64,000 bases of DNA from an uncultured Pelagibacteraceae bacterium (GTDB taxonomy: Bacteria; Pseudomonadota; Alphaproteobacteria; Pelagibacterales; Pelagibacteraceae): positions 1 through 64,000 of the forward strand of contig CACHTB010000002.1 in NCBI GenBank assembly GCA_902582735.1, written 5' to 3'. A program made the translations under genes and the position numbers. A model generated the notes under the pieces. The model searched no databases. It saw only the letters and a program-made list of their open reading frames with translations, and was not told the DNA's origin. Below, in pieces: positions 1 through 64,000 of this stretch (position 1 is its first letter; every line of letters begins with the position of its first letter).

Positions 1-1
1 T

Positions 2-2455
2 AGAAAAGACAAAAAAAAATTTTACTGCCTTGAAATGTTTCCTTACCCATCAGGCAAAATTCACATGGGTCATGTGAGAAATTATACAATTGGTGATGTT
101 CTTTCGCGATATAAATCTCTTGAAGGATATAACGTCTTACATCCTATGGGTTGGGATTCTTTTGGTTTACCAGCTGAAAATGCAGCTAAACAGAATAATT
201 TAGATCCTAAAGAGTGGACTGAGAAAAATATATCAGTCATGAAATCTCAATTAAAAAAATTAGGTCTTTCGATAGATTGGGATCGAGAAATTTCTACATG
301 TAGTGAAGATTATTATAAACATCAACAGATGTTTTTTTTAGAACTTTATGAAAAAGGGTTAGTTTATAGAAAAGAAAACTTTGTTAATTGGGATCCTGTT
401 GATCAAACTGTTTTAGCAAATGAACAAGTAATTGACGGTAAGGGCTGGAGATCAGGAGCTGTCGTTCAAAGAAAGAAACTAAACCAATGGTTTTTTAATA
501 TTTCAAAGTTTTCAGATGATTTATTAGAAGGACTTAATGAATTAAAAAATTGGCCAAATAAAGTTAAGATAATGCAACAAAATTGGATTGGAAAATCTTT
601 TGGTTGTGAACTTAATTTTAAGATAGAGGGTGATTTGCCAGTTAAAGAGATAAAATGTTTTACTACAAGACCAGATACATTGTTTGGCTTTTCTTTTTTG
701 GCTCTTTCGCCAGATCATCCAATATCTAAACATTACGAGAATGATCCAGATTTTATAAAATTTAAAGATGAATGCTCAAAGACAGGTACTACAGAGGAAT
801 CTTTGGCATTGGCTGAAAAGATAGGTTTTAAAACTAATTTGAGAGCAATTAATCCCTTCGAGGAAAACGAAAAAGTGCCAGTTTACTTTGCAAATTTTGT
901 GCTAATGGATTATGGATTTGGTGCAGTCTTTGGTTGTCCTGGTCACGACCAAAGAGATTTTGATTTTGCTAAAAAATATAACCTTAATATAAAAACAGTC
1001 GTCAGACCTAAAGATCAGGAAAATTTTGAGGTAAAAACAGAAGCATTTCCCGGCGAAGGCATAATAATAAACTCAGAATTTTTGAATGGTCTCAAAGCAC
1101 CAGACCAATCGGTAGTAAAAGCCATTGAAATTTTAAAGGAAAGAAAAATTGGAATAGAAAAAATTAATTTTAGATTAAAAGATTGGGGTGTCTCAAGGCA
1201 GAGATACTGGGGGTGTCCTATTCCTATTGCGTATGATGAAAAAGGTGAAATTAAAACAATTCCAAAAGATCAACTACCAGTAAGACTTCCAAAAAAAATT
1301 AATCTTAATTGTAAAGGCAATCCATTAGAACAAAATAAAAATTGGAAGAATGTAAATATAGATGGAAAAAAGTGTTACAGAGAGACGGATACATTGGATA
1401 CGTTTGTAGACTCATCCTGGTATTTTTTAAGATTTTGTTCACCTAAAAATGATAAATATAGTTTTAATTTAGACGAGATAAATTATTGGATGCCAGTAGA
1501 TCAATATATTGGTGGTGTAGAACACGCAATACTCCATCTGCTATATTCAAGATTTTTTATGAGATCTATAGCTTACAATAATAATAAATTTAAATTTAAA
1601 GAACCATTTAAGGGACTCTTTACGCAAGGGATGGTTTGCCATGAAACTTACAAAGATGAAAATAATAATTGGCTAAGCCCAGATGAGGTAGAATTAAAAG
1701 GAAAAAATTATTTCTTAAAAAAAAACTCAACATCAAAAGTAATAGTTGGTCCATCTGAATCGATGTCAAAATCAAAAAGAAATGTGATAGACCCAGAAAA
1801 TATCATTAACACTTATGGTGCAGATGCTGTAAGATTTTTTATACTTTCAGATAGTCCTCCTGAAAAAGATGTTCAGTGGTCTGATCAGGCAATGTTATCT
1901 TCTTATAAGTTTGTACAAAAATTTTGGGGGCTACATCAGAAAATTAAAAACAATATTAAAGAGAATCATAACGGTAAAGAAGATATAGTTTTAAAAAAAT
2001 TTACTAATCAACTGATAGATAAAATAACTCAAAATCTTAACAACTTTAGCTATAACGTTATAATAGCAAACATGCATGAGACTTATAATTTTCTAATTAA
2101 ACATCTTGATAAAAAATCAAACTCGTATGATCTAAATGAATGTTATAAAAAAATTTTAATTATATTTACCCCAATTTTGCCACATCTAATAAACGAGTGT
2201 TTAAGAGAAATGAATTATGGTAAAAATAATCTATGGCCAAAAACTGAGAAAAAGTATTTGGAAAAAACGAATATAGATTATGTGATTCAAATAAATGGCA
2301 AAAAAAGATCATTAATAAATGCCGGAAAAGATCTAAATCAAGATTTATTATTTGAGCTTGTTAAAAAAGATAAATTGTTAGATAAATATTTGAAAAATTT
2401 ATTAGTGAAGAAAGTAATTTTTGTAAAAAATAGATTAATGAACATATTGGTATGA
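2..2455 (+). CDS. leuS: Leucyl-tRNA synthetase, 5' end truncated by window edge
   Basis: Frame open from base 2 ([33 protein letters not shown]), HMGH class I signature, [11 protein letters not shown] (KMSKS) motif, CP1 editing region. Confidence 0.97.
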
Positions 2456-2934
2456 CAAGAAGTAAATTAAATTTAGTTTATTTACTTATTTTATTGTTTG
2501 CAAGTGGGTGTGGATATAAACCAATATTAGTTGGAACAGACTATGACTTTTCTATCCAAGTTAATAACTCAAAGGGAGACAGTCAAATAAACTCTAGGAT
2601 TGAAAATAAATTAAAATCTCTAAGCGGAATTAATAGAACATTTAAAATAAATTTGGACTCGAATGAAACCAAAAATATTCTTTCCAAAGATTCAAAGGGA
2701 GATCCAACTATTTTGGAAATAGTTATAAATTTAAGTTATTTAATAACTGAAAATGGTAAAGTTTTAATCAATAGAAGTTTAAGTCAAAAATCAACTTATA
2801 ATAATATATTAGACAAATTTGAACTAAGTAAATCCGAGGATTTTTTGAGAGAAAATTTGGTAGAAAATCTGGTCTCTGATATAATTAATACTGCTTCAAG
2901 TTTAATACAAAATCCAATTATTAATGATAATTAA
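2452..2934 (+). CDS. lptE: LPS-assembly lipoprotein LptE-like
   Basis: Lipobox [14 protein letters not shown], ~160 aa, located between leuS and holA as in other proteobacteria. Confidence 0.75.
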
Positions 2935-3898
2935 ATCTTTTGAGGTAAATAAAGTAAAATTTTCAAACTTTAAATCGATTCTTTTATACGGTCTGAATAA
3001 GGGTTTTAAGGAAGAAGTAATAAAATCCTATATTTTGCCAGGGTTTTCAGGAGAAATATTACGTTATGAGGAATCAGAAGTTTTAGATAACAAAGACACA
3101 ATACTTGAAGGTTTAATTAATGGATCATTATTTAATGAGGTGAAGCTTATGATAATATCGAGATCTTCCAATAAAATACTTGATTTTATAGAGGAATTTT
3201 TAGAAAGAAACATATCAAATGTTCAAATAGTAATAAATTCTGAAAATTTAGATAAAAAATCAAAGCTAAGAAGTTTGTTTGAGAAAGATAAAAAATTAGT
3301 TTGTATACCTTTTTATGAGGACAACAATCAAAATCTAAATAATTTTGCAATTAATTTTATAAGAGAAAAAAATATAAAAATTTCACAAGAGACCGTAAAT
3401 TTAATTGTTGAAAGAGCGCGTGGAGATAGAGGTAATTTAAATAATGAACTTCAAAAGTTAGAATCTCTATCCCAAACAAGAAAAAAAATCTCACAAGAAG
3501 ATATATTTAATTTAACAAATCTTTCGGAGGATTATGGAATATTTGAACTCGTAGATAATTATTTGGCGAAAAATAAGATTAAAGTTTCAAGAATTCTTAA
3601 TGAAAATAATTTTGTAAATGATGATTGCATTTTAATACTAAGAACATTGCTCAATAGATCAAAAAGGCTTTTAAAATTAAAGAATATTCAAAAAGAAAAA
3701 GATAATATTGATGAAGTAATTTCATCTTATAAACCCTCAATATTTTGGAAAGAAAAAGATTTAGTTAAACAACAAATTGAAAATTGGTCTGAAAAAGAGA
3801 TTAAAGAAAAAATTTATCAAATATCCAATTTAGAGATTTTAACCAAGAAAAATACATCCTCAATTAATCTTGTATCAGATTTAATCAGCAATTTTTAA
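2924..3898 (+). CDS. holA: DNA polymerase III delta subunit
   Basis: Position after leuS-lptE; HolA-like features (LLYGLNKGF, GDRGNLNNELQKLE). Confidence 0.85.
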   Translation: MIIKSFEVNKVKFSNFKSILLYGLNKGFKEEVIKSYILPGFSGEILRYEESEVLDNKDTILEGLINGSLFNEVKLMIISRSSNKILDFIEEFLERNISNVQIVINSENLDKKSKLRSLFEKDKKLVCIPFYEDNNQNLNNFAINFIREKNIKISQETVNLIVERARGDRGNLNNELQKLESLSQTRKKISQEDIFNLTNLSEDYGIFELVDNYLAKNKIKVSRILNENNFVNDDCILILRTLLNRSKRLLKLKNIQKEKDNIDEVISSYKPSIFWKEKDLVKQQIENWSEKEIKEKIYQISNLEILTKKNTSSINLVSDLISNF

Positions 3899-4743
3899 TA
3901 GTTTTCTTTTATTATTTTGATTAATCGATCAAGTTGATCAACACCCTTATACTCAAAAATTAAAGTACCAGTGTTATTTTTTTTATTATTTAAAAATACT
4001 TTCATTCCAATTTTATAACTTAACTGATTTTCAATATCTATTGAATTTGGATCCTTAGACTTAATTGAACTTTTATTACTTTTAAATAATCTAGCAAGAG
4101 CTTCTGCTTGTCTAACCGATAATTTTTTTTTGATTATTTTCTCAGCTAATAACTCAGAATTATCTAATCCAACTAAAATCTTGGCATGGCCCGGGGATAT
4201 TTTGTCATTGATAATATGCTCAATCACCTTAGCTGGAAGACTTAATAATCTTATGCAGTTAGATATATGAGCTCTGCTTTTTCCAATAAATTTCGCAACT
4301 TTGTCTTGGTCATAATTAAATTCATTAATTAATCTTCGATATCCCTCTGCTTCCTCAATAGGGTTAAGATCTTTTCTTTGAACATTTTCAATAATTGCAA
4401 ATTCAAGAGACTTGAGATTGTCTACATTAAGAATTACTGCTGGAACTTCGTGCAAGCCAGCATTTTGGGCTGCTTGCCATCTTCTTTCTCCTGCTATCAA
4501 TTCATATTTTTCATTGCTATTTTCTGATGCTCTTACAATTATTGGCTGAATAATTCCTCTTTCACGAATTGATGCTGTGAGTTCTTCTAAGCTATTTTTG
4601 TCAAAGTTTTTTCTTGGTTGATATTTATTTGGAATAATAGAACTTATAGATATTTTATTGCTTGTAATCTTTACATCACTATCTCCGATCAGGGATGATA
4701 AGCCTCTTCCTAATCCTTTTTTATTTTTAAACGGATTTATCAT
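3895..4743 (-). CDS. parB: Chromosome partitioning protein ParB
   Basis: KKGLGRGLSSLIGD N-terminus, PNKYQPRKNFD, ELIAGERRWQAA, IIENVQRKDLNPIEEAEGY. Confidence 0.97.
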   Translation of the reverse strand: MINPFKNKKGLGRGLSSLIGDSDVKITSNKISISSIIPNKYQPRKNFDKNSLEELTASIRERGIIQPIIVRASENSNEKYELIAGERRWQAAQNAGLHEVPAVILNVDNLKSLEFAIIENVQRKDLNPIEEAEGYRRLINEFNYDQDKVAKFIGKSRAHISNCIRLLSLPAKVIEHIINDKISPGHAKILVGLDNSELLAEKIIKKKLSVRQAEALARLFKSNKSSIKSKDPNSIDIENQLSYKIGMKVFLNNKKNNTGTLIFEYKGVDQLDRLIKIIKENY

Positions 4744-5540
4744 GCAGCAGTCTCGATTTCTTTTTCTTGTTCTAAAAATTCTTCAGTGAAACTAAAATAC
4801 GCTTTACTGCCTGAACAAAGCTTATCGTAGATTAATACTGGAACTCCATGAGAGGGTGCCTCTGATAACCTTACATTTCTCGGCACTGCAGTATTGTAAA
4901 CTTTTTCTTTAAAAAAATTTCTTGCTTCCGTCTCAACCTGACTGGACAACTTATTTCTCTTATCATACATTGTAAGGAGGATGCCTCTTATCTCGAGGAT
5001 AGGATTTAAATTCAATTTAATCCTTTCAATAGTTTTCATTAATTGAGTTAGGCCCTCTAAGGCGAAAAACTCCGTCTGAAGCGGCACTACCAAAGCATCA
5101 GAGGCAACTAAGGCCATAATTGTGAGAAGACTAAGAGATGGAGGACAGTCAATTAGGATGTAATGATAGGATACTCTAGAATCATTTAAAATAGAGGCTA
5201 ATTCGTCTTTTAATTTAAATGCTCTTCGGTTGTCACCAGCAGTTTCAACCTCAAGTCCTGATAAATCTACGTTAGAAGTTATAATATCTAAGTTTTTAAA
5301 TTCAGTTTTCTGTATCACGTCAGATATTTTTTTGTTTCCATTTAAAACATTATAAATTGTATTATCAGATGTACCTGAGTTGAATAATCCAAGACCTGTT
5401 GTGGCATTTCCTTGTGGGTCAAGGTCAATCACAAGAATTCTTTTTTCTTTGAGAGACAAACCAGCTGCCAAATTAATAATTGTAGTTGTCTTCCCCACTC
5501 CACCTTTTTGATTTATGACTGAAATAATTTTTCTATTCAT
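4740..5540 (-). CDS. parA: Chromosome partitioning ATPase ParA
   Basis: Deviant Walker A INQKGGVGKTTT, IDLDPQGNATTGLG. Confidence 0.97.
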   Translation of the reverse strand: MNRKIISVINQKGGVGKTTTIINLAAGLSLKEKRILVIDLDPQGNATTGLGLFNSGTSDNTIYNVLNGNKKISDVIQKTEFKNLDIITSNVDLSGLEVETAGDNRRAFKLKDELASILNDSRVSYHYILIDCPPSLSLLTIMALVASDALVVPLQTEFFALEGLTQLMKTIERIKLNLNPILEIRGILLTMYDKRNKLSSQVETEARNFFKEKVYNTAVPRNVRLSEAPSHGVPVLIYDKLCSGSKAYFSFTEEFLEQEKEIETAA

Positions 5541-6174
5541 ATTTTTTAAGATTTGATATTTTCACAATGATGGACTCGTCGTTGGTTAGACTTTTCCTCT
5601 CTTCATAATCAAATTTCCAATTTTTCATTGCATCTTTTAAAATCTTTTTTCCACTTTTTCCTAAAAATAAAATTATATATTTAAAATTTTTAAAATTAGT
5701 TTTCGCAATTTCAAAAATTACTGGCAAAGGTTTAAAGGCCCGTGAAATTATAACGTCTGTAATTAAATTTTTTTCATTAAAAATATTTTTTTGATAAATT
5801 TCCGCATCCAGTTTAAATTTTTTGGACATTTCTCTTAAGAAATTACTTTTATGATAACTTTTTTCATAAAAAATCACTTTAAATTTAGTTTTTTTCGAAC
5901 TCATAATAATACCTAAGACAATTCCTGGTAAACCAGCCCCTGACCCTAGGTCGGTACACGTATTAATATCATTTTTGTCAATAAAATCAATAGTTTGCAT
6001 ACTATCAGCAATATGCCTTGATTTTATTGATTTTTCTGTACTTTTGCTAATTAAATTTATTTCCCTATTTTTCAAAATTATGTCTTTTGAATATTCATCT
6101 AACCTTTCGAATGTTTCACGTGAAACATCTAAATTAAATTTTGGGACTTTTTTTAAAAAATACGAATCAATCAA
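5533..6174 (-). CDS. rsmG: 16S rRNA (guanine527-N7)-methyltransferase RsmG (GidB)
   Basis: [13 protein letters not shown] and [13 protein letters not shown] motifs, parA-adjacent. Confidence 0.95.
6112..6127. promoter_or_regulatory. parS site (perfect TGTTTCACGTGAAACA) inside rsmG
   Basis: Exact 16-bp palindrome read directly; adjacent parAB. Confidence 0.95.
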
Positions 6175-8042
6175 GCTATATGCTTAATAGACTTTCTTTT
6201 AAGATGAGACAATAAAATATATACAGCTGCAGGCGTTATCCCGTCTATCCTAAGGGCTTGACCCATTGTTTTCGGCCTTATTTTCTTAAATTTTGATTTA
6301 ACCTCATTTGAAAGTCCTGAGAAATTGTCATAATTAATATTATCTGGGATAATTAAATTTTCGTCTCTTTTAAAAGCTAAAATATCAGCTTTTTGCTTCT
6401 TCAAATAACCTTTGTAATGAGAGTTTATCTCTAATTGCTCATCTATTTCACGTGAAACACAAGGTATTTCTGGCCAAATTTCCCTTATTTTACACATATT
6501 AACTGATTTTTGACCTAATATTTGGAATGCAGTTCTACTAATTCCGTCCTTTGCAATATTAATACCATAATTTTCAACTTTTGATGGGGTAATTTGTAAT
6601 TTTGACATCTGATTCTCAATTTTTGTTAATTTAAAATGTTTTTCTTTAAATATTTTAGCTCTCTCTTTATAAACAAATCCCAAATCAATTCCTTTTTGAG
6701 TTAATCTAACATCTGCGTTATCTGACCTTAATGATAATCTATACTCAGCTCTTGAGGTAAACATTCTATATGGTTCCGCAACACCCTTTGTAACTAAATC
6801 ATCTATCATCACTCCAATATATGCATCTGATCTATCAAGTATAAAAGGTTCTTCGCCTTTAATAGATAGAGCAGAATTTATTCCAGCGATTAAGCCTTGA
6901 GCGGCAGCCTCTTCATATCCAGTTGTGCCATTTATTTGACCAGCAAGATAGAGATTTTTGATTTTTTTAGTCTCTAAAGTTAAGAATAGCTCCCTTGGAT
7001 CAATATAATCGTATTCAATAGCATACCCAGGCCTTAATATTTTAACACACTCTAAACCCTTGATTTTACTACATATTTCTTGCTGTATTTCTGACGGTAG
7101 TGAAGTTGAAATGCCATTTGGATATATAGTATTATCATTTAAGCCTTCTGGCTCCAAAAAAATTTGGTGCCGCTTCTTATCAGCAAATTTTTTTATTTTA
7201 TCCTCTATAGATGGACAATATCTTGGACCTACTCCTTGGATGCTACCAGAATACATAGCACTTCGCTGAATATTTTTGGAAATAATTTTATGAACTTCCT
7301 CATTGGTATAAGTCATTCTGCAAGAGATTTGTTTGTTTAAATTTTTTTTGGTTAAGAAAGAAAAAAAATATGGATCTTCGTCTGCATGCTGAGCTTCCAA
7401 ATTTTCAAAATTAATTGTTCGTGCATCTAATCTTGGTGGAGTTCCGGTTTTTAATCTACCAATTTTAAAATTAAACTTTTCTAATTGTTCACTTAAGCCT
7501 TTTGATGGTTTTTCGTCATATCTCCCTGCAGGGGTTTTTTTCTCTCCAATATGTATAAGACCATTTAAAAATGTGCCAGTTGTTAGAATTATCTTAGATG
7601 ATCTGATTTCTTTACCAGATTTAGTATTAAAGCCAATTATAGCATTATTTTTAAAGTTGAAGCTTATTACAGGATCAGAATAAATACTTAAATTACAGCA
7701 GTTTACAAGTTTTTCTTGCATAAATTTTTTGTATAATGATCTATCACTTTGTGTTCTAGGTCCTCTAACTGCGGGACCTCTACTTCTATTTAGGAGCCTA
7801 AATTGTATTCCTGATTTGTCTGCAACTTCTCCCATAACACCGTCTAAGGCATCTATTTCTCTAACCAAATGACCTTTACCAAGTCCACCAATTGCAGGGT
7901 TGCAGGACATTTCCCCTATAGTTTCAAACTTATGTGTGAATAAAGCAGTGTAAACTCCCAATCTTGCAGATGCTGCTGCCGCTTCACAGCCAGCATGACC
8001 ACCCCCGATAACCACTACATCAAACGATAACTCATTTTTCAT
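6171..8042 (-). CDS. mnmG: tRNA uridine-5-carboxymethylaminomethyl modification enzyme MnmG (GidA)
   Basis: [55 protein letters not shown]. Confidence 0.98.
6444..6459. promoter_or_regulatory. Second parS-like site (TATTTCACGTGAAACA, one mismatch) inside mnmG
   Basis: 15/16 match to the parS consensus, ~330 bp from the perfect site. Confidence 0.8.
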
Positions 8043-8118
8043 ACGTTTAATTTATTATCGTTATTAAATTTTACAAGATACTAGTTATTCCACTTTCTGG
8101 GGTTTTCTTGGTTGATAA

Positions 8119-9447
8119 CTATTTACCTATACAGAAATCGTTAAAGATAGATCCGAGAATTTCTTCGACATCTACTTTTCCAACTATTAATCCTAAATGT
8201 CTAACTGCTAATCTTAAATCTTCTGCGGCTTTATCAAATTCCTCTTCTGAATTTTTATCTTGAAAGGTTCTTAAATGATAAATGCATTTTTCAATATTAT
8301 CTCTGTGCCTACTTCTTGTGATTATAATATCGTTTGATGATATAAATTTATTTTCTAATTTTTTTTTTATTTCGTTAATAAGTAAATCAATATTTTTGTT
8401 TTCTTTTACCGATATAGATACTGGATTTAATTTTCTAATTTCTTCATTTATTTTATCATCAATATTATCCAATTTATTAACGACAATAATATTCTTATCT
8501 TGACCCAAAGGACTTAAAAAGCTTTTAAAATCGATACTTTTTGGCTCTAAGACTATGATATTTAAGTCTGCTTCATTTGCATTTTTTAGACTTAACTTTA
8601 TACCTTTTCTTTCTATTTCATCTTTAGAGTCTCTGATACCAGCTGTGTCAGATAAAATGACTGGATATCCATCCAAATTAAGATGTGTTTCTATAACATC
8701 TCTTGTCGTCCCAGCTATTTCAGACACAATTGCTACTTCACGGTTTGCTAGATAATTAAGGAGGGAAGATTTGCCTACATTTGTGGGACCAATTATGGAA
8801 ATTTTAAATCCTTCTCTAATTCTTTCTCCTACTCTTTGATCATCTAATAACTTCTCTAAATCAAATAATGCTTTAGTTGTATCTGCTTTTATTCCATCTA
8901 GGATTTCAATTGGCAGATCTTCATCTGGGAAGTCAATTTTAGCCTCTAACTTAGATAAAACTTTAATCAGTGTATGTCTTAGAGTTTCAAATATTTTAGA
9001 ACTTTTACCCTCCATAATTTTTATAGCTTGTAATCTCTGAATTTCAGTTTCTGATGAAATTAAGTCTGAAATACCCTCTGCTTTCAGTAAATCTATTTTT
9101 CCATTTTGGAAAGCGGTTTTCGTAAACTCTCCTGGAGATGCAAGTCTACAATTAGATACTTCTGAAATTGAACTTTGTATTGCTTCAATTACTGCTCTAC
9201 TACCATGTACATGGAATTCGGCCATATCTTCACCTGTGTAACTGTTTGGACCAGGAAACCATAAAAGTATACCTTCATCTATCAATTCATTATTTTTATT
9301 AATGAATTTTCTTAAAGTTGCCTCTTTAGGTTTAGGTAAAATAGAATTTGTGAGATGTTTAATAACGCTTATTGTTTCAGATCCAGAAACTCTAATAACT
9401 GCTACACCTGATAAACCTGGCCCTGAAGATAGAGCATAAAATGTCAT
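8119..9447 (-). CDS. mnmE: tRNA modification GTPase MnmE (TrmE)
   Basis: GPTNVGKSSLLN, DTAGIRD, C-terminal FCIGK. Confidence 0.98.
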   Translation of the reverse strand: MTFYALSSGPGLSGVAVIRVSGSETISVIKHLTNSILPKPKEATLRKFINKNNELIDEGILLWFPGPNSYTGEDMAEFHVHGSRAVIEAIQSSISEVSNCRLASPGEFTKTAFQNGKIDLLKAEGISDLISSETEIQRLQAIKIMEGKSSKIFETLRHTLIKVLSKLEAKIDFPDEDLPIEILDGIKADTTKALFDLEKLLDDQRVGERIREGFKISIIGPTNVGKSSLLNYLANREVAIVSEIAGTTRDVIETHLNLDGYPVILSDTAGIRDSKDEIERKGIKLSLKNANEADLNIIVLEPKSIDFKSFLSPLGQDKNIIVVNKLDNIDDKINEEIRKLNPVSISVKENKNIDLLINEIKKKLENKFISSNDIIITRSRHRDNIEKCIYHLRTFQDKNSEEEFDKAAEDLRLAVRHLGLIVGKVDVEEILGSIFNDFCIGK

Positions 9448-9483
9448 CCGAAAATTATATCAGTATTTTGGGAAAATAAATCC

Positions 9484-10755
9484 TTAAGATGGCTTATTCA
9501 TAGAATTAAAAAATTCAGCATTATTTTTAGTATCTTTTAATTTAGAATTTATAAACTCTATTGCATCCATTGAGCCCATTGGGGCAATAATTCTTCTTAA
9601 CACATTCATTTTTTGAAGATCATTTTTATCAAACAAAAGCTCTTCTCTTCTTGTGCCCGATTTAGTTATGTCTATTGCTGGAAATATTCTTTTTTCAGAT
9701 ATCTTTCTATCTAATATTGTTTCACTGTTACCAGTACCTTTAAATTCTTCGAATATGACTTCATCCATTCTGCTTCCAGTATCAATTAGTGCGGTTGCAA
9801 TAATTGTTAATGATCCACCTTCCTCAATATTTCTTGCGGCACCAAAAAATCTTTTTGGCCTTTGAAGTGCATTGGCATCTACACCTCCAGTTAAAACTTT
9901 TCCTGAACTTGGAACTACAGCGTTATAAGCTCGTCCAAGCCTTGTTATGGAATCTAATAAAATTACAACATCCTTTTTATGCTCAGTTAGTCTTTTAGCT
10001 TTTTCAATCACCATTTCAGCAACTGCAACGTGTCTTTGAGCGGGCTCATCAAATGTTGAGCTTATTACTTCTCCTTTAACAGTTCGTTGCATGTCAGTTA
10101 CCTCTTCGGGTCTTTCATCAATTAATAAAACCATTAAATAACACTCTGGGTGATTGGCTGTAATTGAGTTTGCTATACTTTGCAAAATCATCGTTTTACC
10201 AGCTTTTGGTGGGGATATAATCAATGATCTTTGTCCTTTTCCAATTGGACTAACGAGATCAATTAATCTTGGGGTTAAGTCTGGTTTTTTTTCAATTTTT
10301 GTTGTCTCGACTTCCATTCTAAATTGCTTGTTAGGGTAGAGTGGAGTTAAATTATCAAAAGCTATTTTGTGTTTAAATTTATCAGGTTCCTCGAAATTTA
10401 TTTTGGACACTTGCAATAAAGCAAAATATCTTTCACCTTCCTTTGGAGATCTTATTGGGCCTTCAACAGTATCGCCTGTTCTTAATCCAAACCTTCTAAT
10501 TTGGCTTGGGCTAACGTATATATCATCTGCACCTGGAAGATAATTAGACTCCATAGCTCGTAGAAAACCAAAACCATCCTGTAAAAGCTGCAAAACCCCT
10601 CCGCCGGTAATTTCTTCACCTTTTTCAGCCAATTTTTTTAATATGGCAAAGTAAATTTCTTGTCTTCTTAAAGTGCTAGCATTTTCGATGCCAAGCTTTT
10701 CAGCTTCGGTAATTAATTTCTCTGAGCTCTTTTCTTTTAATTCTTGTATGTTCAT
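9484..10755 (-). CDS. rho: Transcription termination factor Rho
   Basis: [38 protein letters not shown]. Confidence 0.98.
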
Positions 10756-10816
10756 AATTGTGGGGAGGTTGTTTATTGATGAGTTAAATATATATATTAA
10801 GTCTCAAATTTCAAGG

Positions 10817-11251
10817 CTAGATGGGTTTAAATATTACAATAAATACTATTAAAATTAACAGTATTGTTGGAATTTCGTTAATTATTCTAAAGAATCTAGA
10901 GGATTTTGAGTTTGAACCATCTCTAAGAGAAGTCAGACATTTTCCCAAATACTCATGATAGACCGTCAAAATTATTACAAAAAAAATTTTTAATTGAAGC
11001 CAAAGTTGTGAGAAAGACTCAAAACCTATTTCGTAAATTAATAGTATGCCGAAGAGCCAGGATATTAACATTGCTGGTCTCATAATATAAAAATAAAGCT
11101 TTCTCTCCATAGTCTCAAAAATTTCAGTGGTTTCTTTTTTTTGGTAATTTTCAACATGATAAACAAAAATTCTTGGCAAATACAACAATCCAGCCATCCA
11201 AGATATAACTGCTATTAAATGTACTGACTTAAATAACAAATAATAGTTCAT
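10817..11251 (-). CDS. hemJ: HemJ-type protoporphyrinogen oxidase (UPF0093 membrane protein)
   Basis: Small membrane protein, FKSVHLIAVISWMAGLLYLPRIFVYH, next to hemH/hemE. Confidence 0.9.
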   Translation of the reverse strand: MNYYLLFKSVHLIAVISWMAGLLYLPRIFVYHVENYQKKETTEIFETMERKLYFYIMRPAMLISWLFGILLIYEIGFESFSQLWLQLKIFFVIILTVYHEYLGKCLTSLRDGSNSKSSRFFRIINEIPTILLILIVFIVIFKPI

Positions 11252-11255
11252 AAAT

Positions 11256-12245
11256 TTATAAATTTTTATTTATAAGATGTTCTAGAAGCTTAATATGATC
11301 TTCGTTATCATTCAAACACGGTATCATATCAAAGTTTTTTCCCCCAGATTTTAAAAAACTCTCTTTACCTTGAATTGCGATTTCTTCTAAAGTCTCAACA
11401 CAATCTGATGCAAAACCAGGACAAATTACTAAGATATTATTTATATTGTTGCTCGGTAATTCTTCTAAAGTTTTATCAGTATAAGGTTTTAACCATTGTT
11501 CGGGACCGAACCTTGATTGGAAAGTTGTTCTTATCTTAACATCTTTGAACTTTTCTGAGATTAGTCTTGTGGTTTTATGACAGTAACAATGATAGGGATC
11601 ACCTTTATCAAAATATTTTTGTGGAATTCCATGGTAAGAAGCAATGATCAGGTCTGGTTTCCAATTAATCTCAGAAATTTTTTTATTTAATGAATTAACA
11701 AGTGCATCAATATAAAGTACCTCTGACTCATAATGTGGAACAATCTTTAAACTTGGTTGCCATCTCATATTCATAAGAGATCTGTATACTTCATCACATA
11801 CCGTTGCTGTTGTTGCTGCAGCATATTGTGGATATAAAGGAATAATTAAGAGATGTTCACAACCAGCTTTGTGTAGTTCATTTATTTTACTTTTTATACT
11901 TGGGTTTCCATATCTCATTGCATAATCAATTATAATTTTTTCATTTTTAATCAATTTGTCAATTTTTTCGGCCTGTAATTTTGTGTAGTATCTTAAAGGA
12001 GACATGTCATCTTTTTCCATCCAAATTTCTTTATATGCTTTTGCGGTTTTAGAGGGTCTAAATGTTAAGATGAAAACATTCAGAACGAATTTCCATAATA
12101 TCGGATTAACTTCTATAACTCTTCTATCAGAGAGAAATTCTTTAAGATACCTTCTTACATCAAACCAACTTGTGGATTCCGGGGTTCCAAGATTAATCAA
12201 TAAAACTCCAGTTTTTCCAAATTTGATTTTTGGGTGGTCTTCCAT
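11256..12245 (-). CDS. hemH: Ferrochelatase
   Basis: GVLLINLGTPES, SYHGIPQKYFDKGDPYHCYC, CPGFASDCVETLEEI. Confidence 0.97.
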   Translation of the reverse strand: MEDHPKIKFGKTGVLLINLGTPESTSWFDVRRYLKEFLSDRRVIEVNPILWKFVLNVFILTFRPSKTAKAYKEIWMEKDDMSPLRYYTKLQAEKIDKLIKNEKIIIDYAMRYGNPSIKSKINELHKAGCEHLLIIPLYPQYAAATTATVCDEVYRSLMNMRWQPSLKIVPHYESEVLYIDALVNSLNKKISEINWKPDLIIASYHGIPQKYFDKGDPYHCYCHKTTRLISEKFKDVKIRTTFQSRFGPEQWLKPYTDKTLEELPSNNINNILVICPGFASDCVETLEEIAIQGKESFLKSGGKNFDMIPCLNDNEDHIKLLEHLINKNL

Positions 12246-13246
12246 TAATTAAACGATCTCACAATTTTTACTAATTTTTCAACCATTTCAATTTTTGTTT
12301 GAGGTTGAATTCCATGTCCTAAATTAAATATATAAGGATGATCTTTGAATATATTTAAATATTTTTTAGTCTCTTTTTCTAAAGTTTCTTCATCTTGTAA
12401 CAGAATTTTTGGATCTAGACCTCCCTGAATTGGAATATCTATATTTTTTAAAATATCTTTTGGATCTGTATCATAATCGATACTAACAGCACTTGGCTTA
12501 ACAATATCACAAAAGTTCTTGTAATCTTTTATACCTCTAGGAAAACATATAACTGGAACACCAAGACTTTTAGTATATTCTACAAGACTTAATGTTGGTA
12601 TGTAAATATATTCAGGAATATTTTTTTCAAGCAGTCCAGCCCAACTATCGAATATTTGTATAATCGTAGCACCTGCTTCAACTTGTTTTTTAATATGAAT
12701 TTTAAGAAACTTATCAATAATCGATAGTAATCTATTAATTAAAAATTCATCTTTAAAAAAATCTTCTTTAAGTTTTTTTTTAGGAGAGATTTTGTTGATC
12801 ATGTATACTAAAATTGTCCATGGGGCGCCAACAAACCCTATTAAGTCTTTTTCATCTTTGTTGATCTTATTTGATGTTATGTTAATTGCCTTATAAACGG
12901 AATTTAACTTAAAAGAAAAATCTACTTCATCAATATTCTTTAATTCATCTAGATTTAAGTTACCTAGCTTTGGACCAAAATTTTTCTCAAACTCAACTTT
13001 TTGGTTTAAACCATATGGTAACATTAAAATATCTGAGAAAATAATTGCAGCATCAAAATTAAATCTCTCCATAGGTTGTAAAGTTATTTCAGACGCTAAA
13101 TTTTCACTAAGGCACAATTTTATAAAATCTTGATTTTTACTCCGTATTTCGCGAAATTCAGGCAAATATCTCCCAGCTTGTCTCATTAACCATATTGGAT
13201 TTAGATTACTTTTTTTCTGAACAATACATTTTTGAATTGGGGTCAT
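12245..13246 (-). CDS. hemE: Uroporphyrinogen decarboxylase
   Basis: PIWLMRQAGRYLPEFREIR, IIFSDILMLPYGL, FNLGHGIQP. Confidence 0.97.
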   Translation of the reverse strand: MTPIQKCIVQKKSNLNPIWLMRQAGRYLPEFREIRSKNQDFIKLCLSENLASEITLQPMERFNFDAAIIFSDILMLPYGLNQKVEFEKNFGPKLGNLNLDELKNIDEVDFSFKLNSVYKAINITSNKINKDEKDLIGFVGAPWTILVYMINKISPKKKLKEDFFKDEFLINRLLSIIDKFLKIHIKKQVEAGATIIQIFDSWAGLLEKNIPEYIYIPTLSLVEYTKSLGVPVICFPRGIKDYKNFCDIVKPSAVSIDYDTDPKDILKNIDIPIQGGLDPKILLQDEETLEKETKKYLNIFKDHPYIFNLGHGIQPQTKIEMVEKLVKIVRSFN

Positions 13247-13532
13247 TTATAAATAGATCAATTAATATTTATTGTATTAGTATTATGATATGTGAATTAC
13301 GTAAATTATCTAATTTGCACACTTTATATACAATTTATTAACATTTAATTGCAAATTTAAAGCTTATTTATCAATGTAAGTTAATGATTATTACCAATTA
13401 AAGAATTCTGGTTTCTAACTAATTAACATGTAAAAAAATGTTTAATATCAGTAATAATTTATAATATTAATTACAGATATTTATTAATCGCTAATATTTA
13501 AACTTTAGTGATATTTTATTGACATTTTATAC
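13247..13532. other. Putative chromosomal replication origin (oriC) region between hemE and the PPDK-regulator gene
   Basis: Largest intergenic gap in the window (286 bp), hand-counted G+C 48/286 (~17%), hemE/RP001-type flank as in Caulobacter and Rickettsia, parABS nearby. No exact TTATCCACA DnaA box seen. Confidence 0.65.
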
Positions 13533-14351
13533 ATGAAAAATGAACATCAAATTTATTTAATTTCGGATTCAACTGGAGAAACTTTAGATAGAATCTTCTT
13601 AGCACTAAAAGCACAGTTTACAAATTTTGAATACGAGCTTAATAATTTCTCTTTCACTAGAACAGAGAACCAAATTCAACAGATTTTAGATAAAGCAAAA
13701 AAAAGAGAGAATCCAATTATACTTTACACAATAGTTAATAGTAAGCTTGCAAAGTATTTAGCAGACCAAGCTCAATCGAAACAAATTCCCTGTTTTGGTG
13801 TTTTAGGTGATTTAATACTAAGCTTTTCTAAAATATTAAATCAGAGAGCATCGCACGAACCAAGTGGTCAACACGTACTCAATGAAGAATATTATCAAAG
13901 AATAGAAGCCATACAATTTACAATGAACCATGATGATGGAAATCAAACTGATGATCTGGAGAAATCCGATATTATTTTGTTAGGGGTTAGTAGAACAAGC
14001 AAAACTCCAACCTCAATTTATTTGGCCAATAAAGGTTACAAAACTTCAAATATTCCATTAGTTAATGAAAAATCAATACCTACAAGAATAACGAAAAAAA
14101 ACTTTAAACCTTGTGTTGTTGGTTTAACAACTGAAGCTGAAAGATTATTTGATATAAGAAAGAATAGACTCAATAGTTTGAAGGAAAATGAAAGCACAGG
14201 GTACACAAATTTAGAAAAAATTAAAGAAGAGATTGAAAACTCAAAAAAAATTTTCAGAAAGAATCAATGGCCAACAATAGATGTTACAAGAAAATCTGTT
14301 GAGGAAACCGCTGCTTCAATCATAAAAATTTATGAGATAAAAAATAGATAA
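13533..14351 (+). CDS. Pyruvate, phosphate dikinase regulatory protein (PPSR/DUF299 family)
   Basis: IYLISDSTGETLDRIFLAL, DIILLGVSRTSKTPTSIYLANKGYK, NEKSIPTRI. Confidence 0.93.
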   Translation: MKNEHQIYLISDSTGETLDRIFLALKAQFTNFEYELNNFSFTRTENQIQQILDKAKKRENPIILYTIVNSKLAKYLADQAQSKQIPCFGVLGDLILSFSKILNQRASHEPSGQHVLNEEYYQRIEAIQFTMNHDDGNQTDDLEKSDIILLGVSRTSKTPTSIYLANKGYKTSNIPLVNEKSIPTRITKKNFKPCVVGLTTEAERLFDIRKNRLNSLKENESTGYTNLEKIKEEIENSKKIFRKNQWPTIDVTRKSVEETAASIIKIYEIKNR

Positions 14352-14932
14352 TGAAAATAGTATTGGCTTCGAAAAGCAAGGTTAGAAAAGATATCTTAAC
14401 CGAACACAATATAGATTGTGAAATTATTCAATCAAATGTTGACGAAGATCCAATTAAAAATAGTTTAATCGCAGAAGGAGTAACACCTGAAATTATTTCT
14501 AAAAATCTAGCTGAGTTAAAAGCAAATAAAGTTAGTTCTAATGTGTATGACAAATTAGTATTAGGAGCTGATAGTGTAATAGATTTAAATGGTGAATTAA
14601 TCTCAAAACCATCTTCAAGAGAAGAGGCGATGAATATATTAAGAAAATTAAATGGTAAGTCACATTATTTAATAAGTTCTGTTTGTATTTCAAAAAATAA
14701 CTCAATGATTTGGAATCATACTGATAAAGCAAAGCTTACTATGAAAAATTTTTCAGTCTTAGAGCTAAAAGATTATTTAAACAAAATCTCAGATGAAGCA
14801 TTATATGCTTATAATGTTTATCAAATAGAGGGAGAAGGAAAAAATTTATTCGAAAAAATTGAAGGTGATAAAAATACAATAATGGGCTTACCAATAACGC
14901 AGATAAAAACATACATGGAAAATTACAAATGA
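14351..14932 (+). CDS. maf: Maf family nucleotide pyrophosphatase
   Basis: IVLASKSKVRKDIL, LVLGADSVIDLNGELISKP, MGLPITQI. Confidence 0.93.
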   Translation: MKIVLASKSKVRKDILTEHNIDCEIIQSNVDEDPIKNSLIAEGVTPEIISKNLAELKANKVSSNVYDKLVLGADSVIDLNGELISKPSSREEAMNILRKLNGKSHYLISSVCISKNNSMIWNHTDKAKLTMKNFSVLELKDYLNKISDEALYAYNVYQIEGEGKNLFEKIEGDKNTIMGLPITQIKTYMENYK

Positions 14933-15723
14933 AAAAATTTTTAGTAATTGGTGATCCAATAGAGCATTCACTTTCCCCAAAATTACACAATTATTGGTTC
15001 AAACAGAATAATGTTGATGCAGTTTATGAAAAAAAAAAAATTAATGAAGTAGAACTAAGGGATATTGTGTATAAAATCAGAAAGAATGAAATCTTCGGAG
15101 TAAATGTAACTGTCCCTTATAAATCAAAAATAATTAAATACTTAGACTTACTGAGTGATGATGCTAGCGCTACTCAATCTGTGAACACAATACTTAAAAA
15201 AGAGAATAAAATTTTTGGATTTAATACAGATGTAGATGGTTTTAAGTTATCCTTGTTAAATTATATCGATAAAATAAGAAATAAAACTGTACTAATTTTA
15301 GGAGCCGGAGGTGTTGCACCATCCATAATTTATGTTTTAAAAAAAATTAAAACATCAAAAATCTTAGTCACTAATAGAACAAGGATTAAATCAGAAAATT
15401 TGAAAAACAAATTCAGTGATATCGAAGTAGTTGATTGGGGAGAGACACCTGCTGCCGATGTTGTAATAAATGTGACGAGCTTAGGTCTTAATCTTGATGA
15501 TAAAATTGATCTAGATTATGAAAAAATTGGCAAGGATAAGCTTTTTTATGATGTAATATACAAACCATCAAAAACATTATTCTTAGATGAGGCAAAAAAA
15601 AGAGGCAACATAATTGAAAACGGTAAAATGATGTTTGTTTATCAAGCACAAAAAGCATTTGAATTGTGGAATAATTTAAAGCCGGAAATTAATGAACAGG
15701 TCTTAAATCTTTTAGATGATTAG
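14929..15723 (+). CDS. aroE: Shikimate dehydrogenase
   Basis: VIGDPIEHSLSPKLHNYWF, GVNVTVPYKSKI, LGAGGVAPSII. Confidence 0.96.
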   Translation: MKKFLVIGDPIEHSLSPKLHNYWFKQNNVDAVYEKKKINEVELRDIVYKIRKNEIFGVNVTVPYKSKIIKYLDLLSDDASATQSVNTILKKENKIFGFNTDVDGFKLSLLNYIDKIRNKTVLILGAGGVAPSIIYVLKKIKTSKILVTNRTRIKSENLKNKFSDIEVVDWGETPAADVVINVTSLGLNLDDKIDLDYEKIGKDKLFYDVIYKPSKTLFLDEAKKRGNIIENGKMMFVYQAQKAFELWNNLKPEINEQVLNLLDD

Positions 15724-16291
15724 AATAGCAATATTAGGAGATATAGGTGCTGGCAAAAGTTTTGTTTCTAAACAATTTAATTGCCCACTCTTTAATGCTG
15801 ATAAAGAAGTTGCTGAAATTTATAAAAATGACAGATCTTGTTACCAAAAAATAAAAAAAGCGTTACCTAAATATATAATTTCAGAACACTTAGATAGAAA
15901 ATTTTTACTAAAAGCCGTATTGGATAGCAAAAATAATCTTAGAAAGATTTCAAAAATTGTTCATCCAATTGTTAGAACTAGGATGAATAAGTTTTTAATT
16001 AAGAATAGCTCCAAAAAATTAGTAGTACTAGACATTCCTTTATATTTAGAAAACAAACTAAAAAAGAAAGGTGATGTGTTAATATTTGTGGAAGCAAAAA
16101 GAAAAGACATTCAAAAAAGATTAAAAAAGAGAAAATATTTTAGTGAAAAACTGAACAAAAATTTGAGGAGTTTGCAGTTACCACTAAACAAAAAGAAAAA
16201 ATTATCTAATTTTATTATTAAGAATACATTTAACGCATCAAAAATTAAAAATGATGTAAAACATATAAAAACTGAAATCTTAAATATATGA
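15716..16291 (+). CDS. coaE: Dephospho-CoA kinase
   Basis: AILGDIGAGKSFVSKQF, VLDIPLYLENKLKKKGD. Confidence 0.9.
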   Translation: MIRIAILGDIGAGKSFVSKQFNCPLFNADKEVAEIYKNDRSCYQKIKKALPKYIISEHLDRKFLLKAVLDSKNNLRKISKIVHPIVRTRMNKFLIKNSSKKLVVLDIPLYLENKLKKKGDVLIFVEAKRKDIQKRLKKRKYFSEKLNKNLRSLQLPLNKKKKLSNFIIKNTFNASKIKNDVKHIKTEILNI

Positions 16292-16956
16292 AAGAAATAA
16301 TTTTAGATACCGAAACAACTGGACTATCTGTTAAAGATGGACATCGTATTGTTGAAATTGGTTGTATAGAACTTGATAACTTAGTACCAACAAAAAATAT
16401 ATTTCACTGCTATTTAAATCCAGAGAGAAAAGTATCTGAAAAAGCATTCGAAGTTCACGGTTATTCTGACCAATTTTTATCTAACAAAAAAAAGTTTTTT
16501 GAAATAGTAGATGAATTTTTAAATTTTATTAAAGATAAAAAAATAATAATACATAATGCAGAATTTGATATTTCACATTTAAACAACGAACTTTCTATTG
16601 CTGGAAAAACAGAGATAAATAAAGAAAACATTGTAGATACATTAGACCTTGCTAGGAACAAATTCCCTGGTTCAGGCATTAGTTTGGATGCTCTCTGTAA
16701 GAGATTTAGAATAGATAACTCAAAAAGAGAAAAACATACTGCGTTAATTGATTGTGAACTACTTGCAAAAGTTTATATAAATTTGTTAGATCAGAAAGAG
16801 CCTAAACTAAATTTTTCAAACTCTGTTGATATTAATTCTGTCGAAATTCAAAATAAAAATATAACTTATTCAAAAAAAATTGTTTATCCAACAACAGAAG
16901 AGCTTGAACAGCACAGAGAATTTTTGAAAAGAGATTTAAAGAAAAATTTTTATTGA
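16288..16956 (+). CDS. dnaQ: DNA polymerase III epsilon subunit
   Basis: EIILDTETTGLSVKDGHRIVEIGCIEL, IIHNAEFDISHLN, HTALIDCELLAKVY. Confidence 0.95.
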   Translation: MKEIILDTETTGLSVKDGHRIVEIGCIELDNLVPTKNIFHCYLNPERKVSEKAFEVHGYSDQFLSNKKKFFEIVDEFLNFIKDKKIIIHNAEFDISHLNNELSIAGKTEINKENIVDTLDLARNKFPGSGISLDALCKRFRIDNSKREKHTALIDCELLAKVYINLLDQKEPKLNFSNSVDINSVEIQNKNITYSKKIVYPTTEELEQHREFLKRDLKKNFY

Positions 16957-17375
16957 TTTGATCTTTGTTGGTATAATTTAAGAAAATCAATCTCACCTGA
17001 GAAATTAGCTTCTGGAAAACCCGAGTGTCTGAGTATTTGAACAAAAGCTTCACGTATTTTTGGAAAAACTTCTAGCTGCAGATCACAAAGTATAAATTTT
17101 TCCAACTCATTTTTTTCTACATTTGTGTCTTCAATTTCAACGACAGTTGAGTATAGAAGTTCAAAGAGCGCTTTTTTTTTACTTTCTTCTACATCTGTGT
17201 ATTTAAGTTTGGTAAAAACCTCTATCATTTTATTTTTTAATGGTTTTGAGCTTATATCTAAAGTGATTTTATATTTTGATATCCTCTCTCTTGCCAATAG
17301 AAGAGTTTGCACATCTGGTACTTCAACAGATAAATCTTTTGTATAAGTTAGTATAATTTTATGTTTAATAGTCAT
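16950..17375 (-). CDS. secB: Protein-export chaperone SecB-like
   Basis: Length ~141 aa, VEVPD, LYSTVVEIED, conserved position near dnaQ and fxsA. Confidence 0.8.
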   Translation of the reverse strand: MTIKHKIILTYTKDLSVEVPDVQTLLLARERISKYKITLDISSKPLKNKMIEVFTKLKYTDVEESKKKALFELLYSTVVEIEDTNVEKNELEKFILCDLQLEVFPKIREAFVQILRHSGFPEANFSGEIDFLKLYQQRSNQ

Positions 17376-17791
17376 TATTTTTCATCCATATCTCTATATT
17401 CACCTTCAATAAAATCTTTTTTTTGGTGGGTATTTTTTTTTTTAACTAATCTTCTAGAAAAAGCATTAAAGATAAGCTTTCTTGTAACTGGAATAATTAA
17501 TAGTAATCCTAAGAAATCAGTGGCGAAGCCGGGAATTATTAAGAGAATGGCAGCAAATGTTAGGGCGGCGCCCGACACAATTTCATAAAATGGAACTTCA
17601 TTTCTAACTAATTGGGCTATCCCAGATCTTAGAGTATTAAATCCCTCGTATCTTGCATATGTAACCCCTATAATTGCTGTAAGCAAAATTAAACTAATTG
17701 TGTTAAATGCCCCAATAGAGGATCCTATTTTAATAAACAAGTAAATTTCAATTAAAGGAATAGATAAAATTAGAATTAATACTGAGTTCAT
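17375..17791 (-). CDS. fxsA: FxsA family membrane protein
   Basis: SIPLIEIYLFIKIGSSIGAFNTISLILLTAIIGVTYAR, LLIIPGFATDFLGLLLIIP. Confidence 0.92.
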   Translation of the reverse strand: MNSVLILILSIPLIEIYLFIKIGSSIGAFNTISLILLTAIIGVTYARYEGFNTLRSGIAQLVRNEVPFYEIVSGAALTFAAILLIIPGFATDFLGLLLIIPVTRKLIFNAFSRRLVKKKNTHQKKDFIEGEYRDMDEK

Positions 17792-17849
17792 TTGTCTATA
17801 ATGTAAATTGCCAGTTGAAATTAGGCAACATAGTAAATATTATCATCAT

Positions 17850-18437
17850 ATGAGTTATAGCTTTGAATATATCGATATCATCCTTCTTGCAATGATTGCA
17901 GGGTTTATATTTTTGAGATTAAGAGGAATTTTAGGGAAAAAATCAGGGTTTGAAGAGGATATAAACCAAAGTTTTCCTCATGAGGCACCAGTGGTCAAAA
18001 CAGATGTTCAGTTAAATGCTGATACATTTGATGATAATGCTAAAAAAGAATTCTTAAAAGGTGCACAAATAGCTTATGAAACAATCGTTACAAATTTTTC
18101 TAAAGGAAAACTAAAAGATATTAAATCTTTGTTGGGTAAAGAGGTCTATGATCAATTTGATCAAGCAGTGAAGGATAGAAAATTAAAAAATCTATCCTCT
18201 AACACTACTTTTATAGGAATTAACTCCGCGGAAATTAAAAATCATGAGCAAAATAAAAATATGCTTGAGGTAACTGTAGAGTTTGTAAGTGAAATCATTT
18301 CACATATTAAGGACCAAGAAAACAAAACAGTTTCAGGAGATCCTGAGAAAATAAAAAAAGTTCATGATATTTGGAAATTTTCTAAAGATAGTAGATCTGT
18401 AAATCCAAATTGGGTACTAATTGACACCCAAGCTTAG
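17850..18437 (+). CDS. Tim44/TimA-like domain protein
   Basis: MSYSFEYIDIILLAMIAGFIFLRLRGILGKKSGFEE; the ORF-track start at 17808 appears upstream of the real ATG. Confidence 0.88.
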   Translation: MSYSFEYIDIILLAMIAGFIFLRLRGILGKKSGFEEDINQSFPHEAPVVKTDVQLNADTFDDNAKKEFLKGAQIAYETIVTNFSKGKLKDIKSLLGKEVYDQFDQAVKDRKLKNLSSNTTFIGINSAEIKNHEQNKNMLEVTVEFVSEIISHIKDQENKTVSGDPEKIKKVHDIWKFSKDSRSVNPNWVLIDTQA

Positions 18438-18854
18438 TTGACAAAAAAACTTTCAGATAAAGATAAAAAGGACTGGCAAAATTTCTTAGAAAGCTCGGAA
18501 AAGTTAGATAACAAAGATAAAGAAACTTTAGATCACCAGAATAGAACTGAGGAGAAAGTTATAGATCTTCATGGATTTACTCTTGAGGAGGCAAATCATA
18601 AAATTTCTGAATTTATCCAAGATTGTTATGATCAAAATGTAATAAAAATAAATATAATAACTGGCAAGGGACTAAGATCAAAAAATTTAAATGATCCATA
18701 TCAATCTAAAGATTTAAGTATACTTAAGTACTCAATACCTAACCACATTAAAGATAGCCCTCACCTAATGTCAAAAATTATAAAAATTGATCAACAAGCT
18801 GTTGATAGTCCATCAAAAGGAAATTTTGAGATTTTTTTAAAAAAGAAATTATAG
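18438..18854 (+). CDS. Smr/MutS2 C-terminal domain protein (TTG start)
   Basis: [25 protein letters not shown]; starts immediately after the Tim44 stop. Confidence 0.9.
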
Positions 18855-20216
18855 AATAAACTTAGAAAGATCGGTATCTTTTACTAGTTCACCTATATTT
18901 TTCTTAATATATTTAGAGTCCACTGTTATTTTCTCACCAGCTCTATCTGTAGCTGTAAAACTAATTTCATCTAATACTCTTTCGATAATGGTATGAAGAC
19001 GTCTTGCACCAATATTTTCAACGGTTGTGTTAACTTCGCTTGCAATATTAGCAATAGTATCAATACCATTATCTGTGAATTCAAGGTCTACATTTTCAGT
19101 TTTTAAAAGTGCCTTATATTGTTTTATTAAACTGTTATCTGGTTCTTTCAAAATTCTTTTAAAATCATCACTGTTTAACGCATCAAGTTCAACTCTAATT
19201 GGAAGTCTTCCTTGAAGTTCCGGTAAAAGGTCAGATGGTTTTGCTAATTGGAATGCTCCTGATGCAATAAATAAAATATGATCAGTTTTAATAGGACCAT
19301 ATTTTGTGCTCACTGTTGTTCCTTCAATCAAAGGCAATAGATCTCTTTGAACCCCTTCTCTTGAAACATCACCTCCAACACGATCAGTTCTAGCTGAAAT
19401 TTTATCTATCTCATCTAAAAAAACGATACCATTATTTTCTGTTGAATTTTTTGCAGCTTTAATAATTTTATCTTGTTCAATTAATTTATCAGATTCCTCA
19501 TTGATTAAAATTTCATGAGATTCTTTTACACTCATTTTCTTTTTTTTTGGTTTTTGGCCCATTGATTTTCCTAAAACATCAGAAATATTTATCATGCCAA
19601 CATTAGCACCTGGCATTCCTGGTATTTCAAAAGATGGCATTTGATTACTTTCTGCAACAGCGATTTCAATTTCATTGTCATCTAAATCTCCATCTCTCAA
19701 CCTTTTTCGAAAGCTTTCTCTCGTAGCAACACTTGCTTTGTTGCCGACTAATGCGTCTAAAACCCTTTCCTCAGCTAACTTTTGGGCTTGCGCGTGGACT
19801 TCTTTTCTTTTCTTTACTTTTTCCATTGAAATAGCAATCTCTAACAAATCTCTTACAATTTGTTCGACATCTCTTCCAACATAACCTACTTCTGTAAATC
19901 TAGTTGCCTCAACTTTTACAAAGGGAGCCTCAGCAAGCTTTGATAGTCTTCTTGAAATTTCTGTTTTTCCAACTCCAGTTGGACCAATCATAAGTATATT
20001 TTTGGGAAGAACCTCATCTTTCATATCTCCAGATAAAGCCTGTCTTCTCCATCTATTTCTTAATGCTATAGCTACGGCTCTTTTTGCTTTGTTCTGTCCA
20101 ACAACAAATCTATCTAACTCTGAAACAATTTCTCTTGGGGAAAGTGAATTTTCAATAGTTGAATTTTCTTTTGTAACCTTTTCTTTTGGAAATGTAGTCA
20201 CGTTAGTTTTTTCCAT
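18849..20216 (-). CDS. hslU: ATP-dependent protease ATPase subunit HslU
   Basis: [44 protein letters not shown]. Confidence 0.98.
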
Positions 20217-20217
20217 T

Positions 20218-20733
20218 TTATATTTTCTCTGTACTCAAGTTGTCATTTGTAAAAACACATATTTCAGATGCAACTTTGATAGCTTTTTTTGCTATATCCT
20301 CAGCAGATTTATCACCATCCATTAATACTTTCGCAGCTGCTAAAGCATAATTTCCACCTGAACCAATTCCAATAACATCTCCCTCTGGCTCTAAAACATC
20401 CCCAGTTCCAGAAATTATAAAGCTTTTTTCTTTATCAGCTATTGCCATTAGTGCTTCGAGTCTTCTTAAATATTTATCAGTTCTCCAATCTTTAGCTAGT
20501 TCGACAGCAGCTCTCGTTAAATTGCCCGCATGTTTTTCTAACTTAGACTCTAATCTTTCAAATAATGTTAATGCATCAGCTGTTGATCCAGCAAACCCAG
20601 CGATCACATTTCTTTTCTCAATCTTTCTGACTTTGTTAGCAGTTTTTTTGATTACAGTATTTCCCATGCTGACCTGCCCATCACTTGCAACTACTACATC
20701 ATTATTTTTTCTAACCAAAACTATTGTTGTCAT
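20218..20733 (-). CDS. hslV: ATP-dependent protease peptidase subunit HslV
   Basis: [46 protein letters not shown]. Confidence 0.98.
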
Positions 20734-20740
20734 GCACTAT

Positions 20741-20768
20741 AAATGGATACTAAATTTGATAGTTCAAG
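20741..20768 (-). promoter_or_regulatory. Candidate sigma32-like heat-shock promoter for hslVU
   Basis: Minus-strand reading CTTGAA-N14-ATCCATTT compared with CTTGAAA/CCCCATnT. Confidence 0.55.
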
Positions 20769-20824
20769 CCCACGTTTAGTATTATTGCCATAATTGAATT
20801 ATATATATATACCTCTTTAAAATT

Positions 20825-21415
20825 ATGAAGCGTAAAGCAAAAATAAGCAGAAAGACAAAAGAAACCAACATCAATGTTGAACTTAACATAGATGGAAAAG
20901 GTAAATACAAAGTTGACACAGGTATAGGATTTTTAGACCACATGCTTGAACAACTATCAAAGCATTCTTCAATGGATATGAATATTAAAGCCAAGGGTGA
21001 TACACACATTGATCTTCATCACACTACAGAAGACACAGGTATTGCAATTGGTGAATGTTTAAAAAAAGCATCTAAAAAGTTTGTTGGTATCAAAAGATAT
21101 GCACACGCAATGATACCAATGGATGAAACACTTACGCGTGTTGCAATTGATGTATCAAATAGACCTTACTTGATTTGGAAAGTGAAATTAAAAGTCGAGA
21201 AACTTGGAGAAATGGACACAGAATTGTTTAAAGAGTGGTTTCAAGCTTTTTCACAAACAGCAGGAATTACTTTACACGTTGAAAATATTTATGGTGATAA
21301 CAGTCACCACATAATAGAGTCTTGTTTTAAAGGTTTGGCAAGATCTTTAAGAGCCGCATTGGAAATGGATCCAAGGAACAAAAATACAATTCCTTCTACC
21401 AAAGGCTCTTTATAA
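20825..21415 (+). CDS. hisB: Imidazoleglycerol-phosphate dehydratase
   Basis: [34 protein letters not shown]. Confidence 0.97.
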
Positions 21416-21420
21416 AATTA

Positions 21421-22047
21421 ATGAATGTCACAATTGTTGACTATAACTCAGGCAATATAAGCTCAGTAATTAACTCTTTCACTGAGGTTGCAAAAGGTAC
21501 AGTTAATCTAGAAGTAACTTCAGATTTAAATAAAATTAAATCAAGCGATAAAGTTGTGTTACCTGGACAAGGCTCATTTAAGAGCTGCATGGACGCCTTA
21601 AACAGCATAAATGGTCTAACAGATACTTTAGATGAGTTTGTGATAAATAAAAAAAAACCACTTTTTGGAATATGTGTAGGCTTACAAATGTTTGCTAATG
21701 TTGGCCATGAAGAAACAGAGACAAAAGGATTGGGGTGGTTACCTGGAAAGGTATCAAAAATCGATAACAAAAATGGAAAATATAAACTTCCACATATTGG
21801 CTGGAACCAAATAAATATAGTTAAAGACAGCAAAATTTTTAAAGGTGTAGAAAATAATTCACATATGTATTTTGTACATAGTTATGAATTTATCCCTGAA
21901 GATAAAGATGTGATTTCAGCAACAACAGATTATTCTTCAAACATCGTTTGCTCAGTTGAAAAAGAAAATATCTTTGGGACCCAATTTCATCCTGAAAAGA
22001 GTGATAAGGTTGGACTAAAAATTATAAATAATTTTGTAAATTTATAA
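21421..22047 (+). CDS. hisH: Imidazole glycerol phosphate synthase glutaminase subunit
   Basis: PLFGICVGLQMFA, GTQFHPEKSDKVGLKII. Confidence 0.97.
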   Translation: MNVTIVDYNSGNISSVINSFTEVAKGTVNLEVTSDLNKIKSSDKVVLPGQGSFKSCMDALNSINGLTDTLDEFVINKKKPLFGICVGLQMFANVGHEETETKGLGWLPGKVSKIDNKNGKYKLPHIGWNQINIVKDSKIFKGVENNSHMYFVHSYEFIPEDKDVISATTDYSSNIVCSVEKENIFGTQFHPEKSDKVGLKIINNFVNL

Positions 22048-22773
22048 ATGAAAATTTTTCCAGCAATAGATATTAAAGAAAAAAAATGTGTAAGACTAAT
22101 TAAAGGAGACTTTGATAAAAAAACTGAATATGAAATGTCCCCAGTTGAACAAGCTTCAAAGTATAAACATTATGGATTTAAAAATTTACACATTGTGGAC
22201 TTAGATGGAGCTTTAACAGGAGAGACTGTCAATTTGGATATTATTCAAGAAATAGTAAAGAAGTTTAATTTTAAAATTGAAATTGGTGGGGGAATTAGAA
22301 ATTTTGAAAGCATCAAAAAATATACTGATGCTGGTGTTGAAAAAGTTATTTTGGGAAGTGCGGCTATAAAAGACAAAGGCTTTTTAAAAAGCGCTTGCGA
22401 AAAGTTCCCTAATAAAATTGCATTAGGTCTAGATGCAAAAGATGGATATTTGTCAGTTTCAGGATGGAAAGAAAACTCTAACCAGCTGACTTTGGATTAT
22501 TTAAAAGAGGTGAATAACTTTGGAGCAAGCAGACTAATATATACTGACATCAATAAAGATGGGATGAAGCAAAGTCCTAATTTTGAGGAAACTGAGATAG
22601 TGGCTCATACTTCAAATTGTCCAGTAATAATATCTGGAGGGGTATCAAGCATAGATGATATTAAAAAAGCAAAAGAATTAAATAACAAAAATATTGAAGG
22701 TATTATAGTTGGCAAAGCTATATATGATGGAGATATTAATTTAGACGAACTTGCAAATGAAATAGATGCTTAA
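22048..22773 (+). CDS. hisA: Phosphoribosylformimino-5-aminoimidazole carboxamide ribotide isomerase
   Basis: [28 protein letters not shown]. Confidence 0.97.
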
Positions 22774-23518
22774 AAATAGAATTATTCCTTGTTTAGATGT
22801 TAAAAATGGAAGAGTTGTAAAAGGTATAAATTTTGTTGATTTAAAAGATGCTGGAGACCCAGTTGAACAGGCAAAGATTTATAGTGATGGCGGTGCTGAT
22901 GAAATATGTTTTTTAGATATTACAGCATCAAACGAAAATAGAGATACTATTTACGATGTGGTTAAGGAAACCTCAAAAAAATGTTTTGTGCCTTTGACAG
23001 TTGGAGGAGGTGTTAGAAGTGTTGATGATATATACAAACTTTTAAACTGTGGTGCAGACAAAGTTTCTATAAATACAGCCGCAGTCCAAAACCCAAGCGT
23101 TGTTGAAGAAAGCTCTAAAAAATTTGGTTCACAATGTATTGTTGTTGCAATAGATGCAAAAAAAAATGGAGATAAGTGGGAAATATTTACCCATGGTGGC
23201 AGAAAAGAAACAGGAATTAATGCAATAAAATTTGCACTTAAAATGGAAAAAAGTGGAGCAGGGGAACTACTTGTTACTTCAATGGATAAAGATGGCACTC
23301 AATCCGGTTATGATATTGAATTAATGAAAACTATTTCTGAAAGTGTGAATATTCCTGTCATTGCATCCGGTGGAGTTGGAACTTTAGATCATTTGGTTGA
23401 TGGAATAAAATCAGGTGCTAGCGCAGTTTTAGCTGCATCAATATTTCATTATGGCACATACTCAGTTAATGAAGCAAAGCAGTATTTGGCTTCAAAAGAT
23501 ATACCTGTTAGGATTTAA
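22766..23518 (+). CDS. hisF: Imidazole glycerol phosphate synthase cyclase subunit
   Basis: [32 protein letters not shown]. Confidence 0.98.
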
Positions 23519-23519
23519 C

Positions 23520-23792
23520 ATGCTTAAAACTTTAGAAGATCTCGTTACTCTTGCAAGAGAAAGAAAAAAGAACCCAGTCGAAGGATCTTATACCAATAAA
23601 CTCTTAGAAGATGAAACTTTATCAAAAGAAAAAGTTCTAGAAGAGATAAGTGAATTAATCGAGTCTGTAGAAAAAAAAACAAACAAAATTCATGAAGCTG
23701 CAGACGTTTTTTATCATTTGATAATGTATCTTGAAAAAAGTGGTATAAAAATCGAAGACGTAATGGAAGAATTAAATTCTAGGAAAAAGTAG
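23520..23792 (+). CDS. hisE: Phosphoribosyl-ATP pyrophosphatase
   Basis: ADVFYHLIMYLEKSGI, his operon position; ATG at 23520 preferred over the ORF-track start at 23451. Confidence 0.93.
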   Translation: MLKTLEDLVTLARERKKNPVEGSYTNKLLEDETLSKEKVLEEISELIESVEKKTNKIHEAADVFYHLIMYLEKSGIKIEDVMEELNSRKK

Positions 23793-23793
23793 T

Positions 23794-24291
23794 TTAACCG
23801 TCGTAAGGCAATACTCTTATAGTTTTACCAAATATTATTACAACTCTATCGTTACTACTTAATTTTGTTTCACTACCTTGAACAATGGCGACATCATCTT
23901 CACTGTCATCAATGTTAATAATGTATTGATGTCCATCATGGTTTCCTAAAAAGGCTTCTGTGACATAACCAATTGCAGCCCCACCTATTGTTGCATAAAC
24001 AACCGCAATTTCCTCACACTTTGCCCCTGCAATTAGTTCTTTGCCACAAACCTGTGTACCCAAAAGACCGCCGATCATTGCTCCTGTAGTAGCACCAATT
24101 AAACTTCCTTCACCTTTAACTTTTACTGGTAAAGATGAAACAATATTTCCGTATTTAATCGATTTAATTCTTTGAGTATCTGATTTTTTAACGTCAGATG
24201 GATTGGTCGTGTTACACGAAGCTAAAAATAGAGATAAAAATAAAATAAATATATATTTCACATTTGTTTGATTAGATTTAAAATTAGCCAT
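23794..24291 (-). CDS. Glycine-zipper outer-membrane lipoprotein (17 kDa antigen-like)
   Basis: Lipobox FLASCNTT; glycine zipper GATTGAMIGGLLG and ATIGGAAIGYV. Confidence 0.75.
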   Translation of the reverse strand: MANFKSNQTNVKYIFILFLSLFLASCNTTNPSDVKKSDTQRIKSIKYGNIVSSLPVKVKGEGSLIGATTGAMIGGLLGTQVCGKELIAGAKCEEIAVVYATIGGAAIGYVTEAFLGNHDGHQYIINIDDSEDDVAIVQGSETKLSSNDRVVIIFGKTIRVLPYDG

Positions 24292-24325
24292 AAATTAGGC
24301 ATTAAATATTATATGTAAGCTGCAT

Positions 24326-24733
24326 ATGGACACTGTAAAATCATTAATAGAATATCACAAAATGATACCTCATCCCGAAGGTGGACATTACGTTGAGGTA
24401 TTTAAAAACAAAGATGTGAGCCACATTTATTTTTTATTGGAAGGCCATGAACATTCTCATTGGCATAGAATAACTAAGAATGAAACAGTACACTTTTATT
24501 CTGGAGATCCTTTAGAAATATACACTTCCAAAGATGGAGAAGAGTTTGAAACTAACCAAATTGGGTCAAATAACAATTTTATTTATAGTATTGAAAAAAA
24601 TACTTGGTTTGCAATGAAACCCAAAGGCAAATACAGCTTAATCGGTTGCACAGTTGCTCCGGCTTTTGAGTTTGAAGATTTAGAACTTGCACCAAAAGAT
24701 TGGAAGCCATCTAAATTTAATTTATCTCTATAG
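24326..24733 (+). CDS. Cupin family protein (DUF985-like)
   Basis: PHPEGGHYVEVF, IYFLLEGHEHSHWHRITKNETVHFYSGDPLEI. Confidence 0.88.
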   Translation: MDTVKSLIEYHKMIPHPEGGHYVEVFKNKDVSHIYFLLEGHEHSHWHRITKNETVHFYSGDPLEIYTSKDGEEFETNQIGSNNNFIYSIEKNTWFAMKPKGKYSLIGCTVAPAFEFEDLELAPKDWKPSKFNLSL

Positions 24734-24784
24734 TAGAATAAAGTATTCACATTAATTAAATCCAGATATAATTTTTTTATAAAA

Positions 24785-25720
24785 ATGAGCCATAAATTTT
24801 ATAAACCTGCAAGATCTAGACTTCAAAGAAGCGAACTAGCAGTTCCAGGCTCATCCCCGAAAATGTTTGAAAAAGCATTGAACTCTGATGCAGATTATAT
24901 CTTTTTAGATTTAGAAGATGCCGTTTCCCCAAATGATAAGATCACTGCAAGAGCAAATGTTATTAAAGCTTTAAATGAAATTAATTGGAGAGAAAAAGGA
25001 AAAACAATATCTGTTAGAATTAACAGTTTAGATACACATTATATGTATAGTGACCTTATAGAAATTGTTGAACAAGCTGGAGAAAATGTCGACACAATTT
25101 TAGTCCCAAAAGCAGGAACAGCTAGTGATGTTTATATGGTCGATTGCTTGCTTACACAAATTGAAACAAATAAAAAAATCAAGAACAATATTGGAATTGA
25201 ATGTTTAATTGAAACAGCACTTGGGATGTCAAACATTAAAGAAATTGCAACATCAAGTGAAAGACTTGAAGCCTTACATTTTGGAGTTGCAGATTATGCA
25301 GCAAGCCTTAGAGCAAGAACAGTTATTATAGGTGGATTAAATCCTGATTATCCTGGAGACCAATGGCATCATGGTTTATCAGAATTAGTAATGACCTGTA
25401 GAGCATATGGATTAAGAGCGATTGATGGTCCATTCGGGGATTTTAATGATCCAGATGCATACATTGCTGCTGCAAAAAGAGGGGCAGCTGTTGGAATAGA
25501 GGGAAAATGGGCAATACACCCCTCTCAAATAGAGTTAGCAAATAAAGTATTTTCTCCTCCAGAAGCAGAGGTGAACAAAGCAAAAAGAATTCTAGAAGAA
25601 CTTGAAAAAGCAGCATCGGAGGGCAAAGGTGCGGCTCAGCTGGATGGTAGAATGATTGATGCAGCATCTGCTAGAATGGCAGAAAATATTGTCAATATAG
25701 ACAAATTAATAAACAATTAA
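24785..25720 (+). CDS. mcl: Malyl-CoA lyase-type HpcH/HpaI family CoA lyase
   Basis: RLQRSELAVPGSSPKMFEKA, YIFLDLEDAVSPNDK, HFGVADYAASLRARTVIIGG, GPFGDFNDPDAY, KWAIHPSQIELANKVF. Confidence 0.9.
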   Translation: MSHKFYKPARSRLQRSELAVPGSSPKMFEKALNSDADYIFLDLEDAVSPNDKITARANVIKALNEINWREKGKTISVRINSLDTHYMYSDLIEIVEQAGENVDTILVPKAGTASDVYMVDCLLTQIETNKKIKNNIGIECLIETALGMSNIKEIATSSERLEALHFGVADYAASLRARTVIIGGLNPDYPGDQWHHGLSELVMTCRAYGLRAIDGPFGDFNDPDAYIAAAKRGAAVGIEGKWAIHPSQIELANKVFSPPEAEVNKAKRILEELEKAASEGKGAAQLDGRMIDAASARMAENIVNIDKLINN

Positions 25721-25722
25721 TT

Positions 25723-26883
25723 ATGGACATACACGAATATCAGGCAAAAGAAATTTTATCTAGTTTTGGTGTGACAATTCCTAGAGGAGGAATTGTTTAC
25801 AGTCCAGAGAATGCAGAAAACAAAGCTAGAGAAATAGGTGGATCTAGATGGGTTGCAAAAGCACAAATTCACTCTGGTGCAAGAGGAAAGGCTGGAGGAA
25901 TAATAGTCTGTAATTCACCTTTAGAAGTTGCCCAGGCGACAGACAAATTATTAGGAAAAAAATTAGTTACAAATCAAACAGGACCAGAGGGAAAAATTGT
26001 AAATAGAATTTATATCGAGGAAGCAACCGATATAGAAAAGGAACTTTATTTGGGTTTAGTGTTTGATAGAAGCTCAGAGAGCATAATGGTTGTAGCTTCA
26101 ACAGAAGGAGGAATGAGTGTTGAAGAAATTGCTAAAGAAAAACCTGAAACAATTATAAGATCCAAAATTGAAGTAGCAGTTGGAATTCAAAGTTTTCAAG
26201 CAAGAGAGCTCGCATTTGGATTAGGAATAGACCCTGATTTAATTGCTAGAGCATCTGATACAATTATTGGATGTGCTAAAGCGTTTAGCGAGTTAGATGC
26301 TACAATGGTTGAAGTTAATCCATTAGTCATTTCAAAACAAAAACAAATATTAGCTTTAGATTGTAAAATGAGCTTCGATAACAATGCTATGTTTAGAAGA
26401 AATAAAGTATCAGAACTAAGAGATAAATCCCAAGAAGATGAGAAAGAAGTATATGCATCAGATAGAGGCTTAAATTATGTAAGTCTAGAAGGAAACATTG
26501 GTAATATTATTAATGGAGCAGGACTTGCCATGGCCTCGATGGACATGATTAAATTAGCTGGAGGAGAACCTGCAAATTTTTTAGATGTTGGTGGTGGAGC
26601 AACACCAGAAAAAATCGTAAAAGCATTTAGATTAATTACAATGGATAAAAAAGTAAAAGTAATTTTAGTAAATATTTTTGCAGGTATAAATAGATGCGAT
26701 TGGGTTGCAGAAGGTATAGTCCAGGCACTTGAGAAAATAGAGGTAAAGGTTCCATTAGTTATTAGACTAGCTGGGACAAATGTTGAAAAAGGAAACAAAA
26801 TTTTAAAGGACAGTAAAATAAATTATATTGAGGCAAGTACTCTAGAGGAAGCTGCTAATAAAGCTGTGGCGGCACTAAAATAA
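25723..26883 (+). CDS. mtkA: Malate-CoA ligase (malate thiokinase) beta subunit / SucC-like
   Basis: MDIHEYQAKEILSSFGVTIPRGGIVYSPENA, HSGARGKAGGI, NIFAGINRCDWVAEG; directly follows mcl. Confidence 0.82.
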   Translation: MDIHEYQAKEILSSFGVTIPRGGIVYSPENAENKAREIGGSRWVAKAQIHSGARGKAGGIIVCNSPLEVAQATDKLLGKKLVTNQTGPEGKIVNRIYIEEATDIEKELYLGLVFDRSSESIMVVASTEGGMSVEEIAKEKPETIIRSKIEVAVGIQSFQARELAFGLGIDPDLIARASDTIIGCAKAFSELDATMVEVNPLVISKQKQILALDCKMSFDNNAMFRRNKVSELRDKSQEDEKEVYASDRGLNYVSLEGNIGNIINGAGLAMASMDMIKLAGGEPANFLDVGGGATPEKIVKAFRLITMDKKVKVILVNIFAGINRCDWVAEGIVQALEKIEVKVPLVIRLAGTNVEKGNKILKDSKINYIEASTLEEAANKAVAALK

Positions 26884-27771
26884 ATGTCAGTAATTATTGA
26901 TAAAGACACAAAAATTATTATCCAGGGTTTTACTGGAAAGATGGGTACTTTTCACGCTGAGGAAATGATTAAATATGGATCGAACATCGTTGGAGGTGTT
27001 ACACCAGGCAAAGGAGGTCAAAAGCATTTAAATAAGCCAGTTTTTAACACTGTAAAAGATGCTGTTAAACATACAGGTGCTACAGCATCAATATTATTTG
27101 TACCCCCAGCCTTTGCGGCAGACTCCGCGATGGAGGCAGCTGATGCCGGAATAAAAACTTGTGTAGCTATTGTAGATGGAATTCCATCACACGATATGAT
27201 CAGAATCAAAAGATATATGAGACGATATTCTAAAACAGAAAAAATGACTTTAGTTGGACCTAATTGTGCGGGAATAATCAGTCCAGGAAAATCAATGTTA
27301 GGAATAATGCCAGGACATATTTACAAAGAGGGTAAAGTTGGAATTATAAGCCGATCAGGTACATTAGGTTATGAAGCTGCTCAACAGATGAAAAATTTAG
27401 ATATAGGAATTTCAACAAGTGTTGGTATTGGTGGTGATCCTATTAATGGAAGTTCATTTAGAGATATAATTGAAAAGTTTGAAGTAGATAATGAGACTGA
27501 TGCAGTTTTAATGATTGGTGAAATAGGCGGACCACAAGAAGTTGCAGCTGGAGAATTTGCAAAAGAAAATATGAAAAAACCTGTTATAGGATATATTGCT
27601 GGTTTAACAGCCCCAAAAGGAAGAGTCATGGGTCACGCTGGAGCAATAGTCTCAGCTTATGGAGAAAGTGCAATTGAAAAGGTTGAAATTTTAAAAGATT
27701 GTGGTGTTACCATATCCAAAAACCCTTCTGTAATGGGTGATACTGTAAAATCTGTTTTGGAAAAAATGTAA
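26884..27771 (+). CDS. mtkB: Malate-CoA ligase (malate thiokinase) alpha subunit / SucD-like
   Basis: GFTGKMGTFHAEEMIKYGSNIVGGVTPGKGG, VGPNCAGIISPGKSMLGIMPGHIY, MGHAGAIVSAYG. Confidence 0.85.
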   Translation: MSVIIDKDTKIIIQGFTGKMGTFHAEEMIKYGSNIVGGVTPGKGGQKHLNKPVFNTVKDAVKHTGATASILFVPPAFAADSAMEAADAGIKTCVAIVDGIPSHDMIRIKRYMRRYSKTEKMTLVGPNCAGIISPGKSMLGIMPGHIYKEGKVGIISRSGTLGYEAAQQMKNLDIGISTSVGIGGDPINGSSFRDIIEKFEVDNETDAVLMIGEIGGPQEVAAGEFAKENMKKPVIGYIAGLTAPKGRVMGHAGAIVSAYGESAIEKVEILKDCGVTISKNPSVMGDTVKSVLEKM

Positions 27772-28137
27772 ATGTCTTACGATGATCAAAATATATTTGC
27801 AAAAATTTTAAGAGGTGAAATTCCTTGTAAAAAAATTTACGAAGATGATTTTGTATTATCTTTTTATGACATAAATCCACAAAAAAAAGTTCACGCATTA
27901 GTAATTCCTAAAGGAAAATATATAAACTTAGATGATTTTAATAAAAACGCATCTAAGGATGAAATAATAGGACTTATTAAAGGAATATCTACTGTTGCTG
28001 ATAAACTAGGTATTTCCTCCGAAAAAGGTAATGGGTATAGAACTTTAGCGAACATCAACGAAGATGGGGGACAAGAAGTTCCACACTTACATTTTCATCT
28101 ATTCGGTGGTGAAAAAGTGGGTAAAATGGTTTCGTGA
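27772..28137 (+). CDS. HIT family nucleotide-binding protein
   Basis: NIFAKILRGEIPCKKIYEDD, QEVPHLHFHLFGG. Confidence 0.95.
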   Translation: MSYDDQNIFAKILRGEIPCKKIYEDDFVLSFYDINPQKKVHALVIPKGKYINLDDFNKNASKDEIIGLIKGISTVADKLGISSEKGNGYRTLANINEDGGQEVPHLHFHLFGGEKVGKMVS

Positions 28138-28646
28138 TAACAAAAGTAGACCGAAATTATTTAGAGATTAACTCTATCAAAGAATTAAATTATTCTAAAA
28201 GTCCAAATAATAAATGTGAATTGTTTGAGATAAATCCACCAGATTTTCAAATAAATAAATTTTTTTATAAACAAATTGGTAGTGATCACAGATGGATTGA
28301 CCGTTTAGTTTGGGATGATCAAAAATGGATATCTTACGTGAATAATCCAAATGTTAAAACATATGTGCTGAAAGAGAATGATGATTTAGTTGGATATTTT
28401 GAGCAAATAACAAACACAGAAAAAAATGACTGTGAAATTGCATATTTTGGAATTCTAAAAGAGTTCTATGGCAAAAAATATGGAGCCTATCTTTTGTCCT
28501 TAGCAATAACAAAGTGTTTTGAGAAAAAAATTAATAAGATATGGCTTCATACTTGTTCCCTAGATCATGAAAATGCACTTAAAAATTATTTAGCCCGTGG
28601 GATGAAAATATTTAAGTCAGAGACAATAAATTTAGATATTAATTAG
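28134..28646 (+). CDS. GNAT family N-acetyltransferase
   Basis: EIAYFGILKEFYGKKYGAYLLSLAITKCF, WLHTCSLDHENALKNYLARGMKIFK. Confidence 0.85.
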   Translation: MITKVDRNYLEINSIKELNYSKSPNNKCELFEINPPDFQINKFFYKQIGSDHRWIDRLVWDDQKWISYVNNPNVKTYVLKENDDLVGYFEQITNTEKNDCEIAYFGILKEFYGKKYGAYLLSLAITKCFEKKINKIWLHTCSLDHENALKNYLARGMKIFKSETINLDIN

Positions 28647-29193
28647 TATATTTTCTAATATCAAAAATATTTTCATCAACTTGAATGTTTTTTTGAACAA
28701 TTGACAGTTTTGTTTCGACTTTATTTTGGTAAATATCGATTGTTGACCAACCTACCAGGTTAAGATTGAGACTGTCGAAGTAAATAATTATTTCTAAATT
28801 TTCATAATACAATTCAAATTTATAATACTCATTTATAGAAATCTCCTCTCCAAGCTCTCCAATTTTATTAATGATAAACTCCTTATCCAAAATCAAATTA
28901 AGGGGGGTTTTATCTAAAGAATATCTAAAATATTGATTATTTTTGTTAGAATTTATCAACAATGACTTTCCATTAGAAACTAAAACTTTTTTATAGAAGT
29001 CATCGTATTCACAAAAAATCTTTTTTGGATAATGAATGATGCAGTTCCCAGTTTCAATTTTTTCACCAATTTTTTGTTCAAATTTAAACTTGAGACTATC
29101 TGTTGAAATAAGATTTGATATTATTTGGGATTTAACAGATCCATGAACAATTGTAGTTGATAAAAAAAAAAATATAAGAATTAACTTTTTCAT
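28639..29193 (-). CDS. lolA: Outer-membrane lipoprotein carrier protein LolA
   Basis: Signal peptide, FKFEQKIGEKIETGNCIIHYPKKIFCEYDD, adjacent to ftsK. Confidence 0.85.
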   Translation of the reverse strand: MKKLILIFFFLSTTIVHGSVKSQIISNLISTDSLKFKFEQKIGEKIETGNCIIHYPKKIFCEYDDFYKKVLVSNGKSLLINSNKNNQYFRYSLDKTPLNLILDKEFIINKIGELGEEISINEYYKFELYYENLEIIIYFDSLNLNLVGWSTIDIYQNKVETKLSIVQKNIQVDENIFDIRKYTN

Positions 29194-31280
29194 TTGAGAA
29201 CCTCCCTTTTGCCTACATGATTGGCTTTACTCACTTCTCCATTTAATTCCATCTGATCAATTATTCTTGCTGCACGGTTATATCCAATTTGTAGTTTTCT
29301 CTGTAAGAAAGATGTAGAGGCTTTTCTTTCACTTTTGATGATCTCAAGAGCAGTTTCATACAATTCATCTAAATTTTCATCTTCTTTGCTTGACGATTTC
29401 GATTCTTTTTCATCTGCAAAATTTAAAATCTCGTCAACGTAATTTGGTTCAGCTTGATTTCTTAAAAAATTATTTATTTTTTCAATTTCGTTTTCAGATA
29501 CAAATGGAGCATGAATTCTAACAATTTTATTCGCAGAGGACATGTAAAGCATATCACCTTTTCCAAGCAATTGTTCTGCACCTTGTTCACCAAGAATTGT
29601 TCTACTATCTATTTTAGAAGTAACTTGAAAAGATATTCTTGTCGGAAAATTAGCTTTTATTGTTCCTGTAATCACATCTACGCTAGGTCTTTGCGTTGCC
29701 ATAATAATGTGAATGCCTGCAGCTCTTGCCATTTGAGATAACTTTTGAATATAATTTTCTATTTCTTTACCAGCGACCAACATAAGGTCAGACATTTCAT
29801 CAACAATTACAACAATATATGGCATGGATAATTTATGTTTCTCGTTATAACCATCTATGTTTCTAACCCCAACTCTTGTCATTAGTCTATATCTGCTTTC
29901 CATTTCTTTGACGACCCATCCTAATACAGATGCAGCTCTTTTTGCCTCAGTGATTACAGGACATAATAAGTGCGGAATTCCCTCATAAGTAGATAGTTCA
30001 AGCATTTTTGGATCGATCAAAATAAATTTGCATTTTTCAGGAGTGTGTCTGTAAAGCAGTGATAGTATTATTGTATTTATACAAACCGATTTTCCAGATC
30101 CTGTAGTACCAGCAATCAATAAATGAGGCATAGAACTTAGATCTCCTGTAATAGGCAAACCAGAAATATTTTTTCCGAGAGCAATAGGTAACTTGATATT
30201 TTTTTTTGAAAATTCATTACTAGATATTATTTCGCTAAGATAAACATTTTCTCTTGAGGATTTTGGTAATTCTATCCCAATTGAGCTACTACCAGGAATA
30301 GTAGCTATTCTAGCTGACTCAGAACTTGTATTTCTCGCAATATCTTCTGATAAATTTATTATTTTAGATACTTTAACACCTGGAGCAGGTTCAAATTCGT
30401 TTAATGTAACTACTGGGCCATTACTAATTTTATTTATTTTTCCCTCAACACCAAAATCTAATAAAATTTTCTCAAGCATTTGCTCATCTACCCTAACTTC
30501 GGATGAATTCTCCCTTTCCCTTTTTGTTGGTTGTTTTAAAAAATCTAATGTAGGAAGCTTAAATTTGATTGGTTTGATTTCTGTCTCAGGTTTTTTATCA
30601 AAAGAGAAATTTTCTTGAATTGATACTTGGCTTACCTCAGGTTCTACATTTTCCTCTATTTCTGTATTTATTGTAACATTTTCAACTTTGTCTTTTCTTT
30701 TTAGTAATAAAGATATTTTCCTAATGATATTTAATATGTATGAAATTTTAAAATTTATACTTTTTATAAAAAATAATAATATAAAAAAAATTAATAAGTA
30801 ATAGGAAATTTTTTCCGAACTTTTAATTAGTTTTAATATAAAAGTTTCTTTAAATATGTTACCTAAGAAACCATTATTACCATTTATTATTAACCAATAT
30901 GAATTTTCATAAAACACAGAAAAAAATAATGAAGCTAATAAAATATAAAGAATTATAAAAAATGAATTTTCTATTATTAGTAAAAATTTTTTTGATATAG
31001 CAATACCTAAACCTGTAAAAAAAAATGTAAATGGTATTAGTAAAGAGACTAAACCAAAACTTTGGAACAATAGATCGGATAAAAAACTTCCTTTAGATCC
31101 CATTAAATTTTTAATTGGGGTATTTTCTGGAAAAATAAAATTAGGATCCTCTGCAGAATAAGTCACTAAGGATATAAAAATAAAAATTGACACAAAAATT
31201 ACCAATATACCAACTAATTCTGCCAATCTATTAATACAAAAAGTGCCAATTTTATTAATTAATTCTTTCATTTTACGCAA
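29190..31280 (-). CDS. ftsK: DNA translocase FtsK
   Basis: N-terminal TM segments, IAGTTGSGKSVCINT, MATQRPSVDVITGTIKANFPTRI, C-terminal gamma domain. Confidence 0.97.
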   Translation of the reverse strand: MRKMKELINKIGTFCINRLAELVGILVIFVSIFIFISLVTYSAEDPNFIFPENTPIKNLMGSKGSFLSDLLFQSFGLVSLLIPFTFFFTGLGIAISKKFLLIIENSFFIILYILLASLFFSVFYENSYWLIINGNNGFLGNIFKETFILKLIKSSEKISYYLLIFFILLFFIKSINFKISYILNIIRKISLLLKRKDKVENVTINTEIEENVEPEVSQVSIQENFSFDKKPETEIKPIKFKLPTLDFLKQPTKRERENSSEVRVDEQMLEKILLDFGVEGKINKISNGPVVTLNEFEPAPGVKVSKIINLSEDIARNTSSESARIATIPGSSSIGIELPKSSRENVYLSEIISSNEFSKKNIKLPIALGKNISGLPITGDLSSMPHLLIAGTTGSGKSVCINTIILSLLYRHTPEKCKFILIDPKMLELSTYEGIPHLLCPVITEAKRAASVLGWVVKEMESRYRLMTRVGVRNIDGYNEKHKLSMPYIVVIVDEMSDLMLVAGKEIENYIQKLSQMARAAGIHIIMATQRPSVDVITGTIKANFPTRISFQVTSKIDSRTILGEQGAEQLLGKGDMLYMSSANKIVRIHAPFVSENEIEKINNFLRNQAEPNYVDEILNFADEKESKSSSKEDENLDELYETALEIIKSERKASTSFLQRKLQIGYNRAARIIDQMELNGEVSKANHVGKREVLK

Positions 31281-31333
31281 ATCAGATTTGTCACTTTTAC
31301 CATTATACTATTATTGTTAAAATTAAATAATAA

Positions 31334-32431
31334 ATGAATGCATGTCTTATAGGCTTTAATCTTACAAATTTTTTATTAGCAATATTGCTCAGTAAAAAAG
31401 GTTTTAAAGTAGATATAATTTTTGAAGAAAAAAACACATATAAATTTACAAATAGAACAATAGGCGTATCAAAAAAAAATGTTGAATTTATTAAATCTTT
31501 TTTACAAATTCCCAATCAATATCTTTGGCCAATTAAGGAAATTGAAATTTTTAATTTAAATAATAACCCATCCAAAAAAATTAAATTTAAAGATAATAAA
31601 AAAGAGAATTTTTTTATCATAAAGCAAGATTATTTTAATAATCTATCTGAAAGAAAATGTAGAAAGTTAAAAAATGTTTATTTTAAAAAATATAAAGAAA
31701 ATGAAATTTTAAAATTAGAAAAAAAAAACAATTATAATTTAATTATAAATTCTCAGTCAAATAATATTCTTATGAAAACGTTTTTTTCAAATAGTATCAA
31801 AAAGGATTATGAAAGTTCAGCTTTTACTTCAATAATAAACCATAAAAAATTTGATAATTACAAAGCTATTCAAGTTTTTACAAAATATGGACCACTAGCT
31901 TTCTTGCCATTGTCAAGAGACAAAACATCAATAGTTTACTCTGTCCAAAAAAAATTTAGACTTAATTTAGACCAAATAAAAAATGAAATACTAAAGTATA
32001 CAAAAAAATATGAATTAAAAAAATTGAATGATCTAGAAAAATTTGATCTTAAATACAACTTCTCTAGAAAATTTATTCATAAAAATATAGTATGTTTTGG
32101 TGATGCTTTACATAAAATTCATCCTTTAGCTGGTCAAGGATTTAATATGACATTAAGAGATTTAAAACTACTTTTGAATATAATTGAAAATAAAATAAAT
32201 TATGGATTAGAAATTGATAGATCGACGCTGATAGAGTTTAAAGATAAAAGTAAACATTATAACTATATTTTTAGTATTGGAATAAATCTTATTAATGAAT
32301 TTTTTAAATTAGATAGTAGATTTAACGGTAAATTATCAGACAATATTTTTAGTTTCTTAGATACAAATAAATTATTTAAAAAAAACTCAATGTTAATTGC
32401 TGATGAAGGTGTAAGCTTTGCTACTGAATAG
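31334..32431 (+). CDS. Divergent UbiH/UbiF-family FAD-dependent hydroxylase
   Basis: C-terminal FAD motif VCFGDALHKIHPLAGQGFNMTLRDL; degenerate N-terminal nucleotide-binding motif. Confidence 0.75.
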   Translation: MNACLIGFNLTNFLLAILLSKKGFKVDIIFEEKNTYKFTNRTIGVSKKNVEFIKSFLQIPNQYLWPIKEIEIFNLNNNPSKKIKFKDNKKENFFIIKQDYFNNLSERKCRKLKNVYFKKYKENEILKLEKKNNYNLIINSQSNNILMKTFFSNSIKKDYESSAFTSIINHKKFDNYKAIQVFTKYGPLAFLPLSRDKTSIVYSVQKKFRLNLDQIKNEILKYTKKYELKKLNDLEKFDLKYNFSRKFIHKNIVCFGDALHKIHPLAGQGFNMTLRDLKLLLNIIENKINYGLEIDRSTLIEFKDKSKHYNYIFSIGINLINEFFKLDSRFNGKLSDNIFSFLDTNKLFKKNSMLIADEGVSFATE

Positions 32432-33071
32432 TTTTGTTTGTAAAACTAAAATTAGTGTAAGTAACTAATATTTCCTCTAACTTCTTTTTTCTATCAATGA
32501 GGTTCTTTGTCTCTAATAAAATCTGTTTTTCCTCTAATGTAAATGGTGAAGCCATAGACAAAGTATTTATTGTTTGCTCTACGCTTTGTTTCTCAAGATC
32601 TTTCCAATTAATTTGATAGCCTTGTTGCTCAAATAATTTCTTAAGGTCATTAAAGATTTGTTTTAAATCAGAAAAATTTACTTGCTCCTTTTTTTGAGTT
32701 AAGTCATTAGAGAATTTTTCAAAATTTACCTCACATTCTCTATAAAGTTTATCCGAATTTATTTCACTAATATTTTCATATCTACATATTCCATTTAAAA
32801 CTATTAGATACCTTCCATCTTCAGTTTCATTAAAACTTGTAATCTTTCCAACACAACCGATTTTATAAAGATCAGGCTTTTTTAGATCTCCAGTTTTCTT
32901 AGGTTGTATCATTCCAATATATCTGTTGCTTTTCATACTATCGTCTATCATTTGTATATATCTTGGCTCAAAAATATTTAATGGAACTGTAGTTTTAGGA
33001 AAAATTATAAAATTAGACAGCGGGAAAACGGGAATTTTTTTTGGTAAATCCATATTTATCATATTGGTCAT
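32421..33071 (-). CDS. LON N-terminal (substrate-binding) domain protein
   Basis: IPVFPLSNFIIFPKTTVPLNIFEPRYIQMIDD, KIGCVGKITSF. Confidence 0.92.
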   Translation of the reverse strand: MTNMINMDLPKKIPVFPLSNFIIFPKTTVPLNIFEPRYIQMIDDSMKSNRYIGMIQPKKTGDLKKPDLYKIGCVGKITSFNETEDGRYLIVLNGICRYENISEINSDKLYRECEVNFEKFSNDLTQKKEQVNFSDLKQIFNDLKKLFEQQGYQINWKDLEKQSVEQTINTLSMASPFTLEEKQILLETKNLIDRKKKLEEILVTYTNFSFTNKTIQ

Positions 33072-33114
33072 TTAATTTAAGAATGAGTATATAGTATTAA
33101 TTCATAATAATTCA

Positions 33115-34767
33115 ATGAGAGAAAAAAATTTAAACTTTGATAGACAAAAAATATTTAAACTTTTTCAAGATAAAAATTATGCTAAAATATCTAAGATCTC
33201 AAAATCTATATTAAAGACATATACAAATGATAAAGAGATCTACAAGATAATAATATTTAGTGAAATTAACGAAAAAAATCTAGAAAAAGCCCTCAAAGTC
33301 TCAGACAAACTAATTACGTTAAAGGATGAAGCTGAGACAAATTATATTCATGGTAATGTTCTCAAACTTCAAAATAAGTTTGAAGAAGCAATAATTTTTT
33401 ATAAGAAAGCAATTAATTTTAAAAAAGACTTTTACGAAGCCTATAATAATCTTGCTAGTTCTCAAAAAAAAATTGGTTTAGTTGATGATGCTATTCAAAA
33501 TTATAATACCTCTATTAAAATAAAAAAAAATAATCTTGAGGCATATTTTAATTTAGGGAATTTATTTTATAATGAAAAAAAATTTGATGAAGCTCTTAGA
33601 TCTTACAAAAAAGTAATAGAGATTAATGAACAATTTCCTAAATCTTATTTTTTGATAGCACAAATAAAATCAATTCAAGGAAAATTTGATGATGCAAAAA
33701 CGTTTTTTTTAAAAGCAATCGAGAAAGATAAATTTTTATCAGAGGCTTATGTCCATTATGTAAATACGAGAAAAATAAAACCTGATGATAATATTGTAAG
33801 TACTCTTGAGGAGCTTTTAAAAATTGAAAATCTTGAAAATAAGTTAATAATAGATTTTTCATATGCACTAAGTAAAATATATTTTGATATTGATAAAATT
33901 GATCTTGGATTTCAATTACTTAAAAAAGCAAAAGATTTGTATTTAAGTTCAAATAATTTTTCAATAGATGAAGAAAAAAATCATTTTAAAAAAGTTCGAG
34001 AATATTTTTTAAGCAATGAAGTCTCTAAAATAAAGATACAAAATACATATAAAAAAAAACCAATTTTTATAATTGGTATGCCAAGGTCTGGTACTAGTCT
34101 CATTGAGCAAATAGTTTCAACTCACTCAAATGTTTATGGTGCTGGTGAATTAACAACACTTCCCAAAATCATGCATAAATCTATTTGGGATAAATATACA
34201 AACTCTAAGGAATTATTAACTCTTATTAGAGAGAAGTACTTAAGAAAAATCTCAGAATTTAAAGTTAATCAAGAATTTGTAGTTGATAAGATGCCTTTTA
34301 ATTTTTTTTATATAGGATTTATTTTAACATCCATTCCTGAAGCAAAAATAATACACATACACAGAAATCCAATGGCGGTCTGCTGGTCAAATTTTAAAGC
34401 AAATTTTTTTGACAATGTTGGTATGAATTATGCTCATAAATTAGAAACTATAGGTGAATTCTACTTGATTTATAATGAGATAATGAAATTTTGGAGTGAA
34501 ACTTATCCTAATAGTTTGATTAACATTGATTATGATAAATTTGTAATGGATTATGAAACAAGTTCTAAAAATATAATTGCTGATATTGGATTGAATTGGG
34601 AGAATGAAATTTTAAAATTTCACGAAAACGATAGAGTAGTTGAGACAAACTCCTTGTTGCAAGTCAGAAGCAAAGTGTACAAAGATAGTTCTAAAAACTG
34701 GAAAAAATACGAGAAACACTTATCACCTATCATGGAAATACTTAAAAATAACAATATAGAATTCTAA
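33115..34767 (+). CDS. TPR-repeat / sulfotransferase fusion protein
   Basis: TPR repeats (AYNNLASSQKKIG, AYFNLGNLFYNEKKFDEAL) then KPIFIIGMPRSGTSLIEQIVSTH (PAPS-binding). Confidence 0.92.
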   Translation: MREKNLNFDRQKIFKLFQDKNYAKISKISKSILKTYTNDKEIYKIIIFSEINEKNLEKALKVSDKLITLKDEAETNYIHGNVLKLQNKFEEAIIFYKKAINFKKDFYEAYNNLASSQKKIGLVDDAIQNYNTSIKIKKNNLEAYFNLGNLFYNEKKFDEALRSYKKVIEINEQFPKSYFLIAQIKSIQGKFDDAKTFFLKAIEKDKFLSEAYVHYVNTRKIKPDDNIVSTLEELLKIENLENKLIIDFSYALSKIYFDIDKIDLGFQLLKKAKDLYLSSNNFSIDEEKNHFKKVREYFLSNEVSKIKIQNTYKKKPIFIIGMPRSGTSLIEQIVSTHSNVYGAGELTTLPKIMHKSIWDKYTNSKELLTLIREKYLRKISEFKVNQEFVVDKMPFNFFYIGFILTSIPEAKIIHIHRNPMAVCWSNFKANFFDNVGMNYAHKLETIGEFYLIYNEIMKFWSETYPNSLINIDYDKFVMDYETSSKNIIADIGLNWENEILKFHENDRVVETNSLLQVRSKVYKDSSKNWKKYEKHLSPIMEILKNNNIEF

Positions 34768-34770
34768 ATA

Positions 34771-35622
34771 ATGATTTTTTGGATAGCATCCTACCCCAAA
34801 AGTGGAAACACATGGATAAGATTACTTCTTTGTTCTTATTACTTCACTGAAGATGGTATATTTACTGACGATGCATTATTAAAAAATATTGGGCAATTTC
34901 CTGAGAAAAAACACTTCGAAAAGTTTGATTACAATATATCAGTGCCTGGAGACACAGCTCAACACTGGATTAAAGCGCAAGATACAATTAATCAAGACAA
35001 AAAATTTAAATTTTTTAAAACACATAACTTTTTAGGGAAAATTGGTAGCACACAATTCACAAACGAAAAAAATACTGTGGGTGCAATTTATATTCTAAGA
35101 GATCCACGAAATGTCATTACTTCCCTTAAAAATCACTTTGAAATGAATTATGAAGACTCATTAGAATTTATGCTTAATGAAAGAAAATTTACATATGATT
35201 TTTTTAAAAAAAAAGATTATAGTGATTTTCAATTTTTAAGTTCATGGGAAAAGAATTATCAAACCTGGATAAATAATAAAATTTTTCCAACATTAGTCAT
35301 TAAATATGAAGATTTAATTAAACAAACTTACGAAGAATTTAAAAAAATTGTAAAATTTATAGATAATCTAATGGAAAAAGATAATGAATTTAATAAAAAT
35401 AAAGCACTTAATGCTTTATCAAGCACAAGTTTTTCAAACTTAAAAAAAATTGAAGATACAAATGGTTTTTCTGAGTCATTAGATTCAAAAATGAAAAATA
35501 GAAAGATACCTTTTTTTCATTTAGGACCAGAAAATAATTGGAAAAATAAGTTGGATAAAGATTTTCAAATTAAGGTAAATGAAGTTTTTAAAAAGAATTT
35601 AGAAGAATTGCATTATCTGTAA
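34771..35622 (+). CDS. Sulfotransferase domain protein
   Basis: FWIASYPKSGNTWIRLLL (5'-PSB loop), FKTHNF, YILRDPRNVITS. Confidence 0.92.
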   Translation: MIFWIASYPKSGNTWIRLLLCSYYFTEDGIFTDDALLKNIGQFPEKKHFEKFDYNISVPGDTAQHWIKAQDTINQDKKFKFFKTHNFLGKIGSTQFTNEKNTVGAIYILRDPRNVITSLKNHFEMNYEDSLEFMLNERKFTYDFFKKKDYSDFQFLSSWEKNYQTWINNKIFPTLVIKYEDLIKQTYEEFKKIVKFIDNLMEKDNEFNKNKALNALSSTSFSNLKKIEDTNGFSESLDSKMKNRKIPFFHLGPENNWKNKLDKDFQIKVNEVFKKNLEELHYL

Positions 35623-35691
35623 GAAATTATTTGAAACAAATTTTGCCTCTTGCTTAATTTTAAAAAAGCCATTAATTTTAGATATATAAAA

Positions 35692-35766
35692 GCGGGCATA
35701 GCTCAGTGGTAGAGCGTCTCGTTGCCAACGAGAAGGTCGTGGGTTCGAGTCCCATTGCCCGCTCCA
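35692..35766 (+). tRNA. tRNA-Gly (anticodon GCC)
   Basis: Cloverleaf readable: gcgggca/tgcccgc acceptor, tctcg-ttGCCaa-cgaga anticodon arm, ggttcgagtcc T-arm, encoded CCA. Confidence 0.98.
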
Positions 35767-35773
35767 GAAAATT

Positions 35774-36118
35774 ATGAGTGATTTAGCTAGTAAAAAATGT
35801 ATTCCTTGTGAGGGAAATATTCCTCCTTTTAAAATAGAGGAAATACACAATTATTTAAAAAGAGTTGATGGTTGGTCAGTCAAAGAAGATGGTCTTGATG
35901 GGTATCACTTAACAAAAGATTATAAATTTGAAAATTTTTTAAAAAGCCAAGAATTTGTAAATAAAGTAGGAGAAATTGCAGAGAGCGAAGGTCATCACCC
36001 AGATATATGGTTTGGATGGGGATATGCTAAAATTAAAATTTACACTCATGCAATAAAAGGCTTGGCTGAAAGTGATTTTATATTAGCAGCGAAAATTGAT
36101 AAAATTACTAATGCTTAA
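35774..36118 (+). CDS. phhB: Pterin-4a-carbinolamine dehydratase
   Basis: EGHHPDIWFGWGYAKIKIYTHAIKGLAESDFILAAKID. Confidence 0.95.
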   Translation: MSDLASKKCIPCEGNIPPFKIEEIHNYLKRVDGWSVKEDGLDGYHLTKDYKFENFLKSQEFVNKVGEIAESEGHHPDIWFGWGYAKIKIYTHAIKGLAESDFILAAKIDKITNA

Positions 36119-37649
36119 AGTGGCGCGTTTTTGAAAATACAAGTACAGTCTCTGTTTCATTAGCATATTTTATAATTTCTTTATCCCTTATTGAACCAGA
36201 GGGTTGAATAACAGCACTTACACCTGATTGAACAAGAGTTTCAATTCCATCTACAAAAGGAAAAAATGCATCAGAGGCAGCAACTATTTGATCACCATCT
36301 TTAATTTTTTGAAAGTTATGCATTTTATCAATTGCGATTTTACAACTGTCCAGGCGGCTTGGTTGACCTGATCCTATTCCAACTGTTCTTGCATTCGAGG
36401 CAAGCACAATTGCGTTGGACTTTACATATCTACAAACATTAAAAGCAAACACCAGATCTTTAAATATTTTAGATGACGGCTTTTTTTTAGAAACTACTTG
36501 AAAATTTTTACTCTCAAACTTTTTATGATCAGGAGATTGTATAAGTATAGAGTTAAAATTTGAGACAATATGATTTATATTTTGTATTTTAATTTTTGAG
36601 GAGTCTATTATTCTTAAATTCTTTTTTTTTTTTAAAACTTTAATAGCATTTTTCTCATAACCATTTGCAATTATTACTTCAAAATAAGTTTTAGATAATT
36701 CAGCTGATAGCTTTGTATTAATTTTAAAATTACAAGAAACAATACCACCAAAAGCACTTATAGGATCTGAAGTTAGCGCTTCCTTAAAACTACTAACTTT
36801 ATTTTTGTTAATTGATACACCACAAGGATTTGCGTGTTTAACAATTACTGTACCAACTCCAGCCGGTAATGATTTTGACATGTTAAGTGCTGCATATATA
36901 TCGTTATAGTTATTGTAGCTTAGTTTTTTTCCATGTAACTGATCTAAATTTGTTGATAAAGAATAGCTATATATTGAAGCAATTTGATGAGGGTTTTCTC
37001 CATATCTAAGTTTTTCAACTAGATTTGTTGATATTACTTTTTTAATTGGAAAACTTGTCTCATTTTTTTCTACAAAGTAATTTGAAATCATTGCATCGTA
37101 TGATGCAGTTTCAGTAAAAGCTTCCTCAGACATTTTTTGTCTAAAAGCTAATGTAGTTGATCCTTTATTTTTATTTAGTTCAGATATTAAATTTTCGTAT
37201 TGATCTAATTTTGTAATAATTGTTACATCTTTATAACTTTTTGCTGCCGCTCGGACCATAGTTGGCCCACCAACATCAATATTTTCTATAATTTTATTGT
37301 GGTTCTTGCTCTTATTAATGGTTTTTTCAAATGGGTAAAAATTCACTATTACTAAATCTATATTTTCAAAATCATAAGATTTCATTTCAAGTTTATGAGA
37401 TTTTTTGCCTCGTTTGTTTAATATTCCAGCATGAATTTTTGGGTGCAAGGTTTTCACTCTTCCATCAAGAATCTCTGGAAATTTGGTAAAATTTGAAACC
37501 TCATTACATTTAAAACCAAGTTTTTTTATCTCTTTAAATGTTCCACCAGAGCTTATAATTTTGATCCTAAATTTTTTAAGTACTATTAAGATTTTCTTTA
37601 GTTTATGTTTGTCGGAAACTGAAATTAAAGCCTGTAAAATTTTTTTCAT
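36108..37649 (-). CDS. purH: Bifunctional AICAR formyltransferase/IMP cyclohydrolase
   Basis: ALISVSDKHKL, ISSGGTFKEI, EILDGRVKTLHPKIHAGIL, LRYGENPHQ, KHANPCGV. Confidence 0.98.
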   Translation of the reverse strand: MKKILQALISVSDKHKLKKILIVLKKFRIKIISSGGTFKEIKKLGFKCNEVSNFTKFPEILDGRVKTLHPKIHAGILNKRGKKSHKLEMKSYDFENIDLVIVNFYPFEKTINKSKNHNKIIENIDVGGPTMVRAAAKSYKDVTIITKLDQYENLISELNKNKGSTTLAFRQKMSEEAFTETASYDAMISNYFVEKNETSFPIKKVISTNLVEKLRYGENPHQIASIYSYSLSTNLDQLHGKKLSYNNYNDIYAALNMSKSLPAGVGTVIVKHANPCGVSINKNKVSSFKEALTSDPISAFGGIVSCNFKINTKLSAELSKTYFEVIIANGYEKNAIKVLKKKKNLRIIDSSKIKIQNINHIVSNFNSILIQSPDHKKFESKNFQVVSKKKPSSKIFKDLVFAFNVCRYVKSNAIVLASNARTVGIGSGQPSRLDSCKIAIDKMHNFQKIKDGDQIVAASDAFFPFVDGIETLVQSGVSAVIQPSGSIRDKEIIKYANETETVLVFSKTRHFKH

Positions 37650-39277
37650 TCAATCTTAGTTATTTCCCATTTTATCACTTGATCATTTCTTTCAGTCAAA
37701 CCAGAGATAAATATATTTTGATTTTCTAAATAATTATTTTTATTACCAAAATATAATCCAGTTTCAACATCAATAGATTCATTTAATGAATAAAATCTCC
37801 AAGCAGAATTTTCAAGTTCAATAAGTATTGTATTTTTATCCTGGGTTTTTGTTACTTTTGTTGTTGGCATTAAATGGAATCTAATATCAAAACTTGTAGC
37901 TATAAAATCTTTATTTTTGATAAGTTTATCTGTTCCTATAAATTTATTTTTTTCTGGGAAAAATTCTAATGACCTTTCATGAATAGTTCCATAATTTTTT
38001 AAATATCCATCATGTGCACTTTTAACTAGCCAATAGTTTTTTTCACATACTATATTTTTATTTAAGGTATTGAAATTTAATTTATTTAATATTCTACCTT
38101 TAAAATTTTTCTTAAAAGTTATAATAGAATTGTTGTTTAATATAAGAGTAGAATGTGCCGCTGTTGATCTTGAAATTAAATTCAATTTTTTTTTTGTATT
38201 TTGATAATATCCTGAATTACAAATTATTTTTCTTCCTTTAAATGTTGCTTCAAAAGATAGTGGCCCACTTTGGTAATTTTCTGAAAACTTACTTTCTGGG
38301 GCAGGTCCAATATCCATTCCTATAATCACGTTTTTATTTTTTAAAATGGCGTATCCACCTAAATCTCTTTTGTCACTTTCAAAAGAGTATTTTTGATGAT
38401 CTAGATAAATATCAAAATCATCTAAATTATTATTGTGATTACCATTAAATAATAAACTTTGTTTAATTGAACCCCACACAAAGTCATATGCCTTACCCAA
38501 GTGAAAAATTATTTCATCAAGATATTCAGGGATTTCATTAAATGATTCTTTCAAAAACTCTCTTAAAAGAATAAAATATTTTAAGTAGAATACTAGTTGT
38601 CTAATATTTCTAGATTTTGGAAAATATTCCGTGTCAAAAGAGGAAGTTATTATTTTTTTTAATAGTTCTAAACCAAAATCTAAATATTTTTCATCATTAT
38701 AAGATATTCCTGTTAAAATAATTGCAGAACATCCAATTAATTTATCATGATAATTGTCTGATCTTTTTATTTCATTAATTAAATGATTTGCCTGTTTAAA
38801 AATTATCTTATTAAATTTCTCTTTATATATTTTGTCCCCTTCATCGTATATTAATTGTGAATTCGTAATCCATGAAATAATTCTTCTCGATAATGTATCG
38901 ATTTCCCACAAATCATCATTATATTTTTGATTACTCTCTATCCATTTACTAATTATTGAGATACAAATTTTTTTAGAAGACTTTAAATCAACTGAAAAAA
39001 GCCAAAAAAAATTATTTAACTTTTTATAGTTTTTATAAGAAAGTTTATTTACTACCCAAATTTTGTCTATTTCAAAATCTTCAATTTTATTTTTTGTTTT
39101 TTCATATTTTGCAATAGAACTCAAAATACCTAAAGAAGGTTTATAACTTAATGCTTTAAGATTTTTTGATGAGATTTTATTGTCGTAAAAAGCAGAATTT
39201 AAATAAATTTTTCTTAATTTTTTGAAAGCTTGATAAAGTAATTGATTGATAATCAATGTATAATTATTCAATTTCAT
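37646..39277 (-). CDS. Heparinase II/III family protein
   Basis: GGYAILKNKNVIIGMDIGPA, AHSTLILNNNS; placement next to purH common in alphaproteobacteria. Confidence 0.85.
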   Translation of the reverse strand: MKLNNYTLIINQLLYQAFKKLRKIYLNSAFYDNKISSKNLKALSYKPSLGILSSIAKYEKTKNKIEDFEIDKIWVVNKLSYKNYKKLNNFFWLFSVDLKSSKKICISIISKWIESNQKYNDDLWEIDTLSRRIISWITNSQLIYDEGDKIYKEKFNKIIFKQANHLINEIKRSDNYHDKLIGCSAIILTGISYNDEKYLDFGLELLKKIITSSFDTEYFPKSRNIRQLVFYLKYFILLREFLKESFNEIPEYLDEIIFHLGKAYDFVWGSIKQSLLFNGNHNNNLDDFDIYLDHQKYSFESDKRDLGGYAILKNKNVIIGMDIGPAPESKFSENYQSGPLSFEATFKGRKIICNSGYYQNTKKKLNLISRSTAAHSTLILNNNSIITFKKNFKGRILNKLNFNTLNKNIVCEKNYWLVKSAHDGYLKNYGTIHERSLEFFPEKNKFIGTDKLIKNKDFIATSFDIRFHLMPTTKVTKTQDKNTILIELENSAWRFYSLNESIDVETGLYFGNKNNYLENQNIFISGLTERNDQVIKWEITKIE

Positions 39278-39278
39278 T

Positions 39279-39962
39279 TTACACTAATCTTAGTGTCTCA
39301 ATATTTTTTTTAATGTCCCCTCTGTTCTCTTTAAAGACTGTTGTACCAGAGACCAATATATTTGCTCCAGCATTTAGAATATCTTTAGAGTTTGAAAAAT
39401 TAACTCCACCATCAACTTCAATATCAAAATTAAAATTATTATTGTCTTTTATTTCTTTGAGTGATTTTATTTTATCCAAAATCTCTGGCATAAACTTTTG
39501 GCCTCCAAACCCTGGAAATACGCTCATTACTAATACTAAATCAATTTTGTCTAAGTGATCAGATATAGTTTTGATTTCTGTATTAGGATTTAATGAAACT
39601 CCTACTTTTTTATCCAAACTTTTAATTAATGATATTGTTTCTTTCATATTTTCTGTTGCTTCTGGATGAAATGTAATAATATCAGCCCCAGCCTCTGAAA
39701 AGTCTTTTATATATTTATGTACTTGGGATATCATTAAGTGTACATCAAACTTCAATGAACAATGTTTTCTTAAAGATTTAATTACTGGTGGACCAATTGT
39801 GAGATTAGGAACGAAATGTCCATCCATTACGTCAACGTGGATCATGTCTGCCCCGCCTTCTTCAAGCCGTTTTATTTCGTTAGCCAATTGACTAAAATCT
39901 GCAGATAAAATTGATGGTGAAATTTGAATTTTTTTCATTAGACCCAGGTTTACTAGTACCAA
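39279..39962 (-). CDS. rpe: Ribulose-phosphate 3-epimerase
   Basis: ISPSILSADFSQLANEIKRLEEGGADMIHVDVMDGHFVPNLTIGP. Confidence 0.97.
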   Translation of the reverse strand: MVLVNLGLMKKIQISPSILSADFSQLANEIKRLEEGGADMIHVDVMDGHFVPNLTIGPPVIKSLRKHCSLKFDVHLMISQVHKYIKDFSEAGADIITFHPEATENMKETISLIKSLDKKVGVSLNPNTEIKTISDHLDKIDLVLVMSVFPGFGGQKFMPEILDKIKSLKEIKDNNNFNFDIEVDGGVNFSNSKDILNAGANILVSGTTVFKENRGDIKKNIETLRLV

Positions 39963-39965
39963 TTT

Positions 39966-40322
39966 TTAAAATTTAATTGAATTAAAAAATTGGTAAATTT
40001 GTCTTGAAATTTCACTTTCAAGAGGAAATGACAACATTCCCATTACAGAATAACCCAATATCCAAGGCATTAAATAAAATCTAATCATATAAAAAAACCA
40101 AGCGACATATAATGGTACCAGTGGCCCAATAATAAAAGAAGGAGTTATTGGTTTAAATACGTTTATTAAAGGATTTGTATATTTAACAAAAACTTTCATA
40201 AAAAAAAATTCAGAATCCTCACGTTGGAATATGTTCATTGCAACTCTTCCAATCAACGTCCACATAATTATTCCAAGTAAATAATCTATAAAATAGATTA
40301 AAGGATGAAAGTTTGCCGACAT
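39966..40322 (-). CDS. Conserved membrane protein, unknown function
   Basis: 118 aa, hydrophobic segments (IDYLLGIIMWTLIGRVAMNIF). Confidence 0.7.
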   Translation of the reverse strand: MSANFHPLIYFIDYLLGIIMWTLIGRVAMNIFQREDSEFFFMKVFVKYTNPLINVFKPITPSFIIGPLVPLYVAWFFYMIRFYLMPWILGYSVMGMLSFPLESEISRQIYQFFNSIKF

Positions 40323-40355
40323 TTAAAATTTATATTGGAAAAATTGTTGAAATTA

Positions 40356-40379
40356 AAGGGGCGAAATTAATCGCCCCTT
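40356..40379 (-). terminator. Intrinsic terminator-like hairpin downstream of the symporter gene
   Basis: 9-bp perfect stem AAGGGGCGA-aattaa-TCGCCCCTT, T-rich (CTTTAATTTC) downstream on the minus strand. Confidence 0.7.
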
Positions 40380-40393
40380 AAACAAGATTTTAT

Positions 40394-42205
40394 TTAGTGT
40401 TGTTTACCAAGAATTGTTTTACCACTCGGTACACGTACGTTATCAACCATTTTTTGAGTAGCTTTATCTGGCTCTTGTGTCATTAAACTTACAATAACCA
40501 TAGAAACTAAACTTACAGCTGATCCAAAGATACCAAATGTCAATTGTGTAATACCTAGGAATCCACTTCCACCACTTCGTACCCAAATTAAGTACCAAGC
40601 ACCTGAAACTAAACCTAAGATCATTCCAGCAATTGCACCTTGTCTGTTGGCTCTCTTCCACCATACACCTAGTACAAGAGGGAAGAATAATCCAGACATC
40701 GCAAAGTCAAATGCCCAAATAACCGAACCTAAGATACCTTGTATCTCCATCGCTGCGATAGTTGCTCCAGCAAAACCAATTACTACAAGTAATACCCTAG
40801 CAACTGTTAGTCTTTTTGCAGTCTCAGCTTTTGGATCGATGATTTTATAGTAAACATCGTGTGAGATTGCGTTTGCAATCGCTAAAATTAAACCATCAGC
40901 TGTTGACATAGCAGCAGCCATACCTCCAGCAGCAACAAGACCTGAGATTACATAAGGTAATCCTGCTATTTCTGGTGTTGCTAATACTACGGCTTTACCA
41001 CCCATGAAAAACTCGTTTAATTCAAGAGTTCCATTTCCGTTAAAGTCACTAACAAACATCAGATTAGCTTGGTTCCAGTTTTGATACCAATCTATAGCTT
41101 GAACTTCTGCAATTGATTTACCGATTATACCAGTTGATAAAGTTGGATCAATCAATGACAACTTAGATAGTGTAGCTAACATTGGAGCAGAAGAATAAAG
41201 TAAGAAGATAAAGAATAATGACCAACCTACTGATTTTCTAGCTGCCTTTACACTTGGAGTAGTGAAGTATCTCATCATAACGTGTGGTAATGAAGCTGTT
41301 CCCATCATCATTGCCAGTGCTAATGAAATAAATGCCCAAGGTGTAGCGTTAACCGCAGAGTGAGCTTTAGTTATACCAGCTAAACCTTTTGGTACCAAAG
41401 CAAGATCTTCCTTAGAATTTGCAATGAAACCAAATTGTTGTTCAAGTTCACCAATTCTAGCAACCTCATCAGCTAACATAAAGTGAGGGAAGAACCCTGC
41501 ACCCATTTTGTTACTGATCCAGAATACTGGAAGTAGGTAAGCTATAATTAGTACGATATATTGTGCAACCTGTGTCCAAGTTACTCCTCTCATACCACCT
41601 AACATTGAACATAATAAAATACTTATTAATCCAATATAAACAGCGTACTGAAATGGAATATCAAGTGCAACAGATGCAATAGTACCTGTAGCGTTAATTT
41701 GAGCTGTTACATAAGTAAATGAAGCAACAGTTAAAACAACCACTGCACAGAACCTAGCTAAATTACCACCGTATCTTGTACCTATAAAATCTGGGACTGT
41801 GTAACAGCCAAATTTTCTTAAGTATGGTGCTAACAAGGATGCAACAAGCACGTAACCACCAGTCCAACCTACAAGTAGAGCCATATAACCATAACCTTTA
41901 AAGTAAATACCACCTGCCATTGCAACGAATGAAGCACCAGACATCCAGTCTGCTGCTGTGGCCATTCCATTGAATACTGTTGGTACTTGCCTTCCAGCTA
42001 CGTAATAAGCATCTGCTTGGGCTGTCCGTGATAGATAACCAATTAATGCATAGATGAATACTGTAAATGCAACAAAAGCGATACCTATCGCTTTAGCAGA
42101 CATACCCATCTGTTCAGCAATTGCCATGATGACTATGAAACCTACAAATCCTCCAGTATAGATTCCATAAATTCTTGGCAAATTATCTATAAAACTACCT
42201 TTCAT
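40394..42205 (-). CDS. Sodium:solute symporter (acetate/ActP-like, VC_2705-type large subunit)
   Basis: AYYVAGRQVPTVFNGMATAADWMSGASFVAMAG, GLVAAGGMAAAMSTADGLILAIANAISHD; preceded by DUF4212 partner. Confidence 0.93.
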   Translation of the reverse strand: MKGSFIDNLPRIYGIYTGGFVGFIVIMAIAEQMGMSAKAIGIAFVAFTVFIYALIGYLSRTAQADAYYVAGRQVPTVFNGMATAADWMSGASFVAMAGGIYFKGYGYMALLVGWTGGYVLVASLLAPYLRKFGCYTVPDFIGTRYGGNLARFCAVVVLTVASFTYVTAQINATGTIASVALDIPFQYAVYIGLISILLCSMLGGMRGVTWTQVAQYIVLIIAYLLPVFWISNKMGAGFFPHFMLADEVARIGELEQQFGFIANSKEDLALVPKGLAGITKAHSAVNATPWAFISLALAMMMGTASLPHVMMRYFTTPSVKAARKSVGWSLFFIFLLYSSAPMLATLSKLSLIDPTLSTGIIGKSIAEVQAIDWYQNWNQANLMFVSDFNGNGTLELNEFFMGGKAVVLATPEIAGLPYVISGLVAAGGMAAAMSTADGLILAIANAISHDVYYKIIDPKAETAKRLTVARVLLVVIGFAGATIAAMEIQGILGSVIWAFDFAMSGLFFPLVLGVWWKRANRQGAIAGMILGLVSGAWYLIWVRSGGSGFLGITQLTFGIFGSAVSLVSMVIVSLMTQEPDKATQKMVDNVRVPSGKTILGKQH

Positions 42206-42465
42206 TATTCGTCCTCTCTTTCGCTAAAGCCGAACTCTTCATCAATTTTTTCTTGCCTATTTGCAAACCAGAAAATTAAAATTACAAAGATTCCAAGAGA
42301 TCCTTGACATGTAAACCAATATGTCCATGGATATCCAAAAGGTCCAGTGACCTCGTTCATTTCAGCTCCAAAGAGAAAGATGCCGATTGAGAAAACAAAC
42401 CAGATAGCTAGTGTTATAAGTAACAAGCCACGGGATTTTTCCCAATGTTTTGTTTGATTTGACAT
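42205..42465 (-). CDS. DUF4212-type small subunit of the sodium:solute symporter
   Basis: 86 aa, two TM helices, PFGYPWTYWFTCQGSLGIFVILIFWFANRQ, overlaps symporter start. Confidence 0.88.
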   Translation of the reverse strand: MSNQTKHWEKSRGLLLITLAIWFVFSIGIFLFGAEMNEVTGPFGYPWTYWFTCQGSLGIFVILIFWFANRQEKIDEEFGFSEREDE

Positions 42466-42476
42466 TTTTACCTCTC

Positions 42477-42496
42477 TATTAAGTTATAACTTAATA
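42477..42496. promoter_or_regulatory. 20-bp perfect palindrome TATTAAGTTATAACTTAATA, candidate operator
   Basis: Read directly; lies 11 nt upstream of the DUF4212 start codon. Confidence 0.6.
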
Positions 42497-42599
42497 AAAC
42501 CATAACCATTATGAGAGCTTTGAAAAGACTAAAAATTGTACATTTAAAGTACTTATTTACTTACTTTTTAGGGTATAATTGACTTACCTCACATAAATT

Positions 42600-43223
42600 A
42601 TGGGAAAATACAAACTAACCTGGAAAGATCTCACGTTAAGAGATTTCAAAATATATTTATTCGCTATGTTCAAAGCGTTTATTCCAAAGAAAAAAATCAA
42701 AAATTTAGACCACTTAGAAGAGTTTATTCAAACAAAATCTGCATGGGTAACCCAAGTAACTTTGTATAACTATTTAAAAACTAGAATGGGAACGAGATAT
42801 GTACTTCATTTTGAAAATGATGTTTTTATGGGGTCAGTAAACCTTGCAAAATGGAATATATATTCTGTATCCTTGCAGGACTTAACTTTTTTTACCTTCT
42901 CATACTTAAATGTAAATTTTAATTTTCAAGAAATAAGTAAAGCAAAAGAAATATTCAATAAGATTTTAGATGATGAAATTTCAAACAAGATGCCATTGGA
43001 TATTATTGAAACCGCTAGAAAAAGTTTTGATGAAAGGTTAGAAAAAATTAATTGGAATGAATATTATCAGGATTTGCCATTTAACCCTAGCGCTCTGTCA
43101 TTATATAAATGGGCCCCAATAGCAGAAGAGCTAAAAACTTTAGATCGTCAAATTGTACTTAATTCAATGATTTTAAAATGGGATATTATAAAAAAAGAAT
43201 TTGTGAGTTTAATTCAATTTTAA
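42600..43223 (+). CDS. Conserved hypothetical protein
   Basis: 207-aa ORF preceded by TATAAT at 42574-42579; located between symporter and acs. Confidence 0.75.
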
Positions 43224-45295
43224 ATATTTTTTCTATTTTCAACTAAACTGTTTACAACGCTTGGGTCTGCTAATGTGGTAGTGTCACCTAATTGTTCATG
43301 TTCATTAGCAGCAATTTTTCTTAAAATTCTTCTCATTATTTTACCAGATCTTGTTTTTGGAAGACCTGGAGTAAAATGAATAAGGTCTGGAGTTGCCAAA
43401 GGTCCTATTTGTTTTCTTACCCAAAGTTTTAAATCTCTTTCAAGTTCTCCTGTTTCTGTCTCTCCAGCATTTAAAGTTACATAACAGTAGAGACCATTTC
43501 CTTTTATATCGTGTGGATAACCAACTACTGCCGCCTCTGCTACTTTTGGATGAGCGACGAATGCACTTTCAATTTCTGCAGTTCCCAAGTTATGTCCTGA
43601 CACTATAATTACATCATCCACCCTACCTGTTATCCAATAATAACCATCTTTATCTCTTCTACATCCATCTCCTGTAAAATATTTTCCATTGAACTGAGAA
43701 AAGTAAGTATCAATAAATCTTTGATGATCCCCATAAACTGTTCTCATTTGACCAGGCCATGATTGAGCAATACAAAGTCTTCCTTCTCCAGCACCTTTAA
43801 TTTCATATCCATTTTTATCAACTAGGACAGGTTTAATTCCATAGAAAGGTTTTGTTGCTGAACCCGGCTTAAGTGGAATAGCACCAGTTTGAGGAGCAAT
43901 CATAATTCCACCTGTTTCTGTTTGCCACCATGTATCTACGATTGGGCATTTAGAATTTCCTACAGTTTTATAATACCACATCCATGCTTCAGGATTGATC
44001 GGTTCTCCAACTGTACCTAATAGTTTTAGTGATTTACGTGATGTTTTTTTAACAGGCTTATCTCCTTCTCGCATAAGAGCTCTGATTGCAGTTGGAGCAG
44101 TGTAGAATGTATTAACTTTGTATTTATCAACTATTTGCCACCACCTTGAACTGTCAGGGTAATTTGGAATTCCTTCAAACATAATTGTAGTTGCTCCATT
44201 GGAAAGTGGCCCATAAATTATATAGCTATGGCCTGTTACCCAACCAATGTCTGCGGTACACCAGTAAATATCTTTTGGTTTATAATTAAAAATATATTGA
44301 TGTGTCATTGAAGCATAAACCATATATCCACCAGTTGTGTGAAGAACACCTTTAGGTTTACCTGTTGAACCTGAAGTGTATAAAATGAATAAAGGATCTT
44401 CCGCATTCATTTCCTCTGGTTCACTTTGATTTGAAACATCTTTAATCAATTCATGGTACCAAACATCTCTTTCAGGATCCCAATTGATATAATTTCCTGT
44501 ACGTTTTACTACAATACATTTTTTGACATTTGGACAATTCAACAAAGCTTCATCAGTCGTGTATTTAAGTGGAATTGTTTTTCCACCTCTCACCCCCTCA
44601 TCCGCAGTAATAATGTATTCCGACTCGCAATCGTTAACTCTTCCAGAAATAGACTCAGCAGAAAAACCACCAAAAATTATTGAATGAACTGCTCCAATTC
44701 TAACACAAGCTAGCATTAAAATTGCAAGTTCAGGTATCATTGTTAAGTAGATAGTAACTCTATCTCCTTTTTTAATTCCTAATTTTTTAAGTCCATTTGC
44801 TGCTCTAGATACCTTTTGATGGAGTTGTTTGTATGTAATTTTTTGACTATCTTTTGGATCATCTCCAACCCAAATTATTGCAGTTTTATCTTTTTTATCT
44901 TTTAAATGTCTATCAATACAGTTTGCAGATGCATTTAAAGTTCCATCTTGAAACCATTTAATTCTAACTTCTTTAGTGCTATATTTTACATCTTTGATTT
45001 TTTTATAAGGTTTAATCCATGTAATTCTTTTTCCTTCTTTTCTCCAGAATTCATCATTACTTTTTATGGATTGGGAATATTTTTGCTGGTATTTACTTTT
45101 ATTTGCTAAACTACTTTTTATCCATTCAGGTTTTGTTTTGATTATTACCTCTGAGATCTGATTTGTCTCTTGCGCTTGAACTTTTATTTTTTTTTTAATC
45201 TTTCTTGAAGATTTTTTTTTATTTTTGGACTTACTTTTTAATTTTTTAAAATTTTTTTTTCTATTCTTTGTTTTTTTCTTTTTTTTCTTAGGCAT
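43220..45295 (-). CDS. acs: Acetyl-CoA synthetase with lysine-rich N-terminal extension
   Basis: [55 protein letters not shown]. Confidence 0.97.
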
Positions 45296-45309
45296 GTAAT
45301 AATTTAAAT

Positions 45310-45723
45310 TTAAATCTTACTCATGTTATTTATAATTTTCCAGCTTTTATAATCAACAGGCATTACTGAAAGTCTGCTTTGTTTGATCAAGGCTAAATGG
45401 CTTAAATCCTTATTTTTTTTAATATTTTCAAGAGTAACTGGGGTTTGAAGTTTATTTTTAAATCTTACTTTAACTGCAACAAACTTCTTTTTTTTATCTG
45501 TTGGGTCCATAAAGGCAGTTTTGATTACCTCAACTATAGCAACAATTTCTTTGCCAATATTCGAATGGTAAAAAAAACAGAGATCGCCTTTCTTCATGCT
45601 TTTCAGATTATTTGCTGCTTGATAGTTTCTAACTCCATCCCAATTCGCGCCTTTTGATCCAGCTTTGATTTGTTGATCAACAGACCAGACGTCTGGTTCT
45701 GACTTAAGTAACCAGTATTTCAT
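45310..45723 (-). CDS. EVE domain protein
   Basis: [45 protein letters not shown]. Confidence 0.95.
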
Positions 45724-46796
45724 TATAATTCTACTCCTGCTCCTTTTAGAAATCTAGCATTTATATCTAGAGGTAGTCTTGGTTCAGCAGGTAAATCCAA
45801 ATTATCAAATTGTTTATTTTTAAATTTTTCTAATCCTACCATTGCTATCATCGCAGCGTTATCCCCACACAATTTTAAATCAGGAAAAATAGGTTTAAAA
45901 TTATATTGTAAGCTTACTTCAATTAATTTTTTTCTTATACCTTTGTTTGCCGCTACACCTCCAGCTACTACAAATGAACCCTTATTTATTGAATTTAATT
46001 TTTTAAACTCATCTAATGCAACTTTTGTTTTTGTAAATAATATATCTTCTATCGTTCTTTGGAATGATGCTGCAAGATCAAATTTTTCCTGATCACTTTT
46101 AATATTTTTTACAATTCTTAAAATTGCGGTCTTTAGACCTGCAAAAGATAGATTGCATCCACCTTTATTAATTATTGGTTTTGGTAAATCATATTTTTCT
46201 GGATTTCCTTTTTTAGCAAACTCTTCAATTTTAGGTCCTCCAGGAAAATCTATACCCAACAATTTTGCGGTTTTATCAAAAGCTTCCCCCAATGCATCAT
46301 CAATTGTAGTACCAAGTCTTTTATAATCTCCCAAACCGTTTACGGATAGATACTGACTGTGGCCTCCAGAAATCAATAGTAGAAGATAAGGATAATCAAT
46401 TTTATCGTGGAGTTTTGGACTTAAAGCGTGCCCTTCTAAATGATTTACTCCTATAAAGGGAATACCCAAAGTTGATGCAAGTCCTTTACCAAAACTTAGC
46501 CCCACTGAGAGACAAACTATTAAACCAGGACCATAAGTCGCCGCTATCGCAGAAACTTTATTTAATTCAATTCCACTGTCGCTAATTGCTTTTTTCGCTA
46601 TAAGGTCGATTTTTTCAACATGTGATCTAGCAGCTAGTTCAGGAACTACTCCTCCAAATTCTTTATGAATATCAAATTGACTTGAGATTATGTTTGATAG
46701 AATTTTTGGTGTCCCAATCTCATCTTCTTGAATTAATGAAACAGCAGTTTCATCACAACTAGTCTCAATTCCTAATATTATTGTATTTTCTGACAT
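45723..46796 (-). CDS. tsaD: tRNA N6-adenosine threonylcarbamoyltransferase
   Basis: ILGIETSCDETAVSL, VNHLEGHALSP, LLISGGHSQYL. Confidence 0.98.
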   Translation of the reverse strand: MSENTIILGIETSCDETAVSLIQEDEIGTPKILSNIISSQFDIHKEFGGVVPELAARSHVEKIDLIAKKAISDSGIELNKVSAIAATYGPGLIVCLSVGLSFGKGLASTLGIPFIGVNHLEGHALSPKLHDKIDYPYLLLLISGGHSQYLSVNGLGDYKRLGTTIDDALGEAFDKTAKLLGIDFPGGPKIEEFAKKGNPEKYDLPKPIINKGGCNLSFAGLKTAILRIVKNIKSDQEKFDLAASFQRTIEDILFTKTKVALDEFKKLNSINKGSFVVAGGVAANKGIRKKLIEVSLQYNFKPIFPDLKLCGDNAAMIAMVGLEKFKNKQFDNLDLPAEPRLPLDINARFLKGAGVEL

Positions 46797-46854
46797 AAAA
46801 TTTTTTTTTTAATTAATACAATTAAATTATATGAATGTAATAGAAATTAATTTT

Positions 46855-47763
46855 ATGAAAAGAGATAACATTATAATTGGATCAAGGGGTAGTAAGCTTG
46901 CTATAATTTATGCAGAAAAGGTAAAGAGTGAACTATCAAAATTCTATTCTGGAAAGATTGAGGTAAAAAAAATAATTACCACTGGTGATCAGAACCAAAA
47001 TGAAAGACTTTCAAGTATGGGTGGAAAAGGCATGTTCTCAAATAATATTGAAAAAGAACTTTTAGAAAATAAAATTGATATAGCCGTTCATGCTCTCAAA
47101 GATATGCCATCAGTTGATACTATCGGACTAACAACAAATTGCTTTTTGAAAAGAAATTCACCAAATGAAATTCTAATCAGTAAAAATTTAAAATTTAGTG
47201 ATCTTAAGCAAGGATCAGTTATTGGCACGTCCTCATTTAGAAGAGAATATCAGTTAAGAAATGTTAGAGCTGATTTGGTATATAAATTAATAAGAGGAAA
47301 TGTTGATACAAGAATAAAAAAATTTGAAAATAATGAGTACGATGCAATCATTTTATCAAAAGCAGGGATAGACTCTCTAAATTTAGAAAATAAAATTACA
47401 GATGAATTTGATGTTGCAAAACTAGTTCCTTGTGCTGGGCAAGGCATAATAGCAATACAGTGTAATTTAAATAATCAGGAAATACTCCAATTAATTGAAA
47501 AAATAAATCATACACAAACTAGAATTATTGCAAATACTGAAAGAGAAGTTCTTAAAATCTTAGAAGGAGATTGTGATACAGCCATAGGCGTTTTTGCAAT
47601 AATAAAGAACAATAAAATTGAACTCACAGCAGAATTATTCTCTGTTGACGGAAAAAGCAGATTTTTTATCAAGGAAGATGATGACATAGAAAATCACATG
47701 ATTTTAGCAAAAAAGATTGCAGGAGACTTGAAGATTAAATCTAAAGGATCATATAAAGGTTAA
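46855..47763 (+). CDS. hemC: Hydroxymethylbilane synthase (alternative start 46831)
   Basis: IIIGSRGSKLAIIYAE, AVHALKDMPS, GTSSFRREYQL, GDCDTAIG. Confidence 0.97.
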   Translation: MKRDNIIIGSRGSKLAIIYAEKVKSELSKFYSGKIEVKKIITTGDQNQNERLSSMGGKGMFSNNIEKELLENKIDIAVHALKDMPSVDTIGLTTNCFLKRNSPNEILISKNLKFSDLKQGSVIGTSSFRREYQLRNVRADLVYKLIRGNVDTRIKKFENNEYDAIILSKAGIDSLNLENKITDEFDVAKLVPCAGQGIIAIQCNLNNQEILQLIEKINHTQTRIIANTEREVLKILEGDCDTAIGVFAIIKNNKIELTAELFSVDGKSRFFIKEDDDIENHMILAKKIAGDLKIKSKGSYKG

Positions 47764-47764
47764 A

Positions 47765-48463
47765 ATGCACATACTATTAACAAGACCTCTAGAAGATTCC
47801 AAAGATTTGATTATGAGGTTTAAAGAACTAGGTCATCAAGTTTCACATTTGCCAGTAATAACAATTGAAAAAAAAGATTATGGGGACCCAAATTATAATG
47901 AATTTAAAGGAATAATTTTTACAAGTTCTAACGCAATTAAAAATTTAGACATTTCAAAAATAAATAAAGATATATTTTGTTTTTGTGTAGGAAATGCAAC
48001 AGAGAAAATTGCAAAAGAAAAAGGTTTTCAAAATATTTTTACTGCTGAAGGAAATGTTTCAAATTTGAAAGAAATAATTTTACAAAACTTCGATCCTAAA
48101 AATGGGAATTTAATTTATGTAAGTGGAGAGTTAGTTTCTTATGACTTAGACAAAGAGTTAAAATTAGAAGGTTACTATGTGAAAAGAATTATTAACTATT
48201 CTGTAAGTTCCAATGAAAAATTATCTGATGAATTTGTAGGGGAATTAAAAAATTCTATACCAGAGATAGTTTTTATTTATTCTGAAAATAGTGCTCGTAG
48301 TTATCTAAACTTGCTTAAAAAATATAATTTAATTGATAATTGGATGGATACAAATTTAATGTGTTTAGGTGAAAAATCATCAGCTGTTCTTAACGAAATA
48401 AAGTGGAAAAAAATATTTTTATTTAATCCTGGTGAAGAAGAGTATTTACTATATAAAATTTAA
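47765..48463 (+). CDS. hemD: Uroporphyrinogen-III synthase
   Basis: ILLTRPLEDSKDL, GIIFTSSNAIKNL, immediately after hemC. Confidence 0.9.
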   Translation: MHILLTRPLEDSKDLIMRFKELGHQVSHLPVITIEKKDYGDPNYNEFKGIIFTSSNAIKNLDISKINKDIFCFCVGNATEKIAKEKGFQNIFTAEGNVSNLKEIILQNFDPKNGNLIYVSGELVSYDLDKELKLEGYYVKRIINYSVSSNEKLSDEFVGELKNSIPEIVFIYSENSARSYLNLLKKYNLIDNWMDTNLMCLGEKSSAVLNEIKWKKIFLFNPGEEEYLLYKI

Positions 48464-48466
48464 ATT

Positions 48467-49552
48467 ATGGAAGTCTTAAACAATTTTAAAAGCTTATTCT
48501 TATCAGTATGGGAAAAAGGTATTCTTGGGATAGATTTTTTTCAGATCTTAATTGGTTTGGGAATTTTTCTTCTTTTTCTTATTTTTAGGGGTTTAATAAG
48601 TAGATTAATTATCAAAAAACTGGAAATAATTTCTAAACGTACAACTAATAAACTGGACGATACATTTGTTAAATCAATGATGGGACCTGCAAGGTTCCTT
48701 CCAATTGTATTAGGAGTGTTTTTCGCAAGCTATTACATGTCATTCTCTGAAGACATGAGAGATTTTGTTGACAATTTAAACAGGACTTTAATAACAATTT
48801 TGATATTTTGGATTATTCATCAAATAATAGAGCCAATTTCTTATATTTTAAGTGGATTAGATAAAATTTTAACAAGAGAACTAATTGGTTGGATTATCAA
48901 ATCTTTAAAAATTTTAATTTTTATTTTGGGTGCCGCTGCAGTTCTCGAATTATGGGGAATAAAAATTGGACCAATTATTGCTGGTTTAGGTTTATTTGGA
49001 GTTGCTGTTGCATTAGGTGCGCAAGACTTATTTAAAAATTTAATTTCAGGAATTTTAGTTCTAGTTGAAAAAAGATTTAGAATGGGTGATTGGATCAGAG
49101 TAGATGGAATAATAGAGGGAGTAGTTGAGAAAATTGGATTTAGATCTACGGTGATAAGAAAATTTGATAAATCACTTGCTATAATTCCAAATTTTCAATT
49201 TGCTGAAAATGCTGTGATAAATGTTAGTCAAACTACTAATTGGTTAATAAGTTGGATAATTACACTTCAATACGACACTACAGTTGACCAACTTAAAACT
49301 ATAAGGAATCAAATAGAAGAACATATAAATAAAAGCGAGGATTTTGATCAATCCATTGGAGTAGCTGTGAGAGTAGACAAATTCGCAGACAGTTCCATAG
49401 ATATGTACGTTAGATGTTTCAGTAAAACAAATAGTTGGAATGAATGGTTAAAAGTAAAAGAGAGTTTGGCGATTTCAATAAAGCAAATAGTTGAGACAAA
49501 TAAAGCTTCTTTTGCATTCCCAAGTCAATCAATATATGTAGAAAAAAAATGA
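48467..49552 (+). CDS. Small-conductance mechanosensitive channel (MscS family)
   Basis: GLFGVAVALGAQDLFKNLISGILVLVEKRFRMGDWIRVDGIIEGVVEKIGFRST. Confidence 0.95.
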   Translation: MEVLNNFKSLFLSVWEKGILGIDFFQILIGLGIFLLFLIFRGLISRLIIKKLEIISKRTTNKLDDTFVKSMMGPARFLPIVLGVFFASYYMSFSEDMRDFVDNLNRTLITILIFWIIHQIIEPISYILSGLDKILTRELIGWIIKSLKILIFILGAAAVLELWGIKIGPIIAGLGLFGVAVALGAQDLFKNLISGILVLVEKRFRMGDWIRVDGIIEGVVEKIGFRSTVIRKFDKSLAIIPNFQFAENAVINVSQTTNWLISWIITLQYDTTVDQLKTIRNQIEEHINKSEDFDQSIGVAVRVDKFADSSIDMYVRCFSKTNSWNEWLKVKESLAISIKQIVETNKASFAFPSQSIYVEKK

Positions 49553-49842
49553 TAGCTATTTATTACTTAGCTCTTCAAGTTCTGAAATTGTATTCTTATG
49601 TGGTAATTGGCTATGTAATTTTAAGTTGGTTGGTTGGTTTTAATATCATAAATACTTCAAACAGATTTGTTTATTCCATATTACAGTTTGGTTATAGGTT
49701 TACCGAACCAGCCCTATCAAGAATTAAAAGATTTCTTCCTAATTTAGGTGCTTTTGACATTTCACCAATCATTCTTCTTTTGTTGATATGGTTTGTAGAA
49801 ATGTGTATGAAGCTTTACTTAGCACCAATTATATTTAATTAA
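49549..49842 (+). CDS. YggT family membrane protein
   Basis: YVVIGYVILSWLVGFNI, FTEPALSRIKRFLPNLGAFDISPIILLLLIWF. Confidence 0.93.
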   Translation: MIAIYYLALQVLKLYSYVVIGYVILSWLVGFNIINTSNRFVYSILQFGYRFTEPALSRIKRFLPNLGAFDISPIILLLLIWFVEMCMKLYLAPIIFN

Positions 49843-49845
49843 TTT

Positions 49846-50691
49846 ATGATTTTAATCGATGGAAAAAAAGCTGCGGCTGAACTTAGACAGGAACTAAAAG
49901 AAGAAGTTTCTGAATTAAAAAAAAAATATAATCAGGTTCCTGGTTTAACGGTAATACTAATAGGAGATTTAACTCCTAGTCAAATTTATGTTAGAAATAA
50001 GGAGAAATCAGCAATTGAGGTCGGCTTAAAATCTGATGTAATAAGGTATCCAGACTCAGTCGAAGAAAAAACTGTTTTAGAAAAAATAGAAGAGCTAAAT
50101 AAAGATAATAGTGTCTCAGGAATTTTAGTACAGCTTCCACTGCCAAAGCATATTGATAAACAGAAAGTTATTGAGGCTATCGATCCAGCAAAAGATGTTG
50201 ATGGATTTCATCCTATGAATGTTGGTAATTTATCCTCTGGATATGAAAGCTCAATTCCATGTACACCTCTTGGATGTTATCTACTTATTAAAAAAATTGA
50301 ACCTAACTTAAACGGAAAAAAGGCAGTTGTAGTTGGTAGATCAAATTTAAACGGAAAACCCATGACACAATTATTATTAAAGGAAAATTGCACTGTAATT
50401 ATTACTCATTCAAAAACAAAAGATTTAAAAGCAGAGTGTTTAGAGGGGGATATTATAGTAGCAGCAGTTGGTATACCTGAATTAGTAAAAGGTGACTGGG
50501 TTAAAAAAGATGCAATTGTTATAGATGTTGGAATTAATAAAACGGAAAAAGGTATAGTTGGAGATGTAGCTTTTGAAGAAGTTTCAAAAGTAGCTAAGGC
50601 GCTCACTCCTGTTCCAGGTGGTGTAGGACCAATGACAATAGCTTGCTTGTTAAAAAATACGATTGAGTGTTTTAAGAGAGCAAATAAATAA
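49846..50691 (+). CDS. folD: Methylenetetrahydrofolate dehydrogenase/cyclohydrolase
   Basis: GILVQLPLPKHIDKQKVIEAIDPAKDVDGFHP, PVPGGVGPMTIACLL. Confidence 0.97.
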   Translation: MILIDGKKAAAELRQELKEEVSELKKKYNQVPGLTVILIGDLTPSQIYVRNKEKSAIEVGLKSDVIRYPDSVEEKTVLEKIEELNKDNSVSGILVQLPLPKHIDKQKVIEAIDPAKDVDGFHPMNVGNLSSGYESSIPCTPLGCYLLIKKIEPNLNGKKAVVVGRSNLNGKPMTQLLLKENCTVIITHSKTKDLKAECLEGDIIVAAVGIPELVKGDWVKKDAIVIDVGINKTEKGIVGDVAFEEVSKVAKALTPVPGGVGPMTIACLLKNTIECFKRANK

Positions 50692-50697
50692 ATTTAG

Positions 50698-53235
50698 CTA
50701 TTGATTTCTTATTAAAGGATACACTTTAGGATTTAAATATTTTAAATTGGTAACCATAATTAAAACCAAAGTCACCAATCCTACTGAAGAACATAGGTAA
50801 ACTAAAACTTTAAAATCAAATTTCCATAGTAAATCAAATATATTTTCTACAATAAATTTTGAACCAGTCACTGCAAAAAATGTTGCAATTAATATTACAG
50901 ACATAAAAATAATAAAAAATTCTATTATAGAGGAGTATACAATATCTTTTTTTGAAAAACCTAAAATTTTAAATACAAGATTTTGGTATTCTTTAACTTT
51001 ACCCTGCACCATTATTGCACTTGTTATAACAATTAACCCAATAACTATTGTTACTGCAGATATGAGTGTAACTGCTATAAAAACTTTGTTTAAAACAGCA
51101 GTTACTTTGGTCAAATAATCTGCAATTTTAATCATGGATAGACTAGGCAATACTTCTAACATTAATGTTTCATCGAATTTGTCTGGATCATTAAATTTAG
51201 CAGTTGCTAAATATTCATGAGGAATATTTTTGGCAAACTGTGGGTTAAATAACATTGCAAAGTTAATGCTCAAATCACGATAATCAACTTCTCTAAAATT
51301 AATTACTTTGCCATCAATCTCACGTCCATAAATATTTAAAGTAAAAATATCTCCTAATTTAATTTTAAAATCACTTGCAACTTTTGCATCAAGAGATATT
51401 TGAAGCTCGTTGGGCTTAGATAAATCCCACCACTCTCCTTGTAAAATGGGGTTATCTTTAGGAACATTTTCAACCCAAGATGATCTTCTCTCACTACCAA
51501 TAACCCAATAACTATCATTGTCTGGTTTGATATATGTATTAGGATTTACACCATTAATTTTAACTATTCCGGATGAAACTATAGGCACAATCTCAATATT
51601 TGCATCAGGATCCATATTATAAATACCTTTTTCAAATTTTTCTTTTTCGCCTTTTTGAATTCCAACAAAAAAATAATCAGGAGCAATATCTGGTATAGAT
51701 TTGGCAATTTCTCTTTTAAAATTTGTTCCAACTAATGCTAAAGTTAAAAGCAAAGTTAGACCTAACCCCAAAGACATAACCGTAATTGGGGTAATACTTT
51801 TAGTTTGGGTAATATTTTTAATTGATACTTTTAAAAGGATATTAGAGCTAAAATTAAACTTTTTGAGTGAATATATTACAATTTTTGAAAGTAGAAAAAA
51901 AATAATTAAACAATTAAAAAATGCCACAAAGTATCCAAAGCTATATGTGGCCTTTTCAGAACTAAATGTAAATATCAATACTAAAGCCGACAGTAAAATA
52001 ATACTTAATGTTATTGATTTCTTTGAGTAGTAAAATTGTAGATTTTGAAAAACATTTCTAAATAAGTTTGAAGCTTTAACTTGATCAATTGAGCTTATTG
52101 TTGGTATGGAGAAAATAATTAGAACTAATAATCCCACTAAAAAAATTTTTATAAAATTTATCAATGAAAATTTTGGATAAACATTTAGTCCTAGTCCATC
52201 AGATAAATATTTATCAACAACAGGTATTATTAAAAAACTCGAAACATAAGAAATTACTGTAATGATAAATAATAAGATTAATAATTGAAGATAATATAAA
52301 TTTTTTATATTAACTGAATAAAATCCAACTGCTTTTCTCACTGCAATAGACATATTATTTTGATTTATGAAAGATAATAAAGTATTAGCAATACCTATAC
52401 CTGCAATTAAGATCGCACTTATTGAGACCAAAGAAAGAAACTGAGAAAAACTATTAATTATTCTTTTAAGACCACTCGCTGAGTTTTCAGGATATCTAAG
52501 CTTTACTTTTTCATCATTTTTAAAAATATTTTTAATTCTTTTCTCAATTTTATCTGGATCATCATTTAAATTAAACTTTACTTTATATTCATAATTTAGA
52601 AAGCTTCCTATTCCATTTAACTTTAATATTTCCAAGGTTTGCTTTCCTGCCAGTGCCCAGTCACCGAATGCAACAAATCCGCTGACATCTGGCACTGACT
52701 TTATTATTCCAATTACAGTGAAAATTTGATCTTGTACTTTTACCTTTTCATTTATCTTTATTTTTAATGTTTTCGATAAGCTCTCATTAATTAGTATTGT
52801 ATTTGGCTCCTCTTGCATCCTATCAAATGCACCTTTTGGTTCGTAAATAACTTTTCCATACAAAGGGTATTTTTCATCAACAGTTTTTATTCTCGTAAAT
52901 AATGATTTATTTTTTGTTCTACCTACTGTTGATAGCATTGTGCTAAATTCTATCATCTGAGAAACAGTTGAAAATTCTTTGACTTTATTTACTAAATTGA
53001 GATTTCCTTGGTTTCTATTGTAATCAATCTCAAGATCTCCTCCTAATAAAACTTTAGCATTGTCATTTAGCTCTTTTTTTAAACTATCTTCAATTGTAAA
53101 GATTGCACTTAATATAAAAAGACTAATAAACAATGTTAAAATGATGCTCGATATTTTTTTATAGTTTCTACCTAAATCTTTTGAGGCGTATTTGAAAATT
53201 AAAGTAAATTCAGAATATTTATTTAATTTTTCCAT
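50698..53235 (-). CDS. ABC transporter permease (YbbP/FtsX-type)
   Basis: 845 aa, two FtsX-like TM blocks, paired with ATPase and tesA as ybbAP-tesA. Confidence 0.92.
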   Translation of the reverse strand: MEKLNKYSEFTLIFKYASKDLGRNYKKISSIILTLFISLFILSAIFTIEDSLKKELNDNAKVLLGGDLEIDYNRNQGNLNLVNKVKEFSTVSQMIEFSTMLSTVGRTKNKSLFTRIKTVDEKYPLYGKVIYEPKGAFDRMQEEPNTILINESLSKTLKIKINEKVKVQDQIFTVIGIIKSVPDVSGFVAFGDWALAGKQTLEILKLNGIGSFLNYEYKVKFNLNDDPDKIEKRIKNIFKNDEKVKLRYPENSASGLKRIINSFSQFLSLVSISAILIAGIGIANTLLSFINQNNMSIAVRKAVGFYSVNIKNLYYLQLLILLFIITVISYVSSFLIIPVVDKYLSDGLGLNVYPKFSLINFIKIFLVGLLVLIIFSIPTISSIDQVKASNLFRNVFQNLQFYYSKKSITLSIILLSALVLIFTFSSEKATYSFGYFVAFFNCLIIFFLLSKIVIYSLKKFNFSSNILLKVSIKNITQTKSITPITVMSLGLGLTLLLTLALVGTNFKREIAKSIPDIAPDYFFVGIQKGEKEKFEKGIYNMDPDANIEIVPIVSSGIVKINGVNPNTYIKPDNDSYWVIGSERRSSWVENVPKDNPILQGEWWDLSKPNELQISLDAKVASDFKIKLGDIFTLNIYGREIDGKVINFREVDYRDLSINFAMLFNPQFAKNIPHEYLATAKFNDPDKFDETLMLEVLPSLSMIKIADYLTKVTAVLNKVFIAVTLISAVTIVIGLIVITSAIMVQGKVKEYQNLVFKILGFSKKDIVYSSIIEFFIIFMSVILIATFFAVTGSKFIVENIFDLLWKFDFKVLVYLCSSVGLVTLVLIMVTNLKYLNPKVYPLIRNQ

Positions 53236-53884
53236 CTTTTATATTTATTTTTCGTTTTGATTTGTCTGCTAACTTTGGGTCATGGGTAACTATAATTAAA
53301 GAAGACCCCTCTTCTTTTACATATTTAAATAATATATCAGAAATCATTAAAGAGTTCTCCGTATCCAAGTTTCCGGTTGGTTCATCTGCTAATATCAAGT
53401 CTGGTTTCATTGCAATAGCTCTTGCGATAGCTACTCTTTGTTGCTCTCCTCCTGATAGTTGACTTGGAAGATTATTAAATCTGTGTTTCAAACCAAATCT
53501 ATCTAATAATATTTTTGCTTCTTTCTTAGGATTTTTGAATTTATTAAGTTCTAAAGTTAAAGCTACATTTTCAAGAGCAGTATAATTTGGAATTAAATAG
53601 AAAGACTGAAATATAATTCCTATACTTTTCTTTCTGACTTCAGAGATTTCATCCTCAGTTAGACTTGTTATTTCTTTTTCTTTGAAAATAATTTTGCCTG
53701 AGGTTGGACGCTCAAGTCCACCAATTAACATAATCAAACTTGTTTTTCCAGATCCACTTTCCCCAACTACGGAAACTGTTTCTTTTTTTTTTATTATTAG
53801 ATCAATATTATTTAAAACACTTATGTTCTTTTTCCCAGTTTGGTATTTGAGATTTATTTTTTTTAATTTAAGAAGTGTAGTCAT
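53219..53884 (-). CDS. ABC transporter ATP-binding protein (YbbA/LolD-like)
   Basis: VVGESGSGKTSLIMLIGGL, LSGGEQQRVAIARAIAMKPDLILADEPTGNLD; start MTTLLKLKK at 53884 preferred over 53932. Confidence 0.95.
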   Translation of the reverse strand: MTTLLKLKKINLKYQTGKKNISVLNNIDLIIKKKETVSVVGESGSGKTSLIMLIGGLERPTSGKIIFKEKEITSLTEDEISEVRKKSIGIIFQSFYLIPNYTALENVALTLELNKFKNPKKEAKILLDRFGLKHRFNNLPSQLSGGEQQRVAIARAIAMKPDLILADEPTGNLDTENSLMISDILFKYVKEEGSSLIIVTHDPKLADKSKRKINIKDGKIK

Positions 53885-54491
53885 GAATAAAATTTTATTT
53901 ATAAAAATTTTGCTGTTCTTTCTAGTGCACATAAACGCAAGCGCAATAGAAAAGGTATTATTATTTGGAGATAGTTTAATGGCAGGTTATGGTTTACCTA
54001 AAGAGCAACATTTATCCTTAGTTTTAGAAAATAATCTTAAGAGTGATGGATTAAATATTGAAGTAATAAACGGTAGTGTTTCTGGAAGCACCTCATCTGG
54101 TGGATTAAATAGAGCTGAATGGAGCTTATCAGAATCTGGTATTGATCTAATAGTACTGAGTCTAGGTGCAAACGATATGCTTAGAGGTATCAAACCAAAC
54201 GAGACAGAGAAAAATTTAGAGGAAATTATTAAGATTGCCAAAAATAAAAAAATCGAAATTATATTAGCGGGAATTGTTGCCCCTACTACACATGGGGCTA
54301 AATATAAAAAACAATTTGATCAGATTTATCCAAAGTTATCAAAAAAATACAGTCTTCCATTTATTCCTTTTTTACTGGAAGGTGTTGCCTTAAAAGCTGA
54401 TCTAAATCAACAAGATGGAATTCATCCTAACAAAGAAGGCACTATTGTTATAAGTAATACAATACAAAACAAGATTTTAGAAAACTATTAA
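53883..54491 (+). CDS. tesA: Arylesterase/thioesterase I, SGNH hydrolase
   Basis: Signal peptide, VLLFGDSLMAGYGL, LSLGANDMLRG, DGIHPN; ATG at 53883, ORF-track start 53682 is too long. Confidence 0.93.
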   Translation: MNKILFIKILLFFLVHINASAIEKVLLFGDSLMAGYGLPKEQHLSLVLENNLKSDGLNIEVINGSVSGSTSSGGLNRAEWSLSESGIDLIVLSLGANDMLRGIKPNETEKNLEEIIKIAKNKKIEIILAGIVAPTTHGAKYKKQFDQIYPKLSKKYSLPFIPFLLEGVALKADLNQQDGIHPNKEGTIVISNTIQNKILENY

Positions 54492-54508
54492 AATCAACTT
54501 TTTAATAT

Positions 54509-55510
54509 ATGAAAAAAAAATATCATCATTTAGAAAATGGAACATTTCGAAATCCAGAGGGTTCAAAAGTTAAAGATATAAATTTTAATTGGTCATTTAA
54601 AGTATTTAATAAAGAAAAAAAGAAAATAGATATGACACTTCCTTCTGAACATGTTGTTAAAAAAGAGAAAGTTTTATCTGACTTGAAAAACTTTAAAAAC
54701 GAAGATTATGTTGCCTGGATAGGTCACGCAACTTTTTTAATGAAATTTGGTGAAACAACTATAATAACAGATCCAGTTTTTTCAAAAAATGCCGGACCTC
54801 TATTTTTTGGACCTAAAAGATTCACTAAACCTGCTTTAAAGTTAAATGAAATTCCTAAAATAGATGTTTTTTTACTTACTCATAACCATTACGATCACCA
54901 GGACATGACCACTATAAGAAAATTTCCTTTTAAAGATGTTAAAGTTCTAACTCCTTTAAAACTAGGAAAATATTTTATTAAGAATAGTTACAAAGATGTG
55001 AATGAAATGGATTGGTATGAACAAATTGAAATAGGAGATGACATTAAAATTACTTTTTTGCCTGCAGTCCATTGGTCAAAGAGAGGTCTTACAGATACAA
55101 ATAAAACCTTGTGGGGAAGTTATTTAATCGATTATAAAGGAAAAAAAATTTTATTTGCCTGTGATACAGGTGTTGGGAAAATTTATAAAGAGTTAGGGGA
55201 AAAATATGGTCCGATTGAATTAACATTTATTAACATTGGAGCATACAATTTTTATCCTATGGCTTCCGTTAAAGACTCGTCCTCTTACCATACAAATCCT
55301 GAAGAAGCTCTTAGTTTAGCTAGAGACTTAAAAAGTAAAAAAGTAATTGGAATGCATTGGGGTACTTTTGTTTTGTCATTAGAACCTATAGCGGAACCAC
55401 CTTTAAGGTTTAAAGATAATGCAACTAAGTATGGTTTTAAAAGAAATGACGCAATTATTTATAAAATTGGAGAGTTTAAGTTACTTAAAGATCTTATAGA
55501 TTTTAACTAA
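54509..55510 (+). CDS. MBL-fold metallohydrolase (NAPE-PLD/UlaG-like)
   Basis: AWIGHATFLMKFGETTIITDPVF, LLTHNHYDHQD, PAVHWSKRG, GMHWGTF. Confidence 0.93.
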   Translation: MKKKYHHLENGTFRNPEGSKVKDINFNWSFKVFNKEKKKIDMTLPSEHVVKKEKVLSDLKNFKNEDYVAWIGHATFLMKFGETTIITDPVFSKNAGPLFFGPKRFTKPALKLNEIPKIDVFLLTHNHYDHQDMTTIRKFPFKDVKVLTPLKLGKYFIKNSYKDVNEMDWYEQIEIGDDIKITFLPAVHWSKRGLTDTNKTLWGSYLIDYKGKKILFACDTGVGKIYKELGEKYGPIELTFINIGAYNFYPMASVKDSSSYHTNPEEALSLARDLKSKKVIGMHWGTFVLSLEPIAEPPLRFKDNATKYGFKRNDAIIYKIGEFKLLKDLIDFN

Positions 55511-56567
55511 TTTTTTGCATTATCCAAAGTCCGTTCTGATTTAAAAAAAATAGTTTTCCACTTATGGGGTGAATTTGTATATCTCTGATACGTCCAATCT
55601 TGTTCTTAAATATCACTTCTTCCTTAACGTTTGATATGTCATTAAAATCTAACTTACGTAACGATTTGTCTTTCAAAGATGTTATTAATGCTTTCCCATT
55701 CCACTCTTTAAACTCTTTACCTTTGTAAATTGTGATTGCGCTAGTTGCTATCGAGGGAACCCAATATTGAATTGCTTTTGTAAACCCTGGTTTCCATTTA
55801 GGTCCGATTGGTGTCCCAGAATAGTTTGTTCCTCCCCAACCAAGAATTTTCCAACCATAATTTTCTCCTTTTTTTGCTTCACCAAACCAATCTCCTCCTT
55901 TAGCACCATGATTACTCATATAAACTTTTCCGTCAAAGGGTGAAACAGTTAGTCCTTGCGGATTTCTAATACCAATTTGATAAATTTCAGGTAACCAGTT
56001 GGGTTTTCCATCAAATTTAGGATTATCATTTGGAATACTTCCATCTAAATGAATTCTGATTATGCTACCTGGATGTTTTGATGCATCTTGTGCAATCATG
56101 CCTTTACCTCTTTCACCAGCTGATGCGAAAAGATAATTATCTTTGATAGCTAACCTTGAGCCAAAATGATAGCCTGAATTTATGGGTGGATTAGCTTGGA
56201 ATATATTTTTAAATTCTAATTTTTTTTTATTTAGATTTGCTAAAGCTATCGAAGTACTAGTTTTTGAATTTCCTCTATTCTCTGTATATGAAATCCAAAT
56301 TTTATTGTCTTTATGTAAAATATCAAGTAAGCCTCCTTGTCCATCCTCTAAAAAATTAAGATTGTGCTCAACATTGATAACTTGATTATTAATTATATTT
56401 ACAATTTTTATGAGACCACTTTTTTCGGTTATTATTATTTCGTTGTTATTTAAAAAAGAAGATCCCCATGGATTATTCAAATCTGTAACTTTAATGATTT
56501 TATAATTTTCTGAACTAGCTTTTGAAAATGAGAGAATAAAAATAAATAGAAAAAAAAATTTTTTCAC
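55503..56567 (-). CDS. PQQ-dependent sugar dehydrogenase-like (glucose/sorbosone dehydrogenase)
   Basis: LNNPWGSSFLNNNEIIITEKSG, GHFGSRL-like GYHFGSRLAI, YQIGIRNPQGLTVSP, NYGWKILGWG; likely GTG start at 56567. Confidence 0.9.
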   Translation of the reverse strand: MKKFFFLFIFILSFSKASSENYKIIKVTDLNNPWGSSFLNNNEIIITEKSGLIKIVNIINNQVINVEHNLNFLEDGQGGLLDILHKDNKIWISYTENRGNSKTSTSIALANLNKKKLEFKNIFQANPPINSGYHFGSRLAIKDNYLFASAGERGKGMIAQDASKHPGSIIRIHLDGSIPNDNPKFDGKPNWLPEIYQIGIRNPQGLTVSPFDGKVYMSNHGAKGGDWFGEAKKGENYGWKILGWGGTNYSGTPIGPKWKPGFTKAIQYWVPSIATSAITIYKGKEFKEWNGKALITSLKDKSLRKLDFNDISNVKEEVIFKNKIGRIRDIQIHPISGKLFFLNQNGLWIMQKIS

Positions 56568-56568
56568 T

Positions 56569-57279
56569 TTAGGATAGTTTTGATCTTCCACCGTCGACCG
56601 CAATAACTTGACCTGTGACCCAAGAACTTTCATCTGTGATTAAAAATTTTGCAAGTGAAGCAGAGTCTTTCCCTTCTCCAATTCTTTTAAGAGGATGTGC
56701 TTTAGCAATTCCCTCTGCTAGGACTTTATTCTTTAACATTGGTTCAGCTATTTTTGAATTTGTTAAACTAGGTGCAATACAATTAACTCTGATATTTGGA
56801 GCAAATTCAGCAGCTAATGACACAGTAAGTCCCTCAACAGCTGCTTTTGTTGATGCAATTATTGAGTGATTAGTAAAACCCCTTTGAGCTGCAACTGTTG
56901 AAAATAGTACTATTGACCCCTTATTTTTTTTTAATGACTCTTGGTACCCTTTTATTAAATCTATTGCAGAGTAAAGATTAAGCTTCATACATTTGTTTAA
57001 ATCTGTTTCGGTTACCATCCTGAATGGCTTCAGATCAATTGAACCAACGCAGTATGCTATACCTTTAACATCCTCTATGTCTGACTTTAATTTTTTTTCA
57101 AAACCATCATTTAATACGTTGACTATAGAATAATCGCAGTTAAATTTTTCAGATAAAGATTTGGTCTGATCTTCATCTCTACCCACTAGGTGAATTTCTT
57201 TACCCGCTGAGTATAACTGTTCTGCTAAATTAGATCCTATTGATCCTGTTGCACCAACTATTAAATATTTATCTGACAT
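56569..57279 (-). CDS. SDR family oxidoreductase
   Basis: LIVGATGSIGSNLAEQL, S139-like STVAAQRGFTNHSIIASTKAAVEGL, SSWVTGQVIAVDGG. Confidence 0.95.
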   Translation of the reverse strand: MSDKYLIVGATGSIGSNLAEQLYSAGKEIHLVGRDEDQTKSLSEKFNCDYSIVNVLNDGFEKKLKSDIEDVKGIAYCVGSIDLKPFRMVTETDLNKCMKLNLYSAIDLIKGYQESLKKNKGSIVLFSTVAAQRGFTNHSIIASTKAAVEGLTVSLAAEFAPNIRVNCIAPSLTNSKIAEPMLKNKVLAEGIAKAHPLKRIGEGKDSASLAKFLITDESSWVTGQVIAVDGGRSKLS

Positions 57280-57307
57280 ATTTTTTTTGAAGGGTTATAT
57301 ATAGGTT

Positions 57308-58801
57308 ATGAAATTATTTTTTCTACTAGGAAACCAACTATTTGACGAAAAATACTTAGAAAAGTTTAAAAAAGACCATATTTTTTATATGGCTGAGGAT
57401 TTTCAACTTTGCACTTATGAAAAACACCATAAAAATAAAATTTTGCTGTTTCTCTCGTCCATGCGGTCGCATGCAGACAGATTAAAAAAAAGTGATTTTA
57501 AAATTGAATACTCATCTATAGAAGAGAAAACATTTAAGTTGGACTACACTGAAAAATTAAAAAAAATTATAAAATCAAAAAAAATTACTGAAATTTCTAG
57601 CTTCGAAATTGAAGATAAATTTTTTGAAAAAAAAATAAGTCAGTTCACCAAAAAAGAAAATATCAAGTGGAATATTGTTCAATCACCAATGTTTTTGAAT
57701 TCGAGACAAAATTTTAAAAAATATTTATCAAAATCAAAAAAACCTTTTATGGCTGTCTTTTATAAAGATACACGAAGAGAGTTAGACATTTTGATAAAAA
57801 AAGACGGAACCCCCGAGGGAGGAAAGTGGAGTTTTGATGAAGATAATAGGAACAAACTACCTAAAAATATTTCAATTCCAAAATTTCCAAAAATAAAAGA
57901 GACATCTCATACAAAAAAATTAAAACACATCATTGAAAAATACTTTAAAGATCATCCTGGTAATGTGGAAAACTTTTGGTTTGCAACTGAATATGAAGAT
58001 GTTGTTAAACTATTAAATTTTTTTATTAAAGAAAAATCTAATCTGTTTGGCGATTATGAAGATGCTGTTGATCAAAAAGATAATATCTTATTTCACAGTG
58101 CTTTAAGTCCTTATTTAAATTTAGGATTAATTACTCCTGAACTTATATTGAAAAAAATTCTAGATTTTCATAAGAAAAATAAAATTAGATTAAATTCATT
58201 AGAGGGATATATCCGTCAAGTAATAGGGTGGAGAGAATTTATGAGAGGTATTTATCAAAGTTATTCTAATGAAATGGAAACGAGAAACTTCTTTAAACAA
58301 AATAGAAAAATGAAAAAAAGTTGGTACGATGGATCAACTGGCCTTCCACCATTAGATTACGCAATCAAAAACGCGTTAAAATATGGATGGTCACACCACA
58401 TAGAGAGATTAATGATTTTGTCTAATATTATGAACCTTTGTGAAATTAAACCTAACATCGTTTATAAATGGTTTATGGAAATGTTTGTTGATTCATCTGA
58501 TTGGGTAATGGTTCCAAATGTTTATGGTATGGGCTTGTTTAGTGATGGAGGTATTTTTGCAACCAAACCTTACATTTGTGGATCCAGTTATTTTATGAAG
58601 ATGATGGACTTTAAAAAAGGAGAATGGTGCAACACAATGGATGGTTTGTACTGGAGGTTTATCAATAGGAATAGAAATTTTTTTTTAAAAAACCCAAGAT
58701 TGTCGATGATGGTGAGAATTTTTGATAAAATGAAAGCTGAAAGAAAAAAACTCATATTAGCCGAGGCAGAAAAATTTATAAAACAAAATACAATCCAGTG
58801 A
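57308..58801 (+). CDS. Cryptochrome/photolyase, FeS-BCP (prokaryotic 6-4 photolyase)-related
   Basis: FFLLGNQLF, FWFATEYEDV, EGYIRQVIGWREFMRGIYQSY, HHIERLMILSNIMNLCEIKP, DWVMVPNVYGMGLFSDGGIFATKPY. Confidence 0.93.
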   Translation: MKLFFLLGNQLFDEKYLEKFKKDHIFYMAEDFQLCTYEKHHKNKILLFLSSMRSHADRLKKSDFKIEYSSIEEKTFKLDYTEKLKKIIKSKKITEISSFEIEDKFFEKKISQFTKKENIKWNIVQSPMFLNSRQNFKKYLSKSKKPFMAVFYKDTRRELDILIKKDGTPEGGKWSFDEDNRNKLPKNISIPKFPKIKETSHTKKLKHIIEKYFKDHPGNVENFWFATEYEDVVKLLNFFIKEKSNLFGDYEDAVDQKDNILFHSALSPYLNLGLITPELILKKILDFHKKNKIRLNSLEGYIRQVIGWREFMRGIYQSYSNEMETRNFFKQNRKMKKSWYDGSTGLPPLDYAIKNALKYGWSHHIERLMILSNIMNLCEIKPNIVYKWFMEMFVDSSDWVMVPNVYGMGLFSDGGIFATKPYICGSSYFMKMMDFKKGEWCNTMDGLYWRFINRNRNFFLKNPRLSMMVRIFDKMKAERKKLILAEAEKFIKQNTIQ

Positions 58802-58923
58802 AAAAACAAAATCTACCTTCTAAAATATGCCCAATATGTAAAAGATCATTTGCTTGGAGACGAAAATGGAAGTTGAACTGGGAACGAGTTAAATATTGTT
58901 CTAAAAAGTGTTCGAGATCTTAA
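58798..58923 (+). CDS. DUF2256-like small zinc-ribbon-type protein (41 aa, GTG start)
   Basis: Hand translation MKKQNLPSKICPICKRSFAWRRKWKLNWERVKYCSKKCSRS; GTGA overlap with upstream photolyase; absent from the ORF track (too short). Confidence 0.88.
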   Translation: MKKQNLPSKICPICKRSFAWRRKWKLNWERVKYCSKKCSRS

Positions 58924-58924
58924 G

Positions 58925-59149
58925 TTAGCAGCAAGAACAACTACTTTTTTTTTCTTTTACCTTTACAGGATTATCTTTTTCTATTTTATTTTGAATATTT
59001 TTAGATTCTTCAAAAGCTTTTTTCTTTAAAATTTTATCCTCGATATACGCATACAATGAACTTAAACCAAGTTTAGAAGCCCTTTTTTCTTCGTAGGCTC
59101 TTCTTCCTTTTAAGTTTTCAATAATTTCTAATATTTGAGTATTATTCAT
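58925..59149 (-). CDS. Small hypothetical protein with CxCC tail
   Basis: 74-aa ORF ending ...KVKEKKSSCSCC, immediately downstream of the photolyase-like gene on the same strand. Confidence 0.65.
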   Translation of the reverse strand: MNNTQILEIIENLKGRRAYEEKRASKLGLSSLYAYIEDKILKKKAFEESKNIQNKIEKDNPVKVKEKKSSCSCC

Positions 59150-59179
59150 AGGATTTATTTATATCAGTTAAAATTTTTA

Positions 59180-60316
59180 TTACAAAACATACTCTATAAT
59201 TTTGGGAATATATTTTTTAAAATTAAAAAATCCTTTGTTACAATATTTCCATGCGTTTTGGTCAATATTTCTATACAAAAAATGTATCCCTAAATTATTC
59301 GAATTTAAAAAATCTAAATTCTCACCTATTGTTGGATATAAACCACAACAATTTTCAATATTTGTTATTTCACCAATGTTAATAATTTGACAATCAATAG
59401 ATTGATCTTTTAATCTTTTTTCTTGATCCTCAATTAACAGAGACTTAAATTTCAATAATTTCTCACTTAGCTTTATAGATCTATTATCATTGTTATTAGA
59501 AACTAAGTAAATTTTCTTAAAGTTTTTATCTTTAAAGTCAGTAATTTCAAACGAAAGATTATTTTCGAAAACCAACAGGTTTTTTTCTTCAACGTTTTGT
59601 GGGTTGGTAAAATTTTGTTTTACTATATTATAAGATTTTTCAGATACTTTAGGAGGAGCATTTTCATTTAATTTAATATTTTGAAATCTATTGTTAGTGA
59701 ATTTTTTAATATTCCATTCACTTGCTAGGTAATGTTTACCTTGAGTTTGAATACCCGCAACCCATCTCCATCCAAGAGTATTTGATGCAGCATCTCCATC
59801 AAAAAGATGCTGCATAAAAAATTCCGCACCTAATTGCCAAGGTAATTCTAAAGTAAAAATCCAAATACTAGCAAACCACATTCTTGTGTGATTATGTAAA
59901 TAATTATTCTCCTTAAGCTCGTTTACCCATTCGTTAAAGCAGTTTATATTTGTTTTTCCCTCTATAGCAGATAGATACTCTTGATTATTTTGAAACTCAT
60001 TTTTTATCTGATTTAATTCTAGAAGGTAATCGGTCCAAACATTAGGTCTTAATTCTAACCAACCTTTCCAATATGTTCGCCATAAAACTTCCTGAATAAA
60101 TTTTTCATTTTTTGAGAAAGAAAACTTACTTAGTGATTTTTGTATCACTTCTTTTTCATTAATTATCCCATGAGTTATATATGGTGATAAACAAGACACA
60201 TTTAACCTCTTTTCAGGTCCAAAATCAAAATTTCTTAGTCTAGAATATTCTGCTAGATTATTTTCAACAAAATTATCTAATTGATTTATGGCCTTAGCCC
60301 TTGAAGCTTCAAACAT
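59180..60316 (-). CDS. Photolyase/cryptochrome FAD-binding-domain protein lacking the N-terminal photolyase domain
   Basis: NVSCLSPYITHGII, KFIQEVLWRTYWKGWLE, NYLHNHTRMWFASIWIFTLELPWQLGAEFFMQHLFDGDAASNTLGWRWVAG. Confidence 0.9.
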   Translation of the reverse strand: MFEASRAKAINQLDNFVENNLAEYSRLRNFDFGPEKRLNVSCLSPYITHGIINEKEVIQKSLSKFSFSKNEKFIQEVLWRTYWKGWLELRPNVWTDYLLELNQIKNEFQNNQEYLSAIEGKTNINCFNEWVNELKENNYLHNHTRMWFASIWIFTLELPWQLGAEFFMQHLFDGDAASNTLGWRWVAGIQTQGKHYLASEWNIKKFTNNRFQNIKLNENAPPKVSEKSYNIVKQNFTNPQNVEEKNLLVFENNLSFEITDFKDKNFKKIYLVSNNNDNRSIKLSEKLLKFKSLLIEDQEKRLKDQSIDCQIINIGEITNIENCCGLYPTIGENLDFLNSNNLGIHFLYRNIDQNAWKYCNKGFFNFKKYIPKIIEYVL

Positions 60317-60325
60317 TGCTTTTAA

Positions 60326-60706
60326 TTATTTCGATTTTTTTTTCTTTAGACCTAATTTATCACTATGTCTTAACCTTAAAACAACAATCGCTCCAGCAAT
60401 TAACAAAATTGCAACTGCTTCGTAAACAAGTGCAGTAGGATCCATTTCTTTACCTTGTAAAATAATAAACCGGGCAAGAGCCGTTATCGCAATAAGCAAT
60501 GGAAGTGTAATACTAATAGACTGTTGGTTCCAAAAAACTCTAACCATTGCTAGTACCTCTAAGTAAAGAAACATTAAAAGCAAATCAGCTAATGTTACCA
60601 ACTGATTGGTGAACATATTTTTAATTTCTATGCCAACAGCAATAACAGTGCTTACTAAAATGATACACATTAAGGCTAATTGTAAGTTTTTTGTAATATT
60701 GTCCAT
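60326..60706 (-). CDS. PsiE-like membrane protein
   Basis: FLYLEVLAMVRVFWNQQSISITLPLLIAITALARFIIL. Confidence 0.75.
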   Translation of the reverse strand: MDNITKNLQLALMCIILVSTVIAVGIEIKNMFTNQLVTLADLLLMFLYLEVLAMVRVFWNQQSISITLPLLIAITALARFIILQGKEMDPTALVYEAVAILLIAGAIVVLRLRHSDKLGLKKKKSK

Positions 60707-61164
60707 TATTTACCTTTAGTAAATGGTAACCATTTTTCAAATGCTGATTTTAAAGGACCATCATATGGAATTGAATAAGAATTTGGATTCGGACTAGTTA
60801 AAACTTCAATACCTTTTGAAAAAATAAAGATAAATACTATTACAAAAACAATTACCATTATTTTAAAAGGATCAAAATTTTTTGTTTGAAAAACACTTGC
60901 AGACCTTGCTTCTGCTTTATGGAATTGTTTAAAAGTCATATAGACGGCAAATATTAATCCTATATGAGCTAAAAATAGACCAGCCCACCCAAATGCAAAA
61001 GTTGTATATGAAAAAACATATAAACTAAATACTGTAGTCCAAATAAAACTTAAAACTAATAAAATTTGTAGTCTAACTGTTTTAGGAAGTGCACGTAAAT
61101 CATTTTTACTATCATCAAATAAAATATTTGCAGCATCTCTCATCCAATTTTTAATTGATTCCAT
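60706..61164 (-). CDS. Hypothetical membrane protein
   Basis: Hydrophobic segments; overlaps start of the PsiE-like gene by one base. Confidence 0.7.
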   Translation of the reverse strand: MESIKNWMRDAANILFDDSKNDLRALPKTVRLQILLVLSFIWTTVFSLYVFSYTTFAFGWAGLFLAHIGLIFAVYMTFKQFHKAEARSASVFQTKNFDPFKIMVIVFVIVFIFIFSKGIEVLTSPNPNSYSIPYDGPLKSAFEKWLPFTKGK

Positions 61165-61224
61165 ATATTGAAGATATAATTTTTTAAAATTTAAACAAAT
61201 GCTAATTTGCCCTAAACTTTACTG

Positions 61225-62409
61225 TTAACGAAGCTTTTTTTTATGAAAATTGATAAATCTTTCAACGTTAGATTTATTAAATGACTTGTTCTCTTCAAAT
61301 GAAACTTTCTTCATTGAGTAAGCACTGCTATTAGTAACTCTTGATTGAATTGTAATATTCCCTTTATATAATTTAAGCTTGACTGCGCCGTTAACTTTAC
61401 TTCTTTTTAAATCAACAATTTTCTGAAGTTTAAATCTTTCTTTTGAATACCAGTAACCATTATAAATCAACTCTGCATATCTAGACATAATTCGATCTTT
61501 CTTATGCATGGTTACTTTATCTAAAGTAACAGACTCAATTGCTCTATGTGCATTAATTAAAAGAGTTCCACCAGGTGTTTCGTATACACCTCTAGATTTG
61601 ATGCCTAAAAATCTATTCTCAACTAAGTCAACCCTTCCAATTCCATTTTTACCAGCGAAATTATTAAGTTTTGACAGTAACTTAGCAGGTGACATTTTTT
61701 TTCCATTAATTCCAAAAGGATCACCATTTTTAAAATTTATAGTGACATAAGTTGGTCTATTTGGTGCTTTTTCAGGTGAAACAGTTCTTTGAAAAATAAA
61801 TTCCGGAGCCGAGTTTCTAGGGTTCTCCAAGACCTTTCCCTCTGTCGAGGTATGAAATAAATTATCATCTACAGAAAAAGGTGGTTCTCCTTTTTTATCA
61901 TTTGGAATTGGAATATTGTATTTTTTTGCGTAATTAATTAAGTCAGTTCTTGATCTTAATTTCCAAATTCTCCATGGAGCAATAATTTCTATATTTGAAC
62001 CAAAATAATGATAACCTAATTCAAACCTTATTTGATCGTTGCCTTTTCCTGTCGATCCATGAGATACTGCATAAGCTTTAAACTTCTTAGCAACTTTTAT
62101 TTGGTCTTTAGCAATTAAAGGGCGTGCAATTGATGTACCAAGTAAATAAACACCTTCATAAATTGCATGTCCTCTAATCATTGGGTAAATGTAATCTTTT
62201 ACAAAAATATCTTTTAGATCATTTATTATTATTTTTTTTACACCAAGTTTTTTTGCATTTTTAATAATTTTATTTTTATTTATTTCTTGGCCAATATCGG
62301 CGGTATAGCATATTACTTCTGCATCATAGTTTTCCTGAAGCCACTTTAAAATTATAGAAGTATCTAACCCTCCAGAATAGGCGAGCACTATTCTTTTTTT
62401 CGACTTCAT
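61225..62409 (-). CDS. argG: Argininosuccinate synthase
   Basis: VLAYSGGLDTSIILKWL, YAVSHGSTGKGNDQIRFELGY. Confidence 0.98.
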   Translation of the reverse strand: MKSKKRIVLAYSGGLDTSIILKWLQENYDAEVICYTADIGQEINKNKIIKNAKKLGVKKIIINDLKDIFVKDYIYPMIRGHAIYEGVYLLGTSIARPLIAKDQIKVAKKFKAYAVSHGSTGKGNDQIRFELGYHYFGSNIEIIAPWRIWKLRSRTDLINYAKKYNIPIPNDKKGEPPFSVDDNLFHTSTEGKVLENPRNSAPEFIFQRTVSPEKAPNRPTYVTINFKNGDPFGINGKKMSPAKLLSKLNNFAGKNGIGRVDLVENRFLGIKSRGVYETPGGTLLINAHRAIESVTLDKVTMHKKDRIMSRYAELIYNGYWYSKERFKLQKIVDLKRSKVNGAVKLKLYKGNITIQSRVTNSSAYSMKKVSFEENKSFNKSNVERFINFHKKKLR

Positions 62410-62413
62410 GATT

Positions 62414-62806
62414 TTATGTACAATTTTTTTTGGCTGAATTGTATGCTTTGGTAAAACCCATCAACGAATAATGATCAATTGTTTGAGATCCTGATTTATT
62501 ATATGCAGTAACCATAATTCTTGATGCTTTTTTCATTCTTTTTATAATTCTTTTTTCAATTTTATTGCTTGAAATCCATGCAAAATCTTCTTGTGCAATG
62601 TCAAACTTATATTTGGATTTTCCAGATGATGCTATGATTGAATTCTGGCTATTATATTCGTAACCAGATGTAGTGCTTACCTCATCTGAAATTTTATCAG
62701 TTGGCCTAAATGTAACAAATAATCTTGCCTCTCTATCTCCCTTTTTTGGAGATTGTAAAACAGGCTTTGATTGAGCAAAACAAATTTTTCCACCTGTATC
62801 TAACAC
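62414..62806 (-). pseudogene. IalB-like (invasion-associated locus B) protein, 5' end missing
   Basis: LDTGGKICFAQSKPVLQSPKKGDREARLFVTFRP...HYSLMGFTKAYNSA matches an IalB-type C-terminal part; no signal peptide; only a GTG start at the junction with ccmF. Confidence 0.7.
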
Positions 62807-63662
62807 TTAATGAGAATGTTGTGATTGATAAAATTACAGTCCAAGAATGAAAAACATTTCTATTTTTAAGAACTATTATTGAATGAAGTAATGCAGTCAA
62901 ACAAAACCAAGGCATCAATGAAACGTTTTCGACCGGGTCCCAAAACCAGAATCCACCCCATCCTAATTCATAGTAAGCCCATATAGACCCTAGAAGTATT
63001 CCTACTGATAAAAATATCCAAGATATTAAAATCCAATTTTTAATATGAGATGCCCAAATATTATCTACAGATTTAGTAATTAAAGCTGCCAATGATGCAG
63101 AAAAAATTATAGAGGTTCCAACATAACCCACATATAAAAGTGGTGGATGGATTGCCAGTGCTGGATCTTGCAAAATTGGATTTAAACCTAAACCTTCATC
63201 AGGTATTGGTAAAATATTTAAAAAAGGGTTTGATGTAAAAAGAATAAAGAGTAAAAAACCTAAAATAATAATTTCCTGAAATAAAATTGTTAAAATTCTA
63301 TATCTTACATTCATCTTTTTTGAACTAACAAAAAAAATGAACAAAAAGAAAGTTAGTACTAATAACCACAACAGTAGACTTCCCTCATGATTGCCCCAGG
63401 TTCCTGATATTTTATAAAAAAGAGGTTTTAACGTATGAGAATTATTGAACACTGTAATATTTGAAAAGTCAGAAAAAACAAAAGCAAGGACTAAGGTAAA
63501 AAAACTTAAAATTGTCATAAATAGTTGTACTGACAAAGTTGCAAAAAATGTTTGATCAATTTTTTTTTCAAAATTTTTTGAGGAAATATATGATTTAAAT
63601 ATTAAGTATACAGATGCAAATAAACAGATGTATAGTGAATAAGCTCCGATTTGATTAATCAT
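62733..63662 (-). pseudogene. ccmF: Cytochrome c-type biogenesis protein CcmF, C-terminal half missing
   Basis: GTWGNHEGSLLLWLLVLTFF, GLNPILQDPALAIHPPLLYVGYVG, ELGWGGFWFWDPVENVSLMPW; frame becomes unrelated after SITTFSLS. Confidence 0.88.
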
Positions 63663-63664
63663 GT

Positions 63665-64000
63665 CTAGTTTCCTTGCATTGCCTCTTTAACCTCTGGAGG
63701 CATATAATTTTCATCATGTTTAGCTAAAATTTTTTCTGCTTTTAAATATTTTCTATCTTCTAAATATCCCTCTGCAACTACTCCTTTTCCCTCTTCAAAT
63801 AAGTTAGGTACAGCTCCATTAAAAGTTACAATTATCTCATTTTTAAAATCAGTAATTACAAATTTTAAATTTTTATTTTCAATTTCTATTGAGTTTTTTT
63901 TAACCATCCCACCAACTCTTATTTTTTTACTTTCTATTTGATTTAAATTATTTATGTCAGTCGGTGATTTGAAAAATACTACATTTTCTTTTAATGAATT
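63665..64000 (-). CDS. ccmE: Cytochrome c-type biogenesis protein CcmE, truncated by window edge
   Basis: Frame open to the end of the window: [18 protein letters not shown]...[56 protein letters not shown]. Confidence 0.93.

Follow-up and report, generated by a model that had tools for sequence, protein, structure and literature searches.

A candidate chromosomal replication origin with a conserved DnaA-trio and DnaA-box module beside hemE in a SAR11 bacterium

The window, by which we mean the whole stretch of 64,000 nucleotides analysed here, contains a non-coding gap between the divergent genes hemE and a DUF299/COG1806-type PPDK-regulator gene, both of which are supported by profile matches in agreement with the original prediction (Table 1). 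The length of 286 bp and the 48 G/C that had been counted by hand proved exact on recount, corresponding to 16.8% GC compared with a window mean of 29.5%. This gap is by far the most AT-rich one in the window, and in two complete relatives the hemE gap ranks third in AT content among about 125 intergenic stretches of at least 200 bp. The claim that it is also the largest gap in the window held when open reading frames (ORFs) of at least 60 aa were counted as genes and failed at a cut of 100 aa, where four internal gaps and one running off the window end are longer; the ranking therefore turns on which of the small ORFs are genuine genes. An RNA family search of the gap gave no match, and the possibility that the conserved block in it is coding was rejected because an open reading frame occurs in at most one of 35 relatives in any frame. 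In the neighbourhood, parA, parB, rsmG and mnmG were found where the original prediction had placed them, while only one of its two parS sites is exact, the other carrying one mismatch; the two lie 6.8-7.1 kb from the gap.

Table 1. Positions of the candidate origin, its sequence elements and the neighbouring genes in the window.
Feature	Position	Strand	Details and support
parB (3895-4743) and parA (4740-5540)	3895-5540	-	PF02195/PF17762 (parB), PF13614 (parA)
parS, exact GTTTCACGTGAAAC	6113-6126	.	
parS, one mismatch	6445-6458	.	
hemE, uroporphyrinogen decarboxylase, left flank	12245-13246	-	URO-D PF01208, E=2e-82
Candidate oriC, whole intergenic gap	13247-13532	.	286 bp, 16.8% GC, hemE/PPDK-regulator divergent
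Four DnaA-trios TAT TAG TAT TAT (3'-[G/T]AT-5' x4), predicted unwinding site	13275-13286	+	column frequencies, phase test
4-bp spacer, conserved first G	13287-13290	+	86% G/14% A, AT-rich surroundings
DnaA box 1, TAATTCACA in window, TTATTCACA in most relatives	13291-13299	-	at most 1 mismatch in 31/35 representatives
Second box, degenerate, abuts box 1, same orientation	13300-13308	-	+ strand CGTAAATTA; TGTGGATTA in relative L023
DnaA box 3, ATTTGCACA, orientation opposite to boxes 1-2	13313-13321	+	17/35 representatives; 11-bp phase
DnaA box 4, TTATATACA, low affinity type	13324-13332	+	at most 1 mismatch in 8/35; 2 bp from box 3
DnaA box 5, TTATTAACA, low affinity type	13335-13343	+	19/35 representatives
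Isolated DnaA-box position, TAATTAACA in window, TTATTCACA in many relatives	13420-13428	+	20/35 representatives
DnaA-box-like TTATTGACA, adjoins PPDK-regulator start	13516-13524	+	23/35 representatives
PPDK-regulator, Kinase-PPPase, DUF299/COG1806, right flank	13533-14351	+	PF03618, E=1.9e-92

On the hemE side of the gap, about 70 bp (13275-13343) hold four DnaA-trios, a 4-bp spacer, two abutting minus-strand DnaA boxes and three plus-strand boxes. Column frequencies and box counts were obtained from 35 representatives with less than 80% identity to each other, the close relatives all being Pelagibacteraceae, i.e. SAR11. The plus-strand consensus of these representatives consists of TA(T/G) four times, G, three free bases, TGTGAATAA, (C/T)G..AATTA, four bases and the three boxes, which end in ACA and are stepped by exactly 11 bp. 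Here TGTGAATAA is complementary to TTATTCACA, which fits TTWTNCACA, the high-affinity DnaA-box consensus of Escherichia coli (PMC6070618), without a mismatch; box 1 of the window deviates from this consensus by one mismatch and from TTATCCACA by two. Within the 12 bases that precede the G, the TA dinucleotides of all representatives are distributed over phases 0, 1 and 2 as 116, 12 and 2, compared with a mean of 28 and a maximum of 44 in phase for shuffled 12-mers. Subclades shift the TAG between units (TAT TAG TAT TAT versus TAT TAT TAG TAT) and keep the triplet frame.

Plus-strand box pairs at a distance of 11 bp occurred 42 times in the representatives compared with 3.5 expected, and their gaps carried 5.4 DnaA boxes each compared with 1.6 in shuffled sequences. 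The gap of the window itself contains six sites with one mismatch to TTWTNCACA (1.7 expected, P about 0.01) and no exact match. The original prediction had correctly reported that an exact TTATCCACA is missing from the gap, although its nearest box with three mismatches is surpassed by four sites with two. It had also raised the possibility that initiator recognition is degenerate or unusual, which is not indicated, since the same assembly encodes a canonical DnaA, which matches TIGR00362 with 485 bits and has the motifs RPRQ and RDHTTV in domain IV, and since relatives carry the consensus TTATTCACA at the same positions. Motifs of these two types contact the DnaA box in E. coli DnaA.

Despite hemE identities down to 56%, the length of the gap was maintained at about 261-287 bp in 109 relatives. 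The alignment across related genomes, which had been proposed as a check, revealed conservation of both the length and the DnaA module. The conserved blocks lie at 13269-13334, toward hemE, at about 13423-13444, and at 13511-13532, the right-hand end, and the middle part is nearly free of conservation. When 148 genomes of the order were screened with R1, a sequence-only model of the module, all 72 same-genus genomes with hemE had their best R1 match 21-50 bp away from the hemE match and in divergent orientation to it. The same arrangement was found with weaker E-values in five genomes of three other genera, and the second family of the order gave no convincing R1 match. Neither hemE nor a good module match was found in four same-genus genomes that are 92-96% complete (G107, G116, G158 and G174), which suggests assembly loss at this AT-rich spot; with that contig absent, no good R1 match is to be expected. 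In two complete single-contig genomes of another genus (G061 and G064), where a hemE-like gene is only 31% identical and no convincing module match was obtained, the origin may lie elsewhere or may have diverged. As a separate observation, hemE is split or broken by stops in G093, G176 and G142.

Genome-scale tests were carried out in two complete single-contig relatives, G068 (hemE 97% identical) and G012. A module weight matrix built without the scored genome's own sequence assigned the gap a score of 40.6 in G068 (next site 13.3) and 28.9 in G012 (next site 14.0). Box density alone does not set the gap apart genome-wide, whereas the combined trio and box module does. Since the source genome is a 56-contig draft with a completeness of 68%, skew was likewise taken from these relatives. 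Detrended GC-skew minima were found about 31 kb from the gap, with the maxima near half a genome away, and gene-orientation minima 31 kb (G068) and 26 kb (G012) from it. In both relatives, the distance of either type of minimum from the gap is at most about 2.3% of the genome, and the whole-genome GC-skew check named in the original prediction supports it apart from this offset. The gene-order analysis of symmetric inversions, with 42 of 78 pairs inverted, agrees weakly with an axis from the gap to the terminus; searches with E. coli-type dif consensus sequences yielded nothing convincing to anchor the latter. GC skew at four-fold sites is inverted in both genomes, with C exceeding G on the leading strand and a breakpoint at the hemE gap (G068 L210-L278, G012 L112-L179), while neither total GC skew nor gene orientation departs from the normal pattern. 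Because of this inverted sign, a fit to the four-fold-site skew placed the "origin" at the opposite pole, a placement that was rejected as the arm-by-arm tables put the breakpoint at the gap.

The boxes, the trios, the strand-switch points, parABS and the uniqueness of the module in the genome together lead us to read the hemE gap as the chromosomal replication origin of this SAR11 bacterium, with a probability, judged from sequence data, of a little over nine in ten. The putative origin of the original prediction is thus upheld by its location and AT-richness, the parABS genes, the strand-switch points and, above all, a module conserved throughout the genus and found at no other place in the genome. 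It appears very improbable that the gap is only a promoter region shared by hemE and the PPDK-regulator gene, with DnaA-like sites that arose by chance or serve transcription control. The divergent genes do need a transcription start somewhere in the gap, and its right-end block is conserved as well, but only three promoter-like sites were detected, below the shuffled mean of 5.2. Moreover, promoters are not characterised by phased trios, an 11-bp box array or opposed box orientation, and parABS and the strand-switch points cluster near the gap.

An origin located nearby but elsewhere, for example at dnaA-dnaN, 63 kb from the gap, or at the skew minimum, would account for the distance of about 31 kb between the skew minima and the gap, and each genome has at least one 300-bp window with more one-mismatch boxes than the gap. 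However, the gene-orientation minima flank the gap on opposite sides in G068 and G012, and the combination of trios and boxes is found at the gap only, where it is conserved in 72 of 72 genomes, making such a displaced origin even less probable than a mere promoter region. Least probable of all is the reverse arrangement, in which the hemE locus would be the replication terminus and replication would start at the opposite pole, at about 1.34 Mb in G068. Its sole evidence is the four-fold-site GC skew, which is positive toward the gap, the usual sign for a terminus, whereas 62-65% of the coding DNA of each arm is directed away from the gap, in both genomes this is also the direction of 16S rRNA, rpsL, tuf and atpD, and parABS and the DnaA module are situated at this locus.

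As the original prediction had stated, the gap contains no TTAA-N7-TTAA CtrA site. Such sites are also absent from the gaps of 18 of the 35 relatives and have no widely shared position, and the gaps of 33 of the 35 representatives lack the CcrM methylation motif GANTC. CtrA was not found in the complete genome G068, whose four OmpR-type regulators all score far below the NCBIfam CtrA cut-off, and ctrA was reported to be absent in Pelagibacter (PMC2877005). That no CtrA was found in these genomes explains why the sites are missing from the gap. A degenerate OmpR-type regulator with a recognisable DNA-binding domain and no recognisable receiver domain is encoded about 19 kb from the candidate origin (G068:C1:623477-624086) and is conserved among four complete genomes (G068, G012, G063 and G066).

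These results support an alphaproteobacterial origin of the hemE type that has a basal-unwinding core and lacks CtrA control, and in which the action of DnaA is predicted from the sequence elements. Both the Caulobacter and the Rickettsia origin are located at hemE-COG1806, and the gap resembles Caulobacter crescentus Cori and the R. prowazekii origin in its flanks, its AT-richness and the presence of several DnaA boxes (PMC1914354). In contrast to these, the SAR11 gap is shorter (286 bp versus more than 400 bp) and has no conserved CtrA sites, with no CtrA found in a complete relative, and its boxes in this window are weaker. In the basal unwinding system (BUS) of Bacillus subtilis oriC, which combines a pair of DnaA boxes with DnaA-trios, a DnaA-box is followed by a short spacer and 3'-GAT-5'-type repeats on the 5'-tail strand, and a BUS is assigned when at least three NAN trios lie on the correct strand at most 16 bp from a DnaA box (PMC8287927). 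The SAR11 module has four trios on the correct strand, 4 bp from box 1, and shares with B. subtilis the box or boxes, the short spacer, the 3'-[G/A/T]AT-5' repeats, the 5'-tail strand and the same relative orientation (PMC8287927). However, in SAR11 the box nearer to the trios is the stronger match, the two boxes abut, and three opposed boxes in 11-bp phase are added. Similar to the low-affinity DnaA-ATP arrays of E. coli oriC, weak boxes are clustered with a 2-bp separation (PMC6070618), but the window has three instead of four boxes per cluster in a much more compact layout, and it has no E. coli-type high-affinity anchor.

Initiation could then proceed by binding of DnaA to the minus-strand box pair, with DnaA-ATP also arrayed along the three plus-strand boxes at their 11-bp spacing. 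From box 1 a DnaA filament would extend across the spacer onto the four plus-strand trios, the very AT-rich DNA on the hemE side would be stretched and melted, the helicase would be loaded there, and forks would leave in both directions. The weak boxes, with their opposed orientation and helical phasing, probably contribute further DnaA by cooperative binding and determine the timing, and no CtrA-type regulator would be used. More tentatively, and at what we consider clearly less than even odds, the SAR11 origin might be minimal and CtrA-free, with a core of about 70 bp that has no high-affinity box in this lineage and with initiation by cooperative binding to weak sites alone.

No sequence-level description of a SAR11 oriC was found in the literature searched, which consisted mainly of openly accessible texts. 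With a defined core, the control of initiation in a streamlined alphaproteobacterium without CtrA becomes accessible to direct tests, and the alignment of the core over dozens of species provides support from natural variation for the DnaA-trio model. In addition, read-depth growth estimates, which in SAR11 have been anchored on an inferred terminus (PMC9589681), gain a fixed reference point. Elsewhere in the window, two neighbouring proteins (57308-58801 and 59180-60316) resemble, by eye, photolyase/cryptochrome relatives. Likewise by eye, positions 33115-35622 encode a TPR-sulfotransferase-like protein and, after it, a second protein resembling sulfotransferases, with a tRNA gene lying downstream.
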